In this document: positions 1-64,000 of the stretch, in pieces
Layout: the number at the start of each line of letters is the position of its first letter
Position numbering within the stretch: position 1 is the first letter of the stretch
DNA from: Hyphococcus sp.
GTDB lineage: Bacteria > Pseudomonadota > Alphaproteobacteria > Caulobacterales > Parvularculaceae
Direction: 5' to 3'
Assembly: GCA_028281665.1 (NCBI GenBank)
Contig: JANQJK010000004.1
Coordinates: 129,165-193,164 of the forward strand
Length of the DNA stretch: 64,000 nt
Notes under the pieces: generated by a model
What the model was told of the DNA's origin: nothing
The model's input: only the letters and a program-made list of their open reading frames with translations
The model's database searches: none
Program-made: the position numbers and the translations under genes

Positions 1-2896
1 GCGGATCGCAAAGCCCGACTACGCATATTCCAATCCGGTGGTTTCCGTTGATGCAGAGGCGATTCAGTACTCCGGGCAGACCAATATCACTGACTTGCTG
101 CAAGAATTGCCGGCCTTAACCAGTTCACGCGACACAAGTGTAGAATCCGGTTCGAACGAAACTGTTGGCGGCGCCGGCGTTAATGTTCTCGACCTGCGCA
201 GTCTCGGGACAGACCGTACGCTGGTGCTTGTGAACGGTCGTCGGCATGTGGCTGCGCGGCCCGGCTCGGCGTCCGTCGACACCAACACCATTCCGATCGA
301 TCTCGTTGAGCGCGTCGAAATCGCAACCGGCGGCGCGTCAGCTATTTACGGCGCGGACGGCGTTACCGGCGTCGTCAACTTCGTCATGAAGCGCGACTTT
401 GAAGGGATTGCGATTCGCGGACAAGCGGGATTGACAACCGACGAAGGTGATGCGGACCAACAGCAAATCTCGTTCGTTGTCGGGCAGAATTTTAACGATG
501 ATCGCGGCAATATAGCGCTCGCGTTCGAATTCAATAACTCGGAGCGCCTTCCCGCTTCAGCGCGTGATTTTGCTGGCGGCGGAGCACGCCTTCAGTTCGT
601 TGACAACCCGGGCCTTGTGCCTGGTCAGGAGGCGCTGCAAGCGCAATTCGGGACTGCGACGTTTATTCCACTCAATGACATTGGGTTTAATGACAGCTCC
701 CCTGATTCAGCGGTTTATGTGACGCCGGACTTTGGAATTGACTTTAACGGCACGGGACTGCCCTTTGACGCAGGCAGCCCGTTCTTTATTCCGCCATTTC
801 TTCAGCAAGGCGGCGATGGTTCGTCGCGTGACCGTTTCATCGGCGACCTGCTGTCGGGTCAAAAGCGCTACAACGCCAACCTTCTTGCGAATTATCAGCT
901 CACAGATAATCACCGCGTTTTTGGAGCGTTCAAATATGTTCGTACAGAAACGGAAACACAAAGCCAACCTAGCTTCGATTTCTTCATGGCAATCAGTGAG
1001 GACAATCCATTCATTCCGGCGGCGATTCGCACGCAGCTCGATGCGACGCCATTGACGCTTTCGGAAGCGTTTGGCGGGCCTCGCGGGGTACTGGTCAGCC
1101 GCGATCACTTCGAGGCCGTTCGTGGAAGTTACATTGAGCGCGAGACCATGCGCGGCGAATTCGGATTTGAAGGCGAAATATTCGATAATGTCGATTATTC
1201 GCTTTCATATGTCTACGGACAGTCTAAGGTCGAGGATCTCGCGATCAATAACCGTTTCAATGACCGTCTTGCCGCCGCTCTCGATGCGGTAATTGATCCG
1301 ATGACGGGCCAGCCTACCTGCCGGTCGAACCTTGACCCGACTGCGGTCTCGCCGAATGTCGCCTTTGACGGTTTCCCGCTGCCTGGAAGCTTTACGCCAG
1401 GTCCAAACAGCGGTTGCGCGCCGTTCAATGTCTTTGGCGAAGGCGCGCCGTCGCAGGCGGCTCTCGACTTTGTTTTTCAGGATACCCTGTCAACGTCGAA
1501 GATCACGCAGCATGTGGTCTCGGGCTATGTGGTGACGGACTCGTCAAAATGGTTTGAGTTGCCCGGCGGCCCGGCCGGATTGCTGCTCGGCGGCGAATGG
1601 CGGCGCGAAACCAGCGACGACAACCCTAACGAATTCGACATGGCGGGCCTGACTTTCGGCAATGAGTTATTGCCGGAATTCGGCGAGTTCGAAGTCTATG
1701 AAGGTTATGTTGAGGTCGATCTTCCGATCCTGCGAGACTTGCCGCTTATTCAAAACCTGAACATTGACGGCGCGTTGCGTGTTTCGGACTACACGACGGT
1801 CGGCACGACATTGACGTGGAAGGCGGGGCTTACCCACCAGGTAAACGACACTTTCCGGCTTCGCGGCACCATTGCCGAGGCGGTTCGTGCGCCCAATATT
1901 GGCGAGCTGTTCGATCCAGGCGGGCAAACCTTCCAGTTCATCAACGACCCATGCGATATTTCCAATCTATCGCAGGGCGAAGCGCCGCGGGCTGCAAACT
2001 GCGCCACGCTGCTCAGTGGGTTTGGGGTTGATCCGGCTACCTTTGTCGATCTCAATTCATCGTCGATCGCGGGCACGCTCGAAGGCAATCGTACGTTGAG
2101 CGAAGAAACAGCGCGTACCTATACGGCGGGCATTGTCGTGACGCCGGCTTTTATCGATGGATTGACGATGTCGGCGGACTTCTACGATATCACCATTGAG
2201 AACGCGATTATCACGGCGACGCCGCAGGCGCTGGCCAATCTGTGCGTCGACTCGTCTTCGCTTGATAACCAGTTCTGCGATCAGATCGTCCGCGATCCGA
2301 CGTCGGGCCTTATCGTTGATTTCACGCAGCAGCCGCTCAATGTTGCGCAGATCTCAACACAGGGCTTCGATTTCACCACCTCGTATCGATTTGATCTCGC
2401 CGACAAGCTGGGCGTTGACGGCGACTGGGGCGGCGTCAACATGCGGCTCGTCGGGAACCATCTTCGCAAGCTCGATTTCATCAATTTCCCAGGCGACGAC
2501 GTTGATTCCGACCTCGGCGAATCAGACGCCGATGAAGGGTTCCGCGGTCCGCGCTGGCAGCTCAGCTTCGACGCAACCTGGCGTCGCGGCCCGCTTTCTG
2601 CGAATTACGGGTTTACCTATTTTTCCAGAACGCTGCGCGCGTCAGACACGGCGACACGCAACGATCCCACCATCTATCCGCCTGAATTCATCCGACACAG
2701 GCGTCTGTTTACGCATGATGCGCAGGTTCGTTACGACATAAGCGATCAGTTCCAGGTATATGTCGGCGCTAACAATATCTTTGACCAGGAGCCCGATGTC
2801 GGCGAGACGTTTTTCCCGGTGAGCGCTGTAGGCCGATATGTCTACGCAGGTTTCCAGGCGAATTTAGGCGGCTTTTCAGATCTTAATCCGTTCTGA
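1..2896 (+). CDS. TonB-dependent outer-membrane receptor (5' end outside window)
   Basis: This is an outer-membrane beta-barrel receptor for energy-dependent uptake of a large substrate that cannot be predicted here. The reading frame is open from base 2 (RIAKPDYAYSNPVV...), so the gene starts upstream and the GTG at 38 is not its start. Visible are the plug domain with the classic stretch IPIDLVERVEIATGGASAIY followed by GADGVTGVVNF, a long barrel region, and a C-terminus ending in aromatic F (LGGFSDLNPF), as expected for BamA-dependent insertion. The style, with short acidic loops and a plug starting 'S.VVSVDAEAIQ', is that of the large receptors of Caulobacterales and Sphingomonadales. Signal peptide and any TonB box lie outside the window. 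It is followed by a strong terminator and is convergent with the mla genes. Family assignment is secure; substrate unknown. Confidence 0.95.
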   Translation, partial: RIAKPDYAYSNPVVSVDAEAIQYSGQTNITDLLQELPALTSSRDTSVESGSNETVGGAGVNVLDLRSLGTDRTLVLVNGRRHVAARPGSASVDTNTIPIDLVERVEIATGGASAIYGADGVTGVVNFVMKRDFEGIAIRGQAGLTTDEGDADQQQISFVVGQNFNDDRGNIALAFEFNNSERLPASARDFAGGGARLQFVDNPGLVPGQEALQAQFGTATFIPLNDIGFNDSSPDSAVYVTPDFGIDFNGTGLPFDAGSPFFIPPFLQQGGDGSSRDRFIGDLLSGQKRYNANLLANYQLTDNHRVFGAFKYVRTETETQSQPSFDFFMAISEDNPFIPAAIRTQLDATPLTLSEAFGGPRGVLVSRDHFEAVRGSYIERETMRGEFGFEGEIFDNVDYSLSYVYGQSKVEDLAINNRFNDRLAAALDAVIDPMTGQPTCRSNLDPTAVSPNVAFDGFPLPGSFTPGPNSGCAPFNVFGEGAPSQAALDFVFQDTLSTSKITQHVVSGYVVTDSSKWFELPGGPAGLLLGGEWRRETSDDNPNEFDMAGLTFGNELLPEFGEFEVYEGYVEVDLPILRDLPLIQNLNIDGALRVSDYTTVGTTLTWKAGLTHQVNDTFRLRGTIAEAVRAPNIGELFDPGGQTFQFINDPCDISNLSQGEAPRAANCATLLSGFGVDPATFVDLNSSSIAGTLEGNRTLSEETARTYTAGIVVTPAFIDGLTMSADFYDITIENAIITATPQALANLCVDSSSLDNQFCDQIVRDPTSGLIVDFTQQPLNVAQISTQGFDFTTSYRFDLADKLGVDGDWGGVNMRLVGNHLRKLDFINFPGDDVDSDLGESDADEGFRGPRWQLSFDATWRRGPLSANYGFTYFSRTLRASDTATRNDPTIYPPEFIRHRRLFTHDAQVRYDISDQFQVYVGANNIFDQEPDVGETFFPVSAVGRYVYAGFQANLGGFSDLNPF

Positions 2897-2921
2897 TAGT
2901 TTGACAGACCTTGCAAAAAGA

Positions 2922-2957
2922 AAAGCCGCCTTCGGCAATACCGAAGGCGGCTTTTTT
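2922..2957. terminator. Bidirectional intrinsic terminator between receptor gene and mlaC
   Basis: A 14-bp perfect stem (AAAGCCGCCTTCGG / CCGAAGGCGGCTTT) with a 5-nt loop is followed by a T-run on the plus strand. It is preceded by an A-rich run that becomes a T-run on the minus strand, so it can end both the receptor transcript and the convergent mlaA-mlaC transcript. Confidence 0.9.
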
Positions 2958-2994
2958 GTCGCTGCCTGACGCTTGAGTTGCGTGATTGTCTGCG

Positions 2995-3603
2995 TCAGTC
3001 GCCCGTCTTTTCTGCCAGTTCTGTGATCAGCGCGTCAATTCCCGCCGGCGGTCCGCCGTTGTTGGCGATCACCGATCCGAAGGTGGTGCGCTGTTCCAAC
3101 GCCAGCCAGACATTGTCCGCGCCGGCGTCGACAATCGCCAGCGCGCCGTCGCGGTTTCGATAAACGCGCCAATGGACGACGGTATCGGCAAAATCGGATC
3201 CCGGTCTCGCGTTCGCTATTTTTGAGTTGACGATGATATCCCGTTCGGATCGGTCGACCGATCCGGTCACGGCGAGTTTCTCGCCAGCGTATTCTGAAAG
3301 GATGTTCTGGTAGACCTGCGTCGCATACTTCCGAAACAGCGGATCGTACGCGGCCCTTTGTTCGTCGGTGAGCTTGCGCGCATACTGGCCGAGGACAAAC
3401 CGGCTGACGCGGCGCATGTCCACATACTCGTCGACAAGCTCCGCAATGCCGTCAAATCGTTCCTTTTCAGTTGGTGCAGCGAGGTGCGGCTCGGCTTGAT
3501 CCAGGATCCCTTGTACAAAGAGTTCCTCCTCATCGCCCGCGGCGGCCGCGGAAAATATACCGAGTGCGGCGACGCCGCCGAGAAAGGCTTTGAAAAACTT
3601 CAT
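2995..3603 (-). CDS. mlaC: MlaC-type phospholipid-binding periplasmic protein
   Basis: This is a periplasmic carrier of the Mla pathway, which shuttles phospholipids between the outer-membrane MlaA complex and the inner-membrane MlaFEDB transporter. The protein begins MKFFKAFLGGVAALGIFSAAAAG, a typical Sec signal peptide, followed by a Ttg2D/MlaC fold (residues about 25-200) with the family-typical FVLGQYARKLTDEQRAAY and VYRNRDGALAIVDAGADNVWLALEQRTTF stretches. The ATG at 3603 is preceded by GGGAG at good spacing; a TTG five codons upstream is a less likely start. It lies 24 nt downstream of mlaA, so the two form an operon. The mlaFED genes are not in this window. Confidence 0.9.
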   Translation of the reverse strand: MKFFKAFLGGVAALGIFSAAAAGDEEELFVQGILDQAEPHLAAPTEKERFDGIAELVDEYVDMRRVSRFVLGQYARKLTDEQRAAYDPLFRKYATQVYQNILSEYAGEKLAVTGSVDRSERDIIVNSKIANARPGSDFADTVVHWRVYRNRDGALAIVDAGADNVWLALEQRTTFGSVIANNGGPPAGIDALITELAEKTGD

Positions 3604-3627
3604 GAAAAAGACTCCCAATGGGACGCT

Positions 3628-4443
3628 CTATTCAAGGTCGTCGAATTCTTCGAAGTCGCCGATATCAGGCAGATCGTCGAAATTGGTGCGGCCGTTGGCG
3701 ATTTCGCGCTTGCGCGCTTGCAAATAGAAAGAGCGGAACGAGGCGTATTCATCCAGGGAGTTGGCCCTGATCTCTTCAAGCGGTTCGATCAACGGTTCCC
3801 TTATGGAGATGCCCGACACGCCGGCGCGCGAATACCGGAACAGCGATGCGGCATCGGTACGGATCCAGATCGCCGGATCCATGGCAAGGCCTGTGCCAGC
3901 GCCGAAGCCGTCTCGGAGCGTGCTCGGGCCAAAGACCGGCAAGATCAGGTAGGGGCCGGAATCGACGCCCCAGACGGCGAGCGTTTGGCCAAAATCCTCT
4001 GAGTGCTGAGGAATGCCAATGCGCTCGGCCGGATCGCCCATGCCGCCAAAGCCAACGGTCGTATTGATAACGAAGCGGCTTGCCGTATTGCCCGCTCGCT
4101 TGAATTCGCCCTGAAGGAGATCGTTTATCAGGACAACCGGCGTCTTCAGGTTATCGAGAAAATTTCGAATGCCCCTGCGCTGCTTTTTGAATGTTACAGC
4201 GCGATAAAGCTGCGCGGCCGGCGCCAGCACAACGCCATCGATGGCGTTGTTAAGACCGAACATCTTTCGATTGAATCCTTCCCACGGGTCGACCGCAGCG
4301 CCTTCTTCGGCGCTGACCGCCTCGGCGTCGGCGACAATCGCTTCCGTGTCTTCAATGTCCGATAGCTGCGCCATGGCGCTTGCCGGCAAAACAAAGACGG
4401 CGCAAGCGGCCATCGCCGCGAACTTGATCAGCCCTTTTGGCAC
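3628..4443 (-). CDS. mlaA: MlaA/VacJ family outer-membrane lipid-asymmetry protein
   Basis: MlaA extracts mislocalised phospholipids from the outer leaflet of the outer membrane and passes them to MlaC. The family core is plain: DPWEGFNRKMFGLNNAID, RNFLDNLKTPVVLINDLLQG, and DFGQTLAVWGVDSGPYLILPVFGPSTLRDG. The chosen start is the GTG at 4443, which has a GAGGGAGA ribosome site 8 nt upstream and gives a clean signal peptide (MPKGLIKFAAMAACAVFVLPASAMAQ). A longer in-frame start at 4482 would put charged residues before it. Most family members are lipoproteins, but this one has no convincing lipobox: the only early Cys lies inside the short hydrophobic core, and the cleavage site looks like signal peptidase I (ASAMA-Q). 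The acidic C-terminus (DIGDFEEFDDLE) is a tail of unknown role. Confidence 0.92.
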   Translation of the reverse strand: MPKGLIKFAAMAACAVFVLPASAMAQLSDIEDTEAIVADAEAVSAEEGAAVDPWEGFNRKMFGLNNAIDGVVLAPAAQLYRAVTFKKQRRGIRNFLDNLKTPVVLINDLLQGEFKRAGNTASRFVINTTVGFGGMGDPAERIGIPQHSEDFGQTLAVWGVDSGPYLILPVFGPSTLRDGFGAGTGLAMDPAIWIRTDAASLFRYSRAGVSGISIREPLIEPLEEIRANSLDEYASFRSFYLQARKREIANGRTNFDDLPDIGDFEEFDDLE

Positions 4444-4574
4444 CGATTGGTCTCCCTCTGGATCGAAAGCATCGCCCGACAAAGTGGCGAATCGAGGTCA
4501 GGATATAGGCTCCGGCGCGACGATCACAATCAACTATTGCGACAGGCGCCCCATGCCCGGCGAAAGCTTGCCAT

Positions 4575-4596
4575 CATATAAAGATATCTTTATATG
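4575..4596. promoter_or_regulatory. Perfect 22-bp palindromic operator before the methionine operon
   Basis: Left half CATATAAAGAT is followed directly by its exact reverse complement ATCTTTATATG. The site ends 31 nt before the ATG of the ArsR-methyltransferase gene and stands out as AT-rich in GC-rich DNA. Size, symmetry and place fit an ArsR-family dimer operator, so autoregulation by the downstream gene product is likely (inference). Confidence 0.8.
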
Positions 4597-4627
4597 TCTT
4601 CGGATCGCAATCGAGGCCTGACGCCGA

Positions 4628-5641
4628 ATGTCGACCCTGGACGCCGCTCTCAGCGTTTTTCGCGCCATTGGCGAGGAAACGCGCCTGCGCATCATGGCGC
4701 TGCTCGCCCGCGGAGAGCTTACCGTGAGCGAGCTCACGCAGATATTGGGGCAGAGTCAGCCCCGGGTCAGTCGCCACCTGAAAATACTGGCCGACGCCGG
4801 CCTCATTGAGCGCCACCGGGAAGGGGCGTGGATGTTCTACCGCGTTTCCGGCGCCGCGGCGGCGAACCCTGCCCACGCGGCCCTCATCGGCGCGGTGGGC
4901 GCCGTGGGCGAGGGGACCGACCGCATCGTCGCGCGCGACGCGGAGCGTTTTGCCCAGAGCCGACAGGCGCGGGCCGATCTTGCCGCGCAATACTTCCAGG
5001 ACAATGCGGCGGAGTGGAACCGCGTGCGCGCATTGCATTTGCCGGATTCAGATATCGAAACCCGCATGGTCGAGATGGCCGGCGACGGACCGTTTGACGT
5101 CTTCGTCGACCTCGGCACCGGCACGGGGCGCATGCTTGAACTCTTTGCCGACCGTTTCGCGCAAGGCGTCGGGTATGACGTTTCCCACGAAATGCTGGCG
5201 ATCGCGCGCACCAATCTCGAAACAGCCGGCGTTTCCCATGCGCAGGCGCGCCATGGAGATCTTTTCTCGCTGCCCGTGGAAAGCGGGACGGCGGATATCG
5301 TCTGTGTGCATCATGTGTTGCACTATCTTGCGGAGCCGGACGCCGCTGTCGTTGAGGCGGCGCGCATCCTCAAGCCCGGCGGTCGGCTCATCATTTCCGA
5401 TTTTGCACCCCATGATCTTGAGTTTCTGCGTGAGGAACACGCCCATCGCCGCCTCGGCTTCGCTGACGAGGAAGTGCGGAACTGGTGCGCCGCGGCCAAT
5501 CTGAAACTTGAAAGAACCGAAACCCTCTCTCCGTCTACCGCGACTTTGAAAAAAGGCGACAAACAGAAACTGACGGTAAAAATCTGGCTTTGCGCCGCGC
5601 CGGCCGGCGTCAAACGGTTGCGCGCGCGCAGCGCCGCCTGA
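4628..5641 (+). CDS. ArsR-family HTH regulator fused to a SAM-dependent methyltransferase domain
   Basis: The N-terminus (residues about 5-80) is an ArsR winged helix: EETRLRIMALLARGELTVSEL, then QSQPRVSRHLKILADAGLIERHREG with a recognition helix, and no evident metal-binding cysteines. Residues about 150-270 form a class I methyltransferase with the SAM-binding motif DLGTGTGRMLELFADRF, then DLFSLPVESGTADIVCVHHVLHYL and ARILKPGGRLIISDF. It is the first gene of a tight methionine operon (13 nt before metF) and sits behind a perfect palindrome. Together this suggests a repressor that senses S-adenosylmethionine or S-adenosylhomocysteine through a methyltransferase-like domain; such fusions beside metF are known in Alphaproteobacteria. 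Whether it still methylates anything cannot be told. Function is inference; domain calls are secure. Confidence 0.85.
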   Translation: MSTLDAALSVFRAIGEETRLRIMALLARGELTVSELTQILGQSQPRVSRHLKILADAGLIERHREGAWMFYRVSGAAAANPAHAALIGAVGAVGEGTDRIVARDAERFAQSRQARADLAAQYFQDNAAEWNRVRALHLPDSDIETRMVEMAGDGPFDVFVDLGTGTGRMLELFADRFAQGVGYDVSHEMLAIARTNLETAGVSHAQARHGDLFSLPVESGTADIVCVHHVLHYLAEPDAAVVEAARILKPGGRLIISDFAPHDLEFLREEHAHRRLGFADEEVRNWCAAANLKLERTETLSPSTATLKKGDKQKLTVKIWLCAAPAGVKRLRARSAA

Positions 5642-5654
5642 ACAGGAATTCAAA

Positions 5655-6530
5655 ATGTCAGCGCTACACGTATCGTTCGAGTTTTTTCCGCCGAAAACGG
5701 ACAAGATGCAGGAAACCCTGTGGTCGACCGTTGAAAAACTGGCGCCGCTTGGGCCGGACTTCGTCTCGGTAACCTATGGCGCCGGCGGCTCGACCCGTGC
5801 GCGCACGCACGAAACGGTTGCGCGCATCATTCGCGAGACGGCGTTGCCGGTGGCGGCGCACTTAACATGCGTTGCGGCGACGCGCGAAGAGGTTGACGCG
5901 GTGGTCAAGGAGTACTGGGTGGCGGGCGTGAAACACATTGTGGCCCTGCGCGGCGATCCGCCGGGCGGCCCCGGCGATCCTTATGAGCCTCATCCGGGCG
6001 GTTACGCCAACGCCGCAGAACTTGCCGCCGGGGCGCGCAAGATTGCGCCGTTCGAGATAACCGTTGGCTGCTATCCGGAGAAGCACCCGGACTCGCCGTC
6101 GCTTGCGGCCGATATCGATCACCTCAAGCGCAAGATCGACGCCGGCGCGACCCGGGCCGTTACGCAGTTCTTTTACGACAACACCGTTTACCTGCGTTAC
6201 CTCGAAGCGGTGCGCAAAGCCGGGGTGACGATCCCGATCGTGCCGGGACTGATGCCGGTGACGAATTTTGCGGGGCTTCGTAAGATGGCCGATGTCTGCG
6301 GCGCTACATTGCCCGGCCGGCTGGTGAAACTGTTTCAAAATCTCGACGCCGATCCGCAAACGCGAGACTTGATTTCCGCAACCGTCGCCGCGGAGCAATG
6401 CCTCGACCTTGCCGAGGAAGGCGTCGATCACTTTCACTTTTACACGCTGAACCGGGACAAGCTTGCCTATGCGCTCTGCCACATGCTGGGCGTTCGTCCG
6501 AAACCGACCGCAGCCGTCAGCGCCGCGTGA
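5655..6530 (+). CDS. metF: 5,10-methylenetetrahydrofolate reductase
   Basis: MetF reduces methylene-THF to methyl-THF with FAD, supplying the methyl group for methionine synthase. At 291 residues it is a complete single-domain bacterial enzyme. Family signatures include VSFEFFPPKTDKMQETLW at the start, FVSVTYGAGGSTRARTHE, HIVALRGDPPGG, YPEKHPDSPS, GATRAVTQFFYDN and GLMPVTNF. ATG start 14 nt after the stop of the regulator gene, with AGGA just upstream. The operon ends with metH, so enzyme and consumer of methyl-THF are co-transcribed. Confidence 0.97.
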   Translation: MSALHVSFEFFPPKTDKMQETLWSTVEKLAPLGPDFVSVTYGAGGSTRARTHETVARIIRETALPVAAHLTCVAATREEVDAVVKEYWVAGVKHIVALRGDPPGGPGDPYEPHPGGYANAAELAAGARKIAPFEITVGCYPEKHPDSPSLAADIDHLKRKIDAGATRAVTQFFYDNTVYLRYLEAVRKAGVTIPIVPGLMPVTNFAGLRKMADVCGATLPGRLVKLFQNLDADPQTRDLISATVAAEQCLDLAEEGVDHFHFYTLNRDKLAYALCHMLGVRPKPTAAVSAA

Positions 6531-6533
6531 TTG

Positions 6534-7124
6534 ATGTCGCTCGCCCGCGTCACCCTTGAGAATGCTTTCGTTCGTCTCGATCCGTTAGAGGAGGCGCATC
6601 GCGAGCCCCTGCGCATCGCGGGCGACAATCCGGATCTGTGGCGCTTTGCCTATATCAACCAGTACGGGAAAGACTTCGACGCCTGGATGGAAAACCGTCT
6701 GGTCGATGGGCCCGCCGCCGGCGATCTGACATTTGCGGTTTTTGACAAGCGGTCCGACCGCTTTGTCGGTTCGTCCAGTTACCTCATGACTTCGCTGGCT
6801 CACAAACGCATCGAAATCGGATGGACGTGGTACGAAAAGGCTGTCTGGGCGAGCGCCGTTAATCCGGCCTGCAAGATGCTTATGCTGTCCCACGGGTTTG
6901 ATGAGCTGGGTTTAAACCGTATTGAGTTCAAGCTCGATGCAACGAATGAACGGTCCTGGCGCGCCGTTGAGCGGCTCGGTGCAAAACATGAAGGCGTTCA
7001 CCGCGCGCATATGGTGATGCCCGAAGGGCGCATACGGGATTCCGCGTATTTCAGCATCGTCAGGGACAAGTGGCCGGTCGTGAAGGCGGGGCTTGAGACC
7101 CGCCTCTCGGCGTTCGGCGAATAA
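6534..7124 (+). CDS. GNAT-family N-acetyltransferase (RimJ/RimL type)
   Basis: A 196-residue acetyltransferase of the RimJ/RimL-like group, which transfers acetyl from acetyl-CoA to amines such as protein N-termini. Family features are the opening LENAFVRLDPLEEAHREPL, the core strand RIEIGWTWYEK, and the closing LNRIEFKLDATNERSWRAVERLGAKHEGVHRAHMVMPEGRIRDSAYFSI. The ATG at 6534 lies 3 nt after the metF stop; an in-frame TTG directly before it is less likely. It is embedded in the methionine operon between metF and metH, in the place where related genomes often carry the homocysteine-binding half of metH. Substrate unknown. Confidence 0.88.
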   Translation: MSLARVTLENAFVRLDPLEEAHREPLRIAGDNPDLWRFAYINQYGKDFDAWMENRLVDGPAAGDLTFAVFDKRSDRFVGSSSYLMTSLAHKRIEIGWTWYEKAVWASAVNPACKMLMLSHGFDELGLNRIEFKLDATNERSWRAVERLGAKHEGVHRAHMVMPEGRIRDSAYFSIVRDKWPVVKAGLETRLSAFGE

Positions 7125-7142
7125 CAGTCAAGGGATTTCGCG

Positions 7143-7700
7143 ATGGGAAAGATTTACGACCGCCTTGAAGACAAACACGTCGCCTTTATCGGTGAGCAGA
7201 AAATGTTTTTCGTGGCAACCGCGCCCACAGCCGGCGACGGACACGTCAACGTTTCGCCGAAGGGGTATGACAGTCTTCGCATCGTCAACGACCGATGCGT
7301 GGAATGGGTCGACCTCGGCGGCTCCGGTATCGAGACGCAGGCGCACCTCCAGGAGAATGGCCGCATCACACTTATGTTCTGCGCCTTTGACGGGGCGGCG
7401 AACATCCTGCGCATCTATGGGCGCGGAACGGCGATCGACTTTGACCACCCTGAGTTTGACGAGGCCATGGCTGCGTTTCCGGCGTTTGAACGCGCCCGCG
7501 CAGTGATCCGCATCGATATTACGCGCGTCGCGGACAGCTGCGGCTGGGGCGTGCCGTTTTATGAATTCAAGGGCGACCGCGAGCAGCTTCAGCGCTGGGC
7601 CGACAACAAGCCGTTGGATGAATGGCGCGAGAAAAGATACGCGTCGAACGCTGAATCCATTGATGGCCTTCCCGGCTTAACCGGCGCGCCGCGCAAATAG
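7143..7700 (+). CDS. Pyridoxamine 5'-phosphate oxidase-like flavoprotein
   Basis: A 185-residue protein of the PNPOx-like split-barrel superfamily: [46 protein letters not shown], and GRGTAID. These proteins usually bind FMN, sometimes F420 or heme. It lacks the C-terminal dimerisation segment expected of true PdxH, so it is not a confident vitamin B6 enzyme. It is placed 18 nt after the GNAT gene and 10 nt before metH, so it is co-transcribed with methionine genes. The SD (AAGGGA) lies about 8 nt before the ATG. A redox role linked to cobalamin or folate is only a guess from context. Confidence 0.85.
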
Positions 7701-7710
7701 GAACAACAAA

Positions 7711-10365
7711 GTGAATTCTCAATCGCGCGCCACGTTCATCAATATTGGTGAGCGGACCAACGTTACCGGGTCGGCGAAATTCCGAAAGCTGATCAAGAAC
7801 GACGACTATGAGGCCGCGCTCGCCGTGGCGCGTCAGCAGGTCGAGAACGGCGCGCAGATTGTCGACGTCAATATGGATGAAGGGATGCTGGACGGCGTCG
7901 CCGCCATGACGACGTTTCTGCGTCTCATTGCATCGGAGCCGGACATTTCCCGCGTGCCGATCATGATCGATTCCTCGAAATGGGAGGTGATCGAAGCCGG
8001 CCTCAAAAACGTGCAGGGCAAGGCGATCGTCAACTCAATTTCGCTGAAAGAGGGCGAGGCCCAGTTTCTGGACCAGGCAAAAAAGGTCATGCGCTATGGC
8101 GCGGCGACTGTCGTCATGGCGTTCGACGAGGAGGGGCAGGCCGACACCGCCGACCGCAAATTCGAAATCTGCGAACGGTCCTATCGTCTGCTGACCGGGG
8201 CGGGTTTCCCGCCTGAAGACATCATTTTCGATCCGAACATATTTGCCGTGGCGACGGGGATCGAAGAACACAATAATTACGCCGTTGACTTCATCGAAGC
8301 GACCCGCCGCATCAAGGAGAACCTGCCCCACGCAAAGGTCTCCGGCGGGGTCTCTAACATTTCCTTTTCGTTTCGCGGGAACGAGCCGGTGCGCGAGGCG
8401 ATGCACTCGGTGTTTCTCTATCACGCCATCCGGGCCGGAATGGACATGGGCATTGTCAATGCCGGCCAGCTCGCGATTTACGACGAGATTGCGCCGGACC
8501 TTCGCGAGCCCGTTGAGGATGTCATCCTCAATCGGCGCGACGATGCGACGGAACGATTGCTGGAAGTTGCGGAGAAGTATCGCGGCGAGGCCGGCAAGAG
8601 CACGGTGCAGGACTTGTCCTGGCGCGAAGGCGATGTCGAGGAGCGTCTGCGTCACGCGCTGATCAAGGGGATTACCGAGTATATTGTCGGCGACACCGAG
8701 GAGGCCCGCGTCAAACTCGGACGCCCGCTTCATGTCATCGAGGGACCGTTGATGGACGGGATGAATGTCGTCGGCGACCTCTTCGGATCCGGCAAGATGT
8801 TTCTGCCGCAGGTCGTGAAGTCGGCCCGCGTCATGAAGCAGGCGGTTGCGTACCTCACGCCGTTCATGGAAAAGGAAAAAGAAGAACAGGGTCTCGATCA
8901 GGGAAAACCCAACGGGGTCATCCTGATGGCGACCGTGAAGGGGGACGTTCACGATATCGGCAAGAACATCGTCGGCGTCGTTCTTCAGTGTAACAACTAT
9001 CAGGTCGTCGACCTCGGCGTGATGGTTCCGTCGTCGACCATTCTCGATGAGGCGCGCAAGCATGACGTCGATATCATCGGCGTTTCCGGCCTGATCACGC
9101 CGAGCCTCGACGAAATGCGCCATCTCGCGGCGGAAATGACACGGGAAGGGTTTGATATTCCGTTGCTGATCGGCGGCGCAACCACGAGCCGCGCTCATAC
9201 CGCGGTGAAAATCGCGCCGAACTATGATCACGGTGTCGTTTACGTAACCGACGCAAGCCGCGCTGTCGGCGTCGCCGGCGAGCTGATATCGCAAGAGCGG
9301 CGCGGCGCCTATCTGGAGAAAGTCGTTGAAGACCAGGCGAAAGTGCGCGCGAGTTACGGGGAGGGCGGGTCGAAAGCCCCCCGGGTTGCAATTGCGCAGG
9401 CGCGGGCGAACGCATTTACGCCGGACTGGTCCGGCTATACGCCGCCGAAACCGTCATTCACCGGCGTGCGCGTCTTTGAGGATTTCGATCTCAAGACTCT
9501 CGCGCGCTATATCGACTGGACGCCGTTCTTTCAGACCTGGGAGCTTGCGGGGCGCTATCCGCAAATTCTTGAAGACCCGATTGTGGGCGAGCCCGCCCGC
9601 GCGCTTTTTGACGACGCCCGGAAAATGCTGGCGCAGATTATCGACGAGCACCCCATTCGCGCCAACGGCGTTGTCGGCTTCTGGCCGGCAAATGCGCGCG
9701 GCGACGATATCGTTTTGTTTGCCGACGAAAACCGAAACGAAGAAATCGCAACCTTTCACGGGCTGCGCCAGCAGATCAAGAAACGCGACGACGGCGCCAA
9801 TTACTGTCTGTCCGATTTCGTCGCCCCGGAAGATACCGGCCTTCACGACTATATCGGCGCCTTTGCGGTAACGGCCGGCGTCGGCGAAGACGATTTCGCG
9901 GACTCTTTTGACAAGCGCAACGATAACTATTCCTCGATCCTTTCAAAGGCCCTCGCGGATCGGTTCGCCGAAGCGTTTGCCGAGTGTTTGCACGAAAAAG
10001 TCCGTCGCGAGCTTTGGGGATATGCGCCAGACGAAAATCTCACGACCGAGGAGCTGATCAAGGAAGCCTATCAGGGCATTCGCCCGGCGCCCGGTTATCC
10101 GGCGCAGCCCGACCATACGGAAAAATCGACATTGTTCCGGCTGCTCAATGCGGAAGAAAACGCCGGGATGAGCCTTACGGAAAGCTTCGCCATGTCGCCT
10201 GGCGCGTCGGTCAGCGGGCTCTACTTCTCGCACCCGCAATCGCTCTATTTCGGCGTCGGCAAAATCGACGCCGATCAGGTGAAAGACTATGCAAAAAGGA
10301 AAGACATGGCGGTGCAGGAAACAGAGCGTTGGCTATCGCCAATTCTCAATTACGAATCGTCCTGA
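7711..10365 (+). CDS. metH: Cobalamin-dependent methionine synthase, folate/B12/activation part only
   Basis: MetH transfers methyl from methyl-THF through cobalamin to homocysteine. This 884-residue protein starts (GTG, with AGGAA 7 nt upstream) directly with the pterin-binding domain ([20 protein letters not shown], residues 10-270). It continues with the B12 cap domain, the B12 Rossmann domain with the cobalt-binding signature DVHDIG at 412-417 (His414), and the reactivation domain, with the SAM-binding RPAPGYP at 791-797. The N-terminal homocysteine-binding, zinc-bearing barrel of full-length MetH (about 330 residues) is absent. Split metH genes are known in Alphaproteobacteria, but here the partner is not adjacent and was not found in the window, so activity needs a separate homocysteine methyltransferase module encoded elsewhere. 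Confidence 0.96.
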
Positions 10366-10369
10366 TCGC

Positions 10370-10486
10370 TCAGAAAAAGGTTTTCAGAACAATCAGGCCG
10401 AGGCCCATAAACGCCGCGCCGCATAAGAGCCCGCTGACGAGAACCCCAAGTTCTTCGAAGTCAAATCCCACGACTCGCCCCGACAT
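10370..10486 (-). CDS. Possible 38-residue single-span membrane peptide
   Basis: A short reading frame opposite to metH and 4 bp from its stop encodes MSGRVVGFDFEELGVL followed by a hydrophobic stretch (VSGLLCGAAFMGLGLIVL) and KTFF. The single transmembrane helix with a short charged N-terminus resembles small membrane proteins. No good ribosome site is seen directly before the ATG, and the frame stays open for 23 codons upstream without another start. It could be chance. It matches no family known to me. Confidence 0.35.
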   Translation of the reverse strand: MSGRVVGFDFEELGVLVSGLLCGAAFMGLGLIVLKTFF

Positions 10487-10718
10487 GAACGTTTCGACGG
10501 TGAAACTTTCCGTGTGAAAAAATTGTGTCGCTAAAATTTCAGTTTTGCAAACACATCAAATACTTACGTTGCGCATTGCGTGCGCTTGAATAGACGTAAC
10601 TGTACAAGAAATATGGAAACTTTTTCTGTACAATAGTTTTCCACAAGTTCGCGGCGCCGACTTTCGCGGGTCGCAAATCGACCTTTTATTCGCTCCATTC
10701 GAGGGCTACACCGAAAAG
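10487..10718. other. AT-rich intergenic leader with inverted repeats
   Basis: This stretch has no convincing gene. It is markedly AT-rich for this genome and holds two short inverted repeats: TTACGT (10564-10569) with ACGTAA (10594-10599), and TGTACA at 10601-10606 and 10627-10632 flanked by A/T tracts. It probably carries the promoter of the downstream TerB/J-domain gene, but no clear -35/-10 pair could be fixed. Confidence 0.5.
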
Positions 10719-11414
10719 ATGAGTATCTGGGATCGGATCGGCGCACTTCTCGAAGGCGCGCGCAAGCTGACGCTGGGCGCCGTTCTGGAAAACCTTGCGG
10801 CGCAAAAACAGCGCCGCAATGAAGCGGCGTTTTCGATCGCGCTGATTGCGTTGTCTGCAAAAATGGCGAAGGCCGACGGTGTTGTCACCGACGACGAAAT
10901 TGTGGCGTTTGGAGATTTCTTTCAGTTCCCGGAATCGGAAGCGGACAAAGTGCGGATGATCTTTCACCTCGCCCAGCAGGATGTGGCGGGGTTTGAAGAA
11001 TATCTGCGCAAGGTCGCGCGGATTTTCGATGATGCGCCGGCGGTGCTGGAAGACGTGCTGGATTGCCTCTTTTATGTCGCCGCTGCCGATGGCGTGGCGC
11101 ATCCGCGCGAGCTGGAACTCCTTGAAGAGGCGGCGAAAATTTTCGCAACGCCCGCCGATGCGTGGCGCCGCCTGAAGGCGGCGCATCTGGGGCTCGGAGA
11201 CGACGATCCGTGGCTGATACTCGGGCTGGAGCCCGGCGCCGGACAAACAGAGATAAAGGGCGCATATCGGGCGCTGGTTCGGGACCATCATCCGGACGCG
11301 CTGATCGCCCGCGGCGTCCCGGCCGATCTCGTGCGAATCGCCGAAGGTCGAATGGCGGCGATCAATACAGCTTACGAGCGAATCTTAACTGAAATTGAGG
11401 CGAAACCGGCTTAG
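10719..11414 (+). CDS. TerB-like / J-domain protein (DjlA-like, soluble)
   Basis: A 231-residue protein with an N-terminal TerB-like helical domain (residues about 30-150, ALIALSAKMAKADGVVTDDE and CLFYVAAADGVAHPRELELLEE, two acidic repeats) and a C-terminal J domain (about 170-228) with the HPD motif at 191-193. J domains stimulate the ATPase of Hsp70/DnaK, so this is a DnaK co-chaperone related to DjlA, but without the N-terminal membrane anchor of E. coli DjlA. It stands alone with a long AT-rich leader. Client proteins unknown. Confidence 0.88.
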   Translation: MSIWDRIGALLEGARKLTLGAVLENLAAQKQRRNEAAFSIALIALSAKMAKADGVVTDDEIVAFGDFFQFPESEADKVRMIFHLAQQDVAGFEEYLRKVARIFDDAPAVLEDVLDCLFYVAAADGVAHPRELELLEEAAKIFATPADAWRRLKAAHLGLGDDDPWLILGLEPGAGQTEIKGAYRALVRDHHPDALIARGVPADLVRIAEGRMAAINTAYERILTEIEAKPA

Positions 11415-11511
11415 TTTCGCCAATCCTGTGAGCGATAAGCTGGACGAACGGCCCGGTGTTTGCTTTGATATAAGATAACGCGCCGGGGTGCTTCAGGCGC
11501 GGGAGTGGTGT

Positions 11512-11739
11512 GTGACGTTGAATACGAACGACCAGCGATCAAAGCTTTCCAAAGTCTCGTCATCGGGAGTCGTGGCGCAGATCAGCGACGCCGCTTCTTT
11601 TTGGGGGGTCATTCTGGTGTCCGCCGCCGCCATCGCCGCCATTGCCCTGGCGACGCCTTTCGTGCTGGTGGTCGCCGCGGTCGCCGGGCTCGTTGCGGGC
11701 AACAAGCGACATTCCACCTGGCGACCGGCGCGCGCCTGA
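11512..11739 (+). CDS. Small membrane protein of unknown function
   Basis: A 75-residue protein with a polar Ser/Lys-rich N-terminus and one or two closely spaced hydrophobic segments (residues about 25-64: FWGVILVSAAAIAAIALATP, then FVLVVAAVAGLVAG), ending in a basic tail. The GTG at 11512 is preceded by GGGAG at 6 nt spacing, which favours it over the upstream in-frame TTG/ATG-like starts. No family recognised. It lies alone between the J-domain gene and the EamA transporter. Confidence 0.6.
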   Translation: MTLNTNDQRSKLSKVSSSGVVAQISDAASFWGVILVSAAAIAAIALATPFVLVVAAVAGLVAGNKRHSTWRPARA

Positions 11740-11841
11740 CCGGCGCATTTGAGGCCCCGCATTCCTCGCATTTTTGTTTGAAGACTGCCGCCGTTTCGGC
11801 GTAGGGCGGGCTATGCACAGCACAGCACCACAGAGACCGGC

Positions 11842-12753
11842 ATGAGCGCGCGCGAACTTGGCGTGCTTCTCGCCATGTGCCTGATCTGGGGTTTCCACTT
11901 CATTGTGATCAAGGTCGCCGTGGCCGAGCTGCAACCGATGTTTTACGCGGCGATCCGCATGACCCTCGTCGCCGCGATCATGGCGCCGTTTCTCAGATGG
12001 CGCGAAGGGGAAATGCGATTGATCTTCGCGGCGGGAATTTGCCTTGGCGCGCTCAACTATGCGTTCATGTTTTCCGGTGTGAAATACGCGACCGCTTCTG
12101 TGGCGGCCATCGCAATCGAGCTTCATGTGCCCTTTGCGACAATTCTGTCGGTCATGTTTCTGAAGGACCGTATCGGCATCAGGCGCATCATCGGGATTAC
12201 ATTCGCGTTTTTTGGCGTTGTCATTATTGCCCTTGGCAAGAATGAGGGCGCCGGGCCGGACGTGAATATTCCGTTGGGCGTTGCGCTCATCGCCGGCGGC
12301 GCCTTTGTGGAAGCCGTCGGCGCGGTGCTGGTAAAAAAAGCGACGAAATTCAAACCCCACGAATTGCTTGCATGGTTCGCTTTGATCGGCGCGGGCGGCC
12401 TGTGGCTTCTCACATTCTCGCTCGACAGCGGTCATGGCGCGGCGTTTGCGGCGAGCGACAAGCCGCTCATCGTCGGGGCGATCCTTTATTCCGCCATTGG
12501 CGGGTCGATTATCGGTCACACAGCCTATTACTGGCTGTTGCAGCGACTGCCGGTCAGCGTTGTCACCCCGAGCGTTCTGCTAACGACGCTGATTGCCGTC
12601 TTTTTCGGCGTGGTCCTGCTGGGCGATCCGTTTGGGCCGCGGATGATCGCCGGCGCATTGATGGTGCTTGCCGGCGTCGGTTTCGTCCTTTTGCGCAACA
12701 GCCGCAAACAGGACATAAAAGCGCCCATGCATGAACCGGGAGCGCTGCCGTGA
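11842..12753 (+). CDS. EamA-family drug/metabolite transporter
   Basis: A 303-residue inner-membrane protein with about ten hydrophobic segments in two EamA repeats: first LLAMCLIWGFHFIVIKVAVAELQPMFYAAIRM, second PLGVALIAGGAFVEAVGAVLVKKATK. The second half contains the usual GHTAYYWLLQRLPVSVVTPSVLLTTLIAVFFGVVLLGD. Members export small metabolites, amino acids or nucleotides; the substrate cannot be predicted. Its stop overlaps the start of the amidase gene by 4 nt, so the two are translationally coupled, which hints at a role in cell-wall turnover product handling (inference only). Confidence 0.9.
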   Translation: MSARELGVLLAMCLIWGFHFIVIKVAVAELQPMFYAAIRMTLVAAIMAPFLRWREGEMRLIFAAGICLGALNYAFMFSGVKYATASVAAIAIELHVPFATILSVMFLKDRIGIRRIIGITFAFFGVVIIALGKNEGAGPDVNIPLGVALIAGGAFVEAVGAVLVKKATKFKPHELLAWFALIGAGGLWLLTFSLDSGHGAAFAASDKPLIVGAILYSAIGGSIIGHTAYYWLLQRLPVSVVTPSVLLTTLIAVFFGVVLLGDPFGPRMIAGALMVLAGVGFVLLRNSRKQDIKAPMHEPGALP

Positions 12754-13427
12754 GAGTGACCGAGGCGCCGTCGCCGAATTTCGACGACCGTGGACGCAAT
12801 GTCGACATGATCGTCCTGCATTACACCGGCATGAAAACCGGCGCGGAGGCCCTAGCGCGCATGCGCGACCCGGAAGCGAAAGTCAGCGCTCATTATATGG
12901 TCGAGAGGAATGGCGATGTTTTTCGGCTCGTTGCAGAAGATAAACGCGCCTGGCATGCGGGGGTCGCCTCATGGAAAGGCGAAACGGACATAAATGCGCG
13001 GGCGGTGGGAATCGAGATCGTGAATCCGGGTCATGAATTCGGATACGAAGAGTTTCCTGACGTGCAGATCGGCGCCGTCATCGCGTTGATCAAAGACATC
13101 CGTACACGCCATGACGTGTCGCCGGCGATGGTGCTCGGCCATTCCGATGTGGCCCCCCGCCGAAAAGAAGACCCCGGCGAGAAGTTTCCCTGGGAACGGC
13201 TGGCCGCAGAGGGCGTCGCCGTCGGGCCTTATGGCGGCGACGGTTCGGGCGGCGAGGGCGTATCCTGTGACGATGCGCTGAAGAGGCTTCAGGCGATCGG
13301 CTATGACGCGTCGGCGGGCGATCACGCCGCGGGCCTTCTCGCCTTCCAGCGCCGCTTCTGCCCCGCGTCGCTGGGGCAGGGCTTTGATCGCCGGACGAAA
13401 GCGGCCCTCCTGTCACTTGCAGACTGA
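12750..13427 (+). CDS. N-acetylmuramoyl-L-alanine amidase with peptidoglycan-binding tail
   Basis: A zinc amidase of the Amidase_2 (AmpD/AmiD) fold that cleaves the bond between N-acetylmuramic acid and the stem peptide. Putative zinc ligands are His24 (IVLHYTG), His131 (LGHSDVAP) and Asp141 (KEDPG); Glu89 (VGIEIVN) is the likely catalytic acid. Residues about 175-225 resemble a peptidoglycan-binding domain 1 repeat (DALKRLQAIGYD...LLAFQRRF). No signal peptide is visible, which favours a cytoplasmic AmpD-like recycling role, whereas AmiD is an outer-membrane lipoprotein. GTG start overlaps the transporter stop. Confidence 0.92.
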   Translation: MRVTEAPSPNFDDRGRNVDMIVLHYTGMKTGAEALARMRDPEAKVSAHYMVERNGDVFRLVAEDKRAWHAGVASWKGETDINARAVGIEIVNPGHEFGYEEFPDVQIGAVIALIKDIRTRHDVSPAMVLGHSDVAPRRKEDPGEKFPWERLAAEGVAVGPYGGDGSGGEGVSCDDALKRLQAIGYDASAGDHAAGLLAFQRRFCPASLGQGFDRRTKAALLSLAD

Positions 13428-13480
13428 TCCAAAAACGGCGCCCGGGAGTAACACCTATGCATGGGCCACTGTGAGGTTGG

Positions 13481-14308
13481 GTGAAAAATTCAGCGCCAGT
13501 AATTGTCGCCGCGCTTTTCGCGGCTTTTTCGTTGGCGCCCGCCGCGGCCCAGCCGCCGGAACCCCCGGACGGATGGAGCCTTTCCGTTGGCGCCGGTACG
13601 CTCGTTTCGCCCGCTTATCGGGGCGATGACGACTACCGGCCGTCACTGCTGCCCAACATAGAAATTGCATACGGGGACGACTTCTTTGCGTCGGTGCAGG
13701 AGGGCGTCGGCTATAATGTCGTGAACGGCGAGGGGCTTCGGTTGGGGCCCATTGCGCGGATCGAGTTCTCCCGCGACGCCGACGGAAGCCAGCCCTTCGC
13801 CATCGCCGGCGATCGCACGACCGACCTGATCGGCCTCGGCGACGTGGCGACGACCATTGAACTGGGCGGCTTCGCAGAAGTCGACATCGGGCCGCTGACG
13901 GCGACCGTGGAAGCGCGTCAGGCCGTTAACGGACATGACGGGTTCGTCGCCGATGCGGGCCTTCGATATGGGGGCCGCTCATTCGCCTTCGGCCCGCCGA
14001 TTATCTATTCCCTCGGGCCGCGGATGCGGGTGGTCGACGGACGTTACAACAGCGCTTATTTCGGCGTGACGCCCGCCCAGTCGCTGGCTTCCGGCCTGCC
14101 GGTATACGACGCCGACGGAGGCGTCCATTCCGTCGGCGCCGGCGCGACGTTTATCCTGCCGCTCAGCCGCGACAACAAAATGAGCGCCGTGTTCATCGCC
14201 GGCTATGACCGCCTGACCGGCGACGCAGGCGATGCGCCGCTGGTCCAGCTGCGCGGCTCGCGCAACCAGGCGAGCGTCGGCCTGTTCTTCAGCTATCGCC
14301 TGTTTTAG
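13481..14308 (+). CDS. MipA/OmpV family outer-membrane protein
   Basis: A 275-residue protein with a Sec signal peptide (KNSAPVIVAALFAAFSLAPAAAQ) and a beta-barrel of the MipA/OmpV family: WSLSVGAGTLVSPAYRGDDDYRPSLLPNIEIAYGD and the C-terminal ASVGLFFSYRLF, ending in Phe. MipA of E. coli scaffolds MltA and PBP1B; OmpV-type proteins also act as adhesins or porins. GTG start with GAGG upstream. Position after a peptidoglycan amidase is compatible with a wall-related role, without proof. Confidence 0.9.
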   Translation: MKNSAPVIVAALFAAFSLAPAAAQPPEPPDGWSLSVGAGTLVSPAYRGDDDYRPSLLPNIEIAYGDDFFASVQEGVGYNVVNGEGLRLGPIARIEFSRDADGSQPFAIAGDRTTDLIGLGDVATTIELGGFAEVDIGPLTATVEARQAVNGHDGFVADAGLRYGGRSFAFGPPIIYSLGPRMRVVDGRYNSAYFGVTPAQSLASGLPVYDADGGVHSVGAGATFILPLSRDNKMSAVFIAGYDRLTGDAGDAPLVQLRGSRNQASVGLFFSYRLF

Positions 14309-14345
14309 CCGGCCCGCTTGACGCCTCGCTCTCGGGCGGCCACAT

Positions 14346-14756
14346 GAGGCCCGCCAGACGGTCGGACGGCCGCGGCGGGTTTCATCCCGTCGAGGAAAGT
14401 CCGGGCTCCATGGAAACACGGCGCCGGGTAACGCCCGGCCGGGAAGCGCAGCAATGTGCGGCCCGAGGGAAAGCGCCACAGAAAACAGACCGCCCCGTTT
14501 TCGGGGTAAGGGTGAAAAGGTGCGGTAAGAGCGCACCGCCGCCCCAGCAATGGGACGGGCAGGGCAAGCCCCGCCGGGAGCAAGACCGAATAGGGACAGC
14601 GCGCCGTTATTGTTTCGGCAATGGCGACAGGCGCGTTTTCACGCCCATGCTGTCCGGGTTGGTTGCTTGAGCGCGTCAGCAATGGCGCGCCCAGAGGAAT
14701 GGTCGTCGCTCAGCAATGAGTACAGAACCCGGCTTACAGACCGTCTGGCCTTTTGT
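14346..14756 (+). ncRNA. rnpB: RNase P RNA, bacterial type A
   Basis: The RNA subunit of RNase P, which matures tRNA 5' ends. The conserved 5' core GAGGAAAGTCCGGGCTCC and the 3' core ACAGAACCCGGCTTACAG are present and can form P4. The P1 helix is closed by an 11-bp perfect match between GCCAGACGGTC (14353-14363) and GACCGTCTGGC (14739-14749). It is followed by TTTTGTTTTT, which should end transcription. The internal GAGGGAAAGCGCCACAGAAAACAGACCGCC region is also typical. Ends are set from P1 and may be off by a few bases. Confidence 0.96.
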
Positions 14757-14834
14757 TTTTGGACCTGTTGAATTACCTGACGCGCCTCATTCCGCGCTGC
14801 GCAGGAAAGATCGATCAGATAAAGGAATGCGTTT

Positions 14835-15320
14835 ATGCCCTCATTCGATATTGTTTCTGAAATCGAGACGGCCGAAGCCGAAAACGCCGTCGCCAACGTC
14901 ACACGCGAAATCGGGACGCGCTATGATTTCAAGGGATCCAAGTCGACCATTGAAATGGCCGACGGCGTCATCACGATCTTTGCCGATGACGACATGAAGC
15001 TGCGTCAGATGCACGAACTCCTCCAGGGGCACATGCAAAAACGCGGCATTGAGCCGGGCTCGCTGGATTACCAGAAAGAAGAACCGGCGGCGGGCCAGTC
15101 CGTGCGCCAGCGCGTGCTCCTGAAGGAGGGTATCGGCAAGGATCTCGCCAAGGACATTGTGAAGAAGGTCAAGGGCGAGAAATTCAAGGTCCAGGTGGCG
15201 ATCCAGGGCGAGGAACTGCGCGTGACGGGCAAGAAGCGCGACGACCTCCAGGCGGTAATCGCTTTCGTCAAAGGGCTGAAACTGGAGCAGCCTCTGCAAT
15301 ACAAGAATTTCAGGGACTGA
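14835..15320 (+). CDS. yajQ: YajQ-family nucleotide-binding protein
   Basis: A 161-residue cytosolic protein of the YajQ family (DUF520): MPSFDIVSEIETAEAENAV, REIGTRYDFKGSKSTIE, VRQRVLLKEGIGKDLAKDIVK, VTGKKRDDLQAVIAFVK, with C-terminal LQYKNFRD. Members form two ferredoxin-like folds; a Xanthomonas homologue binds cyclic di-GMP and others bind RNA or nucleotides. Full length. It stands alone just after rnpB. Confidence 0.95.
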   Translation: MPSFDIVSEIETAEAENAVANVTREIGTRYDFKGSKSTIEMADGVITIFADDDMKLRQMHELLQGHMQKRGIEPGSLDYQKEEPAAGQSVRQRVLLKEGIGKDLAKDIVKKVKGEKFKVQVAIQGEELRVTGKKRDDLQAVIAFVKGLKLEQPLQYKNFRD

Positions 15321-15437
15321 TTTCGAGGACGGCCCCCGAATCAGATTTGGGGATCGGCCGCCGGGCTTTCTGAACGACCGCCTAGCCAGCGCCGCCGCCT
15401 TCCGATATGACCGGATTCGTCGACCCGGAGCACGCGC

Positions 15438-15686
15438 ATGTCTGATATCGAGCAGCCGCTACTTGAGATTATTAAGGAGCACGCCGTCGGCCTGACGGCG
15501 CCCCTGACGCGGGAAACGCCGATTGCCGATCTCGGCATCGACAGTTTTTCCATTGTCGAAATCATCTACGAAGTTGAAGAAAAACTCGGCGTCGATGTGC
15601 CGTTTAACGCCAACGAAAATCCCTTCGGCGATATGAACAGCGTTGGCGACCTCGTCGACGCTTTGCAAAAACTCATCGACCAATAA
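15438..15686 (+). CDS. Acyl carrier protein
   Basis: An 82-residue carrier protein with the phosphopantetheine attachment serine in the motif LGIDSFSIVE (Ser36) and acidic helices II and III. It differs from housekeeping AcpP (no DSLDTVE) and resembles accessory carriers such as NodF in the segment IVEIIYEVEEKLGVDVPFN. It lies 7 nt before a ketosynthase gene, so the pair probably builds a special acyl chain in the cytoplasm; the product is unknown. Confidence 0.92.
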   Translation: MSDIEQPLLEIIKEHAVGLTAPLTRETPIADLGIDSFSIVEIIYEVEEKLGVDVPFNANENPFGDMNSVGDLVDALQKLIDQ

Positions 15687-15693
15687 GGCGGCC

Positions 15694-16902
15694 ATGACGC
15701 GTAATGTTGTCGTAACAGGCTACGGCGTGATTTCGCCGATTGGCGCGGACGCGGCGTCGTTTCGCGACTGCCTTGCGAACGGCCGGTGCGGCATCGCGTC
15801 GGACACGTTTTCCATAGAGGAATTGTCGATCACCCTGCCGGGCGCCCGGGTCAACAACATTGATGCGCGGATCGACGCCCTCGGTCCGGCGTTGAAACGG
15901 GCCGATCGCGTATCGCAAATGGCGGTGCTGGCGGCCGACGAAGCGATTGCCCATGCGGGCCTCGAATTTGACGATGAGACAAGCGCGCGCACGGCCTGCA
16001 TTATCGGGTCCGGCATTGGCGGGCAGGGTTCCTTCGACCGTTCCTATTACGACATGCTGAAGAAGGAGCGCCGGCCGCATCCGCTGACAATCCTGCGGGT
16101 CATTCCGAATGCGCCGGCGAGCCACGTGTCGATCCGGCACGGTCTGCGCGGCCCCTCATTCGCAATCGCCAGCGCCTGCGCGTCGGCGACCCATTCCATC
16201 GGCGTATGCGCGGATATCATTCGCGGCGGATCCGCCGATGTTGGCCTCGCCGGCGCATCGGAAGCCGTGCTGACCTACGGCGCCCTCGAAGCCTGGAGCG
16301 CCATGCGTATTCTAGCGGACGAGACCTGCCGGCCATTCTCCAAAAACCGGAACGGGCTTTCGATTGGCGAGGGCGCGGGGGTTCTGGTGCTGGAGGAAGA
16401 AGATCATGCAAAGGCGCGCGGCGCGACCATCATCGCTCGGCTGACCGGTTTCGGCATGAATGCGGACGGCAAGGACATGATCAATCCTTCCATGGAAGGC
16501 GCCGCGGCGTGCATGAAGGCAGCGTTGCAAAATGTGCGGATCGACGAGCCGTCTGCGGTGTATGTGAACGCCCACGGCACCGGCACGTTCCTCAACGACC
16601 CCACGGAAACAAAAGCTATTCGTGAAACATTCGGCGCCGGGGCCGATGATCTCATCGTGTCGTCGACAAAATCGATGCACGGGCATCTATTGGGCGCCGC
16701 CGGTGGTATTGAAGCTATCGCGTCTGTCATGACGCTGGAGACGGGCGTCGTGCCGCCGACCATAAATCTCGACGAGCCGGATCCGGACTGTGATTTGAAT
16801 TATGCGCCGAACGAGGCTGTCGAACGGCGCATAAATATTGCGGTATCGAATTCGTTTGCCTTCGGCGGCATGAACGCCGCCGCGGTTTTCGAAAAACCTT
16901 AG
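15694..16902 (+). CDS. Beta-ketoacyl-ACP synthase (FabF/NodE-like)
   Basis: A 402-residue condensing enzyme that elongates acyl chains by decarboxylative Claisen condensation. The catalytic triad is visible: Cys162 (ASACASATHS), His294 (NAHGTGT) and His331 (MHGHLLGAAGG). The N-terminus VVVTGYGVISPIG is canonical. The ATG at 15694 has AAGGCGG upstream and follows the ACP stop by 7 nt; longer in-frame starts would overlap the ACP gene. With its own ACP and no other fatty-acid genes nearby it is likely an accessory synthase and not the housekeeping FabF. It converges on the next gene with a 4-nt overlap. Confidence 0.93.
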   Translation: MTRNVVVTGYGVISPIGADAASFRDCLANGRCGIASDTFSIEELSITLPGARVNNIDARIDALGPALKRADRVSQMAVLAADEAIAHAGLEFDDETSARTACIIGSGIGGQGSFDRSYYDMLKKERRPHPLTILRVIPNAPASHVSIRHGLRGPSFAIASACASATHSIGVCADIIRGGSADVGLAGASEAVLTYGALEAWSAMRILADETCRPFSKNRNGLSIGEGAGVLVLEEEDHAKARGATIIARLTGFGMNADGKDMINPSMEGAAACMKAALQNVRIDEPSAVYVNAHGTGTFLNDPTETKAIRETFGAGADDLIVSSTKSMHGHLLGAAGGIEAIASVMTLETGVVPPTINLDEPDPDCDLNYAPNEAVERRINIAVSNSFAFGGMNAAAVFEKP

Positions 16903-17252
16903 GCGTGTGCGGCTTTGCCCGGCGCCATTTTGTGGACGCTGGTGCGGATCCAGTTGAAGCCGAGGATCATGATCACAAGGCCCATATAGCGCACGAAGTA
17001 AAAGCCGAGATCGTCCATGAAGGTCTGGAAGAGACCGCCGATAGACGCGTAGATCGACTGAATGTCGGCGCCTGAAGCGCCCATGGCCGCGATGGGCCAG
17101 ACGGTGCGGTCGATCAAAAGTGCGAAAAGCCCGTATGCCCAGACATTGGTGTCCTTGCGCGCGAACATCGCAAAAATGAACGCCAGAATAATCGCCCTTG
17201 GCAGGTCCGCGCCAGAAAATCCAATGCCAACGATATACTGTAGGTCTTCCAT
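16899..17252 (-). CDS. Small membrane protein of unknown function
   Basis: A 117-residue protein with three or four hydrophobic segments (residues about 15-35, 38-55, 70-80 and 85-102), ending in a basic tail (IRTSVHKMAPGKAAHA). No known family was recognised. The ATG at 17252 follows an AGCG-rich stretch with a weak ribosome site. It overlaps the ketosynthase stop tail-to-tail. The upstream side has a palindrome shared with the divergent DNA repair gene. Confidence 0.7.
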   Translation of the reverse strand: MEDLQYIVGIGFSGADLPRAIILAFIFAMFARKDTNVWAYGLFALLIDRTVWPIAAMGASGADIQSIYASIGGLFQTFMDDLGFYFVRYMGLVIMILGFNWIRTSVHKMAPGKAAHA

Positions 17253-17285
17253 CGTAACGCTCCAATGCGCTGCATTTCACTCATG

Positions 17286-17312
17286 CCATTAACGCCTGAT
17301 CAGGGTTAATGG
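17286..17312. promoter_or_regulatory. Near-perfect palindrome in a divergent promoter region
   Basis: CCATTAAC (17286-17293) and GTTAATGG (17305-17312) flank the 10-bp palindrome CCTGATCAGG; a single unpaired G at 17294 breaks perfect symmetry. It lies between two divergent genes, so it is a candidate operator for either or both. The regulator is unknown. Confidence 0.5.
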
Positions 17313-17385
17313 GCGGTAAAACGGCCAGGAGATTGATCGCAAAAAACGGGTGGTTTCAGTAACAATTGCGGTTAAATTCCCGGTC

Positions 17386-18270
17386 ATGCTGAAAGCCTTA
17401 ACAGAGAGTGAATGTGCCGCGGCGCCCCAGCGTCTCGACGACTACGAGCCGGTGGCGCGCGCGCTGGACTTTCTCGTGGAAAACTTCGAAGAGGCGCCGA
17501 GCCTTGAAGAAACCGCGGCGGTGGCCGGTTTGTCGTCAACGCATTTTCAGCGTGTTTTCAAAGCAGGCGCCGGCGTCTCCCCGAAACGTTTCCTTCAATA
17601 TCTTGCCGCCGGCGAAGCGAAAAAGGCGATGACCCTCGGCGAGAGCGTGCTTGACGCATCGTTCGCCGCGGGCCTTTCCGGGCCGTCGCGGCTACACGAT
17701 CTCTTTCTCGTGTCCGAAGCAATGACGCCGGGCCAATACAGAAAGAAAGGCGACGGGCTGACCATTCGTTACGGTTTTGCGGACGGCCCGTTCGGGCGCG
17801 CGCTGCTCGGCGCGACGGAGAAGGGCGTCTGCTGGTTGAGTTTTGCCGGCGATGCAAATGAGGGCGCCCGGATTGCAGACATGGAGGGCGACTGGCCGGC
17901 CGCTGAGTTTGTGCGCGATGATGCGTTTATTGCGCCCGTTGCTGCGCGCGCTTTCGCGTTCGCGACCAACCGGCCGCTCGACAAGCCCCTCGGTCTTCAT
18001 GTTCAGGGTACGAATTTCCAGCTCAAGGTCTGGGAGGCGCTGTTAAAAATCCCCCATGGCGGGCTCGTCACCTATGGCGATGTCGCCAGGTCGATTTGTG
18101 CGCCGAAAGCAAGCCGCGCCGTTGGCGCTGCGGTCGGCGCGAACATGATCTCGCTCCTCATACCCTGCCACCGGGTTATCCTCTCCTCCGGCGTTATTCA
18201 CAATTACCGCTGGGGCGCAGCGCGCAAGAAAGCCATCCTGGCGATGGAGCAGGCGAGCGCAGCCGCTTGA
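17386..18270 (+). CDS. AraC-HTH / methylated-DNA-cysteine methyltransferase (Ada-like, no Ada zinc domain)
   Basis: A 294-residue DNA alkylation repair protein. Residues about 20-110 are an AraC-type HTH (EETAAVAGLSSTHFQRVFKAGAGVSPKRFLQYL). The remainder is an O6-alkylguanine transferase with the acceptor cysteine in IPCHRVI (Cys261) and the DNA-binding segment SRAVGAAVGANM. The N-terminal zinc/phosphotriester domain of E. coli Ada is absent, so methylphosphotriester sensing is unlikely. The ATG at 17386 was chosen over the GTG at 17350 because the HTH then starts at the usual distance; neither has a strong ribosome site. Confidence 0.92.
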   Translation: MLKALTESECAAAPQRLDDYEPVARALDFLVENFEEAPSLEETAAVAGLSSTHFQRVFKAGAGVSPKRFLQYLAAGEAKKAMTLGESVLDASFAAGLSGPSRLHDLFLVSEAMTPGQYRKKGDGLTIRYGFADGPFGRALLGATEKGVCWLSFAGDANEGARIADMEGDWPAAEFVRDDAFIAPVAARAFAFATNRPLDKPLGLHVQGTNFQLKVWEALLKIPHGGLVTYGDVARSICAPKASRAVGAAVGANMISLLIPCHRVILSSGVIHNYRWGAARKKAILAMEQASAAA

Positions 18271-18301
18271 TCGATCGGCGAACGCGCGCAAATATATGTG
18301 C

Positions 18302-18739
18302 ATGCGTTTTCTGTTTCTGATCGTGTTATTCGCGATGACGCCGGCCGCACATGCGGCGCCGCGCCAGCTCGGCGACGCGGGGCTTGTGGCGGCCTATGCG
18401 GGCAAGACCCATCTCAGCTTTTATCGCCGGCATGTCGAGGAGTATGGCGGCAAGTATTTTGAGGAGTCCTATCGCGCCGATGGAACCCTGAGTTACGAAG
18501 CCGGCGACGTCGCGCTGACCGGCTACTGGCAGGTCGCCGGCGGGCGCATCTGTTTTCAGTATCCCGATACGCCGCTCAATTCCGGATGCTTTGTCGTCAC
18601 CCAGGAGGCCGGTTGCTATTACAGCTACCAGATCGGCGACAACGGCGAAGTGTTCGGACTAGCAACCGGCGAATGGTGGATCCGCGCCCACGTGAAGGGC
18701 ACAAAGCCGGACTGCGCCGCGGCGGATTTGGTGTCGTAG
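18302..18739 (+). CDS. Small secreted protein of unknown function
   Basis: A 145-residue protein with a signal peptide (MRFLFLIVLFAMTPAAHA) and a mature part with four cysteines, suggestive of disulphide bonds in the periplasm. The sequence AAYAGKTHLSFY...YRADGTLSYEAGDVALTGYWQVAGGRICFQYPDT resembles the small 'GkT...dGt...G.W.v.gg.lCf' pattern of DUF995-like proteins, but this is a tentative likeness. An ATG two codons upstream (18296) is possible. Starts 31 nt after the repair gene, so possibly co-transcribed. Confidence 0.72.
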   Translation: MRFLFLIVLFAMTPAAHAAPRQLGDAGLVAAYAGKTHLSFYRRHVEEYGGKYFEESYRADGTLSYEAGDVALTGYWQVAGGRICFQYPDTPLNSGCFVVTQEAGCYYSYQIGDNGEVFGLATGEWWIRAHVKGTKPDCAAADLVS

Positions 18740-18839
18740 CCGCCTCGTGCGGTCTGATAGGCGTACGCATTACGAAGTCTTAAGAAAAACGCTTTTGTAG
18801 CGTATGCAACGCTAAGTCGATAAAAATTGCGCCGGCGCG

Positions 18840-20543
18840 CTACGATTCCTGTTCGATAATGTTGAATTTGAAACGCCAGATTGCATGCTCCGGCTGACCG
18901 CTTTGTGAAGCGACTCTATCCGAGCGCACCCTAATTACCACGAAATCGTCGAAAGTTTTTGTCGGGACGCCGCTTATAAGCCCCGTCGACTTATCAAGCG
19001 CAAGGCCGGGTGGAAGCGTCCGTTGGACAACATCGTATCGATAGGGAGGCTCCGACCACGCGCTCGTCAGTTGATATTCATAATTTCTGCCGACCGTTCC
19101 TTGCGGCGGCTCAAGAGATGTAAATGACAGGCTGCGTTCACCCTCTAGCCTTGAGGAAAACTCTTCGACTTCATTTTGGAATGCATCGTCGTAAGCCAGA
19201 TTATTCAACTCCTGCGGATCAGCCCTTAGGTCGTACAGTTCCTTTTTGTCGTTTAAGCTCTCGACATACTTCCACCGGTTTGTGCGATAACCTGACCATA
19301 CCGGATAATCGCCAAATTTTCGCCAGGACAGATACCCGTAATTTTCAATCAGAATGGAGTCGCGCGATAGCGGCTTCTTTTCTGAAATCAGTGAAACTAA
19401 GCTGACGCCGTCAGATTCTATATCGGCGCCGGCGATATCCAATATTGTCGCGGCGAGATCGAGATTTACAGCGACCAGAGAACTTTCGCGTCGCGGATCG
19501 ATTGTGGGCGCTCTGACGATAAAAGGAACGCGAATACTCGATTCGTATGGGTATCCTTTGTCGATCGGCAAGTTGTGTTCGCCAAACATTATGCCATTGT
19601 CCGAGGTGAAAAAAATAACAGTGTCGTCTTGAAGGTTTAATTCGTTTAACAAGTCGTCGATCTCGCCAATCATTCGATCGACGGCTTGTAGCGCGACAAT
19701 TTGCTTTTTCGCAGCCTGCAAAAAGTGTTTGGACTTGTTTGTGTCATGTAGGTTCGATACCCATTGTGGTTTCTGGCTCAGGTCGGATTGATAATACTCA
19801 TCCCACGCGAAGTCATTTTCGGAGTATTTTTCGTCCGCTGGCGGCGGCGCCGGAGTATGCGGCGCATAGGTGCTTACGAAAAGGAAGAATGGTTGAGCGG
19901 CCCTTTCCCTGATGAACTTCAACGCCTCATCACGATGAAAATATGTCAGGTACTGCTCATGATCCGGAATAACTTTCATCACTTTTTCGTCTCGGACATT
20001 CGATCCGTATGTTATGTTTTTCAACTTAAACCAGTCGCGAATCATTCCGCCTTGATTGTTCGCAACGAAGGACGTCCAGCCTGGCGGCACTTCGCCGGGG
20101 CGGTACCCATGCTTGTACTTGCCGATAAAACCGGTGGCGTAACCGGCGTCGCTAAGCTTCACCGCAAGCGTATTTTCGGAGTTGAAATACGCGGCCGGAT
20201 ATGAATTAGCCTTTACATTGGTATTCTTCGGGTAATACCCGCCAGCGAGAAAACTTGCTCGAAACGGACAGCATTCGGGGATGCTCGCAATTGCATTGTT
20301 AAAGACGATGCCGCGCTTTGCCAGCCGGTCCTGTAAAATCGGCATGTATTCGATCGTTTTAAAATGTTGGTCGTCGGTCAATATGACGATGATGTTGGGC
20401 TTGCCGGAGAAAAATTCAATCGTATCGCGACTGGTATCGCCCGGGAGCGGTGAACATGCGGTCAATAGAAAAAATACGGGCGTCAGACAGAGGAGCGACA
20501 ACTGGGTTGCGCGCCGGCCCAATCGCGAAAAACCGTTATTCAT
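18840..20543 (-). CDS. Lipoprotein sulfatase with C-terminal putative Ig-like domain
   Basis: A 567-residue alkaline-phosphatase-superfamily sulfatase that would hydrolyse sulfate esters, probably of an algal or host polysaccharide. A lipobox (LLTAC, Cys30) marks it as a lipoprotein. The sulfatase signature CCPFRAS gives C91-x-P-x-R95, so Cys91 should become formylglycine. DD at 57-58 (VILTDDQH) and FFTSDNGIMFGEH supply metal ligands. Residues about 480-555 resemble the He_PIG domain (PPYRYDVVQRTLPPGLALDKSTGLISGVPTK). ATG at 20543 has AAAGGT upstream; a TTG at 20561 is less likely. Base composition is visibly lower in GC than the neighbours, codons such as TTA and ATA are used, and the gene is isolated: signs of transfer. 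No maturation enzyme is in the window. Confidence 0.92.
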   Translation of the reverse strand: MNNGFSRLGRRATQLSLLCLTPVFFLLTACSPLPGDTSRDTIEFFSGKPNIIVILTDDQHFKTIEYMPILQDRLAKRGIVFNNAIASIPECCPFRASFLAGGYYPKNTNVKANSYPAAYFNSENTLAVKLSDAGYATGFIGKYKHGYRPGEVPPGWTSFVANNQGGMIRDWFKLKNITYGSNVRDEKVMKVIPDHEQYLTYFHRDEALKFIRERAAQPFFLFVSTYAPHTPAPPPADEKYSENDFAWDEYYQSDLSQKPQWVSNLHDTNKSKHFLQAAKKQIVALQAVDRMIGEIDDLLNELNLQDDTVIFFTSDNGIMFGEHNLPIDKGYPYESSIRVPFIVRAPTIDPRRESSLVAVNLDLAATILDIAGADIESDGVSLVSLISEKKPLSRDSILIENYGYLSWRKFGDYPVWSGYRTNRWKYVESLNDKKELYDLRADPQELNNLAYDDAFQNEVEEFSSRLEGERSLSFTSLEPPQGTVGRNYEYQLTSAWSEPPYRYDVVQRTLPPGLALDKSTGLISGVPTKTFDDFVVIRVRSDRVASQSGQPEHAIWRFKFNIIEQES

Positions 20544-20690
20544 GTAGGTCAGACCTTTCAATGAAACATCAACTTATGCAGCGCCGAGTTTTTCGGTTGG
20601 CGCAGGCGGGCGACACCCGATTGACCGGAGTTTAGTCGGTCAAGACCTGTTCATCAACGAGCGCTGCGGCGCCAACACTCCCGCCCAACA

Positions 20691-20718
20691 AAAAACCCCG
20701 CCAAGCTGGCGGGGCTTT
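20691..20718 (-). terminator. Intrinsic terminator after ctrA
   Basis: A perfect 7-bp GC stem (CCCCGCC / GGCGGGG) with a 5-nt loop is flanked by A and T runs. On the minus strand the hairpin is followed by TTTTTT, about 30 nt beyond the ctrA stop. Confidence 0.88.
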
Positions 20719-20750
20719 TCGATTGCGGTGCAGGTGCAGTGAAAGAGGGA

Positions 20751-21452
20751 TCAGGCGACGTCGGCCGCTTTTTCTTCCTGCGGGTCGCGCAGCACATAGC
20801 CGCGGCCCCAGACCGTTTCGATGTAGTGTTCGCCTTCGGTGGCGGACGCCAGTTTCTTGCGTAGTTTGCAGATAAAGACGTCGATGATTTTGAGTTCCGG
20901 CTCGTCCATGCCGCCATAAAGATGGTTGAGGAACATCTCTTTTGTCAGCGTCGTGCCTTTGCGTAAGGAGAGAAGCTCCAGCATCTGATATTCTTTGCCG
21001 GTGAGGTGTACGCGCTGGCCGGCGACTTCCACCGTCTTCGCGTCAAGGTTCACCACAAGCTTACCGGTGGTGATCACCGATTGCGAATGACCTTTCGAGC
21101 GGCGAACGATGGCGTGAATGCGCGCAACGAGTTCGTCCTTGTGGAACGGCTTCGTCATATAGTCGTCGGCGCCGAAGCCGAGGCCGCGCACTTTCGTTTC
21201 GATGTCGCCCTGGCCGGTGAGGATCAGGATCGGCGTGTTCACTTTTGAAACGCGCAGCGACTTCAGAACGTCGAAACCCGTCATGTCCGGCAGGTTCAGA
21301 TCGAGCAGAATAATGTCGTAGTCATAAACCTTGCCGAGATCGACGCCTTCTTCGCCAAGATCGGTGGTGTACACATTGAAGCCGTCGGACTTCAGCATCA
21401 GCTCAATGCTCTGGGCGGTGGCGCCGTCGTCCTCGATGAGCAAAACCCGCAT
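20751..21452 (-). CDS. ctrA: Cell-cycle response regulator CtrA
   Basis: A 233-residue OmpR-family response regulator nearly identical in layout to CtrA of Caulobacter, the master regulator of the alphaproteobacterial cell cycle. It binds TTAA-N7-TTAA and controls replication initiation, flagellar and division genes. The receiver domain (1-118) has the acidic pocket ED8D9, phosphorylation site Asp51 (ILLDLNLPD), Thr in ILTGQGD and Lys in DYMTKPF. The winged helix (about 125-225) carries [32 protein letters not shown] and [14 protein letters not shown]. The C-terminus ends ...AADVA, related to but not the same as the AA end needed for ClpXP turnover in Caulobacter. Monocistronic, divergent from fliI. 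Confidence 0.97.
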
Positions 21453-21782
21453 GGTCGGTCTCCTGTCAGGCGCGCGGGCATCCCCTTAACCGATGAAAAC
21501 CGCGCTCTTATATTTTTGCAGCGCCGATGCTAACGACGATATGCTTTCACATTGGTTAATGCCGTTACCGGCATTGCTCCCAATTGCCCGATTTTTTTAA
21601 TCCGGCGACAATCTCTCTTACCGTTGAAGCAGCATAAACAGTTGATTTGCGGCGCTTGTCATTAAGCAATGCAAATTTTTCAAAAATTTTTCAGCCGGTT
21701 GTCTTTACGGGCGCTTAAGCACGCGCGGGTTAATGCTGACGGGGCGAATACCGCATAAATGAACAGTGGGCGTTAACTGGAT
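21453..21782. other. ctrA-fliI divergent intergenic region
   Basis: No gene is visible. The region is AT-rich and contains seven TTAA tetrads, several as GTTAA or TTAAC half-sites. None is paired at the canonical 7-nt spacing; the closest pair (TTAAGC...GGTTAA near 21715-21733) is spaced by 11. No GANTC is present. It must carry promoters of both ctrA and fliI, but no box could be fixed with confidence. Confidence 0.6.
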
Positions 21783-23126
21783 ATGGCCGCGACTTCACAT
21801 AACCGACTGACAGAAACGTCGCGCCGTTTCGATCCCGTTTCGATTTTCGGCGCCGTGCGCCGTGTGTCGCCGCTGGGCGTCGAGATTGATGATCGTCTTT
21901 CAGCGCTGACAATCGGAGATCGGGTCGCCATCGAAACGAAAGCCGGATCGCTCAGCGCAGAAATCGTCTCCGCCGAAGAGGGGTATGCGCTCGCGCTGCC
22001 GTTCGGCTCGCTGACCGGCGTCGCCCGCGGGGCGCCCGCGAAGTTTTTGAGCGACGGTGCGCAAATCGCGCCGTCGCCCGACTGGCTTGGACGCGTTGTC
22101 GATGGTCTTGGCCGCCCGATAGATGGAAAAGGTCCGCTACAGAACGGGCCGTTGCTCCGCTCGCTGAAGTCTTCGCCGCCGCCGGCGCATCAACGAGCGC
22201 GTCAGGGCGGCGCCATCCAGTTCGGCGTCAAGGCGCTGGATGTTTTTACGCCGGCGCGCATTGGCCAGCGGCTCGGAATCTTTTCCGGCGCCGGCGTCGG
22301 CAAGTCGGCGCTCCTCGGCATGATCGCCCGGCATACGGCGAGCGACGTTTCCATTATCGCCCTGATCGGCGAGCGCGGCCGGGAGGTGCGCGAGTTCCTG
22401 GAGGACCATTTGGGCGCCGAGGGGCTCGCCCGGTCCGTTGTTGTGGTTGCGACATCGGACGAGCCCGCCATGTTGCGCCGGGAAGCGGCGTATCTGGCGA
22501 TGACGCTGGCGGAACATTTTCGCGATAACGGCGCGAATGTCATGTGTCTGATGGACTCGCTGACCCGCGTCGCGCAGGCCCAGCGCGAAATCGGACTCGC
22601 CGCCGGCGAACCGCCAACGGCGAAGGGTTACACGCCGTCGGTCTTTTCGCTCCTGCCGTCGTTGATCGAGCGCGCCGGTCCCGGCGCAGACGATGGGGAA
22701 TCCGGCGCCGTGAGCGCGGTGTTTTCCGTGCTGGTAGAAGGGGACGATCACGATGAGCCCATTGCCGACGCGGCGCGCGCGACGCTGGATGGCCATATCG
22801 TCCTTGACCGACGCATCGCCGAACGGGGCCGGTTGCCGGCTGTCGATATCCTGCGATCTGTCTCCCGTGCGATGCCCGGCGCCCTCGACGAAAGAAATGC
22901 AGCGCTTGTGCGCGACGTAAAAATGCTCGCGGCCGCCTATGAAGACATGCGCGAAATGGTGCGCATCGGCGCTTACCGCGCTGGCAGCGATGCGACCCTC
23001 GATCGCGCGATTGCCATTCATGACGAACTGGAAGACTTTCTGTTTCAAAGCATCGACGAAAGCGCGCCTGCGGACGACGCGTTCGCCAGGCTGGCGGCGA
23101 TGCTGGAGAAAGGCGGGGCCCAATGA
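21783..23126 (+). CDS. fliI: Flagellar export ATPase FliI
   Basis: The ATPase of the flagellar type III export gate, related to F1 beta. Walker A GAGVGKS is at 169-175; further marks are IALIGERGREVREFLED, the Walker B region VMCLMDSLTRVAQAQREIGLAAGEPPTAKGYTPSVFSLLPSLIERAG, and the C-terminal helical domain. 447 residues, normal length. It is the first gene of fliI-fliJ and divergent from ctrA, a neighbourhood common in Caulobacterales and relatives. Flagellar genes other than fliJ are not in the window. Confidence 0.97.
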   Translation: MAATSHNRLTETSRRFDPVSIFGAVRRVSPLGVEIDDRLSALTIGDRVAIETKAGSLSAEIVSAEEGYALALPFGSLTGVARGAPAKFLSDGAQIAPSPDWLGRVVDGLGRPIDGKGPLQNGPLLRSLKSSPPPAHQRARQGGAIQFGVKALDVFTPARIGQRLGIFSGAGVGKSALLGMIARHTASDVSIIALIGERGREVREFLEDHLGAEGLARSVVVVATSDEPAMLRREAAYLAMTLAEHFRDNGANVMCLMDSLTRVAQAQREIGLAAGEPPTAKGYTPSVFSLLPSLIERAGPGADDGESGAVSAVFSVLVEGDDHDEPIADAARATLDGHIVLDRRIAERGRLPAVDILRSVSRAMPGALDERNAALVRDVKMLAAAYEDMREMVRIGAYRAGSDATLDRAIAIHDELEDFLFQSIDESAPADDAFARLAAMLEKGGAQ

Positions 23127-23575
23127 CCGGACGTTTTCGCGGCGCTGACAGCATCGGCAAATTATTGAAAATCGCCCGGGCGGAAGCGGAAATCGTGCGC
23201 GTCGACCTTGCCGACATCGACCGCGCCCTGGCATCGGCCGCCGCTGAAATCGAAGGCGTCGCCGCTGCGGTTGCGCGGGAGGAGCGCGGATCCACCGACG
23301 CTGCGGCGTTCGCCGTCTACGCCGAAGCCATGCGGGAGCGCCGGTTTAACCTGAACAAGACGTTGAGCGCCCTTGAAGGCGCGCGCGAAGCGGCGCGGGA
23401 TAAGCTTTCCGTCGCGCTCGCCGAGATTGCCAAGCTTGAGCGTCTGGCTGACATCAATGCGCGCGATTTGCTGACGGCGCAGCGCCGGCGCGAGGCCCGC
23501 GCGGACGCCGATAACGCCGTGCCCCATGTCGCCGCGCGCATGGCCGGCGCGGGGCGAAAATCGATCGCCCGTTAA
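23123..23575 (+). CDS. fliJ: Flagellar export protein FliJ
   Basis: A 150-residue, almost wholly helical coiled-coil protein (heptad-like Ala/Glu/Arg pattern) that starts 4 nt inside the fliI stop. FliJ is the stalk-like chaperone-escort partner of FliI, comparable to the gamma subunit of F1. Sequence alone is low in signature (HTH absent, coiled coil only), so the assignment rests on position and structure. Its TAA stop is part of a perfect CtrA box. Confidence 0.85.
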   Translation: MTGRFRGADSIGKLLKIARAEAEIVRVDLADIDRALASAAAEIEGVAAAVAREERGSTDAAAFAVYAEAMRERRFNLNKTLSALEGAREAARDKLSVALAEIAKLERLADINARDLLTAQRRREARADADNAVPHVAARMAGAGRKSIAR

Positions 23576-23586
23576 CGCTTTCTTAA
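23572..23586. promoter_or_regulatory. CtrA box overlapping the fliJ stop codon
   Basis: TTAA (23572-23575), 7-nt spacer CGCTTTC, TTAA (23583-23586): an exact match to the CtrA consensus. It lies 215 bp upstream of mraZ and may control the dcw operon. Confidence 0.65.
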
Positions 23587-23642
23587 TCCAAAATCGGTGA
23601 CGCCACTCCTCGGCGATTCGCGGTGTTCCGTTTCTGTTCCGG

Positions 23643-23669
23643 AATGGGCGCTGGACTCTGCCCATTTTC
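23643..23669 (+). terminator. Possible weak terminator after fliIJ
   Basis: Inverted repeat AATGGGC (23643-23649) / GCCCATT (23660-23666) with a 10-nt loop, followed by TTCT. The stem is short and the U-run poor, so it may instead be a protein site or chance. Confidence 0.3.
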
Positions 23670-23698
23670 TGTGCCGGTGGGGCGTAAATTCCTTTGCG

Positions 23699-23723
23699 TC
23701 CCAGTAAATCCCATGATATCCCG
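23699..23723 (-). promoter_or_regulatory. MraZ box (three direct repeats)
   Basis: Read on the minus strand, three GGGA-containing pentamers (CGGGA, TGGGA, TGGGA) occur at exactly 10-bp steps: 23719-23723, 23709-23713, 23699-23703. This is the TGGGA-N5 repeat pattern known for MraZ autorepression, 78 bp upstream of the mraZ ATG. Confidence 0.75.
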
Positions 23724-23800
23724 AATGTCGCCGGCAAATTTTCGGCGCAAGGGACAGCGTTGCCCGCTTCGGGGCGCGCGGACGGGCGGAGACAAGGCGC

Positions 23801-24274
23801 ATGCGGCGGGACGCCGAGACCCTTTTTCTGGGGTCGTTCACAAACAAGATTGACGCGAAAGGCCGGCTGGCGACGCCGGCCCGCTTCCGCCGCGTCCTGG
23901 AAGCGGAAAAAACAAACACGGTTTTCGTTATTCCGTCCCCGGACGAACCGTGCCTGGAGGCCGGCGGGCCGGCCTACATTGAGAGCGTAACGCGGTCGAT
24001 CACCGCGCTGCCGCGCTTCTCCGACGAACGCAAGCTGCTGCAAAAGCGCATTGCCGGCAGAACAATTTCACTTTCCATGGATTCTGAAGGCCGCTTCGTC
24101 CTGCCGAAGGAGCTGCGCGAGCACGCGAACCTGAATGGCGAGGCGGCGTTTTCCGGTCAGATCGATTTCTTCCAGATCTGGAATCCCGAGGCGCTGGATG
24201 CGTCTATCGGCGACGACGCCGACACGGCCGCCGCGCGCAAGGGCCTGCCCAATGCGCCGGAAGACGCCTCGTGA
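23801..24274 (+). CDS. mraZ: MraZ transcriptional regulator
   Basis: A 157-residue protein with two SpoVT/AbrB-like MraZ repeats: FLGSFTNKIDAKGRLATPARFRR (residues 9-31) and the second around ISLSMDSEGRFVLPKELREHANL. MraZ forms ring oligomers and represses its own dcw operon by binding TGGGA repeats, which are found upstream. Start ATG preceded by GGAGACAAGG. First gene of the division and wall cluster; overlaps rsmH by 4 nt. Confidence 0.96.
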   Translation: MRRDAETLFLGSFTNKIDAKGRLATPARFRRVLEAEKTNTVFVIPSPDEPCLEAGGPAYIESVTRSITALPRFSDERKLLQKRIAGRTISLSMDSEGRFVLPKELREHANLNGEAAFSGQIDFFQIWNPEALDASIGDDADTAAARKGLPNAPEDAS

Positions 24275-25290
24275 CCGGTGCGGCGCATATTCCCGTTATG
24301 GCGCGTGAAGCGATCGAAGCGCTCGGCGTCAAAGACGGCGGGGTCTATGTGGACGCGACGTTCGGCGCCGGCGGTTATGCGAAAGCTGTTCTGGCCGCCG
24401 CGAACTGCTCCGTATACGCATTCGACCGTGATCCGCGCGCTATCGAGGCGGCTAATGACTGGGCTGGCGACTATGAAGGACGTCTCGTCCTGATCAATCG
24501 TCCATTCGCAGAAATGCAAGAGGCGCTTGAAGATTGCGGCGTTGAGGAAGTCGACGGCGTCGTCTTCGATCTTGGCGTTTCCTCCATGCAGCTTGACGAG
24601 GCCGATCGCGGCTTCTCGTTCCGGCATGACGGGCCGCTTTCCATGCGCATGGACGGTGGCAAGCCGGACGCGGCGGACGTTGTGGCGGTCGCCGACGCGC
24701 GGCAGCTCGTCGCCATCTTCAAGGCGTATGGCGAAGAAAAGAAAGCCTCCCGGATCGCCCGCGCGATTGTCGCCGCTCGCGAGAAGTCGCCCATCGAAAC
24801 GACCGGCGCCCTGTCGGCGATTGTCGAAAAAGCGAACCCGCCGCGGGGGCCGTCAAAAATTCATTCGGCGACGCGCGTATTTCAGGCGCTGCGTATTTTC
24901 GTCAATGATGAGCTTGGTCAGATCGTCAAAGCGCTGCGGGCCGCCGAAAGATTGCTGAAGCCGGCCGGTCGTCTTGTCGTTGTCACGTTTCACTCGCTGG
25001 AGGACCGGATCGTCAAGCGCTTCTTTGCCGCCCGTGTTGAAAACCGCAGCCGCGCAACGCGGCATATGCCGGAGCAAACGCAGCCGCCCGCCACATTCCG
25101 CTTGCTGTCGTCAAAAGCGATTGCCGCATCGCCGGACGAAGCCGCGCAAAATCCCCGTGCGCGCTCCGCCAAGCTGCGCGCCGGAGAACGCCTTGCCGGA
25201 CCCGCATATGCAGGCGAGGAAAATCTCGGCCTGCCGCGCCATTCCGATCTGCCTGACCTGGAAGGAGTCACTGCATCATGTTCCGTCTGA
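24271..25290 (+). CDS. rsmH: 16S rRNA (cytosine-1402-N4) methyltransferase
   Basis: RsmH (MraW) methylates N4 of C1402 in the 16S rRNA P site. Motifs: HIPVMAREAIEAL, YVDATFGAGGYAKAVL (SAM-binding), GVVFDLGVSSMQLDEADRGFSFRHDGPLSMRMD, and RVFQALRIFVNDEL with LVVVTFHSLEDRIVKRFF. 339 residues; GTG start overlapping mraZ. The second dcw gene in nearly all bacteria that have the cluster. Confidence 0.97.
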   Translation: MTGAAHIPVMAREAIEALGVKDGGVYVDATFGAGGYAKAVLAAANCSVYAFDRDPRAIEAANDWAGDYEGRLVLINRPFAEMQEALEDCGVEEVDGVVFDLGVSSMQLDEADRGFSFRHDGPLSMRMDGGKPDAADVVAVADARQLVAIFKAYGEEKKASRIARAIVAAREKSPIETTGALSAIVEKANPPRGPSKIHSATRVFQALRIFVNDELGQIVKALRAAERLLKPAGRLVVVTFHSLEDRIVKRFFAARVENRSRATRHMPEQTQPPATFRLLSSKAIAASPDEAAQNPRARSAKLRAGERLAGPAYAGEENLGLPRHSDLPDLEGVTASCSV

Positions 25291-25643
25291 CGTCGATTTT
25301 CCTTTGTGCGCTTTTCCTTGCCGCTGTCGCCGGGCGATACAGTGCGGAGGAATCCGTCAGCGCGGCGCAGGAAGCGTTGTTGCAGCTTGACGTGGAGTAT
25401 GCAGAGGAGGCGCGGCGCGTCCAGATGTTGCGGGCCGAGATTGCCTATCTCGAAAGTCCGGAACGCCTTGCCAAAGTGGCCCGCGCGACGACGGATTTGC
25501 GCCCGCCCGCGCCGGAAACGTTGTTGACGGCGCAACAGTTCAAAAGCGCCATGATCGGCGACGAGGCGGCGCCCGCCGCGCCGGCGCCCCATGGCGATGT
25601 CATCGAGAATGCAATTGTAATGGTGCAACTGGCCGACGAATAA
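25278..25643 (+). CDS. ftsL: Cell-division protein FtsL-like
   Basis: A 121-residue bitopic protein: short N-terminus, one transmembrane segment (FRLTSIFLCALFLAAVAG, 2-19), then a coiled coil (AQEALLQLDVEYAEEARRVQMLRAEIAYLESPERLAKVAR) with the YLESPERLAKVA stretch typical of alphaproteobacterial FtsL, and a Pro/Ala-rich tail. FtsL joins FtsB and FtsQ in the divisome. It overlaps rsmH by 13 nt and precedes ftsI, the canonical position. Confidence 0.87.
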   Translation: MFRLTSIFLCALFLAAVAGRYSAEESVSAAQEALLQLDVEYAEEARRVQMLRAEIAYLESPERLAKVARATTDLRPPAPETLLTAQQFKSAMIGDEAAPAAPAPHGDVIENAIVMVQLADE

Positions 25644-25674
25644 GCGCCGAATGCCGGCGGCTCGGGAATGAAAC

Positions 25675-27435
25675 GTGCGAAAGAAAAACCAACGCAACAA
25701 GCCGACAGCGTATCTTATTGCTGAAACGGCGCCGGACGAAACGCAGACACAAACCATTCATGTGCGCGCATCGAGCGTGCGCGCCCGCAAGGCGGCGCGG
25801 GCAAGGGCGCGCATCGCCATGTGCGCCGTTGTTTTCGTTTTCGTTTTTTCCGCGCTTTCCGTGCGCATGGCGTTCATCGCGCTGGGTGAAATCGAAGCGC
25901 CGGCGCGTCTCGCATCGACGCAGCGCGCCGATGCGCCGCGTCCGGAAATCGTCGACCGAAACGGATCGATCCTCGCCGCGGACCTGCCGATGATTGCGCT
26001 GGAGGTCTGGGGGCGCGATGTCTGGGACGCCGGCGAAACCGCCGCGGCGCTCGCGCGCGTCCTTCCCGATATTGATGCCCTTGCGCTGACGCAAAGGCTC
26101 GCCGCCGGGCAATATGTGGAAGTCAGCGCCGATCTTTCGCCGGCGGAGCGCCAGGCCGTTTTCGACCTTGGACTGCCCGGCGTTCGGTTCGCCTCCCGGA
26201 CCCGGCGGTTTTATCCGCAGGCTGATCTTGCCGCCCATGTCATCGGGCACGAAGAGGCGGGCCGGGGCGGCGTCATGGGCCTTGAAAAAGTCGTCAGCGA
26301 CGGGCTCATCGCCGCAGCGGCCGCGGGCCCCGTGCGCGCGACGATTGACATTCGCGTCCAGCAAATTCTCGAAGAGGAGCTTGCGGCCGGGGTTGCGCGC
26401 TTCGACGCAAAGGCCGCCTGGGGCGGCGTTGTCGATGTCGAGACCGGCGCCGTTATCGCGCTGGCGAGCCTGCCGGATTTCGACCCGAACGCTCCGGGCG
26501 CCGCAGAGGCCGATTTCCGCCGCAATCGCGCCGTCTATGATCGCTACGAGCTTGGTTCGGCGTTCAAGGCGTTTACGGCGGCGGCGGCGCTCGATGCCGG
26601 CATCGCCAATGAGACGTCAACCTATGATGCGCGCGGGACTTACAGAGTGGCGGACCGGCGCATTTCAGATTTTCACGGCGAGAACCGGGTGTTGAGTTTG
26701 TCGGAAGTGGTGCAGCATTCATCCAATATCGGGGTCGTTCAGATCGCCCAGGAGTTGGGTGTCGAAACGCAGAAGAAGTATCTCGAACGGCTCGGCATGT
26801 TTGACGCGCTCCCCATCACGCTTGCGGAGAAGCGCGCGCCTGAAATGCCGCGAAAATGGGGCCCGGTTGAAGCCGCAACCGTTTCTTACGGCCACGGGAT
26901 TTCCGTAACGCCGCTGCATTTGCTTGCGGCGTACGCCGCTGTCGTTAATGGCGGCGTCTGGCGCGCGCCGGTGTTTGCCGAAGGCACGCCGCAGAAATCG
27001 ACCGATGTATTCTCGCCGCGAACGAGCGCCATCATGCGCCGCATTCTGCGCCGGGTGATCTCCGACGGCACGGCGTCCTACGCCGAGGTGCCGGGATATT
27101 TTCCCATCGGCAAGACCGCGACCGCCGACAAGCCGAATGCGGGCGGCTATGATCGCAACACGCGCATTTCCAGTTTCGTCGGCGCCGTGCCCGGCTACGC
27201 GCCGCGATATGCGGTGCTGATCTCTTATGACGAGCCGAAGCCCACCGAGGGCACATACGGATATGCGACGGCAGGCTGGAATGCGGCGCCGACTTTCGCC
27301 TCGTTCCTGACGCGCGCAGCGCCCTTGCTCGGTCTGTCGCCGGCGACGGAAGAAGAAGCGCTGGCGGCGTTTGTGTCGGGGGAAATGAACGGCGTGCGCG
27401 AGGCGCGCGCGGACATCGAGGAACAGGTGCGATGA
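25675..27435 (+). CDS. ftsI: Division-specific peptidoglycan transpeptidase FtsI (PBP3)
   Basis: A class B penicillin-binding protein that crosslinks septal peptidoglycan with FtsW. A basic N-terminus precedes one membrane span (about 42-62). A dimerisation domain (RPEIVDRNGSILAADL) leads into the transpeptidase domain: SxxK at Ser295-Lys298 (ELGSAFKAF), SSN at 349-351 (HSSNIG). The third motif reads K480-T-A482-T, not the usual KTG(T/S), while the surroundings (PIGKTATADKP) align well with family members. 586 residues; GTG start. Stop overlaps murE by 4 nt. Whether KTA is functional or an error cannot be told from this sequence. Confidence 0.95.
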   Translation: MRKKNQRNKPTAYLIAETAPDETQTQTIHVRASSVRARKAARARARIAMCAVVFVFVFSALSVRMAFIALGEIEAPARLASTQRADAPRPEIVDRNGSILAADLPMIALEVWGRDVWDAGETAAALARVLPDIDALALTQRLAAGQYVEVSADLSPAERQAVFDLGLPGVRFASRTRRFYPQADLAAHVIGHEEAGRGGVMGLEKVVSDGLIAAAAAGPVRATIDIRVQQILEEELAAGVARFDAKAAWGGVVDVETGAVIALASLPDFDPNAPGAAEADFRRNRAVYDRYELGSAFKAFTAAAALDAGIANETSTYDARGTYRVADRRISDFHGENRVLSLSEVVQHSSNIGVVQIAQELGVETQKKYLERLGMFDALPITLAEKRAPEMPRKWGPVEAATVSYGHGISVTPLHLLAAYAAVVNGGVWRAPVFAEGTPQKSTDVFSPRTSAIMRRILRRVISDGTASYAEVPGYFPIGKTATADKPNAGGYDRNTRISSFVGAVPGYAPRYAVLISYDEPKPTEGTYGYATAGWNAAPTFASFLTRAAPLLGLSPATEEEALAAFVSGEMNGVREARADIEEQVR

Positions 27436-28877
27436 GACTGTCGGCGCTGGCTGGCGAGACGTTTGCGTCGGACCCGGAAATCACGGGGCTGACGGCGGAC
27501 AGCCGCGCGGTGAGCGCCGGGTTCCTGTTTGCCGCGCTGCCCGGCGAAAAGGCCGACGGCGCCAAGTTCATTCCGCAGGCGGAGAAAAACGGCGCCGCCG
27601 CCATACTCGCGCGCCCCGGCGCCAAAACGCGGCTGCCGCTCATTGCTGACGCCAACCCGCGGGCGCGCCTTGCATCCATGGCGGCGCGGTTCTATCCGCG
27701 CCAGCCGGAGATCATCGCCGGGATCACCGGCACCAACGGCAAGACGTCGACGGCGCATTTCGCCGCGCAGATCTGGGAAAAACTCGGATGCACGAGCGGA
27801 TCCCTCGGCACGCTGGGCGCCCATGCGCCGGGCTTTGAGCGCGGCGCGGCGCTGACAACGCCGGAACCGGTCGCCCTTCACGAGACCCTCGACGCCATGA
27901 CGCAGGCGGGCGTCGACCGCCTCGCCATGGAAGTCTCAAGCCATGCAATCGCCCAGGCCCGCGCCGACGCGGTGAACTTCAGGATCGCCGCGTTCACCAA
28001 CATCACCCAGGACCATCTCGACTACCATCCGACTTTCGCAGACTATTTCGCGGCGAAAGCCCGCCTGTTCGATGAGTTGCTCCCGAGCGACGGCGTCGCC
28101 GTCGTGAATGCCGGCGGCGAGGGCGCGGACGAGATTGCGCAGATGGCAAAGACGCGCGGCGCCAAGGTTTACACCACCGGCGCCGACGGCGACGCCATTT
28201 GCCTGTTAAAGGCCGAGCCCACGTCAACGGGCATTGAAACATTCATTGCCGCCTTCGGCGAAGAGTATCAAATTCACGTGCCGCTTGTCGGTCTCTTTCA
28301 GGCCGAGAATGCGCTCCTTGCCGCGGGCATCGTCATCGCGTCGGGTGAGGCGGCGTCGACCGTGATGCCGTTGCTTGCGGAACTGTCCGGCGTGCCCGGA
28401 CGCATGCAGCTTGCGACGTCAGTCAACGGCGCCGGCGTCTATGTGGATTACGCGCATACGCCGGATGCGATCGCCAGCGCGCTCAAGGCGGTCCGGCCCC
28501 ACGCGGAAGGGCGCGTCGTCGCCATCGTCGGCGCGGGCGGCGACCGCGATCGCGCCAAGCGTCCGCTGATGGGCAAGGCGGCGGCGGAGGGCGCGGATAT
28601 TGTTGTTGTGACCGACGATAATCCCCGCTCGGAAGATCCGTCAGAAATACGCGCGGCGGTGTTGTCGGGGTGTTCCGGTGCGGAAAACATCGGAGACCGC
28701 GCGCGCGCGATTGAGTACGCAATGTCGCTGGTGAAGAAAGGCGACGTGCTGCTCATTATGGGGAAAGGTCACGAAACGGGGCAACAGGTGGGGGACAGCG
28801 TTCTGCCCTTCGATGACGTTGACGTGGCGATTGCGTCGGCGGCGTCGCTGGAGCGGCGGAAAGACTTCGGGAGCTGA
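27432..28877 (+). CDS. murE: UDP-MurNAc-L-Ala-D-Glu:meso-diaminopimelate ligase
   Basis: MurE adds the third residue of the stem peptide. The Mur-ligase ATP motif is GITGTNGKTSTAHF; the meso-DAP selectivity motif DNPR is present in VTDDNPRSEDP, so the organism makes DAP-type peptidoglycan. Other marks: MEVSSHAI, FTNITQDHLDYH, VDYAHTPDAI, LLIMGKGHETGQQ. 481 residues, full length. Overlaps at both ends with ftsI and murF. Confidence 0.97.
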   Translation: MRLSALAGETFASDPEITGLTADSRAVSAGFLFAALPGEKADGAKFIPQAEKNGAAAILARPGAKTRLPLIADANPRARLASMAARFYPRQPEIIAGITGTNGKTSTAHFAAQIWEKLGCTSGSLGTLGAHAPGFERGAALTTPEPVALHETLDAMTQAGVDRLAMEVSSHAIAQARADAVNFRIAAFTNITQDHLDYHPTFADYFAAKARLFDELLPSDGVAVVNAGGEGADEIAQMAKTRGAKVYTTGADGDAICLLKAEPTSTGIETFIAAFGEEYQIHVPLVGLFQAENALLAAGIVIASGEAASTVMPLLAELSGVPGRMQLATSVNGAGVYVDYAHTPDAIASALKAVRPHAEGRVVAIVGAGGDRDRAKRPLMGKAAAEGADIVVVTDDNPRSEDPSEIRAAVLSGCSGAENIGDRARAIEYAMSLVKKGDVLLIMGKGHETGQQVGDSVLPFDDVDVAIASAASLERRKDFGS

Positions 28878-30328
28878 TGATGGGTGATGCAAATCTCTGG
28901 ACCGCGTATGAAGCCGCCGCCGCGACCGGCGGGGCTCTCTGTTCGCGCGGCGGCGAGTCAGACGACTGGCCGGCCGAAGAGTGGTCTGCCGCGGGTATTT
29001 CCATAGACACGCGCAGCCTGAAGCCCGGCGACATCTTCGTCGCCTTGCGCGATGCGCGGGACGGACATGAATTTTTGAAGAACGCCTTTGAGGCGGGCGC
29101 CGCGGCAGCGCTGGTTGCGCGCGCGCCGGAAACGGCGCCGGACGGCGCGCCGCTTCTCGTCGTCGACGACACGTTGCAGGGATTGCGCGATCTCGCAGCG
29201 GCGGCGCGGCTCAGAAATTTCGGCAAGCGGATTGGCGTCACCGGCAGCGCGGGCAAAACGTCGACCAAGGAAATCCTGCGCGCCATGTTGAGCGCCGGTG
29301 GCACGGTTCACGCCGCTGACAAGAGCTTCAACAATCACTGGGGCGTGCCGCTGACACTGGCGCGGCTTCCCATGCACGTGGACTACGGCGTCTTTGAAAT
29401 CGGCATGAACCATGCCGGCGAAATCACGCCGCTGACAAAACTCGTTCGGCCCCATGCGGCGATTGTCACCACGGTCGGCGCCGCGCATCTTGAATTTTTC
29501 GATTCCATCGAAGGGATCGCCGAGGCGAAAGCTGAAATTTTCCTGGGGCTCGCCCCGGGCGGCGTTGCGGTTCTGCCGCTCGACAATGAGTATTTTCCGT
29601 TGCTCAAAAAGCGCGCGGAAGAAGCGGGCGCTGCGTCCTTCGTGACCTTCGGCGAAAGTGTCGGGGCCGACTTCCGGTTGCTGGAATACAAACCGGCCGG
29701 CGCCGGCGCGCGGCTGCGCACGTCGATCAAGGGCGTTGAGCGCGGTTTTGACGTAGGCGTGCCGGGCAAACATCAGGCATTGAACACGCTCGCCGCGCTC
29801 GCCGCCGCTGACGCTGTCGGCGCCGATCTCAATCGGTCGATCGAGGCCCTTGCGGCCCTTGAGCCTGCTGAAGGCCGCGGCCAGCGAACCGTCATCAAAG
29901 TCGACGGGGGCGAAGCGGTGCTCATAGACGAAAGTTACAACGCCAATCCGTCGTCCATGGCGGCCTCCATCGGGCTCCTCGGCGCGGCGGCGCCGGGCGC
30001 CGGGGGCCGCCGGATTGCGGTTCTGGGCGAGATGCTTGAACTCGGACCTGACGGGCCGGCGCTGCACGCGGCGCTCGCGGGCGTCCTGACCGCTGCGAAG
30101 GTCGACCGCGTCTATGCGGCCGGCGAGCTGATGCGCCATCTTTGGGATGCGCTTCCGGAAGAAATGCGGGGGCTTTACGCGGGCTCGGCCGTTGGCCTGG
30201 TCGGGCCTGTTGAAGATGCGATCAAATCAGGCGACGTCGTCATGATAAAGGGCTCGAACGCCTCTAAAGTCAGCGCCGTCGCCAAGGCGCTCAGTTCCCG
30301 CGCCGCCGACAGAAAAAGAGCGTCATAA
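28877..30328 (+). CDS. murF: UDP-MurNAc-tripeptide:D-Ala-D-Ala ligase
   Basis: MurF completes the UDP-MurNAc-pentapeptide by adding D-Ala-D-Ala. Motifs: [19 protein letters not shown] (N-terminal UDP-binding), [15 protein letters not shown] (ATP), [37 protein letters not shown] and [10 protein letters not shown]. 483 residues. Two adjacent ATG codons (28877, 28880) are possible starts; the first shares one base with the murE stop. Confidence 0.97.
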
Positions 30329-30335
30329 GAAACGT

Positions 30336-31469
30336 ATGCTGTATCACTTATTAACTCCCTATGCGGATCAGTTTCAACTGTTCAACGTCTTCCGTTATCT
30401 GACCTTCCGCACCGGCGGGGCGGTGATGACCGCACTGATCATCTCTTTCGTGCTCGGGCCGTCGCTGATCCGCTGGATGCGCCGCAAGCAGGGGCGGGGC
30501 CAGCCGATCCGCGACGACGGCCCGCAAGGGCACATTATCGAAAAAGCCGGAACGCCGACCATGGGCGGCGTGCTCATCCTGTTATCGATGACGGTCGCCA
30601 CGTTTCTGTGGGCGCGCCTAGACAATATTTATGTCTGGATCGTCATGGGCGTCACGCTCGCCTTCGGCGCCCTCGGCTTCATCGACGATTACCTTAAAGT
30701 CACCAAGCAGCAGGCCGACGGGGTTGTCGGCAGCCTGAAGCTGACTGTGCAGTTCGCCGTCGCGTTGCTTGCCGGGTATTTTTGCATGACGGCGTTGCAG
30801 GCGGCGCCGGACGCGCCGGCAAACATTGCGACGTCCGTTGGCGTTCCGTTTTTCCCGGTTCGCCTTTTTGAGGAATGGTTCAATGCCCCCGGCGTGCCCC
30901 TCGGGCTCGCCATCATTCCCTTCGCCGCATTCGTCATTGTCGGCGCCTCGAACACGGTCAATCTCACCGACGGTCTCGATGGTCTTGCAACGGTGCCGGT
31001 GATGATTGCAGCGGCGACATATGCGCTGATCGCCTATCTCGTCGGCAATATCATCTACACGCAGTATCTCGGCGTTCCTTACGTGCCGGGCGTTGGCGAA
31101 TTGGCCATTATCTGCGGCGCTATCCTCGGCGCCGGGCTCGGCTTTTTGTGGTTCAACGCGCCGCCTGCGGCGATCTTCATGGGCGATACGGGCTCGCTTG
31201 CCCTTGGCGGCGCCATCGGGACCATCGCCGTCGCGACAAAGCACGAGATCGTTCTCGCGATTGTGGGCGGCCTTTTCGTCCTTGAAGGACTCTCGGTCAT
31301 GATCCAGATCGCGTCCTTCAAGCTGACGGGCAAGCGCGTATTCCGCATGGCGCCGATCCATCACCATTTCGAACATCTCGGCTGGAAGGAATCGACCATT
31401 GTCATCCGTTTCTGGATTATCGCCGTCGTCCTTGCGCTGATCGGTCTTGCAACCCTCAAGCTGCGGTGA
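30336..31469 (+). CDS. mraY: Phospho-MurNAc-pentapeptide translocase
   Basis: MraY transfers phospho-MurNAc-pentapeptide to undecaprenyl phosphate, making lipid I. A polytopic protein of 377 residues with about ten transmembrane segments. Signatures: [24 protein letters not shown] (catalytic Asp pair), [43 protein letters not shown], and [15 protein letters not shown]. Follows murF by 7 nt. Confidence 0.98.
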
Positions 31470-31476
31470 TGGCCGG

Positions 31477-32889
31477 ATGATCGTGATCCCCGACATGAAG
31501 GACAAATCCGTCGGCGTCTTCGGCCTTGGCGTCAGCGGTATCGCGACCTGCGAAGCGCTCGTTGCATCGGGTGCGAGCGTTTACAGTTTCGATGAAAAGC
31601 TCGAAGCGCGCGAGAAAACGAAAAATACCGAATACCGCGCCGAGCATCCCAAAGACTGGCCATGGAAAGAGCTGTCCGCCCTTGTCGTCAGTCCCGGCGT
31701 GCCGCTCACCCATCCCAAACCCCATCCGATTGTCAAAAAGGCGCGCATGGAAAAGGTTCCGGTCATCGGCGATACGGAACTCTTCGCCCGCGCCGTCAAT
31801 GCATTGCCTGAGCGCGAACGACCGCGCATCGCGGCGATTACCGGTTCCAACGGCAAATCGACGACGACGGCCCTGATCGGACACATGCTTCGCGAAGCCG
31901 GCGAGGAAGTGCATGTGGGCGGCAATATCGGCGAAGCGATCATGTCCCTGCCTGCGCCGGACCGGCACGCCGTTTACGTGTTGGAGCTTTCATCCTTCCA
32001 GCTGGACCTGACGCATTCCCTGCGCGCCAATGCGGCGGTGTTTCTCAATCTGACGCCCGATCATATCGAGCGGCATGGCTCGATGGACGGTTATTTCGCA
32101 GCGAAGTCCCGCATCTTTCGCAACCAGCAGGCTGAGGACCTTGCCGTCGTCGGGGTCGATGACAGTTGGGGCGAGCGTCTTTGTACGGAGTTAACGGCGG
32201 CAGGCCGTGCGCAGATCGCGCCGGTGTCGGCCTCCGCGACCCTTGGGCGGGGCGTCTATGCGCTCGGCGGTGCGGTCTACTATAATTTTGACGGCAAGAC
32301 GGCCAAGGCCGGCGACCTTGCCAATGCGCGCGCGCTTCGCGGCGTGCACAATCATCAAAACGCGGCGGCCGCGCTCGCGGTCGCGCTTCATTTTGGCGCT
32401 TCGCCCGCCATCGCCATGAAAGCCGCTTTGTCGTTTTCAAGCCTCGCGCACCGCATGGAAGAAGTCACCCGCATCGGGAAAGTGCTTTTTGTCAACGACT
32501 CCAAGGCAACCAACGCCGACGCCGCGGCGAGAGCGCTCGCAGCGTTCGACGACGTTTACTGGATTGCGGGGGGCAAGGCGAAGGAGGGCGGTCTCGACGC
32601 CCTCAACGGGAAACTTGGCGCTGTTCGCAAAGCCTATCTCATCGGCGATGCGGCGGACGAATTTTCAGAGCAGTTGAAGGGCATGATCCGCACGCGGAAA
32701 TGCGGCGCGCTTAAAAAGGCGGTCGCCGCAGCATATAAGGACGCTGCCGCCAGCGACGCGCCGGCGCCGGTCGTTTTACTGTCGCCGGCCTGCGCGTCCT
32801 ACGACCAGTTCAAATCTTTTGAAGATCGCGGCGATCAGTTTCGAACGTTCGTCGGCGATATTCAGGTGGAAAACGGAGCGGCCGCATGA
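31477..32889 (+). CDS. murD: UDP-MurNAc-L-alanine:D-glutamate ligase
   Basis: MurD adds D-Glu to UDP-MurNAc-L-Ala. Motifs: VGVFGLGVSGIATCEAL, VVSPGVPLTHP, AITGSNGKSTTTALIGHML (ATP), VLELSSFQLD, LNLTPDHIERHGSM, NDSKATNADAAARAL and LLSPACASYDQFKSFEDRGDQFR. The ATG at 31477 (470 residues) was chosen over an in-frame TTG inside mraY. Downstream 4-nt overlap with ftsW. Confidence 0.97.
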   Translation: MIVIPDMKDKSVGVFGLGVSGIATCEALVASGASVYSFDEKLEAREKTKNTEYRAEHPKDWPWKELSALVVSPGVPLTHPKPHPIVKKARMEKVPVIGDTELFARAVNALPERERPRIAAITGSNGKSTTTALIGHMLREAGEEVHVGGNIGEAIMSLPAPDRHAVYVLELSSFQLDLTHSLRANAAVFLNLTPDHIERHGSMDGYFAAKSRIFRNQQAEDLAVVGVDDSWGERLCTELTAAGRAQIAPVSASATLGRGVYALGGAVYYNFDGKTAKAGDLANARALRGVHNHQNAAAALAVALHFGASPAIAMKAALSFSSLAHRMEEVTRIGKVLFVNDSKATNADAAARALAAFDDVYWIAGGKAKEGGLDALNGKLGAVRKAYLIGDAADEFSEQLKGMIRTRKCGALKKAVAAAYKDAAASDAPAPVVLLSPACASYDQFKSFEDRGDQFRTFVGDIQVENGAAA

Positions 32890-34022
32890 GAATGATCGCG
32901 CGCACCGATGAGTCCCTCTTCGGGCGGTGGTGGTGGTCGGTCGACCGGCCCATGCTCGCGGTCCTTGTTCCCATCATCATTATCGGCGCCGCGGCGCTGA
33001 CGGCGGCGGGCCCCGCGGCGGCGGACCGGCTGCGCATCGCCAATGAGTTTCACTTCCCGCTGCGTCAGGCGATGTTTCTCGGGCCCGCAATTGCGCTCAT
33101 GATCGGCATCTCCTTTTTGACGCCGTTGCAGGCGCGGCGCGTTGGCGTGCTTTTGTTTGCCGCAGCACTTGTTCTGCTGCTTTTCACCTTGTTGTTCGCC
33201 AGCGAGGTCAACGGCGCAAAGCGCTGGATCGATCTCGGCATTATGACAATGCAGCCTTCGGAATTTGCAAAGCCCGGCTTTGTCGTCGCCGCTGCGTGGA
33301 TGATGGCGGAGGGTTCGAGAGACCGTACGTTTCCGGGCGGACTAATTTCGCTCGGGCTATACTTCGTGTTTTCCGCATTGCTTTTGTTGCAGCCCGATGT
33401 GGGCCAGTGGATCCTCGTCACCGGCGTCTGGGCGCTGATGTTTTTCATCGCCGGCTGGAGCTGGACGTGGATCGCGACCCTTGGCGGGTTCGGCATGTTT
33501 GCCCTTGGCGGCGCCTATATGGCGTCCGATCACGTGGCGCGGCGTATCGACGGCTTCCTGAATCCCGAAACGGCCGAGACCTATCAGGTGGACCGGGCGC
33601 TGGAGACCATCGCCAATGGCGGGATCATCGGCCGGGGCGACGCGGCGTCGGTCAAAGGCTATCTGCCCGACGCCCATACGGATTTCATCTTTGCCGCGGC
33701 GACGGAGGATTTCGGCCTCGTCCTTGGCCTCGTCATCATCGCGCTGTTCGCCACCTTCGTCGTGCGCGCGCTCGTGATTGCCGCCCGTCAGAAAAGCGTC
33801 TTCTCGCAGATTGCCGTTTCGGGCCTCGCCGCCATGATCGGTTTTCAGGCCATGATCAATATTGGCGTCAATCTGCGCGCCCTGCCCGCCAAGGGGATGA
33901 CGCTGCCGTTTATTTCCTATGGCGGGTCTTCGCTGCTGGCGACGGCCGTTGCGGTCGGTCTGCTCATCGCACTGACGCGCACCCATCAATTCGCCCGGCG
34001 GCGCAAAGAGTTGATGCCGTGA
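32886..34022 (+). CDS. ftsW: Septal peptidoglycan polymerase FtsW (SEDS family)
   Basis: FtsW polymerises lipid II at the septum together with FtsI. 378 residues, about nine or ten transmembrane segments. SEDS marks: NGAKRWIDLGIMTMQPSEFAKPG, LLLQPDVGQWILVT, QVDRALETIANGGIIGRG, PDAHTDFIFAAATEDFGLVLG, and LPAKGMTLPFISYGGSSLLATAVAVGLLIAL. The FtsW subtype is set by position between murD and murG. Overlaps both neighbours by 4 nt. Confidence 0.97.
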   Translation: MRMIARTDESLFGRWWWSVDRPMLAVLVPIIIIGAAALTAAGPAAADRLRIANEFHFPLRQAMFLGPAIALMIGISFLTPLQARRVGVLLFAAALVLLLFTLLFASEVNGAKRWIDLGIMTMQPSEFAKPGFVVAAAWMMAEGSRDRTFPGGLISLGLYFVFSALLLLQPDVGQWILVTGVWALMFFIAGWSWTWIATLGGFGMFALGGAYMASDHVARRIDGFLNPETAETYQVDRALETIANGGIIGRGDAASVKGYLPDAHTDFIFAAATEDFGLVLGLVIIALFATFVVRALVIAARQKSVFSQIAVSGLAAMIGFQAMINIGVNLRALPAKGMTLPFISYGGSSLLATAVAVGLLIALTRTHQFARRRKELMP

Positions 34023-35128
34023 GTGGCGGCTCAAACACCTCCGGCCCCATCGTCCTCGCCGCCGGCGGCACCGGCGGCCATATGTTTCCCGCCGAAGCGC
34101 TGGCGCAGGAATTGCGGCGCCGGGGCCGGTCGATCCTCCTCGTGACGGACAAGCGCGGCGCGCGGTATGCGGAGAGTTTTCCTGCCGACGGCCGGTTTGA
34201 AATCTCCGCGGCGACGCCGTCGGTTGGCGGACCGGTCGCGAAAGCATCCGCAGCGATTTCTATCGTGCGCGGGCTGATGACCGCACGCCGCGAGTTCAAG
34301 GCGCGCGGGCCCGTCGCCGCTGTCGGGTTCGGCGGGTATCCGTCATTGCCGGCCATGAAAGCCGCGTCCATGGCGAAAATTCCTTATGGCGTGCACGAAC
34401 AGAATGCCGTTCTCGGCCGCGCCAACCGGATGCTGGTCAGGGGCGCTGCGTTTACCGCCCATGCATTTGCGACGCTGGAGAAATGCCCCGCGGGCGCCCA
34501 TAGGGTCGAGGTCGGCAATCCCGTGCGCGATGCGGTTGCCGCGCTCGCCGGCGCCAATACGCCGTCCGCCGAGGCGTTGCGTCTTCTCGTATTCGGCGGC
34601 AGTCAGGGCGCGTCGATTTTTTCCAGTGCGCCGGTGGAAGCGGTGACGCGGTTGCCCGAGGACATTCGCGCGAAGCTCTCCGTCGTCCATCAGGCGCGCG
34701 AGGCCGACGTTGAAAAAGTGCAGATGGGCTATGCGCGCGCCGGCGTCGCGGCGGAGGTCGCGCCGTTCTTCAAGGACCTGCCCGATCGCATGGCGGCGGC
34801 GAGCCTCGTGATTTCACGGTCCGGCGCGTCGACGGTGACGGAATTGTCGACAATTGGCCGCGCCTCGATCCTCGTGCCCCTGGCCATCGCAATGGACGAC
34901 CATCAAAGCGCCAACGCCCGTGTCCTTTCCGAGGCGGGCGGCGCCTTGCTCCTGCCGGAAAGCCGGTTTAACGCCGATGCTCTGGAGACGGCGCTCGCGA
35001 CGCTATTTGCAAATCCCGAACGTCTCTCCGCCATGGCCGGGAAGGCGAGGGCGCGCGTAAAGCCGAATGCGGCGGCGGCGCTCGCCGACCTTGTTGAAGA
35101 GATGTTGGAACGCCGTCAGGCGGCGTAG
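34019..35128 (+). CDS. murG: Lipid II-forming GlcNAc transferase
   Basis: MurG adds GlcNAc to lipid I at the inner face of the membrane. N-terminal glycine loop IVLAAGGTGGHMFPAEALA; further AVGFGGYPSLPAMKAA, HEQNAVLGRANRML, EVGNPVRDAV, LLVFGGSQGASIFS, and the donor-site region SRSGASTVTELSTIGRASILVPL. The GTG at 34019 overlaps the ftsW stop by 4 nt and gives 369 residues. The frame is open far upstream inside ftsW, but that part is a shadow. Confidence 0.97.
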   Translation: MSGGSNTSGPIVLAAGGTGGHMFPAEALAQELRRRGRSILLVTDKRGARYAESFPADGRFEISAATPSVGGPVAKASAAISIVRGLMTARREFKARGPVAAVGFGGYPSLPAMKAASMAKIPYGVHEQNAVLGRANRMLVRGAAFTAHAFATLEKCPAGAHRVEVGNPVRDAVAALAGANTPSAEALRLLVFGGSQGASIFSSAPVEAVTRLPEDIRAKLSVVHQAREADVEKVQMGYARAGVAAEVAPFFKDLPDRMAAASLVISRSGASTVTELSTIGRASILVPLAIAMDDHQSANARVLSEAGGALLLPESRFNADALETALATLFANPERLSAMAGKARARVKPNAAAALADLVEEMLERRQAA

Positions 35129-35134
35129 TGTTGC

Positions 35135-36583
35135 ATGAGTAAAGACCCGTATTCGAAGATCGATCCGCCGGAGATCAAGGTCAGATTGCCGTTCGGCGTG
35201 GGCGCGATCCATTTCGTCGGCATTGGCGGCATCGGCATGTCCGGCATCGCCGAAGTCATGCACAATCTCGGTTATGAAGTGCGCGGCAGCGACGTCGCCG
35301 AGGGGCCGAACGTCCAGCGCCTTCGCGACAAGGGCATAAACGTCACCATCGGCCATTCGCCCGACAACGTAAAAGGCGCCGAGGCGGTGATTATCTCCAC
35401 CGCCATTCGCCGGGACAATCCGGAAGTCGCCGCCGCGCGCGCCCGGCATATTCCGGTGGTGCGCCGCGCCGACATGCTGGCGGAACTGATGCGCCTTAAA
35501 TGGACAGTCTCCATTGCCGGCACCCACGGCAAGACGACAACGACGAGCATGGTCGCCGCCTTGCTCGATGAGGCGAGCCTAGATCCCACGGTGATCAATG
35601 GCGGCATCATCAACGCCTATGGCGCCAATGCGCGCCTTGGCGAGGGCGACTGGATGGTGGTGGAGGCGGATGAATCCGATGGCACCTTCATTCGCCTGCC
35701 GACGACGATTGCGGTTGTCACCAATATCGATCCCGAACACCTCGATCACTGGGCGGGGTTTGAAAACCTGCGCGACGCGTTCGACACTTTCATTGAGAAC
35801 ACGCCGTTTTACGGTTTCGGCGTTGTCTGTCTCGACCATCCGGAAGTGCAGGCGCTGGTGGGGCGCGTTACGGATCGTCGCCTCATTACCTATGGCGCCA
35901 ATCCGCAGGCGGACGTGCGTGCGGAGAACATGCGCTTCGACGAAGGCGCGTCGCATTATGATATCGTGTTTCGCGAACGTGGCAAGGAGATCAGCCGCCT
36001 GAAAAACGTCACGCTGCCGATGCCCGGCGTTCACAATGTTCTGAATTCATTGCCTGCGGCGATTGTCGCCAAGCGACTCGGCGCGAGCGACGAGCAGATC
36101 AAGTCGGGCTTCAAAAAGTTCGAAGGCGTGAAGCGCCGCTTTACGAAAGCCGGCGAGTGGAAGGGCGTCACGATCATCGACGATTACGGCCATCATCCGG
36201 TGGAGATTGCGGCCGTTCTGCGCGCCGCGCGCAACATCGCCAAGGGCAAGGTCATCGCCGTCGTGCAGCCCCATCGATACACCCGCGTGCGCGATCTGTT
36301 TGACGATTTCTGCGGCTGCCTTAACGAAGCCGACATCGCGTTTTTCACCGACATTTACGCCGCCGGCGAGGCGCCCATCGAAGGCGCGGACCAGAAGGCG
36401 CTGGTGGAAGGGCTGAAGGGCCACGGTCATAAGGATGCGCGCGCGCTGAAATCCCTCGACGATTTGCCGCGTGAAATTGCGAGCGTCGCGGAACCCGGCG
36501 ACTACGTCATTTGCCTCGGCGCCGGGGATATTACGAAACATGCGAACGCGCTGGCGGGGCAGCTTTCGAAAGCCGGCGCATGA
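35135..36583 (+). CDS. murC: UDP-MurNAc:L-alanine ligase
   Basis: MurC adds the first stem-peptide residue. Motifs: [25 protein letters not shown] (UDP-binding), [31 protein letters not shown] (ATP), [21 protein letters not shown], and [18 protein letters not shown]. 482 residues, full length. Starts 6 nt after murG; the ATG of murB overlaps its stop. Confidence 0.98.
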
Positions 36584-37500
36584 CGCGCGTCTCGCCTTCA
36601 GACCTTCCCGCGGTTCGCGGCAAGTATATTGAGAAGGCGAACCTCTCTGCGCTGACGTGGTTTCGCGTTGGCGGGGCGGCGGATGTGTTGTTTCAGCCGG
36701 CGGACGACGAGGATCTTGCACACTTTCTGAAAAACACGCCGGCGGACATTCCCGTTTATCCCGTTGGCGTCGGCTCGAACCTGCTCGTGCGCGACGGCGG
36801 CGTGCGCGGCGTCGTCATTCGTCTGGGCGCCCCCTTTGCAAAAATCGAAGTGGAGGGGACGCGCGTCATCGCCGGCGCTGCGGCGCTCGATGCGCAGGTC
36901 GCAAAACGCGCCGGCGCCGCCGGCGTCGCCGGTCTCGAATTCTATCGCGGCGTGCCGGGAACCATCGGCGGCGCGCTGGCCATGAACGCCGGCGCCTATG
37001 GCGGCGAGACGAAGGACGTGCTGGTCGAAGCCGTCGGCTATACCCGCGCCGGCGAACGGCGCGTCTTCGCAAACGACGAGATGGGTTTTTCTTATCGCCA
37101 TGCGGACGCTGCGGACGGGATCATCTTCACCCGCGCCGTCTTCGAAGGCCGTTCAGGCGATCCGACCGCGATCGAGGAAAAGATGCGCGAAATCATGACC
37201 TCCCGCGAGGCTTCGCAGCCGATCCGCGAGCGCACAGGGGGGTCCACCTTCGCCAATCCGGACCCGGAACGCTCCGGCGGACGTAAATCCTGGCAGTTGA
37301 TCGACGCGGTTGGCGGGCGCGGCCGCATCGTCGGCGACGCCCAGGTCTCCGAACAGCACTGCAACTTCATGATCAATCGCGGCAAGGCCACCGCCGCAGA
37401 TCTTGAAGAGTTAATAGAGTCTTTACGTAACGATGTCTTAACGAAGACAGGCGTGGAGTTGCGCTGGGAAATCAGGCGTATCGGAGAGCCCGCCGGGTGA
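36580..37500 (+). CDS. murB: UDP-N-acetylenolpyruvoylglucosamine reductase
   Basis: MurB reduces UDP-GlcNAc-enolpyruvate to UDP-MurNAc with FAD and NADPH. Motifs: [105 protein letters not shown] (catalytic Ser) and [20 protein letters not shown]. 306 residues from the ATG that overlaps the murC stop. The last 30 codons contain an unusual cluster of TTA and ATA codons, described separately. Confidence 0.97.
37411..37442. promoter_or_regulatory. Candidate CtrA-type sites embedded in the 3' end of murB
   Basis: TTAA (37411-37414), spacer TAGAGTC with a GANTC site (GAGTC), then TTTA (37422-37425): one mismatch from the CtrA box. A further TTAAC half-site is at 37438-37442. It lies 55 bp upstream of ddl. 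Three TTA and one ATA codon are packed in here, against the codon use of the gene. Confidence 0.35.
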
Positions 37501-38423
37501 GCAGGAAATACAAACGCATCGCCGTCCTCAAAGGCGGCTGGTCGCCGGAGCGGGAAGTGTCGCTCAATTCCGGCGCCGCTGCGGCTGAGGCGCTTGCCGA
37601 GGCCGGCTACGACGCAATCGAAATTGACGCCACGCGCGATCTCGCGGAGCAGCTGAAAGCGGCAAAGCCCGACGCCGTCTTTAATGCATTGCACGGGCAG
37701 TGGGGCGAGGACGGATGCGTGCAGGGCCTGCTGGAAGTGCTTGAGCTTCCCTACACCCATTCCGGCGTCATGGCCTCGGCATTGGCCATGGACAAACAAC
37801 GCGCCAAGGCCGTCTTTGAAGATGCGGAGATTCCTTCGCCGCCGGGGAAGATTGTCACGCGCGCCGAAGCGGCGGGCGGCGCCGTCATGTCGGCGCCCTA
37901 TGTCGTTAAGCCCAATGCGCAGGGCTCGTCCGTGGGCGTCTATATTGTGCGCGAAGGCGACAACCGCCCGCCTGCGGAACTGACCAGCGAGGAATGGGCG
38001 CTTGGCGACGATGTGCTGGTGGAGAAATTCATTCCCGGGCGCGAACTGACTGTTGCCGTCATGGGCGATCGGCCCCTGTGCGTGACGGAGATCACCACCT
38101 CGCTCGCCTTCTATGATTACGAGGCGAAATACGCTGCGGGCGGATCGACCCATGTGCTGCCGGCGGACGTCCCCGATGCGATCACGGATCGCTGCCTCGA
38201 TCTCGCCTTGCGGGCCCATCGGGCGCTCGGGTGTCGCGGGCTGTCCCGCGCCGATTTCCGCTACGACCCCGAGGCGGACGGCGAACAGATCTACTGCCTT
38301 GAGGTGAACACGCAGCCGGGCCTCACCTCTACCTCGCTGGCGCCGGAGCAGGCCACGCATATGGGCGTCTCGTTTCCTGAACTCTGCGCCTGGATTGCGG
38401 AGGATGCATCGTGCCAAAGGTGA
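37497..38423 (+). CDS. ddl: D-alanine--D-alanine ligase
   Basis: Ddl makes the D-Ala-D-Ala dipeptide used by MurF. ATP-grasp enzyme of 308 residues: [94 protein letters not shown], and [23 protein letters not shown] start overlapping the murB stop by 4 nt; overlaps ftsQ by 13 nt. Confidence 0.98.
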
Positions 38424-39271
38424 AACGTAAGAAGGCAGCAAAACGTCGAACGACTTCAAAGCGTTCGGAGAGTCTCTTTACGAAGATGCGAGACGCCGCA
38501 TCGCGTTACGCCGTCGCCATGGTCGCCGGCGTGACCGTGGTGCTCGCCCTCGGCGCCGCTGCGCTTGTGTCCGGCGGTTATGTCGGTCTTGCCGGCGAAC
38601 GCGTGGGCGCGGTTGTGCGCAATGCAACGGTCGCCGCCGGGCTTGATATCCGGCGGGTGACGGCCATCGGCTTCGACAAGACGACGGACGCGGACATTCT
38701 CGGCGCGATCGGGCCCGTCGTCGGCGCCTCGATCGCACATTTCGACATTCACGCCGCTAGGGCCCGGGTTGAAAATATCGGCTGGGTCCGGTCTGCATCG
38801 GTGACGCGGCTCTGGCCGAACACCGTGCACGTTTCTGTCCGTGAACGCGAACCGGCTGCGGTCTGGCAGCTTTCCGGCGCGCTGCACCTGATCGATCAGT
38901 CCGGCGCCGTGATCGGCGAGGTCGACGTTTACGAATATTCCAACCTGCCGTTGATTGTGGGCGCCGGCGCGCCGGACAGCGTGTCCGATGTTCTTAAAGC
39001 CTTGCGTAGCGAACCCGAACTCTGGGGCGAGGCGGCCGCACTGGTGCGTGTCGGCGAACGCCGATGGAACCTGCGGCTTAAATCCGGCGCGGATGTGAAG
39101 TTTCCGGAAGAAGATGTCGACGGTGCCGTCAGGACGCTGGCCCGTCTACAGACAGCATACGGATTGCTTGACCGGCCTCTCGAATATGTCGATCTTCGCG
39201 ATCCGTCTCGACTTGTTTATCGCGAACTTGATGGCGGCGACGATGGCGCCGCCGAAAAACGGATTCAATAG
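38411..39271 (+). CDS. ftsQ: Cell-division protein FtsQ
   Basis: A bitopic divisome protein: Lys/Arg-rich cytoplasmic N-terminus ([11 protein letters not shown]), one transmembrane span (about residues 34-58, [23 protein letters not shown]), a POTRA domain ([29 protein letters not shown]) and the FtsQ beta domain ([31 protein letters not shown]). 286 residues, GTG start inside ddl. Position before ftsA is canonical. Confidence 0.96.
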
Positions 39272-39316
39272 GCGCCCCGTCGCCTGAACGATTGCCCAAT
39301 GAAGGAGACGCCGCGC

Positions 39317-40630
39317 ATGAAACGGCGCGCCGCGACCAATTCCGACGCTTCAAATGTTCGGCCCCTGCGTCGCAAGCGGGACGATCGCGTGATCGCCGCG
39401 ATTGATCTCGGCGCGTCCAAGGTTGCTTGTTTTATCGCCGTCCTGACGCCGGACCGTGAAAGCGACATGGGCGCGGAAGTGATCGGCGTCGGCTGCTGCG
39501 GTCTGCCGCCGCGGGCTGCGACCGGGCGATCGGTCGATAATCTCGAAGCCTCGTTGCGCCGCGCGGTTGAAGCGGCCGAGCGCATGGCGGGCGTCGAAAT
39601 CGGCGCCGCCCATGTCGCCGTTCCCGGTCGTCTTGTTCGAGCCCGGCGCATTGGCGTCGATCTGGAAATTGCCGATGGCGTCGTGACGCAGGAGGATATC
39701 GACGACGCGGTTCGGGAAGGGGCGGGTCTTGCTGCGGCGCCGGACTGCGCTGCGTTGTCCGCAAGTCCGATTGCCTATCGCGTCGACAGCGAGGCGGTCT
39801 ATGACGATCCCGTCGGACGGCCGGGCGCGCTGCTTTCTGCCGAGTTGCTGGGCCTGTCGGTGCGCGAAAGCGTCGTCGACAATTTGTCCGCGATGATTGA
39901 ACGATGCGGCCTGAAAGCGATGGAAGTCGTCCCGGCGCCGGTCGCCGCGGCGGAAAGCTGCCTCATCGAGGACGAAAAGGAACTGGGCGTGGTGCTGATC
40001 GATATCGGCGCCGCGTCGACCGGCTATGCTGTTTACGATGACGGCGCACTTGTTGACTGCGGCGGCGTCGGTGTCGGCGGCGGGCATATCACGAAAGACG
40101 TTGCGCAGATTTTCGGCGCGCCTCTTGCGGATGCGGAGCGCATCAAAACACTGCACGGCGCGGCGCTGATCGGGCCGGGCGACGAGCATCGGTTCGTTGA
40201 TTTTCCGCGCCTTGGCGACGGCGCCGATCCAAGCCGGGCCAGCCGCGCCGATCTCTGCGAAGTGATTATTCCGCGCATGGAAGAAATTTTCGAACTGGTT
40301 GCGGCGAAGCTGCCGGGCGACCGGCATGTGCGAACGAACCTCAGGCGCGCGGTGATTACCGGCGGCGGCAGCCTGTTGCTGGGCGCCCGTGAGATCGCCG
40401 AAAAGACCCTTGCCATGAAAGCCCGCATCGGCCGGCCGCTGTCGATGATCGGCGCGCCGGAAGTCGGCGCCGCGCCCGGATTTTCCGTCTGCGCCGGATT
40501 GATCCTGAATGCGGCGTCGAAGCCGCCGGCGGGCAAGTTTTTTCTTGGCGGCGCACGCCAATCACTTCATCCGTTAGCGAAACCGGCGATGTTCGGCGGC
40601 GCTGGCGCCTGGCTTCGCGCAAAATTTTAA
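39317..40630 (+). CDS. ftsA: Cell-division protein FtsA
   Basis: Actin-like protein that anchors FtsZ to the membrane. First nucleotide loop IAAIDLGASKVACFIAVL; SHS2 region; second loop reads D229-IGAAST, where most FtsA proteins have DxGGGTT; C-terminal amphipathic membrane-targeting helix (GGAGAWLRAKF). The ATG at 39317 has an AAGGAGA ribosome site 8 nt upstream, so it is preferred over the ATG at 39299 that lies before that site. 437 residues. The gap to ftsZ is a regulatory leader. Confidence 0.95.
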   Translation: MKRRAATNSDASNVRPLRRKRDDRVIAAIDLGASKVACFIAVLTPDRESDMGAEVIGVGCCGLPPRAATGRSVDNLEASLRRAVEAAERMAGVEIGAAHVAVPGRLVRARRIGVDLEIADGVVTQEDIDDAVREGAGLAAAPDCAALSASPIAYRVDSEAVYDDPVGRPGALLSAELLGLSVRESVVDNLSAMIERCGLKAMEVVPAPVAAAESCLIEDEKELGVVLIDIGAASTGYAVYDDGALVDCGGVGVGGGHITKDVAQIFGAPLADAERIKTLHGAALIGPGDEHRFVDFPRLGDGADPSRASRADLCEVIIPRMEEIFELVAAKLPGDRHVRTNLRRAVITGGGSLLLGAREIAEKTLAMKARIGRPLSMIGAPEVGAAPGFSVCAGLILNAASKPPAGKFFLGGARQSLHPLAKPAMFGGAGAWLRAKF

Positions 40631-40637
40631 TCCGCCG

Positions 40638-40652
40638 TTAATGACCCGTTAA
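40638..40652. promoter_or_regulatory. CtrA box 1 upstream of ftsZ
   Basis: TTAA, spacer TGACCCG (7 nt), TTAA followed by C: an exact TTAA-N7-TTAA match, 95 bp before the ftsZ start. CtrA is known to repress ftsZ in Caulobacter. Confidence 0.8.
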
Positions 40653-40674
40653 CGATTTGGAAAGGGTTCTGAAC

Positions 40675-40704
40675 GAATCTTTAATTCGTGATTAATCATG
40701 ACTC
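40675..40704. promoter_or_regulatory. Two GANTC (CcrM) methylation sites in the ftsZ leader
   Basis: GAATC at 40675-40679 and GACTC at 40700-40704 flank CtrA box 2. In Caulobacter, CcrM methylation of GANTC promotes ftsZ transcription through GcrA. Confidence 0.6.
40681..40695. promoter_or_regulatory. CtrA box 2 upstream of ftsZ
   Basis: TTAA, spacer TTCGTGA (7 nt), TTAA: a second exact CtrA-consensus match in the same 116-bp leader, 52 bp before the ftsZ start. Confidence 0.8.
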
Positions 40705-40746
40705 TTTGCCTCGCCCTCAATCGCCCCATGCCAACCGGAGCATCCA

Positions 40747-42381
40747 ATGCCGTTAAATCTAAGCGTGCCCGAACTTACTGAACTCAAACCGCGCATCAGC
40801 GTCATCGGCGTCGGCGGCGCCGGCGGCAACGCCGTTAACAATATGATCGAGTCCCAGCTCGAAGGCGTCGAATTCGTCGTCGCGAACACGGATGCGCAGG
40901 CGGTCGGCCTGTCGAAGGCCGACAAGAAGATTCAGCTTGGCGTGAAGACGACCCAAGGGCTCGGCGCCGGTTCGGTGCCGGATATCGGCCGGGCGGCGGC
41001 GGAAGAGTCCATTGACGAGATCATGGAGCATGTGGGCAACGCGCATATGCTGTTCGTCACCGCCGGCATGGGCGGCGGCACCGGCACCGGCGCAGGGCCC
41101 GTTATTGCCAAGGCCGCCAAGGAGCGCGATATTCTGACGGTTGGCGTCGTAACCAAGCCGTTCCATTTCGAGGGCGCGCGGCGCATGCGCATTGCGACGG
41201 CGGGCATCGAGGAATTGCAGAAGCACGTCGACACGCTGCTGATCATTCCGAACCAGAACCTGTTCTCCATCGCCAATGAGCGCACGACCTTTCACGAAGC
41301 GTTCGCCATGGCCGATCAGGTTCTGCATTCCGGCGTGCGCGGCATCACCGATCTCATGGTCATGCCTGGCCTCATCAATCTCGACTTCGCCGATGTGCGC
41401 ACCGTCATGAGCGAGATGGGCAAGGCGATGATGGGAACCGGCGAAGCCGAGGGCGACAAGCGCGCCATCGAGGCGGCGGAAGCGGCGATCTCAAATCCGC
41501 TGCTCGACGAAGTCTCCATGAAGGGCGCGCGGGGCGTACTGATCAATATCACCGGCTCCATGGATATGACGCTGTTTGAAGTGGACGAAGCGGCCAACCG
41601 CATTCGCGCCGAGGTCGATCCCGATGCGAATATTATTGTCGGCTCGACGTTCAATCAGGATCTTGAAGGCAAGGTGCGTGTCTCGGTCGTTGCCACAGGC
41701 ATCGACATCGAAGAGGACGAAAGCCGACCGACCGTGCGCGTCAACACCGGCGCGACGGCGAAACCGTGGCGCCAGCCCCTCGTGGTGAATGCGCCGGCGG
41801 ATGCGGTCGCAACGGCGAGCGCCGATGAAACGAAGCCCGCCGAACCGGCGCCGGCTGTGAGCGCATCGGCTCCGACGACTGCGCAGGCGACCGCAGCGCC
41901 GACTCCTGGCGCCGCTGGGTCGGAACCGGCGGCGAATCCGGTCGGCGACGTGCATGAACGCATCCGACGCATGCTCACTGAGGGCGCCGCGGGAGACCTT
42001 GCCGCGAAGCCGCCTTATCGTTCGCATGCGGCGACAGACGGCACGGTTGACGCCAGACGCGAGCCGCCCCTTGCGCCGCGACGCGCCGAAGAAGCCAAGC
42101 CCGCGCTCAATCCTTTCCGCGGGGCGCAGACTCTCGGCAAGAATCCCCTTGAGGCGGCGGTCGGCATCTTCAAATCCATAGGCGGCGCGCCCCGTGACGA
42201 CCGCGCCGAAGCGCCGGCCCCCAGACCGTTGGAACCGCGGGCGCCGGAGCCCGGAGGGCGCGAGCCAAGGGCCCAGGAGGCGTCAAAACCGGCCTCACGG
42301 GTGCGGGGCGACCTGTTTGAGGATCAGGAAGACGCCGATCTAGAGATTCCGTCCTTCCTGCGGAAGAAAAAGACCGGATAG
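40747..42381 (+). CDS. ftsZ: Cell-division GTPase FtsZ
   Basis: Tubulin-like GTPase that forms the Z ring. GTPase core to about residue 320: [54 protein letters not shown] (tubulin signature), and [21 protein letters not shown] long Ala/Pro/Glu-rich linker (about 330-525) precedes the C-terminal peptide [14 protein letters not shown] that binds FtsA and other partners. 544 residues, long as usual for Alphaproteobacteria. CCGGAG lies 8 nt before the ATG. Leader carries CtrA and GANTC sites; a strong terminator follows. Confidence 0.98.
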
Positions 42382-42422
42382 GCCCGATTCTTCCCGCCAT
42401 AACAAAATCGTAATTGCGTTGA

Positions 42423-42456
42423 GAAACGCCGCGCGGCCTGCGCGGCGTTTCCTTTT
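42423..42456 (+). terminator. Intrinsic terminator after ftsZ
   Basis: A perfect 12-bp stem (GAAACGCCGCGC / GCGCGGCGTTTC) with a GGCCT loop is followed by CTTTT. It ends the dcw transcript after ftsZ, so lpxC should have its own promoter in the AT-rich 125 bp that follow. Confidence 0.88.
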
Positions 42457-42581
42457 GGCGCGATATGTAACATAAGTATATAAAGGTTGACTGCGGCGAT
42501 TGTACTGCGCTGTAGAAAAAGGCGTAAAAATAGCGCCGTCGTAGAGCAAGCGACTATGTCGCGTCGGGGGTTCGATAAACG

Positions 42582-43484
42582 GTGTCCGCAAACGTGCGTT
42601 TTGATCATCCTCGTCAGGCGCGCCAGTCGTCATTGGGTCGGCCGGCTGTTTTTGACGGCGTAGGCCTTCATTCCGGAGAGGAATGCCGGGTTGTCGTGAA
42701 CCCGGCGCCGGCGGACGCCGGCATCTTGTTTATGCGCAGGGACGGCGACGGCGACAAGTTCCGCTCTACCATCGCCGCAAGCCCCGAAAACGTCGTTCGC
42801 AGCGACCATGGGACGACGCTGGGCAACGCCTTCGGCGCGTCCATCGCGACTGTCGAGCATCTATTGGCGGCGCTCGCGATTTCGCAGATCGACAATGCGT
42901 TTATCGACATCACCGGCCCGGAAATCCCGATCCTCGACGGCAGCGCGGCGCCGTTCCTTGAGGGCTTCGAAACGGCGGGTGTGCGGGTTCAGTCTTCGCC
43001 GCGTTCGTCCTTTGAGGTCGCCGAGGCTGTTCATATCGTCGACGACGACCGAGCCATCCTGATCGAGCCGGCCGATGACTTCTCTCTGAAGGTCGAAATC
43101 GACTTTGAGGACTGCCTGATCGGTCGCCAGTCGCTTTCGATTTCCCTCCGCGACGCCGAGGAAATCGCGCGGATCGCCAGCGCCCGAACTTTCTGCCGCC
43201 TGTATGAAGTCGACGCGCTGCGCCGCGCAGGTCTCATTCGCGGCGGGTCGCTGGAGAATTCGATCGTCGTGGACGGCGAACGCCTTCTGAACGGCGCGGG
43301 CCTGCGCGATTCCCATGAATTCGTATTGCACAAGGCCCTCGACCTCCTCGGCGATCTGTACCTTCTGGGGATGCCTGTTCGGGGCGCCGTGCACGCCATC
43401 AAGCCGGGCCATGACCTGAATTGCCGCGCGGCGCTGGCGCTCTATCGCCAGCTTCACCCGGCGCGCCAGGCCGCCGCCGTTTGA
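42582..43484 (+). CDS. lpxC: UDP-3-O-acyl-N-acetylglucosamine deacetylase
   Basis: LpxC is the committed zinc deacetylase of lipid A synthesis. Motifs: AVFDGVGLHSGEECRVVVNPAPADAGILF, ATVEHLLAALAISQIDNAFIDITGPEIPILDGSA (zinc His), RTFCRLYEV, GGSLENSIVV, and HEFVLHKALDLLGDLYLLG (zinc His and Asp). 300 residues, GTG start. Upstream leader of 200 nt holds the ftsZ terminator and then an AT-rich stretch. Confidence 0.97.
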   Translation: MSANVRFDHPRQARQSSLGRPAVFDGVGLHSGEECRVVVNPAPADAGILFMRRDGDGDKFRSTIAASPENVVRSDHGTTLGNAFGASIATVEHLLAALAISQIDNAFIDITGPEIPILDGSAAPFLEGFETAGVRVQSSPRSSFEVAEAVHIVDDDRAILIEPADDFSLKVEIDFEDCLIGRQSLSISLRDAEEIARIASARTFCRLYEVDALRRAGLIRGGSLENSIVVDGERLLNGAGLRDSHEFVLHKALDLLGDLYLLGMPVRGAVHAIKPGHDLNCRAALALYRQLHPARQAAAV

Positions 43485-43555
43485 CGGGCCGGGCGGCCGG
43501 GACTACAACGCCGGTTCCGCGGGGCGGGCGGCGAACTCTAGCGTAAGGGCGTTCT

Positions 43556-44530
43556 GTGACATTCAGCTTCCGTTCATTGCTTCGTTTTCTTTTGGTTTGT
43601 CTGGCGGTCGGCCTCGCCGCGTGCGGTTCGTCGAACAAGAAAGAGAAGTTCGCCTATGTGGAGCGTCCCGTTGAGACGCTTTATGCAGACGGCAAGCGCG
43701 AACTGGAACGCCGGCGCTACGATCGGGCGATCCTCTTTTTTGAAGAGGTGGAGCGCCAACACCCTTATTCCGCCTGGGCGCGCCGTTCCATGCTGATGAA
43801 GGCTTTCGCCTATTATCAGGGTAATGATTACGAAGAGGCGCTGACGGCGATTGACGGGTTTATCGCCCTGCATCCCGGCAACAAGGACGTCGCCTACGCA
43901 TACTACCTGAAAGCGATTTGCCACTATGAACGCATTCGCGATGTGGGGCGCGATCAGGAATATACCAATAACGCCGTCGTCGCCTTGACCGATGTCATCC
44001 GGCGCTTCCCGGAATCGGAGTACGCCCGCGACGCACGGCTGAAGCTCGATCTCACTTACGATCACCTGGCCGGCAAGGAAATGTATGTCGGTCGCTATTA
44101 TCTGAAAGACAACAAACACATTGCGGCGATCAACCGCTTCAAGACCGTCATCACGAAATATCAGACCACGAATCATGTGCCCGAAGCCCTGCATCGGCTC
44201 ACGGAAGCGTATCTTGAACTGGGCATCCTGGATGAAGCCCGGTCGGCCGCGGCGGTGCTGGGTCACAACTATCCGGGCACGCGCTGGTATCAGGACTCCT
44301 ATCGTCTGTTCGAAAAACGCGGGCTGATCCTCGCGGACGGCACGACCCCGTCGCGCCTGCGCGCGGCGTCGACGGAAACCGTCAGGGACGATGATCCCAA
44401 TGAGGCCCTGCGCAAGCTGAACCCGGCCTCCCTGCATGAAGCCCCGCCGCCCACCGCCGCCGAGCTTGACGCCCTGTCGACCAATGCCGACGATCTGTCG
44501 GAAGACCTTGGCGGCCCGGCGGAACTCTAG
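43556..44530 (+). CDS. bamD: Outer-membrane assembly lipoprotein BamD
   Basis: BamD is the essential lipoprotein partner of BamA in outer-membrane protein insertion. A signal peptide with lipobox (GLAAC-G, Cys23) is followed by TPR repeats: VETLYADGKRELERRRYDRAILFFEEVERQHPYSAWARRSMLMKAFAYYQ and later SEYARDARLKLD, with the family-typical EMYVGRYYLKDNKHIAAINRFK. 324 residues; the C-terminal tail after about residue 265 is low in complexity. GTG start. Follows lpxC by 71 nt. Confidence 0.96.
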   Translation: MTFSFRSLLRFLLVCLAVGLAACGSSNKKEKFAYVERPVETLYADGKRELERRRYDRAILFFEEVERQHPYSAWARRSMLMKAFAYYQGNDYEEALTAIDGFIALHPGNKDVAYAYYLKAICHYERIRDVGRDQEYTNNAVVALTDVIRRFPESEYARDARLKLDLTYDHLAGKEMYVGRYYLKDNKHIAAINRFKTVITKYQTTNHVPEALHRLTEAYLELGILDEARSAAAVLGHNYPGTRWYQDSYRLFEKRGLILADGTTPSRLRAASTETVRDDDPNEALRKLNPASLHEAPPPTAAELDALSTNADDLSEDLGGPAEL

Positions 44531-44604
44531 GGCGCCCGCCAGCTTTTCAGCGCTCGGCAAACTGCGATAGAATCCGCGCCGGGAGATTATTGACCGGCGC
44601 ATAT

Positions 44605-46311
44605 ATGCTGACAGCTCTTCACATTCAGGATTTTGTCCTCATCGACCGCGCCGACCTGAAGGTGGGCGAGGGACTGACGGCGCTCACCGGCGAAACCGGC
44701 GCCGGTAAGTCGATCCTGCTTGACGCGCTCGGCCTTGCAGTCGGCGGCAGGTCGGAGCGCGGCGCCGTGCGCGCGGGCGCCAAACAGGGCGTTGTCGCTG
44801 CGAGCTTCGAACCGAATGCCGATCATGCGGTCTGGGCGCTGCTTGAAGACAATGCGCTACCGGCGGAGGACGACCAGATCATTCTGCGCCGGGTTGCCGG
44901 CGCGGACGGCCGCTCGCGCGGGTTTATCAACGATCAGCCCGTTTCCATCGCTTTGTTGCGCAGCGTCGGCGAGACCCTGCTCGAAATCCACGGACAGCAC
45001 GACGGCCGCGGATTTCTTGAAAGCGCCGGGCATCGCGTTCTTCTCGACGAGTTCGCGGGGCTCGGAAAGAAAAGCCGGGGCGTCCGCAAATGCTGGGAAG
45101 ACTGGCGCGCCGTCGAACGGGATCTGGAAGAACGACGTCGCGAACGGGACGCTGTCGCGCGGGAGGCCGATTACCTGCGACACGTCCTTGAACAGCTGAC
45201 GGAACTCGATCCGCAGGCGGATGAAGATACGGCGCTGGCGGCGCGACGGGCCGCGCTGATGGCGGCTGAAAAGATCGGCGACGATCTGAATGCGGCCGCC
45301 GCGGCGATTGACGAAGGCGGCGTTGAAACCAAACTCTCCGTGGCGTTGCGCAGTATCGAGCGCGCAGCGGAGCGTCTGCCGGAAGGCGCCGATGTCCTGC
45401 GTGAGGCGGCGGCCCGGCTCGACGCGGCCCTCAGCGAAGCGGGCGAGGCGCGGGTTGCGATTGAGCGCGCGCTGGCTGAGTTCGGCGCGGACTCCGACGA
45501 GCTTGAGCAGACCGAGGAGCGGCTCTTTGCCCTGCGCCGCGAGGCGCGCAAGCACGGGATCAATCCGGACGATCTGCGCGCCTTTCTTGATAAAACGCAG
45601 GCTGCGCTCAACGACGTCGCCCGCGGCGAGGCTGCGTTCGGCGATCTTGAAAAGGCGGAGGCTGACGCCGCGGCGAATTACGACAAGGCGGCGCGGTCCC
45701 TGTCGAAGGGGCGCATAGCCGCGGCGAAGAAACTCGACAAGGCGGTCGCGGGCGAGCTTGCGCCGCTGAAACTCGGCAAGGCCCGCTTCGAGACGAGCAT
45801 CGAAACCGATGTCGAAAGCGCCGGGCCCGATGGATATGACAAGGTTGAATTCATGGTCGCGACCAATCCGGGCGCGCCGCCGGGGCCCTTGCGGACAATT
45901 GCTTCGGGCGGCGAGCTGTCGCGATTCGTCCTCGCCATGAAAGCGGCGCTTGCCGCGCAGGAAAACCGCACGGTCATTATTTTTGACGAGGTGGACGCGG
46001 GCGTCGGCGGCGCCGTCGCCGACGCCGTCGGCGAACGGCTGGCGCGGCTTGCAAAAGACGCGCAGGTGATGGTCGTCACCCACAGCCCGCAGGTTGCGGC
46101 GCGGGCGAGCGCCCATTGGCGTATCGACAAAACGCAGACTGCGAAAAAAACCAGAACCGCCGTGGAAGAACTTGGACCCGATGCGCGGATCGAGGAGATC
46201 GCCCGCATGCTGTCGGGCGCCGAAATTACGGAAGAGGCGCGGGCCGCGGCAAAGCGTCTGCTCGGCGCGCCGGCCAAACCGAAACGCCGCAAGCTCGCAA
46301 AGGCCGGTTAG
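44605..46311 (+). CDS. recN: DNA repair protein RecN
   Basis: SMC-like ATPase acting on double-strand breaks. MLTALHIQDFVLIDRADLKVGEGLTALTGETGAGKSILLDAL gives the typical N-terminus with Walker A GETGAGKS; long coiled coils fill the middle; the C-terminal half has ASGGELSRFVLAMKAAL (signature) and IIFDEVDAGVGGAVADAV (Walker B). The ATG at 44605 gives the family-typical start, but a TTG at 44590 has the better-placed ribosome site (GGGAGA), so the protein may be five residues longer. 568 residues. Confidence 0.96.
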   Translation: MLTALHIQDFVLIDRADLKVGEGLTALTGETGAGKSILLDALGLAVGGRSERGAVRAGAKQGVVAASFEPNADHAVWALLEDNALPAEDDQIILRRVAGADGRSRGFINDQPVSIALLRSVGETLLEIHGQHDGRGFLESAGHRVLLDEFAGLGKKSRGVRKCWEDWRAVERDLEERRRERDAVAREADYLRHVLEQLTELDPQADEDTALAARRAALMAAEKIGDDLNAAAAAIDEGGVETKLSVALRSIERAAERLPEGADVLREAAARLDAALSEAGEARVAIERALAEFGADSDELEQTEERLFALRREARKHGINPDDLRAFLDKTQAALNDVARGEAAFGDLEKAEADAAANYDKAARSLSKGRIAAAKKLDKAVAGELAPLKLGKARFETSIETDVESAGPDGYDKVEFMVATNPGAPPGPLRTIASGGELSRFVLAMKAALAAQENRTVIIFDEVDAGVGGAVADAVGERLARLAKDAQVMVVTHSPQVAARASAHWRIDKTQTAKKTRTAVEELGPDARIEEIARMLSGAEITEEARAAAKRLLGAPAKPKRRKLAKAG

Positions 46312-46325
46312 GGCGTCTGCCTGCT

Positions 46326-46347
46326 CATTCCCGCGAAGGCGGGAATC
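46326..46347. repeat. Short palindromic repeat between recN and ligA
   Basis: ATTCCCGC / GCGGGAAT (46327-46346) around GAAG, in a context (CATTCCCG...GGGAATCC) like the hairpins at 61157-61306. A second small GC hairpin (CCCCCGCATCGGGGG) follows. It may also work as a terminator for recN. Confidence 0.6.
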
Positions 46348-46353
46348 CCGTAA

Positions 46354-48573
<2,220 letters not shown>

Positions 48574-48780
48574 TTTCGGCTTCGGGAGGGCATGAATCAT
48601 CTGCTAATTGTCGCGCGCCCTTTGGAACATTCGTTCGCCAACAACGCGCCATAATCGCCGTCCCGCTCTTTTTCCAGAGTCTCGTTTTCGGCCATTGCGC
48701 GGGCGCTGTGCGGCGGACTACATGAAGCGCCGCCAGCGCCGGGCAACGCCGAGAAGTTAACGAAAAACAAGGCGTTCTGA

Positions 48781-50058
<1,278 letters not shown>

Positions 50059-50060
50059 CC

Positions 50061-51077
50061 ATGGCGCGCATGACGATGATCCAGGCCGTTCGCAGCGCCA
50101 TGGATGTTTCCATGGGACGCGACGACAATGTCGTTGTCTTTGGCGAGGACGTCGGCTTCTTCGGCGGCGTCTTTCGGTGCACGGAAGGGTTGCAGAAAAA
50201 ATACGGCAAGCATCGCTGTTTTGACACGCCGATCAATGAAAGCGGCATTGTCGGCGCGGCGATCGGGATGGCGGCCTACGGTCTTCGTCCCTGCGTTGAA
50301 ATTCAGTTCGCGGATTATATGTACCCCGCCTACGACCAGATCACGCAGGAGGCGGCGCGCATTCGCTATCGCTCAAACAGCGACTTCACGGCGCCGATCG
50401 TGGTGCGCATGCCGACCGGCGGCGGTATTTTCGGCGGCCAGACCCACAGCCAGAGCGTCGAGGCGTTGTTTGCCCATGTCGCCGGCATCAAAACCGTCAT
50501 CCCGTCGAACCCCTATGACGCCAAAGGTCTTCTGATTGCATCCATCGAAGACGAGGATCCGGTTATGTTTCTGGAGCCCAAGCGTCTATATAACGGCCCG
50601 TTTGACGGACATTATGAACGCCCGGTCACGCCATGGTCGAAGCATGAAGCCGGCGACGTGCCGGAAGATCATTACACGGTGCCGATCGGCAAGGCCGCCA
50701 TTCGCCGGGAAGGCGAAGAGGTGACGGTGCTCGCTTACGGCACCATGGTCTACGTTGCCGAGGCGGCGGCCAGGGAAACCGGCGTCGATGCTGAGATCAT
50801 TGACCTGCGGACGATCCTGCCGCTCGATCTCGAAACCGTTGAAGAGTCCGTACGGAAAACCGGCCGCTGCGTCATCGTTCACGAAGCGACAAAGACCTGC
50901 GGTTTCGGCGCGGAGCTGATGGCCGTCGTGATGGAAGGATGCTTCTATCACCTCGAAGCGCCGGTCATTCGCGTTACGGGCTATGATACGCCTTACCCCC
51001 ACGCCCATGAGTGGGAATATTTTCCGGGACCGGCGCGCGTCGGCGCGGCGCTTAAAAAAGTGATGGAGAACGCCTGA
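50061..51077 (+). CDS. bkdA2: Branched-chain 2-oxoacid dehydrogenase E1 beta subunit
   Basis: Partner of E1 alpha in the heterotetramer. Motifs: MTMIQAVRSAMDVSMGRDDNVVVFGEDVGFFGGVFRCTEGLQKKYGKHRCFDTPINESGIVGAAIGMAAYGLRPCVEIQFADYMYPAYDQI, RMPTGGGIFGGQTHSQS, and the C-terminal transketolase domain (IDLRTILPLDLETV, RVTGYDTPYPHAHEWEYFP). The FGGVFRCTEGLQKKYG segment is typical of BCKDH over PDH. 338 residues; 2 nt after E1 alpha. Confidence 0.96.
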   Translation: MARMTMIQAVRSAMDVSMGRDDNVVVFGEDVGFFGGVFRCTEGLQKKYGKHRCFDTPINESGIVGAAIGMAAYGLRPCVEIQFADYMYPAYDQITQEAARIRYRSNSDFTAPIVVRMPTGGGIFGGQTHSQSVEALFAHVAGIKTVIPSNPYDAKGLLIASIEDEDPVMFLEPKRLYNGPFDGHYERPVTPWSKHEAGDVPEDHYTVPIGKAAIRREGEEVTVLAYGTMVYVAEAAARETGVDAEIIDLRTILPLDLETVEESVRKTGRCVIVHEATKTCGFGAELMAVVMEGCFYHLEAPVIRVTGYDTPYPHAHEWEYFPGPARVGAALKKVMENA

Positions 51078-52414
51078 TGGGTGAGCATGTCATCAAGATG
51101 CCGGATGTGGGCGAGGGCGTTGCCGAGGCCGAGCTTGTGGAATGGCTCGTCGATATCGGCGCCAATGTCCGCGAAGACGAGGTGCTGGCCTCCGTCATGA
51201 CCGACAAGGCAACGGTGGAAATTCCGTCGCCCGTGGAAGGCAAGGTGATGTGGCAGGGCGGCGCCATCGGCGACGTGCTTGCGGTCGGCTCTCCCCTGAT
51301 CAAGCTGGAGGTCGAGGGGCCCGGTAATTTGAAGCCGGGCGAAGGACCGGCGGAAGCAGAGGCCCCTGCTCCAAAGACAGCGCCGAAGGCGAAGCCGGAG
51401 AAAGCCGAAGCGCCGGCGCCCGTAAAAGAGAAAACGGAACCGGCGCCGAAGAAAGCGCCGCAACCGAAGACTAACGGCGCCGCCAATGGACATGCGCCGA
51501 TGACCGCGGCCCCTTCGGGCGCGCCGCGCGCCGAAGGGGAACAGCCGCTGGCCTCGCCGGCGGTGCGCAAGCGCGCCCGGGACGCCGGCATCGACCTTCG
51601 CCGCATTCACGGAACGGGACCGGCCGGGCGCATCAGCCATGAGGACCTCGACGCATATTTCGAAACCGGCGGCAATGGCGTCGCCTCGCGCGGCGCGGCG
51701 TATATGCGAAACACCAGCGTTACGGAGGTCAAGGTCATCGGCCTTCGGCGCAAGATTGCCGAACAGATGCGCGCGGCTCATGAACGGGTCGTGCCGATTA
51801 CCTATGTGGACGAGGTCGATGTCACCGCGCTGGAGGATCTCCGCAAGGAGCTGAACGACACGCGCAAAGACGGGCGGCCGAAACTCACCATCCTGCCGTT
51901 TCTCATGCGGGCCATGGTGAAAGCGGTCGCGGAACAACCCCATCTCAATTCCATTTTTGACGATGACGCTGGCGTCGTTCACCAACATGGCGGCGTTCAT
52001 ATCGGCGTCGCGGCGCAAACGCCGAACGGGCTGATGGTGCCGGTGGTGCGCCATGCGGAAGCGCGCGACATCTGGGACTGCGCCAGCGAAGTTGCCCGTC
52101 TCTCCGATGCGGCGAAAGAGGGCAAGGCGAGCCGCGATGAACTGTCCGGCTCGACGATCACCATCACCTCGCTGGGGGCCATGGGCGGCATCGTCACCAC
52201 GCCGGTGATCAATCACCCGGAAGTCGCCATTGTCGGCGTCAACAAGATACAGACGCTGCCGCGCTGGGACGGCCAGGAATTCCGTCCGCGCAAAGTGATG
52301 AACCTCTCATCGAGCTTCGATCACCGCGTCATCGACGGCTGGGACGCAGCGGTCTTTGTGCAGAAGATCAAGGCGCTCCTCGAACAGCCGGCGATGATTT
52401 TTGTAGAAGACTGA
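51077..52414 (+). CDS. bkdB: Branched-chain 2-oxoacid dehydrogenase E2 (dihydrolipoyl acyltransferase)
   Basis: Core acyltransferase of the complex. One lipoyl domain at 1-78 with lipoyl-lysine Lys44 (VMTDKATVEIPSPVEGKV), an Ala/Pro/Lys/Glu-rich linker (about 90-150), a peripheral subunit-binding domain (ASPAVRKRARDAGIDLRRIHGTGPAGRISHEDLDAYF), and the catalytic domain with the active-site motif SSSFDHRVIDGWDAAVF. 445 residues. Starts at the last base of the E1 beta stop. Confidence 0.96.
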   Translation: MGEHVIKMPDVGEGVAEAELVEWLVDIGANVREDEVLASVMTDKATVEIPSPVEGKVMWQGGAIGDVLAVGSPLIKLEVEGPGNLKPGEGPAEAEAPAPKTAPKAKPEKAEAPAPVKEKTEPAPKKAPQPKTNGAANGHAPMTAAPSGAPRAEGEQPLASPAVRKRARDAGIDLRRIHGTGPAGRISHEDLDAYFETGGNGVASRGAAYMRNTSVTEVKVIGLRRKIAEQMRAAHERVVPITYVDEVDVTALEDLRKELNDTRKDGRPKLTILPFLMRAMVKAVAEQPHLNSIFDDDAGVVHQHGGVHIGVAAQTPNGLMVPVVRHAEARDIWDCASEVARLSDAAKEGKASRDELSGSTITITSLGAMGGIVTTPVINHPEVAIVGVNKIQTLPRWDGQEFRPRKVMNLSSSFDHRVIDGWDAAVFVQKIKALLEQPAMIFVED

Positions 52415-52418
52415 ACTC

Positions 52419-53243
52419 TTGCGCTTTTTTCGGCAGAATATCCTGACGGGCGTCACTCGCCAATCTCTTGAATTCATTTTCGGAAATTGGCGCGCCTATG
52501 TCGTATTTCTCTCGATTGCGACATTGGTGTATATGAGCGTTGATGTTCTGTTCCGAGAGTTTTTGTACCCGGACGATACGCAAGATGAACAAAGCAGTAC
52601 TTTTTTTGTTGCTGCGCTGGAGATGTCGCTTTGGGCGGTGGGAACCGCATTATACGCAGTCTCGATTCATAAATTCATAATTCTCAATTCTGAGTCATAT
52701 TTCGCAAAAAACACAGGACGCGTACTTTTGTTCGCTGGAATAGAGTTGGTGTTGGCGCTGTGGGCGGCTATGGCGCTGCTTGCACTTGATCACGGAGCTT
52801 CGGCTCTGTCGCTTTCTTTGCTTAAAAGCACTCCCTACCTCGAAGCATCAGTTTGGTTCATGGTCGCCGTGGTGTTGCTTGCCACAGGCGTGCTGTTGGC
52901 GATATTCGCAACCACCCTGCTTCCACATGTAGCGGTTACACCGATAAAGAAATTGAATCTACGGTATGTTGTAAGCCTTTCTCGCGGCATCCGTCTGACA
53001 ATTTTCTTTAAACTCACTCAGCTTTCGATAGCATTTATGGCGCTCGCTATATTTATGACGCTGTCGTTTCGCGAAGCGCATACACTTTTGCCGCCGGAAG
53101 ACACCATCGTAGGATACTACCTTCCTCTGCTTTTCGAAAACATTAGTTATTCCATGTCTTCTATGGTTTTCATTACACTTGCATCTCTCATTTATTTTCG
53201 CCTTTCGACCGAGCGTAACGATGCTCTGGCTTCCGGGAACTAA
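52419..53243 (+). CDS. Six-helix membrane protein of unknown function inside the bkd operon
   Basis: A 274-residue protein with six predicted transmembrane segments (about residues 23-43, 62-84, 95-120, 134-165, 190-212 and 235-258). The family is not recognised. It starts with a TTG 4 nt after the E2 stop and ends 11 nt before E3, so it is co-transcribed. Base composition is clearly lower in GC than its neighbours and codon use differs (TTT, TAT, ATA and TCT are frequent), which suggests a later insertion into an older operon. A role in transport of branched-chain substrates is possible but unsupported. Confidence 0.72.
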   Translation: MRFFRQNILTGVTRQSLEFIFGNWRAYVVFLSIATLVYMSVDVLFREFLYPDDTQDEQSSTFFVAALEMSLWAVGTALYAVSIHKFIILNSESYFAKNTGRVLLFAGIELVLALWAAMALLALDHGASALSLSLLKSTPYLEASVWFMVAVVLLATGVLLAIFATTLLPHVAVTPIKKLNLRYVVSLSRGIRLTIFFKLTQLSIAFMALAIFMTLSFREAHTLLPPEDTIVGYYLPLLFENISYSMSSMVFITLASLIYFRLSTERNDALASGN

Positions 53244-53254
53244 GGAGCGGACCA

Positions 53255-54643
53255 ATGCCCATCATTGAATGCAATACCCTTGTCATCGGCGCCGGGCCCG
53301 GCGGTTATGTGGCGGCGATCCGCGCCGGACAGCTCGGCCTCGACACGGTCATCGTCGAGGCTGCGACGCCGGGCGGGACCTGCCTCAATGTCGGCTGCAT
53401 TCCCTCAAAGGCGCTCATCCATGTGGCCGACGAGTTTGAAAAGGCGACGCATTTCGCCACTTCATCGCCTGTCGGGATCACCGTAAAAAAGCCCGAGATC
53501 GATCTCGCCGAGACCGTCAAATGGAAAGACGGTATTGTCAAACGCCTCACCGGCGGGGTTGGCGGGCTTCTCAAGAAAAACAAGGCGCGGGTAATCAAAG
53601 GCTGGGCGACCTTTGTCGACGGCAAGACCGTTGAAGTCAAAACCGATGATGGCGTTGAAACCATTCGGGCAGAGAACATTATTATCGCCACAGGGTCGAC
53701 ACCCGTGGAACTGCCGTTTTTGCCTTTCGGAGGGGACGTGATCTCCTCGACCGAGCCGCTTGACCTCGATGCGCCGCCGAAGAACCTCGCCGTTGTCGGC
53801 GCGGGCTATATCGGCCTGGAGATGGGCATTGCGTTCGCCAAGCTTGGCAGCAAGGTGACGATTGTCGAGGCGCTGGACCGCATTCTGCCGCTTTACGACA
53901 AGGATCTCACCAGGCCCGTCGCCAAAAAGATGAAAGCGCTTGGCGTTGACGTCATGCTCGGCGCCAAGGCGAAAGGCAAATCCGGCAAAGGCCTCGACAT
54001 TGAGGACGCCGACGGCAAGGCGCAAACCATTCCCGCCGACAAGATCCTGGTGACGGTGGGGCGGAAGCCGCTGACCGAAGGCTGGGGCAGGGAAAACCTT
54101 GTCCTGGATATGGACGGGCCGTTCGTTAAAATCGACGATCAGTGCCGGACGTCCATGACCGGCGTTTACGCCATCGGAGACGTCACCGGCGAGCCCATGC
54201 TCGCCCACCGCGCCATGGCCCAAGGGGAGATGGCGGCGGAAATCATCGCGGGCGAAAACCGGTCATGGGACAAGCGCTGCATTCCGGCGATCTGTTTTAC
54301 CGATCCGGAAGTTGTCTCGGCCGGCATGTCGCCCGATGAAGCGAAGGCAGCCGGGGAAGAGATCGTCACCCAGATGTTTCCCTTCGCCGCGAATGGGCGC
54401 GCCATGACCATGGAAGCGGAGGAAGGCTTTGTCCGCATTGTCGCCCGCGAGGGCGACCATGTGGTCCTCGGCATTCAGGCCTGCGGCGGCGGTGTTGCGG
54501 AACTGTCGGCCGCCTTTGGCCTCGCCATCGAAATGGGCGCCCGGCTTGAAGATATCGCCGGCACAATCCATGCGCACCCGACGCAAGGCGAAGCGTTTCA
54601 GGAAGCCGCGCTCCGAACGCTCGGCCACGCGTTGCACATATAA
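53255..54643 (+). CDS. lpdA: Dihydrolipoyl dehydrogenase (E3)
   Basis: FAD enzyme that reoxidises lipoyl groups and makes NADH. N-terminal FAD loop LVIGAGPGGYVAAIRAGQLG; redox disulphide motif GGTCLNVGCIPSKALIH; NAD-binding VVGAGYIGLEMGIAFAKLGSKVTIVEA; GDVTGEPMLAHRAMAQGEMAAE; C-terminal active-site HAHPTQGEAFQEAAL. 462 residues; strong AAGGAG ribosome site. Last gene of the bkd operon; ends directly against the convergent ABC-F gene. Confidence 0.97.
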   Translation: MPIIECNTLVIGAGPGGYVAAIRAGQLGLDTVIVEAATPGGTCLNVGCIPSKALIHVADEFEKATHFATSSPVGITVKKPEIDLAETVKWKDGIVKRLTGGVGGLLKKNKARVIKGWATFVDGKTVEVKTDDGVETIRAENIIIATGSTPVELPFLPFGGDVISSTEPLDLDAPPKNLAVVGAGYIGLEMGIAFAKLGSKVTIVEALDRILPLYDKDLTRPVAKKMKALGVDVMLGAKAKGKSGKGLDIEDADGKAQTIPADKILVTVGRKPLTEGWGRENLVLDMDGPFVKIDDQCRTSMTGVYAIGDVTGEPMLAHRAMAQGEMAAEIIAGENRSWDKRCIPAICFTDPEVVSAGMSPDEAKAAGEEIVTQMFPFAANGRAMTMEAEEGFVRIVAREGDHVVLGIQACGGGVAELSAAFGLAIEMGARLEDIAGTIHAHPTQGEAFQEAALRTLGHALHI

Positions 54644-56521
54644 TTATTCAGCCTTTGCGGTCTCATAGGCGTCGAGCGCGGCGAGCCAGCCCTCTTCGGC
54701 GGCGGCGATTGCCTCGACCAGCGCTGCGCGTTCTCTTTGCAGCTTGGTCGCGCGCTTGACGTCTTTTTCATAGAGGCCCGGCGCGCCGAGCGCTTCGTCA
54801 AGGCGGGTCAGCGTGGCGTTCAGTTTCTCGACTTTCATTTCCGCCGCTTCCGCTGCTTTCTTCAGGGGGCTGACCGAGGCGCGACGGTCGGCGGCCGATT
54901 TGCGCGCCCGTTCGCGCTCGTTCGGTCCTGCGGATTTTTCGCCCGACGGCGCCGTTTTGTTCGCCGCGATGACGAGCGCGCGATAATCGTCAAGATCGCC
55001 CTCATAGCGTTCCGCTCTGCCATTGTTCACGAGCCACAACCGGTCGGCAATCGAGGCGGCGAGATGGGCGTCGTGGGTGATCAGCAGGACCGCGCCGGCA
55101 AAATCGTTGAGTGCTTCCGACAGCGCTTCGCGGGACTGGATGTCCAGATGGTTTGTCGGCTCGTCGAGGATCAACAGATGCGCGCCGTGATAGGTGATCA
55201 GCCCGAGGAGCAACCGCGCCTTCTCGCCGCCGGAGAGTTTCTCGACGCCCGTGTCGGCCTTGTCGGGCCCGAAGCCAAGCCCCGCGCAGGCGCTACGCGT
55301 TTCCGCTTCCGTCGCCTCGGGCAGGATTTCGCGCACATGATCGTAGGCTGAGTTTTTGGGTTTCAACTCGTCGATCTGGTGCTGTGCGAAGTAGGCGATT
55401 TTCAGTTTCTTGTGCTTGTAGATATTGCCGCCAAGAATTCCGATGCGCCCGGCAATGGACTTCACGAGGGTTGATTTACCTTCGCCATTGGGGCCCAGAA
55501 TCGCGATGCGGTCGTCCTGGTCGAGGCGAAGATTGACCTCGCGCAATACGGGATTGCTCTCATCGTAGCCGAGCGCCGCGTCGACGACGCGGACAATCGG
55601 CGGCGCCATCGGTTTCGGGTTGGGAAAATTAAACGGGACCGTGCGCTCCGAGATTGGAACGGCGACCGTCTGCATTTTTTCCAGCGCCTTGATGCGGCTT
55701 TGCGCCTGCTTCGCTTTCGACGCCTTGGCGCGGAAACGCTCGACAAAGGACTGCATGTGGCGACGGCGCGCGTCCTGCCGGGCGGCGAAGCTCGCGGCCT
55801 GCGCGCGCGCCTCGGCGCGTTTTCGTTCGTAGGAATCGTAATTCCCCGGATGGACGGACAGCTTTCTGTTCTCAAGCGCCATGATGTGCGTGACGGCGTT
55901 GTTGAGGAGCCCGCGGTCGTGGCTGACAATCATCGCCGTGTAGGGATATCGCTTGAGGTACGCTTCGAGCCAGACGGCACCCTCAAGATCGAGATAGTTG
56001 GTGGGCTCGTCGAGGAGCAGGAGGTCCGGCGCCGAAAAGAGGACGCCGGCGAGGGCGACGCGCATGCGCCAGCCGCCGGAAAACTCCGAGCACGGACGGC
56101 GCTGGTTTTCCGCCGAGAAGCCGAGCCCGGCGAGAATGCTCGCCGCGCGCGCTTCGGCTGAATGCGCCTCGATGTCGGCCAGGCGGGTTTGTATATCCGC
56201 GATGCGATGGGGATCGGTCGCCGTTTCGCTCTCGGCGATCAGGCTCGCGCGTTCGCGATCCTGTTCCAGGACCGTCTCGATGAGGCTTTGCGCGCTCGCC
56301 GGCGCTTCCTGCGCCACGGCGCCGATTCGCGCACCCTTGCGGATCGAGATTTCATCGTCGACCGCATGGGACTCTCCCAGAATGAGTTTGAAAAGCGTCG
56401 ACTTGCCGGAGCCGTTGCGCCCGACGAACCCGATCTTCCAGCCGTCGGAAATCGCCGCTGTCGCCTGATCGAACAGGGGGCGTCCTTCAATCGCAAAAGA
56501 GAGATCGTTTACATGCAGCAT
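54644..56521 (-). CDS. ABC-F family ATPase, YheS-like
   Basis: A cytosolic tandem ABC ATPase without membrane domains, 625 residues. Two Walker A motifs (GRNGSGKST about 35, GPNGEGKST about 345), two signatures (FSGGWRMRVALA, LSGGEKARLLL) and two Walker B motifs (LLLLDEPTNYLD, LLILDEPTNHLD). The linker between the cassettes contains VERFRAKASKAKQAQSRIKALEKM, which closely follows YheS of E. coli, and a C-terminal coiled coil is present. ABC-F proteins act on ribosomes at the E site. Exact cellular role unknown. Confidence 0.94.
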   Translation of the reverse strand: MLHVNDLSFAIEGRPLFDQATAAISDGWKIGFVGRNGSGKSTLFKLILGESHAVDDEISIRKGARIGAVAQEAPASAQSLIETVLEQDRERASLIAESETATDPHRIADIQTRLADIEAHSAEARAASILAGLGFSAENQRRPCSEFSGGWRMRVALAGVLFSAPDLLLLDEPTNYLDLEGAVWLEAYLKRYPYTAMIVSHDRGLLNNAVTHIMALENRKLSVHPGNYDSYERKRAEARAQAASFAARQDARRRHMQSFVERFRAKASKAKQAQSRIKALEKMQTVAVPISERTVPFNFPNPKPMAPPIVRVVDAALGYDESNPVLREVNLRLDQDDRIAILGPNGEGKSTLVKSIAGRIGILGGNIYKHKKLKIAYFAQHQIDELKPKNSAYDHVREILPEATEAETRSACAGLGFGPDKADTGVEKLSGGEKARLLLGLITYHGAHLLILDEPTNHLDIQSREALSEALNDFAGAVLLITHDAHLAASIADRLWLVNNGRAERYEGDLDDYRALVIAANKTAPSGEKSAGPNERERARKSAADRRASVSPLKKAAEAAEMKVEKLNATLTRLDEALGAPGLYEKDVKRATKLQRERAALVEAIAAAEEGWLAALDAYETAKAE

Positions 56522-56697
56522 TTCGACAGCGCGCTATAAACACGGAACAATGAACAAAGCTTTCTGCGGTTCAACGTTTTCTTTTGCAAGCGCGATTGTC
56601 ATCGTTTCTTCATATAATTCGCACTGCAATAAGGGCGCTTGAATATTGATCGACCGGCGCCGCGTCACCATCTGTTACGCAAATAGATGGAGGGCTG

Positions 56698-57852
56698 ATG
56701 ATATCGAAAAAACTGCTGAACATCCTGACCTGGCCGTTCCGGGTCCTTTTCAAACCATTTAAGCGACCGGCGCGCGCCGCCGGACGAGCCGCCGCCGGCG
56801 CCGCGGCCGGCCTCGGACCGGGCGATATCCTTCAGGACGAGTATCGCGAAGAACCGCCGCGCGGCATTGAGGCGGCCATGTTCCGGCAATTGCCGCGGCC
56901 GCGCCTTACGGAAAAATCCGCATCGGAGCTGACCCTTGAGCAGGCGCGCGGCTATGTGGAGCAGGCGGAACGATTTTACGATTTCGAGTTTCCGCTTTTT
57001 CCGCGCGGCGACTTTTTTTACGAGGAAATCGAGAAGGACTTTCTGCTAAAGGCGCTCGGTCATGACGAAGAGTCGATCGACCAGCGGTTTATCGACGTGA
57101 CCAATCTCTTCCGGCGAACGCTGAACGACAATACCCGCGGATTGATGCTGTTCTGGACGCCGCTTATCGGCGCGCTGCTCCTTGGGGGCGCCGCTTTCGC
57201 GCTACACAGTGGCGCGTTCGCGGTTGAACCCTGGGCGCCCTATGCCGGGGCGTCCGCGCTGGCTGCGTTCCTCGCGTTTCTTGTATACAGCTGGCCGTAC
57301 AAAGTGGTGCAGCAGCGCAACCTCCTCAATCTCGACAATTACGTCACGTCGAAATTTGCGCGCATCAATAACAACTTCCAGGTCGCAAAACGAAAGGCGC
57401 TGAATGTGGAGCGCGACAAGCGCATTCCCGAACGCGAGGAATTGATGGACGAAGCCGGCGCGTGGACGCTTTCCTACCACTGGTTCGCCATGCGGCTTTT
57501 TCTCTGCGAATCCATGCTGCGCAACAAGTTTTATCAAGTGCGGCGCAACACCGCGCTTTACTGGGCGGGCGGGATTCTCCTGATGGTGCTGGTCGGCGCG
57601 GCGGCGCTTGTCGCGCTCTCAAAGATGGGCTTGGACCGAACGACGCTTGGCGCCATTGCGGCGGCCTTCGGTGTTTACGTCGTGGTTGCGGGCGCCGTCA
57701 CGGCCCGGGCCACGTCGACCATGTTCAATGTCGTGCAGTCGAACGAATGGAGCCGGTTTTCCATGATCAACCTTGACCGCACCATTCGCGATCATGTGGC
57801 CGAAGACAAATTGCAGATCGTGACGTTCAGGGACAGAAACCGGATGGAGTAA
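56698..57852 (+). CDS. Membrane protein of unknown function
   Basis: A 384-residue protein with a Lys/Arg-rich amphipathic N-terminus (ISKKLLNILTWPFRVLFKPFKRPAR), an Ala/Gly-rich stretch, a soluble charged segment (about 70-145), two membrane spans (about 151-170 and 180-202), a second soluble part (205-280), and two more spans (about 284-305 and 315-340). GGAGGG lies 5 nt before the ATG. No known domain recognised. It stands alone between ABC-F and PCuAC genes. Confidence 0.75.
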   Translation: MISKKLLNILTWPFRVLFKPFKRPARAAGRAAAGAAAGLGPGDILQDEYREEPPRGIEAAMFRQLPRPRLTEKSASELTLEQARGYVEQAERFYDFEFPLFPRGDFFYEEIEKDFLLKALGHDEESIDQRFIDVTNLFRRTLNDNTRGLMLFWTPLIGALLLGGAAFALHSGAFAVEPWAPYAGASALAAFLAFLVYSWPYKVVQQRNLLNLDNYVTSKFARINNNFQVAKRKALNVERDKRIPEREELMDEAGAWTLSYHWFAMRLFLCESMLRNKFYQVRRNTALYWAGGILLMVLVGAAALVALSKMGLDRTTLGAIAAAFGVYVVVAGAVTARATSTMFNVVQSNEWSRFSMINLDRTIRDHVAEDKLQIVTFRDRNRME

Positions 57853-57863
57853 GCGCGACCGGT

Positions 57864-58424
57864 CTAATGATGACCGTGGGCGTCGTCGTCTCCACTGTCG
57901 GCGGCGCCGTCCTCGCCGCGCACTTCAAACGCCTGGCTTATCGGTTCGGCGTTTTCGAACTCCAGCCGGAAGGTCGGTTCGGCGCCCGATGCGATCTCCC
58001 GCTCAACGCCGATCAGCATGAAGTGTGCGCCGCCGGGCTCGAATGTCGTCCTGGCGCCGGCGGGCAGGTCGATCCGGTCGACCTGTTTCATGGACATCAC
58101 GCCGTCGGACATTTCCGAGAGGTGTATCTCTAGCGATGAAGCGACGGGGTCGGCGTCGCTGGCGATTGCGACCAGCGCGTCCGCCTCGTCGCCGCCATTG
58201 CAGATCGTCACATAGGCGGCGCTCACCGGCTGTCCGGCGCGGGCCGGCCTGGTCCACGCGTCCACAATCGTGACGCCGGGCGGGCATTGGCTGGCGTCAG
58301 CGTTCGCATCGGTGTTCACGGCGGCGCTCACGGCGGCGCTCACGGTGGCGCTCACATTGGCGTCGCCGCCGGAATCGCCGCAGGCGGTTGCGGCCAGCAA
58401 CGCTGCGCACAGTATGGTTCTCAT
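57864..58424 (-). CDS. Copper chaperone PCuAC-family lipoprotein
   Basis: A periplasmic copper(I) carrier that delivers copper to cytochrome oxidase. The core has the expected H-Mx-like ligand pattern: LEIHLSEMSDGVMSMKQVDRIDLPAG...FEPGGAHFMLIG, with His and Met pairs. N-terminal MRTILCAALLAATAC looks like a lipoprotein signal (Cys15). An Asp/His-rich tail (DSGDDDAHGHH) may bind more metal. A Val/Ser/Ala linker after the lipobox is encoded by a 12-bp repeat. 186 residues. No oxidase genes nearby. Confidence 0.88.
   Translation of the reverse strand: MRTILCAALLAATACGDSGGDANVSATVSAAVSAAVNTDANADASQCPPGVTIVDAWTRPARAGQPVSAAYVTICNGGDEADALVAIASDADPVASSLEIHLSEMSDGVMSMKQVDRIDLPAGARTTFEPGGAHFMLIGVEREIASGAEPTFRLEFENAEPISQAFEVRGEDGAADSGDDDAHGHH
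58318..58353 (-). repeat. Three 12-bp tandem repeats in the PCuAC linker
   Basis: ACGGCGGCGCTC occurs twice (58318-58329, 58330-58341) and once with one change (58342-58353). It encodes V-S-A-A/T units in frame, so copy-number change would only lengthen or shorten the linker. Confidence 0.8.
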
Positions 58425-58513
58425 GATCGCTCCCTATATCGCTGCGTTTGCGCCCGGTTGGCGCCCGCAGCGGATACCGTTAATACAAAACGGCAGCAAG
58501 GACACCGCGCCCT

Positions 58514-58738
58514 ATGAACGCATCGGAAATCGCCCGCATTCAGAGCTATCTGCGCGCTAAATTCGGCGCGCCCGCCATCGAGGTGCGCGCCCGCGCGAAC
58601 AAGGATGATTCGGCGGAAGTCTATCTGGGCGACGAGTTTATCGCCGTGATCTTCAAGGACGACGAAGAGGGCGATGTCTCCTACGATTTCAACATGGCGA
58701 TTCTGGAGATCGATCTTCCAGAACAGCCGGACGCGTAG
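58514..58738 (+). CDS. DUF3126-family small protein
   Basis: A 74-residue acidic protein, MNASEIARIQSYLRAKFG, then IEVRARANKDDSAEVYLGDEFIAVIFKDDEEGDVSYDFNMAILEIDL. This matches the alphaproteobacterial DUF3126 family, whose function is unknown. It starts 13 nt after a TTG-started gene would be expected to end; the next gene begins 12 nt after it, so the two are probably co-transcribed. Confidence 0.88.
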   Translation: MNASEIARIQSYLRAKFGAPAIEVRARANKDDSAEVYLGDEFIAVIFKDDEEGDVSYDFNMAILEIDLPEQPDA

Positions 58739-58750
58739 GGAGCGTCCTTC

Positions 58751-60169
58751 TTGCGAGAGGCGCCCGTAGGCCTTGTCGGCGCCTTCGTCGCGGAGCGACC
58801 CTATCTTTCTATCGGCGTCCTGGCGCCGGGGCTTGCGGCGCTGGCCGTTGTCGGTGCCCGTCAGGCCGGCGAAGGCGCTGGTGAAACCATCGCGGTTCTG
58901 GCGCTGACGGCTGCGGCGTTGCTCATCGCGCCAATGGCGATTGCCGCGGCTGCCCCCCGCGGCGGGATCGCCCTTGGCGGTTTCGCGGCGATGGTTTTTG
59001 TTTTTGCCATCGCGCTGGTCGCGCTTGACGCTGGCGTAATCCGCGCGCCGTTCGATCTGCCATTGCCGCCGCGGTCGCTGGTCATTGCGTCGCTCGCCTA
59101 TTTTGCATTTCTCGTGGCCCTTGCGCCGCTGGCGCGCAATGTGACGCGCCTTGGGATTCTTGCGTCCTTCGGCTCCGTTCTCGGAGTTGCGGGCGCGGCC
59201 GGTTATCTTGCCCTTGAAGGGTTTCTCGGCGGCGCCAGCGGCGCCGTCGCTGTCGCGCTGGCGCTGACATTGGGCGTCGGGACCGGCGTGAATGTCGCCG
59301 CCGATTTTTCGAACTTTTTTGCGGCCGGCGAAAACAGAAGGCGCGCCGCCGCCGCTGCGGGACACAGCGCCGTCGCCTCATCGGCGTTTGCGCTGATGGC
59401 TCTTGTCGGTTTCTTTCTGGTTCACTCGATCACGATCCAGGACGGGACGGTCAACTGGGCGCTTGTCTGGGCCGGATTCACGGTCTCTGCCGCGGCGGTG
59501 GGGACGGGGCTTGTCGCCGTCGTCGGCGGCCTTGTGTTGAGCGATATCAACGAGCGCGCGGCGCTTGATGAAAACAGGCGACGACAATGGTTCGTGGCCC
59601 GCTGGCGTCCGCTTCGCCTTGCCCTGCCGGCGACGACCGCGGTCGCGGCGATCGCCATCGCCGGGATATTTGTCGTCATCGCCGCCTTTGAGGTCGGGGT
59701 CACGGCGCCGGTCCGCTTCGCCGCCTTTGTTGTCTTTCTGTCCGTTGCGGCGTTTTTCGCCTTTGTTTCCATACGGACGAGCGCGCTTATCGGGATTATC
59801 CTGACCGCGAGCGCCATCTTAGCAGACTATGTGATGGCGCTGGTCGGTGTTGCGGCGCCCGCGGCGGAGGATCGCTTTGCGGCGCTGACTCTTGGCGCGG
59901 TGGCGTTGGGCGCCTTGACGGTGAGCTGGCGCGACGCGGGCGAGACCTGGCGCAATGCCCGCGACATTGTCGAGAACGCCCTGAGCGACGGCTTGCGGCG
60001 CTATCTCTTTATCGTCGGGGCGGGGGCGGCGTCGTTCTTCGCCGCGATGTACGCCCTGCAATGGCCGGGCGCGCTGGCGACCATTATCTACTTTCTGACC
60101 GTCGCCTTGATTGCCCTGATCCTTGCGCCCCCGGCAATGACGGCGATGTCAGCGCGTCTTGCTGTTTGA
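58751..60169 (+). CDS. Large polytopic membrane protein of unknown function
   Basis: A 472-residue, highly hydrophobic protein with about 13 or 14 transmembrane segments and very few polar loops, composed mainly of Ala, Val, Gly and Phe. The TTG start has GGGAG 8 nt upstream, overlapping the end of the DUF3126 gene. No transporter signature was recognised. It could be a transporter or a polysaccharide-flippase-like protein, but nothing in the sequence decides this. Confidence 0.72.
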   Translation: MREAPVGLVGAFVAERPYLSIGVLAPGLAALAVVGARQAGEGAGETIAVLALTAAALLIAPMAIAAAAPRGGIALGGFAAMVFVFAIALVALDAGVIRAPFDLPLPPRSLVIASLAYFAFLVALAPLARNVTRLGILASFGSVLGVAGAAGYLALEGFLGGASGAVAVALALTLGVGTGVNVAADFSNFFAAGENRRRAAAAAGHSAVASSAFALMALVGFFLVHSITIQDGTVNWALVWAGFTVSAAAVGTGLVAVVGGLVLSDINERAALDENRRRQWFVARWRPLRLALPATTAVAAIAIAGIFVVIAAFEVGVTAPVRFAAFVVFLSVAAFFAFVSIRTSALIGIILTASAILADYVMALVGVAAPAAEDRFAALTLGAVALGALTVSWRDAGETWRNARDIVENALSDGLRRYLFIVGAGAASFFAAMYALQWPGALATIIYFLTVALIALILAPPAMTAMSARLAV

Positions 60170-60190
60170 AGATCGGTTGCGGCCTTCGGG

Positions 60191-60946
60191 TCAGCCCGCA
60201 TTCGTCCGGTCGATGCTCTCCACATACGCCCGAACTTCGGCGTCGATTGCGCGCCACTCCGGCAGGTAGGGCCGCTTGAACCGGTAACTGACTTCAACCC
60301 CGTCCGCATATTCGTAATTGCGCCAGCATTCGGGGCTCGGAATATCGTCGCGTTCCTGAAAACAGAAAAGCGCCACGACATTCTCTTCCGTGTCGGCGCC
60401 GACGAGCAGTTCCGAATCCGCATATCCGTTGGTGGGCGTGTCGGCGCGCCGCTCGGTAAACGAGAACTTCGTTAACTGGTAAGGCGTTCTGACGCCGCGC
60501 CGATCGATCACATTCGGCATGTAAAGGGTCTCGATGCGCTGCGCCTCGGTAATGGGAGATTTGCGCGTTGAAATCGTGATGTAGATCCGCCGGGTTTTCG
60601 GATCGTCGTCGACGAATTCGCGCCGATGCGCCGGCGTGTAGCCGTCCATGGTCGGCCACAGGGCGTAGAGTGAAATCTCCTCGCGGGCGCCGCCGCGCCG
60701 CGCGCGCGGATAAACCGTGTAGTTGGCTGCGGGGGCGAACTTATGGTTGGCGATCTCAACGTTGATCGGCTCTTCGGTGATCGCCGGGCTGGGGAGGTCG
60801 CCTTTGAATTCCTCGTAGCTCGGGCCAACGTAGTAATAAAGAAAGATCGCGCACAGAACGAGCGTCGCGAGGAAGATGCCGATCGGATAGCGCCAGCTCG
60901 ATTCCTCTTTGACCTGTTCGCCGCCGAACTTGTACCCGTTACTCAT
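60191..60946 (-). CDS. Membrane-anchored periplasmic protein of unknown function
   Basis: A 251-residue protein with a short cytosolic N-terminus, one transmembrane anchor (about residues 20-40, YPIGIFLATLVLCAIFLYYYVG) and a soluble domain with Tyr- and Arg-rich segments, including LFCFQERDDIPSPECWRNYEYADGVEVSYRFKRPYLPEW. Two late cysteines (in LFCFQ and PECW) may form a disulphide. No family recognised. Convergent with the polytopic protein gene. Confidence 0.75.
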   Translation of the reverse strand: MSNGYKFGGEQVKEESSWRYPIGIFLATLVLCAIFLYYYVGPSYEEFKGDLPSPAITEEPINVEIANHKFAPAANYTVYPRARRGGAREEISLYALWPTMDGYTPAHRREFVDDDPKTRRIYITISTRKSPITEAQRIETLYMPNVIDRRGVRTPYQLTKFSFTERRADTPTNGYADSELLVGADTEENVVALFCFQERDDIPSPECWRNYEYADGVEVSYRFKRPYLPEWRAIDAEVRAYVESIDRTNAG

Positions 60947-61001
60947 GGCGCCTGCCTTGTCGCTCCGAACCGTTTCGGCGACGTCCTAGCATAGGCCGTC
61001 C

Positions 61002-61083
61002 CGCGCGCGAAGGCGCGCGAACAAATATTGGCCGCCTTTGCGGCCGCGCGCGAAGGCGCGCAGATAAATATTGGCCGTCTTCA
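61002..61083. repeat. Two imperfect 43-bp tandem repeats with hairpins
   Basis: Each copy contains GCGCGCGAAGGCGCGC, a short inverted repeat, followed by an AT-rich AAATATTGGCCG. The copies are offset by exactly 43 bp (61002-61044 and 61045-61083). No gene overlaps them. Confidence 0.7.
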
Positions 61084-61156
61084 TGAAAACTTCCGCTCAT
61101 TCCGGCCTGTAATGCCGCTGATCAGCCAATCCGGTGCGTTTACACAAAAGTTTCCG

Positions 61157-61245
61157 TGTCATTGCCGGGCTTGTCCCGGCAATCCAGTCCCCAACTATCG
61201 GGTCTTCGGGGATTCTGGATCACCGGGACAAGCCCGGTGATGACA
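61157..61245. repeat. Nested inverted-repeat element (small MITE-like unit)
   Basis: Two 31-bp arms (61157-61187 and 61215-61245), reading TGTCAT..GGCAATCCAG and its inverted partner, flank a 27-bp centre. Each arm is itself a hairpin around ACAAG/CTTGT. The arms differ by paired changes that keep each arm's own stem. This is the kind of short intergenic palindrome common in Alphaproteobacteria. Confidence 0.75.
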
Positions 61246-61282
61246 CCGGAGAGGGAGGGTTTGAATTGCGAGTCAGGCTCTT

Positions 61283-61306
61283 GGATCCCCGCCTGCGCCG
61301 GGATGA
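61283..61306. repeat. Degenerate copy of the palindromic repeat
   Basis: GGATCCCCG...CGGGATGA has the same outline as the arms of the preceding element and of the recN-ligA hairpin. It lies 78 nt downstream of the phoH stop on that gene's strand. Confidence 0.5.
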
Positions 61307-61361
61307 GCGGATAAAAGGTACGGACCATTCAATCCGCACCTGATTCTAAAACATAGGGCTC

Positions 61362-62132
61362 CTAAAGCCGATCGATCATGTCGGCGACCAGCGGGTGCCG
61401 GACCACATCGCCGCGGGAGAAGCGGACGACCGACACATTGTCGAGCCCGTCGAGTTTCTCGGCCACATCGTTGAGGCCGGACATCCCCGGCAGGAGGTCG
61501 TTCTGCGCCGGGTCGCCGGTGACGACCATGGACGAATTCCAGCCGAGCCGGGTCAGCAGCATTTTCAACTGCCCATAGGTGCAGTTCTGCGCCTCGTCGA
61601 TGACGACATAGGCGTTATTGAGCGTGCGGCCCCGCATATAGGCGATGGGCGCAATCTCGATGACGCCCTCGGCCATGAGGCCTTTCAGCCGCTTTGAAGA
61701 CAGCCGGTCGATCAGCGCGTCATAGAGCGGCCTAAGATAGGGAGAGAGCTTGTCTTCCATGTCGCCGGGCAGATAGCCGAGGCTTTCGCCGGCCTCCACC
61801 GCCGGGCGCGAAAGGATGATGCGCCGAACCTTGCCGGCTTCAAGCGCCTCGACCGCCTTGGCGACGGCAAGAAACGTTTTGCCGGTGCCGGCCGCGCCGA
61901 CTGCGAAGACCAGCGGGGCGATATCGATGGCGTCAAGCAGGTTTTGTTGCGATTCATTCTGTGCACGAATGTTCTTGCGGTATTTCTGATCCCTGAACTT
62001 GTCCTGCCTGGCAGGCTCTTCCAGCGGCGACCATTGGGGCTCGTCGAAAAGACGGCGCACATTGTCGGCTTCGGGGTATTGGGCGGTCTCATGCTGTCGC
62101 CGTTGCGCACGGCGCGCGGAGCGTTTCGCCAT
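61362..62132 (-). CDS. PhoH-family ATPase
   Basis: A 256-residue P-loop NTPase of the PhoH family, linked to RNA metabolism and stress. Walker A FAVGAAGTGKTFLAVAKAVEAL, SRPAVEAGESLGYLPGDMEDKLSPYLRPLYDAL, and Walker B AYVVIDEAQNCTYGQLKMLLTRLG with VVTGDPAQNDL. The ATG at 62132 has AGGAGA 5 nt upstream; longer starts add a non-conserved part from a leader hairpin. The basic N-terminus (AKRSARRAQRRQ) could touch RNA. ybeY is not adjacent, so this is likely a second PhoH paralogue. Confidence 0.94.
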   Translation of the reverse strand: MAKRSARRAQRRQHETAQYPEADNVRRLFDEPQWSPLEEPARQDKFRDQKYRKNIRAQNESQQNLLDAIDIAPLVFAVGAAGTGKTFLAVAKAVEALEAGKVRRIILSRPAVEAGESLGYLPGDMEDKLSPYLRPLYDALIDRLSSKRLKGLMAEGVIEIAPIAYMRGRTLNNAYVVIDEAQNCTYGQLKMLLTRLGWNSSMVVTGDPAQNDLLPGMSGLNDVAEKLDGLDNVSVVRFSRGDVVRHPLVADMIDRL

Positions 62133-62389
62133 TCGTGTCTCCTGAATGTGAGAGGGGATCAAATGTGGTAAGGATCGCGAAATCACGTGCGGCGTCGGTG
62201 AGGCAGGGCTTGCGAAGCAAGCCTGGTGTAGAAGGGACATCCCTTATGCCGTTCACTGGCATTACACCGCCTTACGCACTACGCGATTCAGCAACCGGTA
62301 TCTTTCATAAGGTGATTTGCCGGCGCGCCCATAGCAGAAACGCACTCGTCACGAAAAATTCGCAAGCCTTAACGCTTGACGCGCTTTTT

Positions 62390-62974
62390 TCAGGATGCGT
62401 GAGCCTTGGCGAGGCTTGCCGTATAGGCGGCGGAGATTTTTGCGTGCGCTTCGGGCGCGTAGTTCTGCCACGACGTGCGCCCGCGCGACGCGTCAACGAC
62501 AAAGATCGGTTCTTTCGGCGCAAGATACGGGGCAAGCGCGTTGCGCATGCCGACCGCCGTCAGATCGCTCGTCACGCTCCAGACATTGTCCGCGATGCGA
62601 AATGCGCGGCCAAGGGACTGCACGGCCGATTCCAGCCTACCGGCGGCGCCTTCGGCGCTTTCAAAAATCACCAGGAAGTTCGCCAGCGCCGGCGCCTGGC
62701 GGGTTTGTGTTGTCGCTGCAGGGCTTGCATCGGCCTGATCGCGCCGCCCGAATGTGCGCTCCGTCGTATTCGCAGGCGTCCCGGCCTCGGCGCCGAAAAA
62801 CGTCGCCAGCGACTTTTCGCGGCTCGCCTCGCGCCAGGCGCGGCTGCCTGCGGGCGCAATCAGCGACCAGCCGGCCAGACGGCCTTCATGGGCGTATTTG
62901 CGCAATTGTTCGGTCGTGTACGGGCCGTACACTTTCTCTTCGACTTTAACACACCAGTTTTCAGCGGCGAGCAT
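62390..62974 (-). CDS. GYF-like (DUF4339) domain protein
   Basis: A 194-residue protein whose first 50 residues, WCVKVEEKVYGPYTTEQLRKYAHEGRLAGWSLIAPAGSRAWREAS, follow the GYF_2 (DUF4339) pattern 'W.V...G..GPyt.eqL..l...Grl...t.v...G...W..a', a likely peptide-binding module. The rest (about 95-194) is a predicted alpha/beta domain without recognised family. No signal peptide or membrane span. It sits 24 nt downstream of the PilZ gene on the same strand and may be co-transcribed. Confidence 0.8.
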   Translation of the reverse strand: MLAAENWCVKVEEKVYGPYTTEQLRKYAHEGRLAGWSLIAPAGSRAWREASREKSLATFFGAEAGTPANTTERTFGRRDQADASPAATTQTRQAPALANFLVIFESAEGAAGRLESAVQSLGRAFRIADNVWSVTSDLTAVGMRNALAPYLAPKEPIFVVDASRGRTSWQNYAPEAHAKISAAYTASLAKAHAS

Positions 62975-62998
62975 GAGTTTCGTCCTGTCAAATCCGGC

Positions 62999-63676
62999 TT
63001 AGCGGGGTTTCCTGCCGAAGGGTTTTGCAACTTGCAGGCCATCGTCTGCGATGGGGGCGGGTTCTGTCGCTTCGTCAATGACGTCCGACATGCGGTCCGC
63101 CGACCCGGTGAAGACGACGCCGACGCCTTTTTCGTGGCGGCGCACGACTTTGGCGTTCATGCGTCCCACAATGAGACGCGCGCCGAGTGGCGGGCGCGGC
63201 GAAATCTCGATTGACGCGCCGGTGAGGGATATGTCCAGAATCGCGCAATCTTCGACGCGTCCATCGTCGAAATAAACCTTCGCCGGGGCATCGTGGCGGA
63301 TCCGCGGGCCGGCGCGCCGGTCGGTTGCTCGTTTGCCGCGGTTCACGACTTCGGTCAGGGAATCCGCCGTGCGCGCGTTCTTGCGGCGCTTTTTCTCGTA
63401 ATTGACGGCGAAGGCGTTTGAGGTCGACCGGATGACCCGGCCTTCGAAGCGTCCCACACGGTCGATATAAATGACGACGTGGGTTCCGAAGGGCGGCGGC
63501 GCCTTCGCTTTCATCAGGGCGCCCCCGGCGGAGACGTTGACGACAACGCATGGGTGTTCGTCGCCCGCGTCGTTCATGAAGCGCGCTTTCAGCGGCGTGT
63601 CGACGCGCAGATGCTTGCGTCTGTCGGCGTCGGTATCGCTTGCGCGGGCGCTTTCCGATTTGCGTGGATCTGCCAT
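62999..63676 (-). CDS. Tandem PilZ-domain protein (cyclic di-GMP receptor candidate)
   Basis: A 225-residue cytosolic protein with two PilZ domains. Domain 1: RxxxR at 20-24 (RKHLR) and NxSxxG at 47-52 (NVSAGG). Domain 2: RxxxR at 121-125 (RAGPR) and DxSxxG at 148-153 (DISLTG). Both keep the residues needed for c-di-GMP binding. No membrane span or output enzyme domain, so it probably acts through protein contacts, for example on motility or surface polysaccharide. The downstream gene may share its transcript. Confidence 0.92.
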   Translation of the reverse strand: MADPRKSESARASDTDADRRKHLRVDTPLKARFMNDAGDEHPCVVVNVSAGGALMKAKAPPPFGTHVVIYIDRVGRFEGRVIRSTSNAFAVNYEKKRRKNARTADSLTEVVNRGKRATDRRAGPRIRHDAPAKVYFDDGRVEDCAILDISLTGASIEISPRPPLGARLIVGRMNAKVVRRHEKGVGVVFTGSADRMSDVIDEATEPAPIADDGLQVAKPFGRKPR

Positions 63677-63848
63677 TTCCTGACCCGTTTATTCCCTGGC
63701 TGGCCCAAATTTAGACGGGTTTGGTGAACAAAGCTTTGCGACCGGCCGATCTGCCTGCTAGCGTTTGCATATTCGCGCGGGTTTCAGCGAATGAGACGGA
63801 CGGCCGCCAGCCTTTTGTTAAGGGTTGGTTCACCATTGGGGAGCGCCA

Positions 63849-64000
63849 ATGCCCAGCGACGGAGGATCGGACCCCGGCGACAAGCCGCCTTACCGGCTGC
63901 GCCGTCCGGGCGGCGAGGTCGACCGGTCCCGGATCGTCAATGCGCCGGGCGTCGTGCTGGTCATTGCGGGCGCGATTGTGGCGGCGTTTGTTCTGGTGGC
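63849..64000 (+). CDS. N-terminal part of a membrane protein (3' end outside window)
   Basis: Only 50 codons are visible: MPSDGGSDPGDKPPYRLRR, then RIVNAPGVVLVIAGAIVAAFVLV, a polar N-terminus and first membrane span. GGGGAG precedes the ATG at 6 nt. The 'R.vNAPgvvl.ia..i...f.l' opening is like alphaproteobacterial rhomboid-family proteases, but this is too short to decide. Confidence 0.6.
   Translation, partial: MPSDGGSDPGDKPPYRLRRPGGEVDRSRIVNAPGVVLVIAGAIVAAFVLV

Follow-up and report, generated by a model that had tools for sequence, protein, structure and literature searches.

The motifs in the ftsZ leader of this genome raise the question of whether transcription of ftsZ is tied here to the cell cycle through CtrA and GANTC methylation, and which of the motifs would carry that control. 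The leader (40631-40746 of the window, the whole 64,000-nucleotide stretch of DNA analysed) lies between ftsA (39299..40630; TIGR01174, 244.6 bits; stop codon 40628-40630) and ftsZ (40747..42381; TIGR00065, 406.9 bits), both confirmed by family models and, like all leader features described below, read on the forward strand. By FtsZ, the nearest named relatives are Marinicaulis sp. and other Parvularculaceae. The initial annotation had noted two perfect CtrA boxes (TTAA-N7-TTAA) and two GANTC sites, and all four are present: box 1 at 40638-40652, box 2 at 40681-40695, GAATC at 40675..40679 and GACTC at 40700..40704. It had missed a third box, also perfect, at 40627-40641, which overlaps the stop codon of ftsA; since the end of ftsA (TTTTAA) supplies its first half, the left part of the array reads TTAA-N7-TTAA-N7-TTAA. 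Numbered from the TTAA at 40649..40652 as position 0, the three boxes occupy positions -11/0, +32/+43 and -22/-11, and GAATC stands at +26. The TTAA at +32 (40681..40684) is embedded in TTTAAT (40680-40685), which reads as a possible -10 region.

A search of the leader against Rfam for structured RNA gave no match up to E = 1, and a scan for consensus sigma-70 promoters found none on the forward strand. TTTAAC is a poor -10. Between the half-sites lies the palindrome GTTCTGAAC (40666..40674), which is conserved in the window genus and kept in parts of two or three other genera, even in leaders that have no GANTC. LexA was considered as its reader and rejected, the alphaproteobacterial motif GTTC-N7-GTTC (PMC7987155) not matching the palindrome.

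Perfect TTAA-N7-TTAA boxes number 31 in the 3.35 Mb genome, against 42 for a reversed-pattern control, and three of the 31 fall within 69 bp of the ftsZ leader region. When the 120-bp leader was shuffled 50,000 times with its dinucleotides preserved, three boxes never arose and two arose once, and when the five TTAA were kept and their places randomised, the probability of at least three pairs at 11 bp was 0.00015. The GANTC sites behave differently in the same test: two or more occurred in about 16% of the leader shuffles, so that a pair is ordinary for this composition and conservation alone can argue for them. Across the whole window GANTC is strongly depleted, with 114 occurrences observed and 328 expected from dinucleotide content.

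To see which motifs are shared, we aligned the ftsZ leaders of 50 Parvularculaceae species from seven genera. TTAA at position 0 and TTAA at exactly +32, the latter always preceded by T (TTTAA), are found in all 50 leaders; in shuffled leaders the 32-bp spacing occurred in a mean of 0.36 of 50 and a maximum of 4. Between pairs of leaders, identity at the two half-sites is 0.93 and 0.97, falling to about 0.3 directly beyond the core. Because these species share ancestry, the counts of 50/50 are not independent trials, and the strength of the conservation argument lies in a spacing that stays fixed across genera whose flanks can no longer be aligned. In two congeners (L013 and L043) the conserved core is separated from the ftsZ start codon by roughly 100 bp of additional, repeat-like sequence.

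Around this fixed pair the remaining half-sites change. In 49 of 50 leaders the anchor has a partner at 11 bp, either upstream or downstream, and only nine leaders have both. The upstream partner (TTAA at -11) is found in 19/20 leaders of the window genus and in 6/30 elsewhere in the family, while the downstream partner (+11) is GTAA or CTAA, the latter an accepted CtrA half (PMC3751295), in all 29 leaders of genera g12, g13, g17, g18 and g19. In the window genus the +11 half-site has mostly decayed; xTAA survives in 4/20 species, and the window itself has GAAA (40660..40663). The +43 half of box 2 reads TTAA in 5/20 congeners and fits xTAA in 17/20, and the -22 half of box 3 is confined to the window species and the three species closest to it. 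Mapped on an FtsZ tree that includes outgroups, changes number one for the -22 half, five for the -11 half, and four each for the +11 and +43 halves, the outgroup pattern suggesting the direction of change. Box 1 is thus the shifted box of the genus, box 2 is perfect in a quarter of it and box 3 is private to four species, which makes the perfect boxes appear as recent forms of an older array. The conserved element is a pair of candidate half-sites 32 bp apart and not two perfect boxes. An alignment of leaders had been proposed to see whether box spacing is conserved, and the spacing that is kept belongs to the half-sites; a conserved design of two perfect boxes does not survive the comparison.

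The two GANTC sites fare unequally. GANTC is present at the +26 place in 18/20 congeners and in 31/50 of the Parvularculaceae leaders, with nine changes on the FtsZ tree; it is missing from 12 of the 13 species of g17 (0/3 with the site) and g18 (1/10). Ten genomes of g17 and g18 were nevertheless found, on searching, to have both CcrM and CtrA, with no exception among those searched. GACTC at 40700 occurs in the window species only (1/50 leaders). Given this difference in conservation, GAATC at 40675 is plausible as a candidate control point that depends on lineage, and GACTC is probably incidental. GANTC control, as originally proposed, is partly supported by the first site, which most of g17 and g18 lack, and is not supported by the second. 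Methylation input is most likely an optional layer, gained and lost between lineages, over a fixed layer formed by the CtrA array.

The arrangement was then compared with those of other families. Among 24 ftsZ leaders of Caulobacteraceae (family f3), a box stands at 0/+11; a third TTAA lies at exactly +32 in 17 of them, and 22 have it there or no more than 1 bp away. One leader contains the exact CtrA site TTAACCGCCGATTAA of C. crescentus ftsZ (PMC3751295, Table 2). The window has the 0 and +32 members of this 0/+11/+32 register, with GAAA at +11. With about 45 offsets possible, it is unlikely that candidate half-sites in Caulobacteraceae and Parvularculaceae would have come to share the register by coincidence. 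A box is likewise present in most leaders of f5 (Maricaulis and kin) and f4; some of these have GANTC near +40, and those of f5 often show the third TTAA near +49. A CtrA box before ftsZ is thus widespread in the order. The search used found no box in f2 leaders, but their start codons are uncertain. In Hyphomonas, ChIP identified ftsAKQZ as direct CtrA targets (PMC7200025).

The C. crescentus ftsZ promoter (TTAACCGCCGATTAA plus CGACTC) resembles the window leader in its CtrA box, its third TTAA at +32, its leader GANTC and its regulators CtrA, CcrM and GcrA. It differs in two respects. The partner half-site lies at +11 there and at -11 in the window genus, and GANTC lies outside the array, every one of the 24 Caulobacteraceae leaders having it at -15 to -17, whereas the window has no GANTC 15-17 bp upstream of its box and carries it inside the array at +26. 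In C. crescentus this GANTC falls between -35 and -10 (PMC3708114), which places the array downstream of the promoter. We suggest, tentatively and as a possibility we would not favour, that the 0/+11/+32 register at ftsZ predates the divergence of Parvularculaceae from Caulobacteraceae and has not shifted since, whereas GANTC went from a place outside the array to one inside it and the half-sites swapped sides. If so, the action of CtrA would have changed, from covering the region beyond the start to occupying the promoter itself, with the binding frame kept.

All trans-acting parts that such control would need are encoded in the genome. The ctrA gene (20751-21452, reverse strand; NF045991, 424.6 bits against a cut-off of 350) lies 19.2 kb upstream of the ftsZ leader, in agreement with the initial annotation, and a search elsewhere in the genome, which had been advised, recovered both ccrM (N6_N4_Mtase and RAMA domains) and gcrA (GcrA match, 173.9 bits). 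CtrA is 92-98% identical among the Parvularculaceae genomes searched.

Several other leaders in this genome also carry these motifs. In the ccrM leader (L138:2275-2474, minus strand), three GANTC accompany a perfect CtrA box that lies 118 bp ahead of the start codon. The mraZ leader (23572-23800), at the start of the division and cell-wall cluster, has a perfect box (23572-23586) over the stop of the preceding ORF, together with GATTC at 23615 and GACTC at 23654. The mipZ leader (L295:1171-1500) has GAATC and, after it, TTAA half-sites with a spacing of 21 bp, a layout that recalls ftsZ in Caulobacteraceae. The ctrA leader (21453-21782) contains no GANTC, unlike Caulobacter ctrA P1, where GANTC is at -29 (PMC4287350), and GcrA/CcrM input to ctrA may consequently be missing here.

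Taken together, the leader is probably a cell-cycle-controlled promoter in which an array of CtrA half-sites on one helix face is combined with GAATC as a candidate methylation site. CtrA~P is predicted to bind, probably cooperatively, at a dimer site built on the TTAA at 40649, with its partner 11 bp upstream in the window genus, and at a second half-site or box at 40681, 32 bp further on. Should TTTAAT serve as the -10, transcription would start near 40692 and GAATC would fall in the spacer between -35 and -10; box 2 would then span positions from about -11 to +4, with the beginning of box 1 near -54. CtrA acts as a repressor where a half-site is near -14 or -10 (PMC4287350), and the downstream site, positioned over the -10 and the start, would keep ftsZ off at high CtrA~P. 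The promoter would fire after CtrA is cleared, and methylation by CcrM of the GAATC just upstream of TTTAAT would raise firing, perhaps via GcrA. In Caulobacter, a GANTC located between -35 and -10 is associated with activation at 40-60 min (PMC4287350). The prediction of CtrA control is strengthened by a geometry that is invariant in 50 species and shared with the C. crescentus site, and by the presence of the regulators. Counting against this model are the blank consensus promoter scan of the forward strand, the moderate fall of ftsZ-lacZ when CtrA is lowered in Caulobacter (PMC3751295), and the absence of GANTC from g17 and from nine of the ten g18 leaders although CcrM is present in the ten genomes searched.

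Elements of the proposed promoter have counterparts in Caulobacter. CtrA represses hemE Ps cooperatively from two sites, at -35 and -10 (PMC11264516), which is a precedent for the graded or cooperative repression proposed in the initial annotation. The ftsZ leader likewise has two tandem candidate sites, one probably over the -10; the gene is another one, however, and for ftsZ the start and the cooperativity are predicted. Caulobacter ctrA P1 has GANTC in the spacer and a repressor half-site near -14 (PMC4287350), the same order of GANTC and then TTAA as in the window, at a distance of about 15 bp there and 6 bp here. The pilA promoter, with four CtrA sites, also has several tandem sites in one leader, but its spacing is irregular and its extra sites reduce and delay a gene that CtrA activates (PMC11264516).

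The sign of control in the preferred model is not certain. If the start is near 40692, the ancestral 0/+11 box would begin near -43, close to the place of activating boxes in Caulobacter (PMC4287350), and lowered CtrA moderately reduces ftsZ-lacZ expression in that organism (PMC3751295). Both observations would suit a CtrA-activated promoter, in which CtrA at 0 and the partner half-site help RNA polymerase near -35 and the +32 site does no more than cap the peak. We regard this as unlikely, though worth weighing, given that the box has shifted 11 bp upstream in the window genus and that the +32 half covers the presumed -10 and start, which is the place of a repressor (PMC4287350).

It is considerably less probable that the conserved block is a plain core promoter (-35 TTGG, -10 TTTAAC) whose likeness to CtrA half-sites is incidental. 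In g18 the TTG of the supposed -35 is not kept, but xTAA at the 11-bp register is; the 0/+11/+32 register recurs in Caulobacteraceae, whose ftsZ promoter is upstream of the array; the swap between -11 and +11 partners is left unexplained; and the consensus promoter scan was blank on the forward strand. These points weigh more heavily with us than the promoter-like spacing of TTTGG(A/T)AAG-N15-TTTAA in most genera. That the motifs are chance matches in a short, AT-rich intergenic stretch is scarcely credible: a box count above that of all 50,000 shuffles and a half-site spacing invariant in 50 species refute this reading for the CtrA array. The ordinary number of GANTC for the composition and the poor conservation of GACTC at 40700 do speak for chance, and for that one site it still holds.

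Repression by a CtrA array with a lineage-dependent GAATC thus remains our preferred reading of the leader. Control of ftsZ by CtrA and CcrM-type methylation is known biology and the arrangement is new, the new point being a fixed register of half-sites that swap partners, together with a mobile methylation site. We found no promoter data for Parvularculaceae in the literature, and the array gives exact bases for such work. The comparison separates a half-site spacing held by selection from GANTC sites and perfect boxes that drift, and cautions that not every GANTC or perfect box is a control point. It also provides a clear natural case of how binding sites turn over through a shift of register, a half-site exchanging its partner on one side for one on the other, at the promoter of a gene whose product, through its supply, helps set the timing of division.
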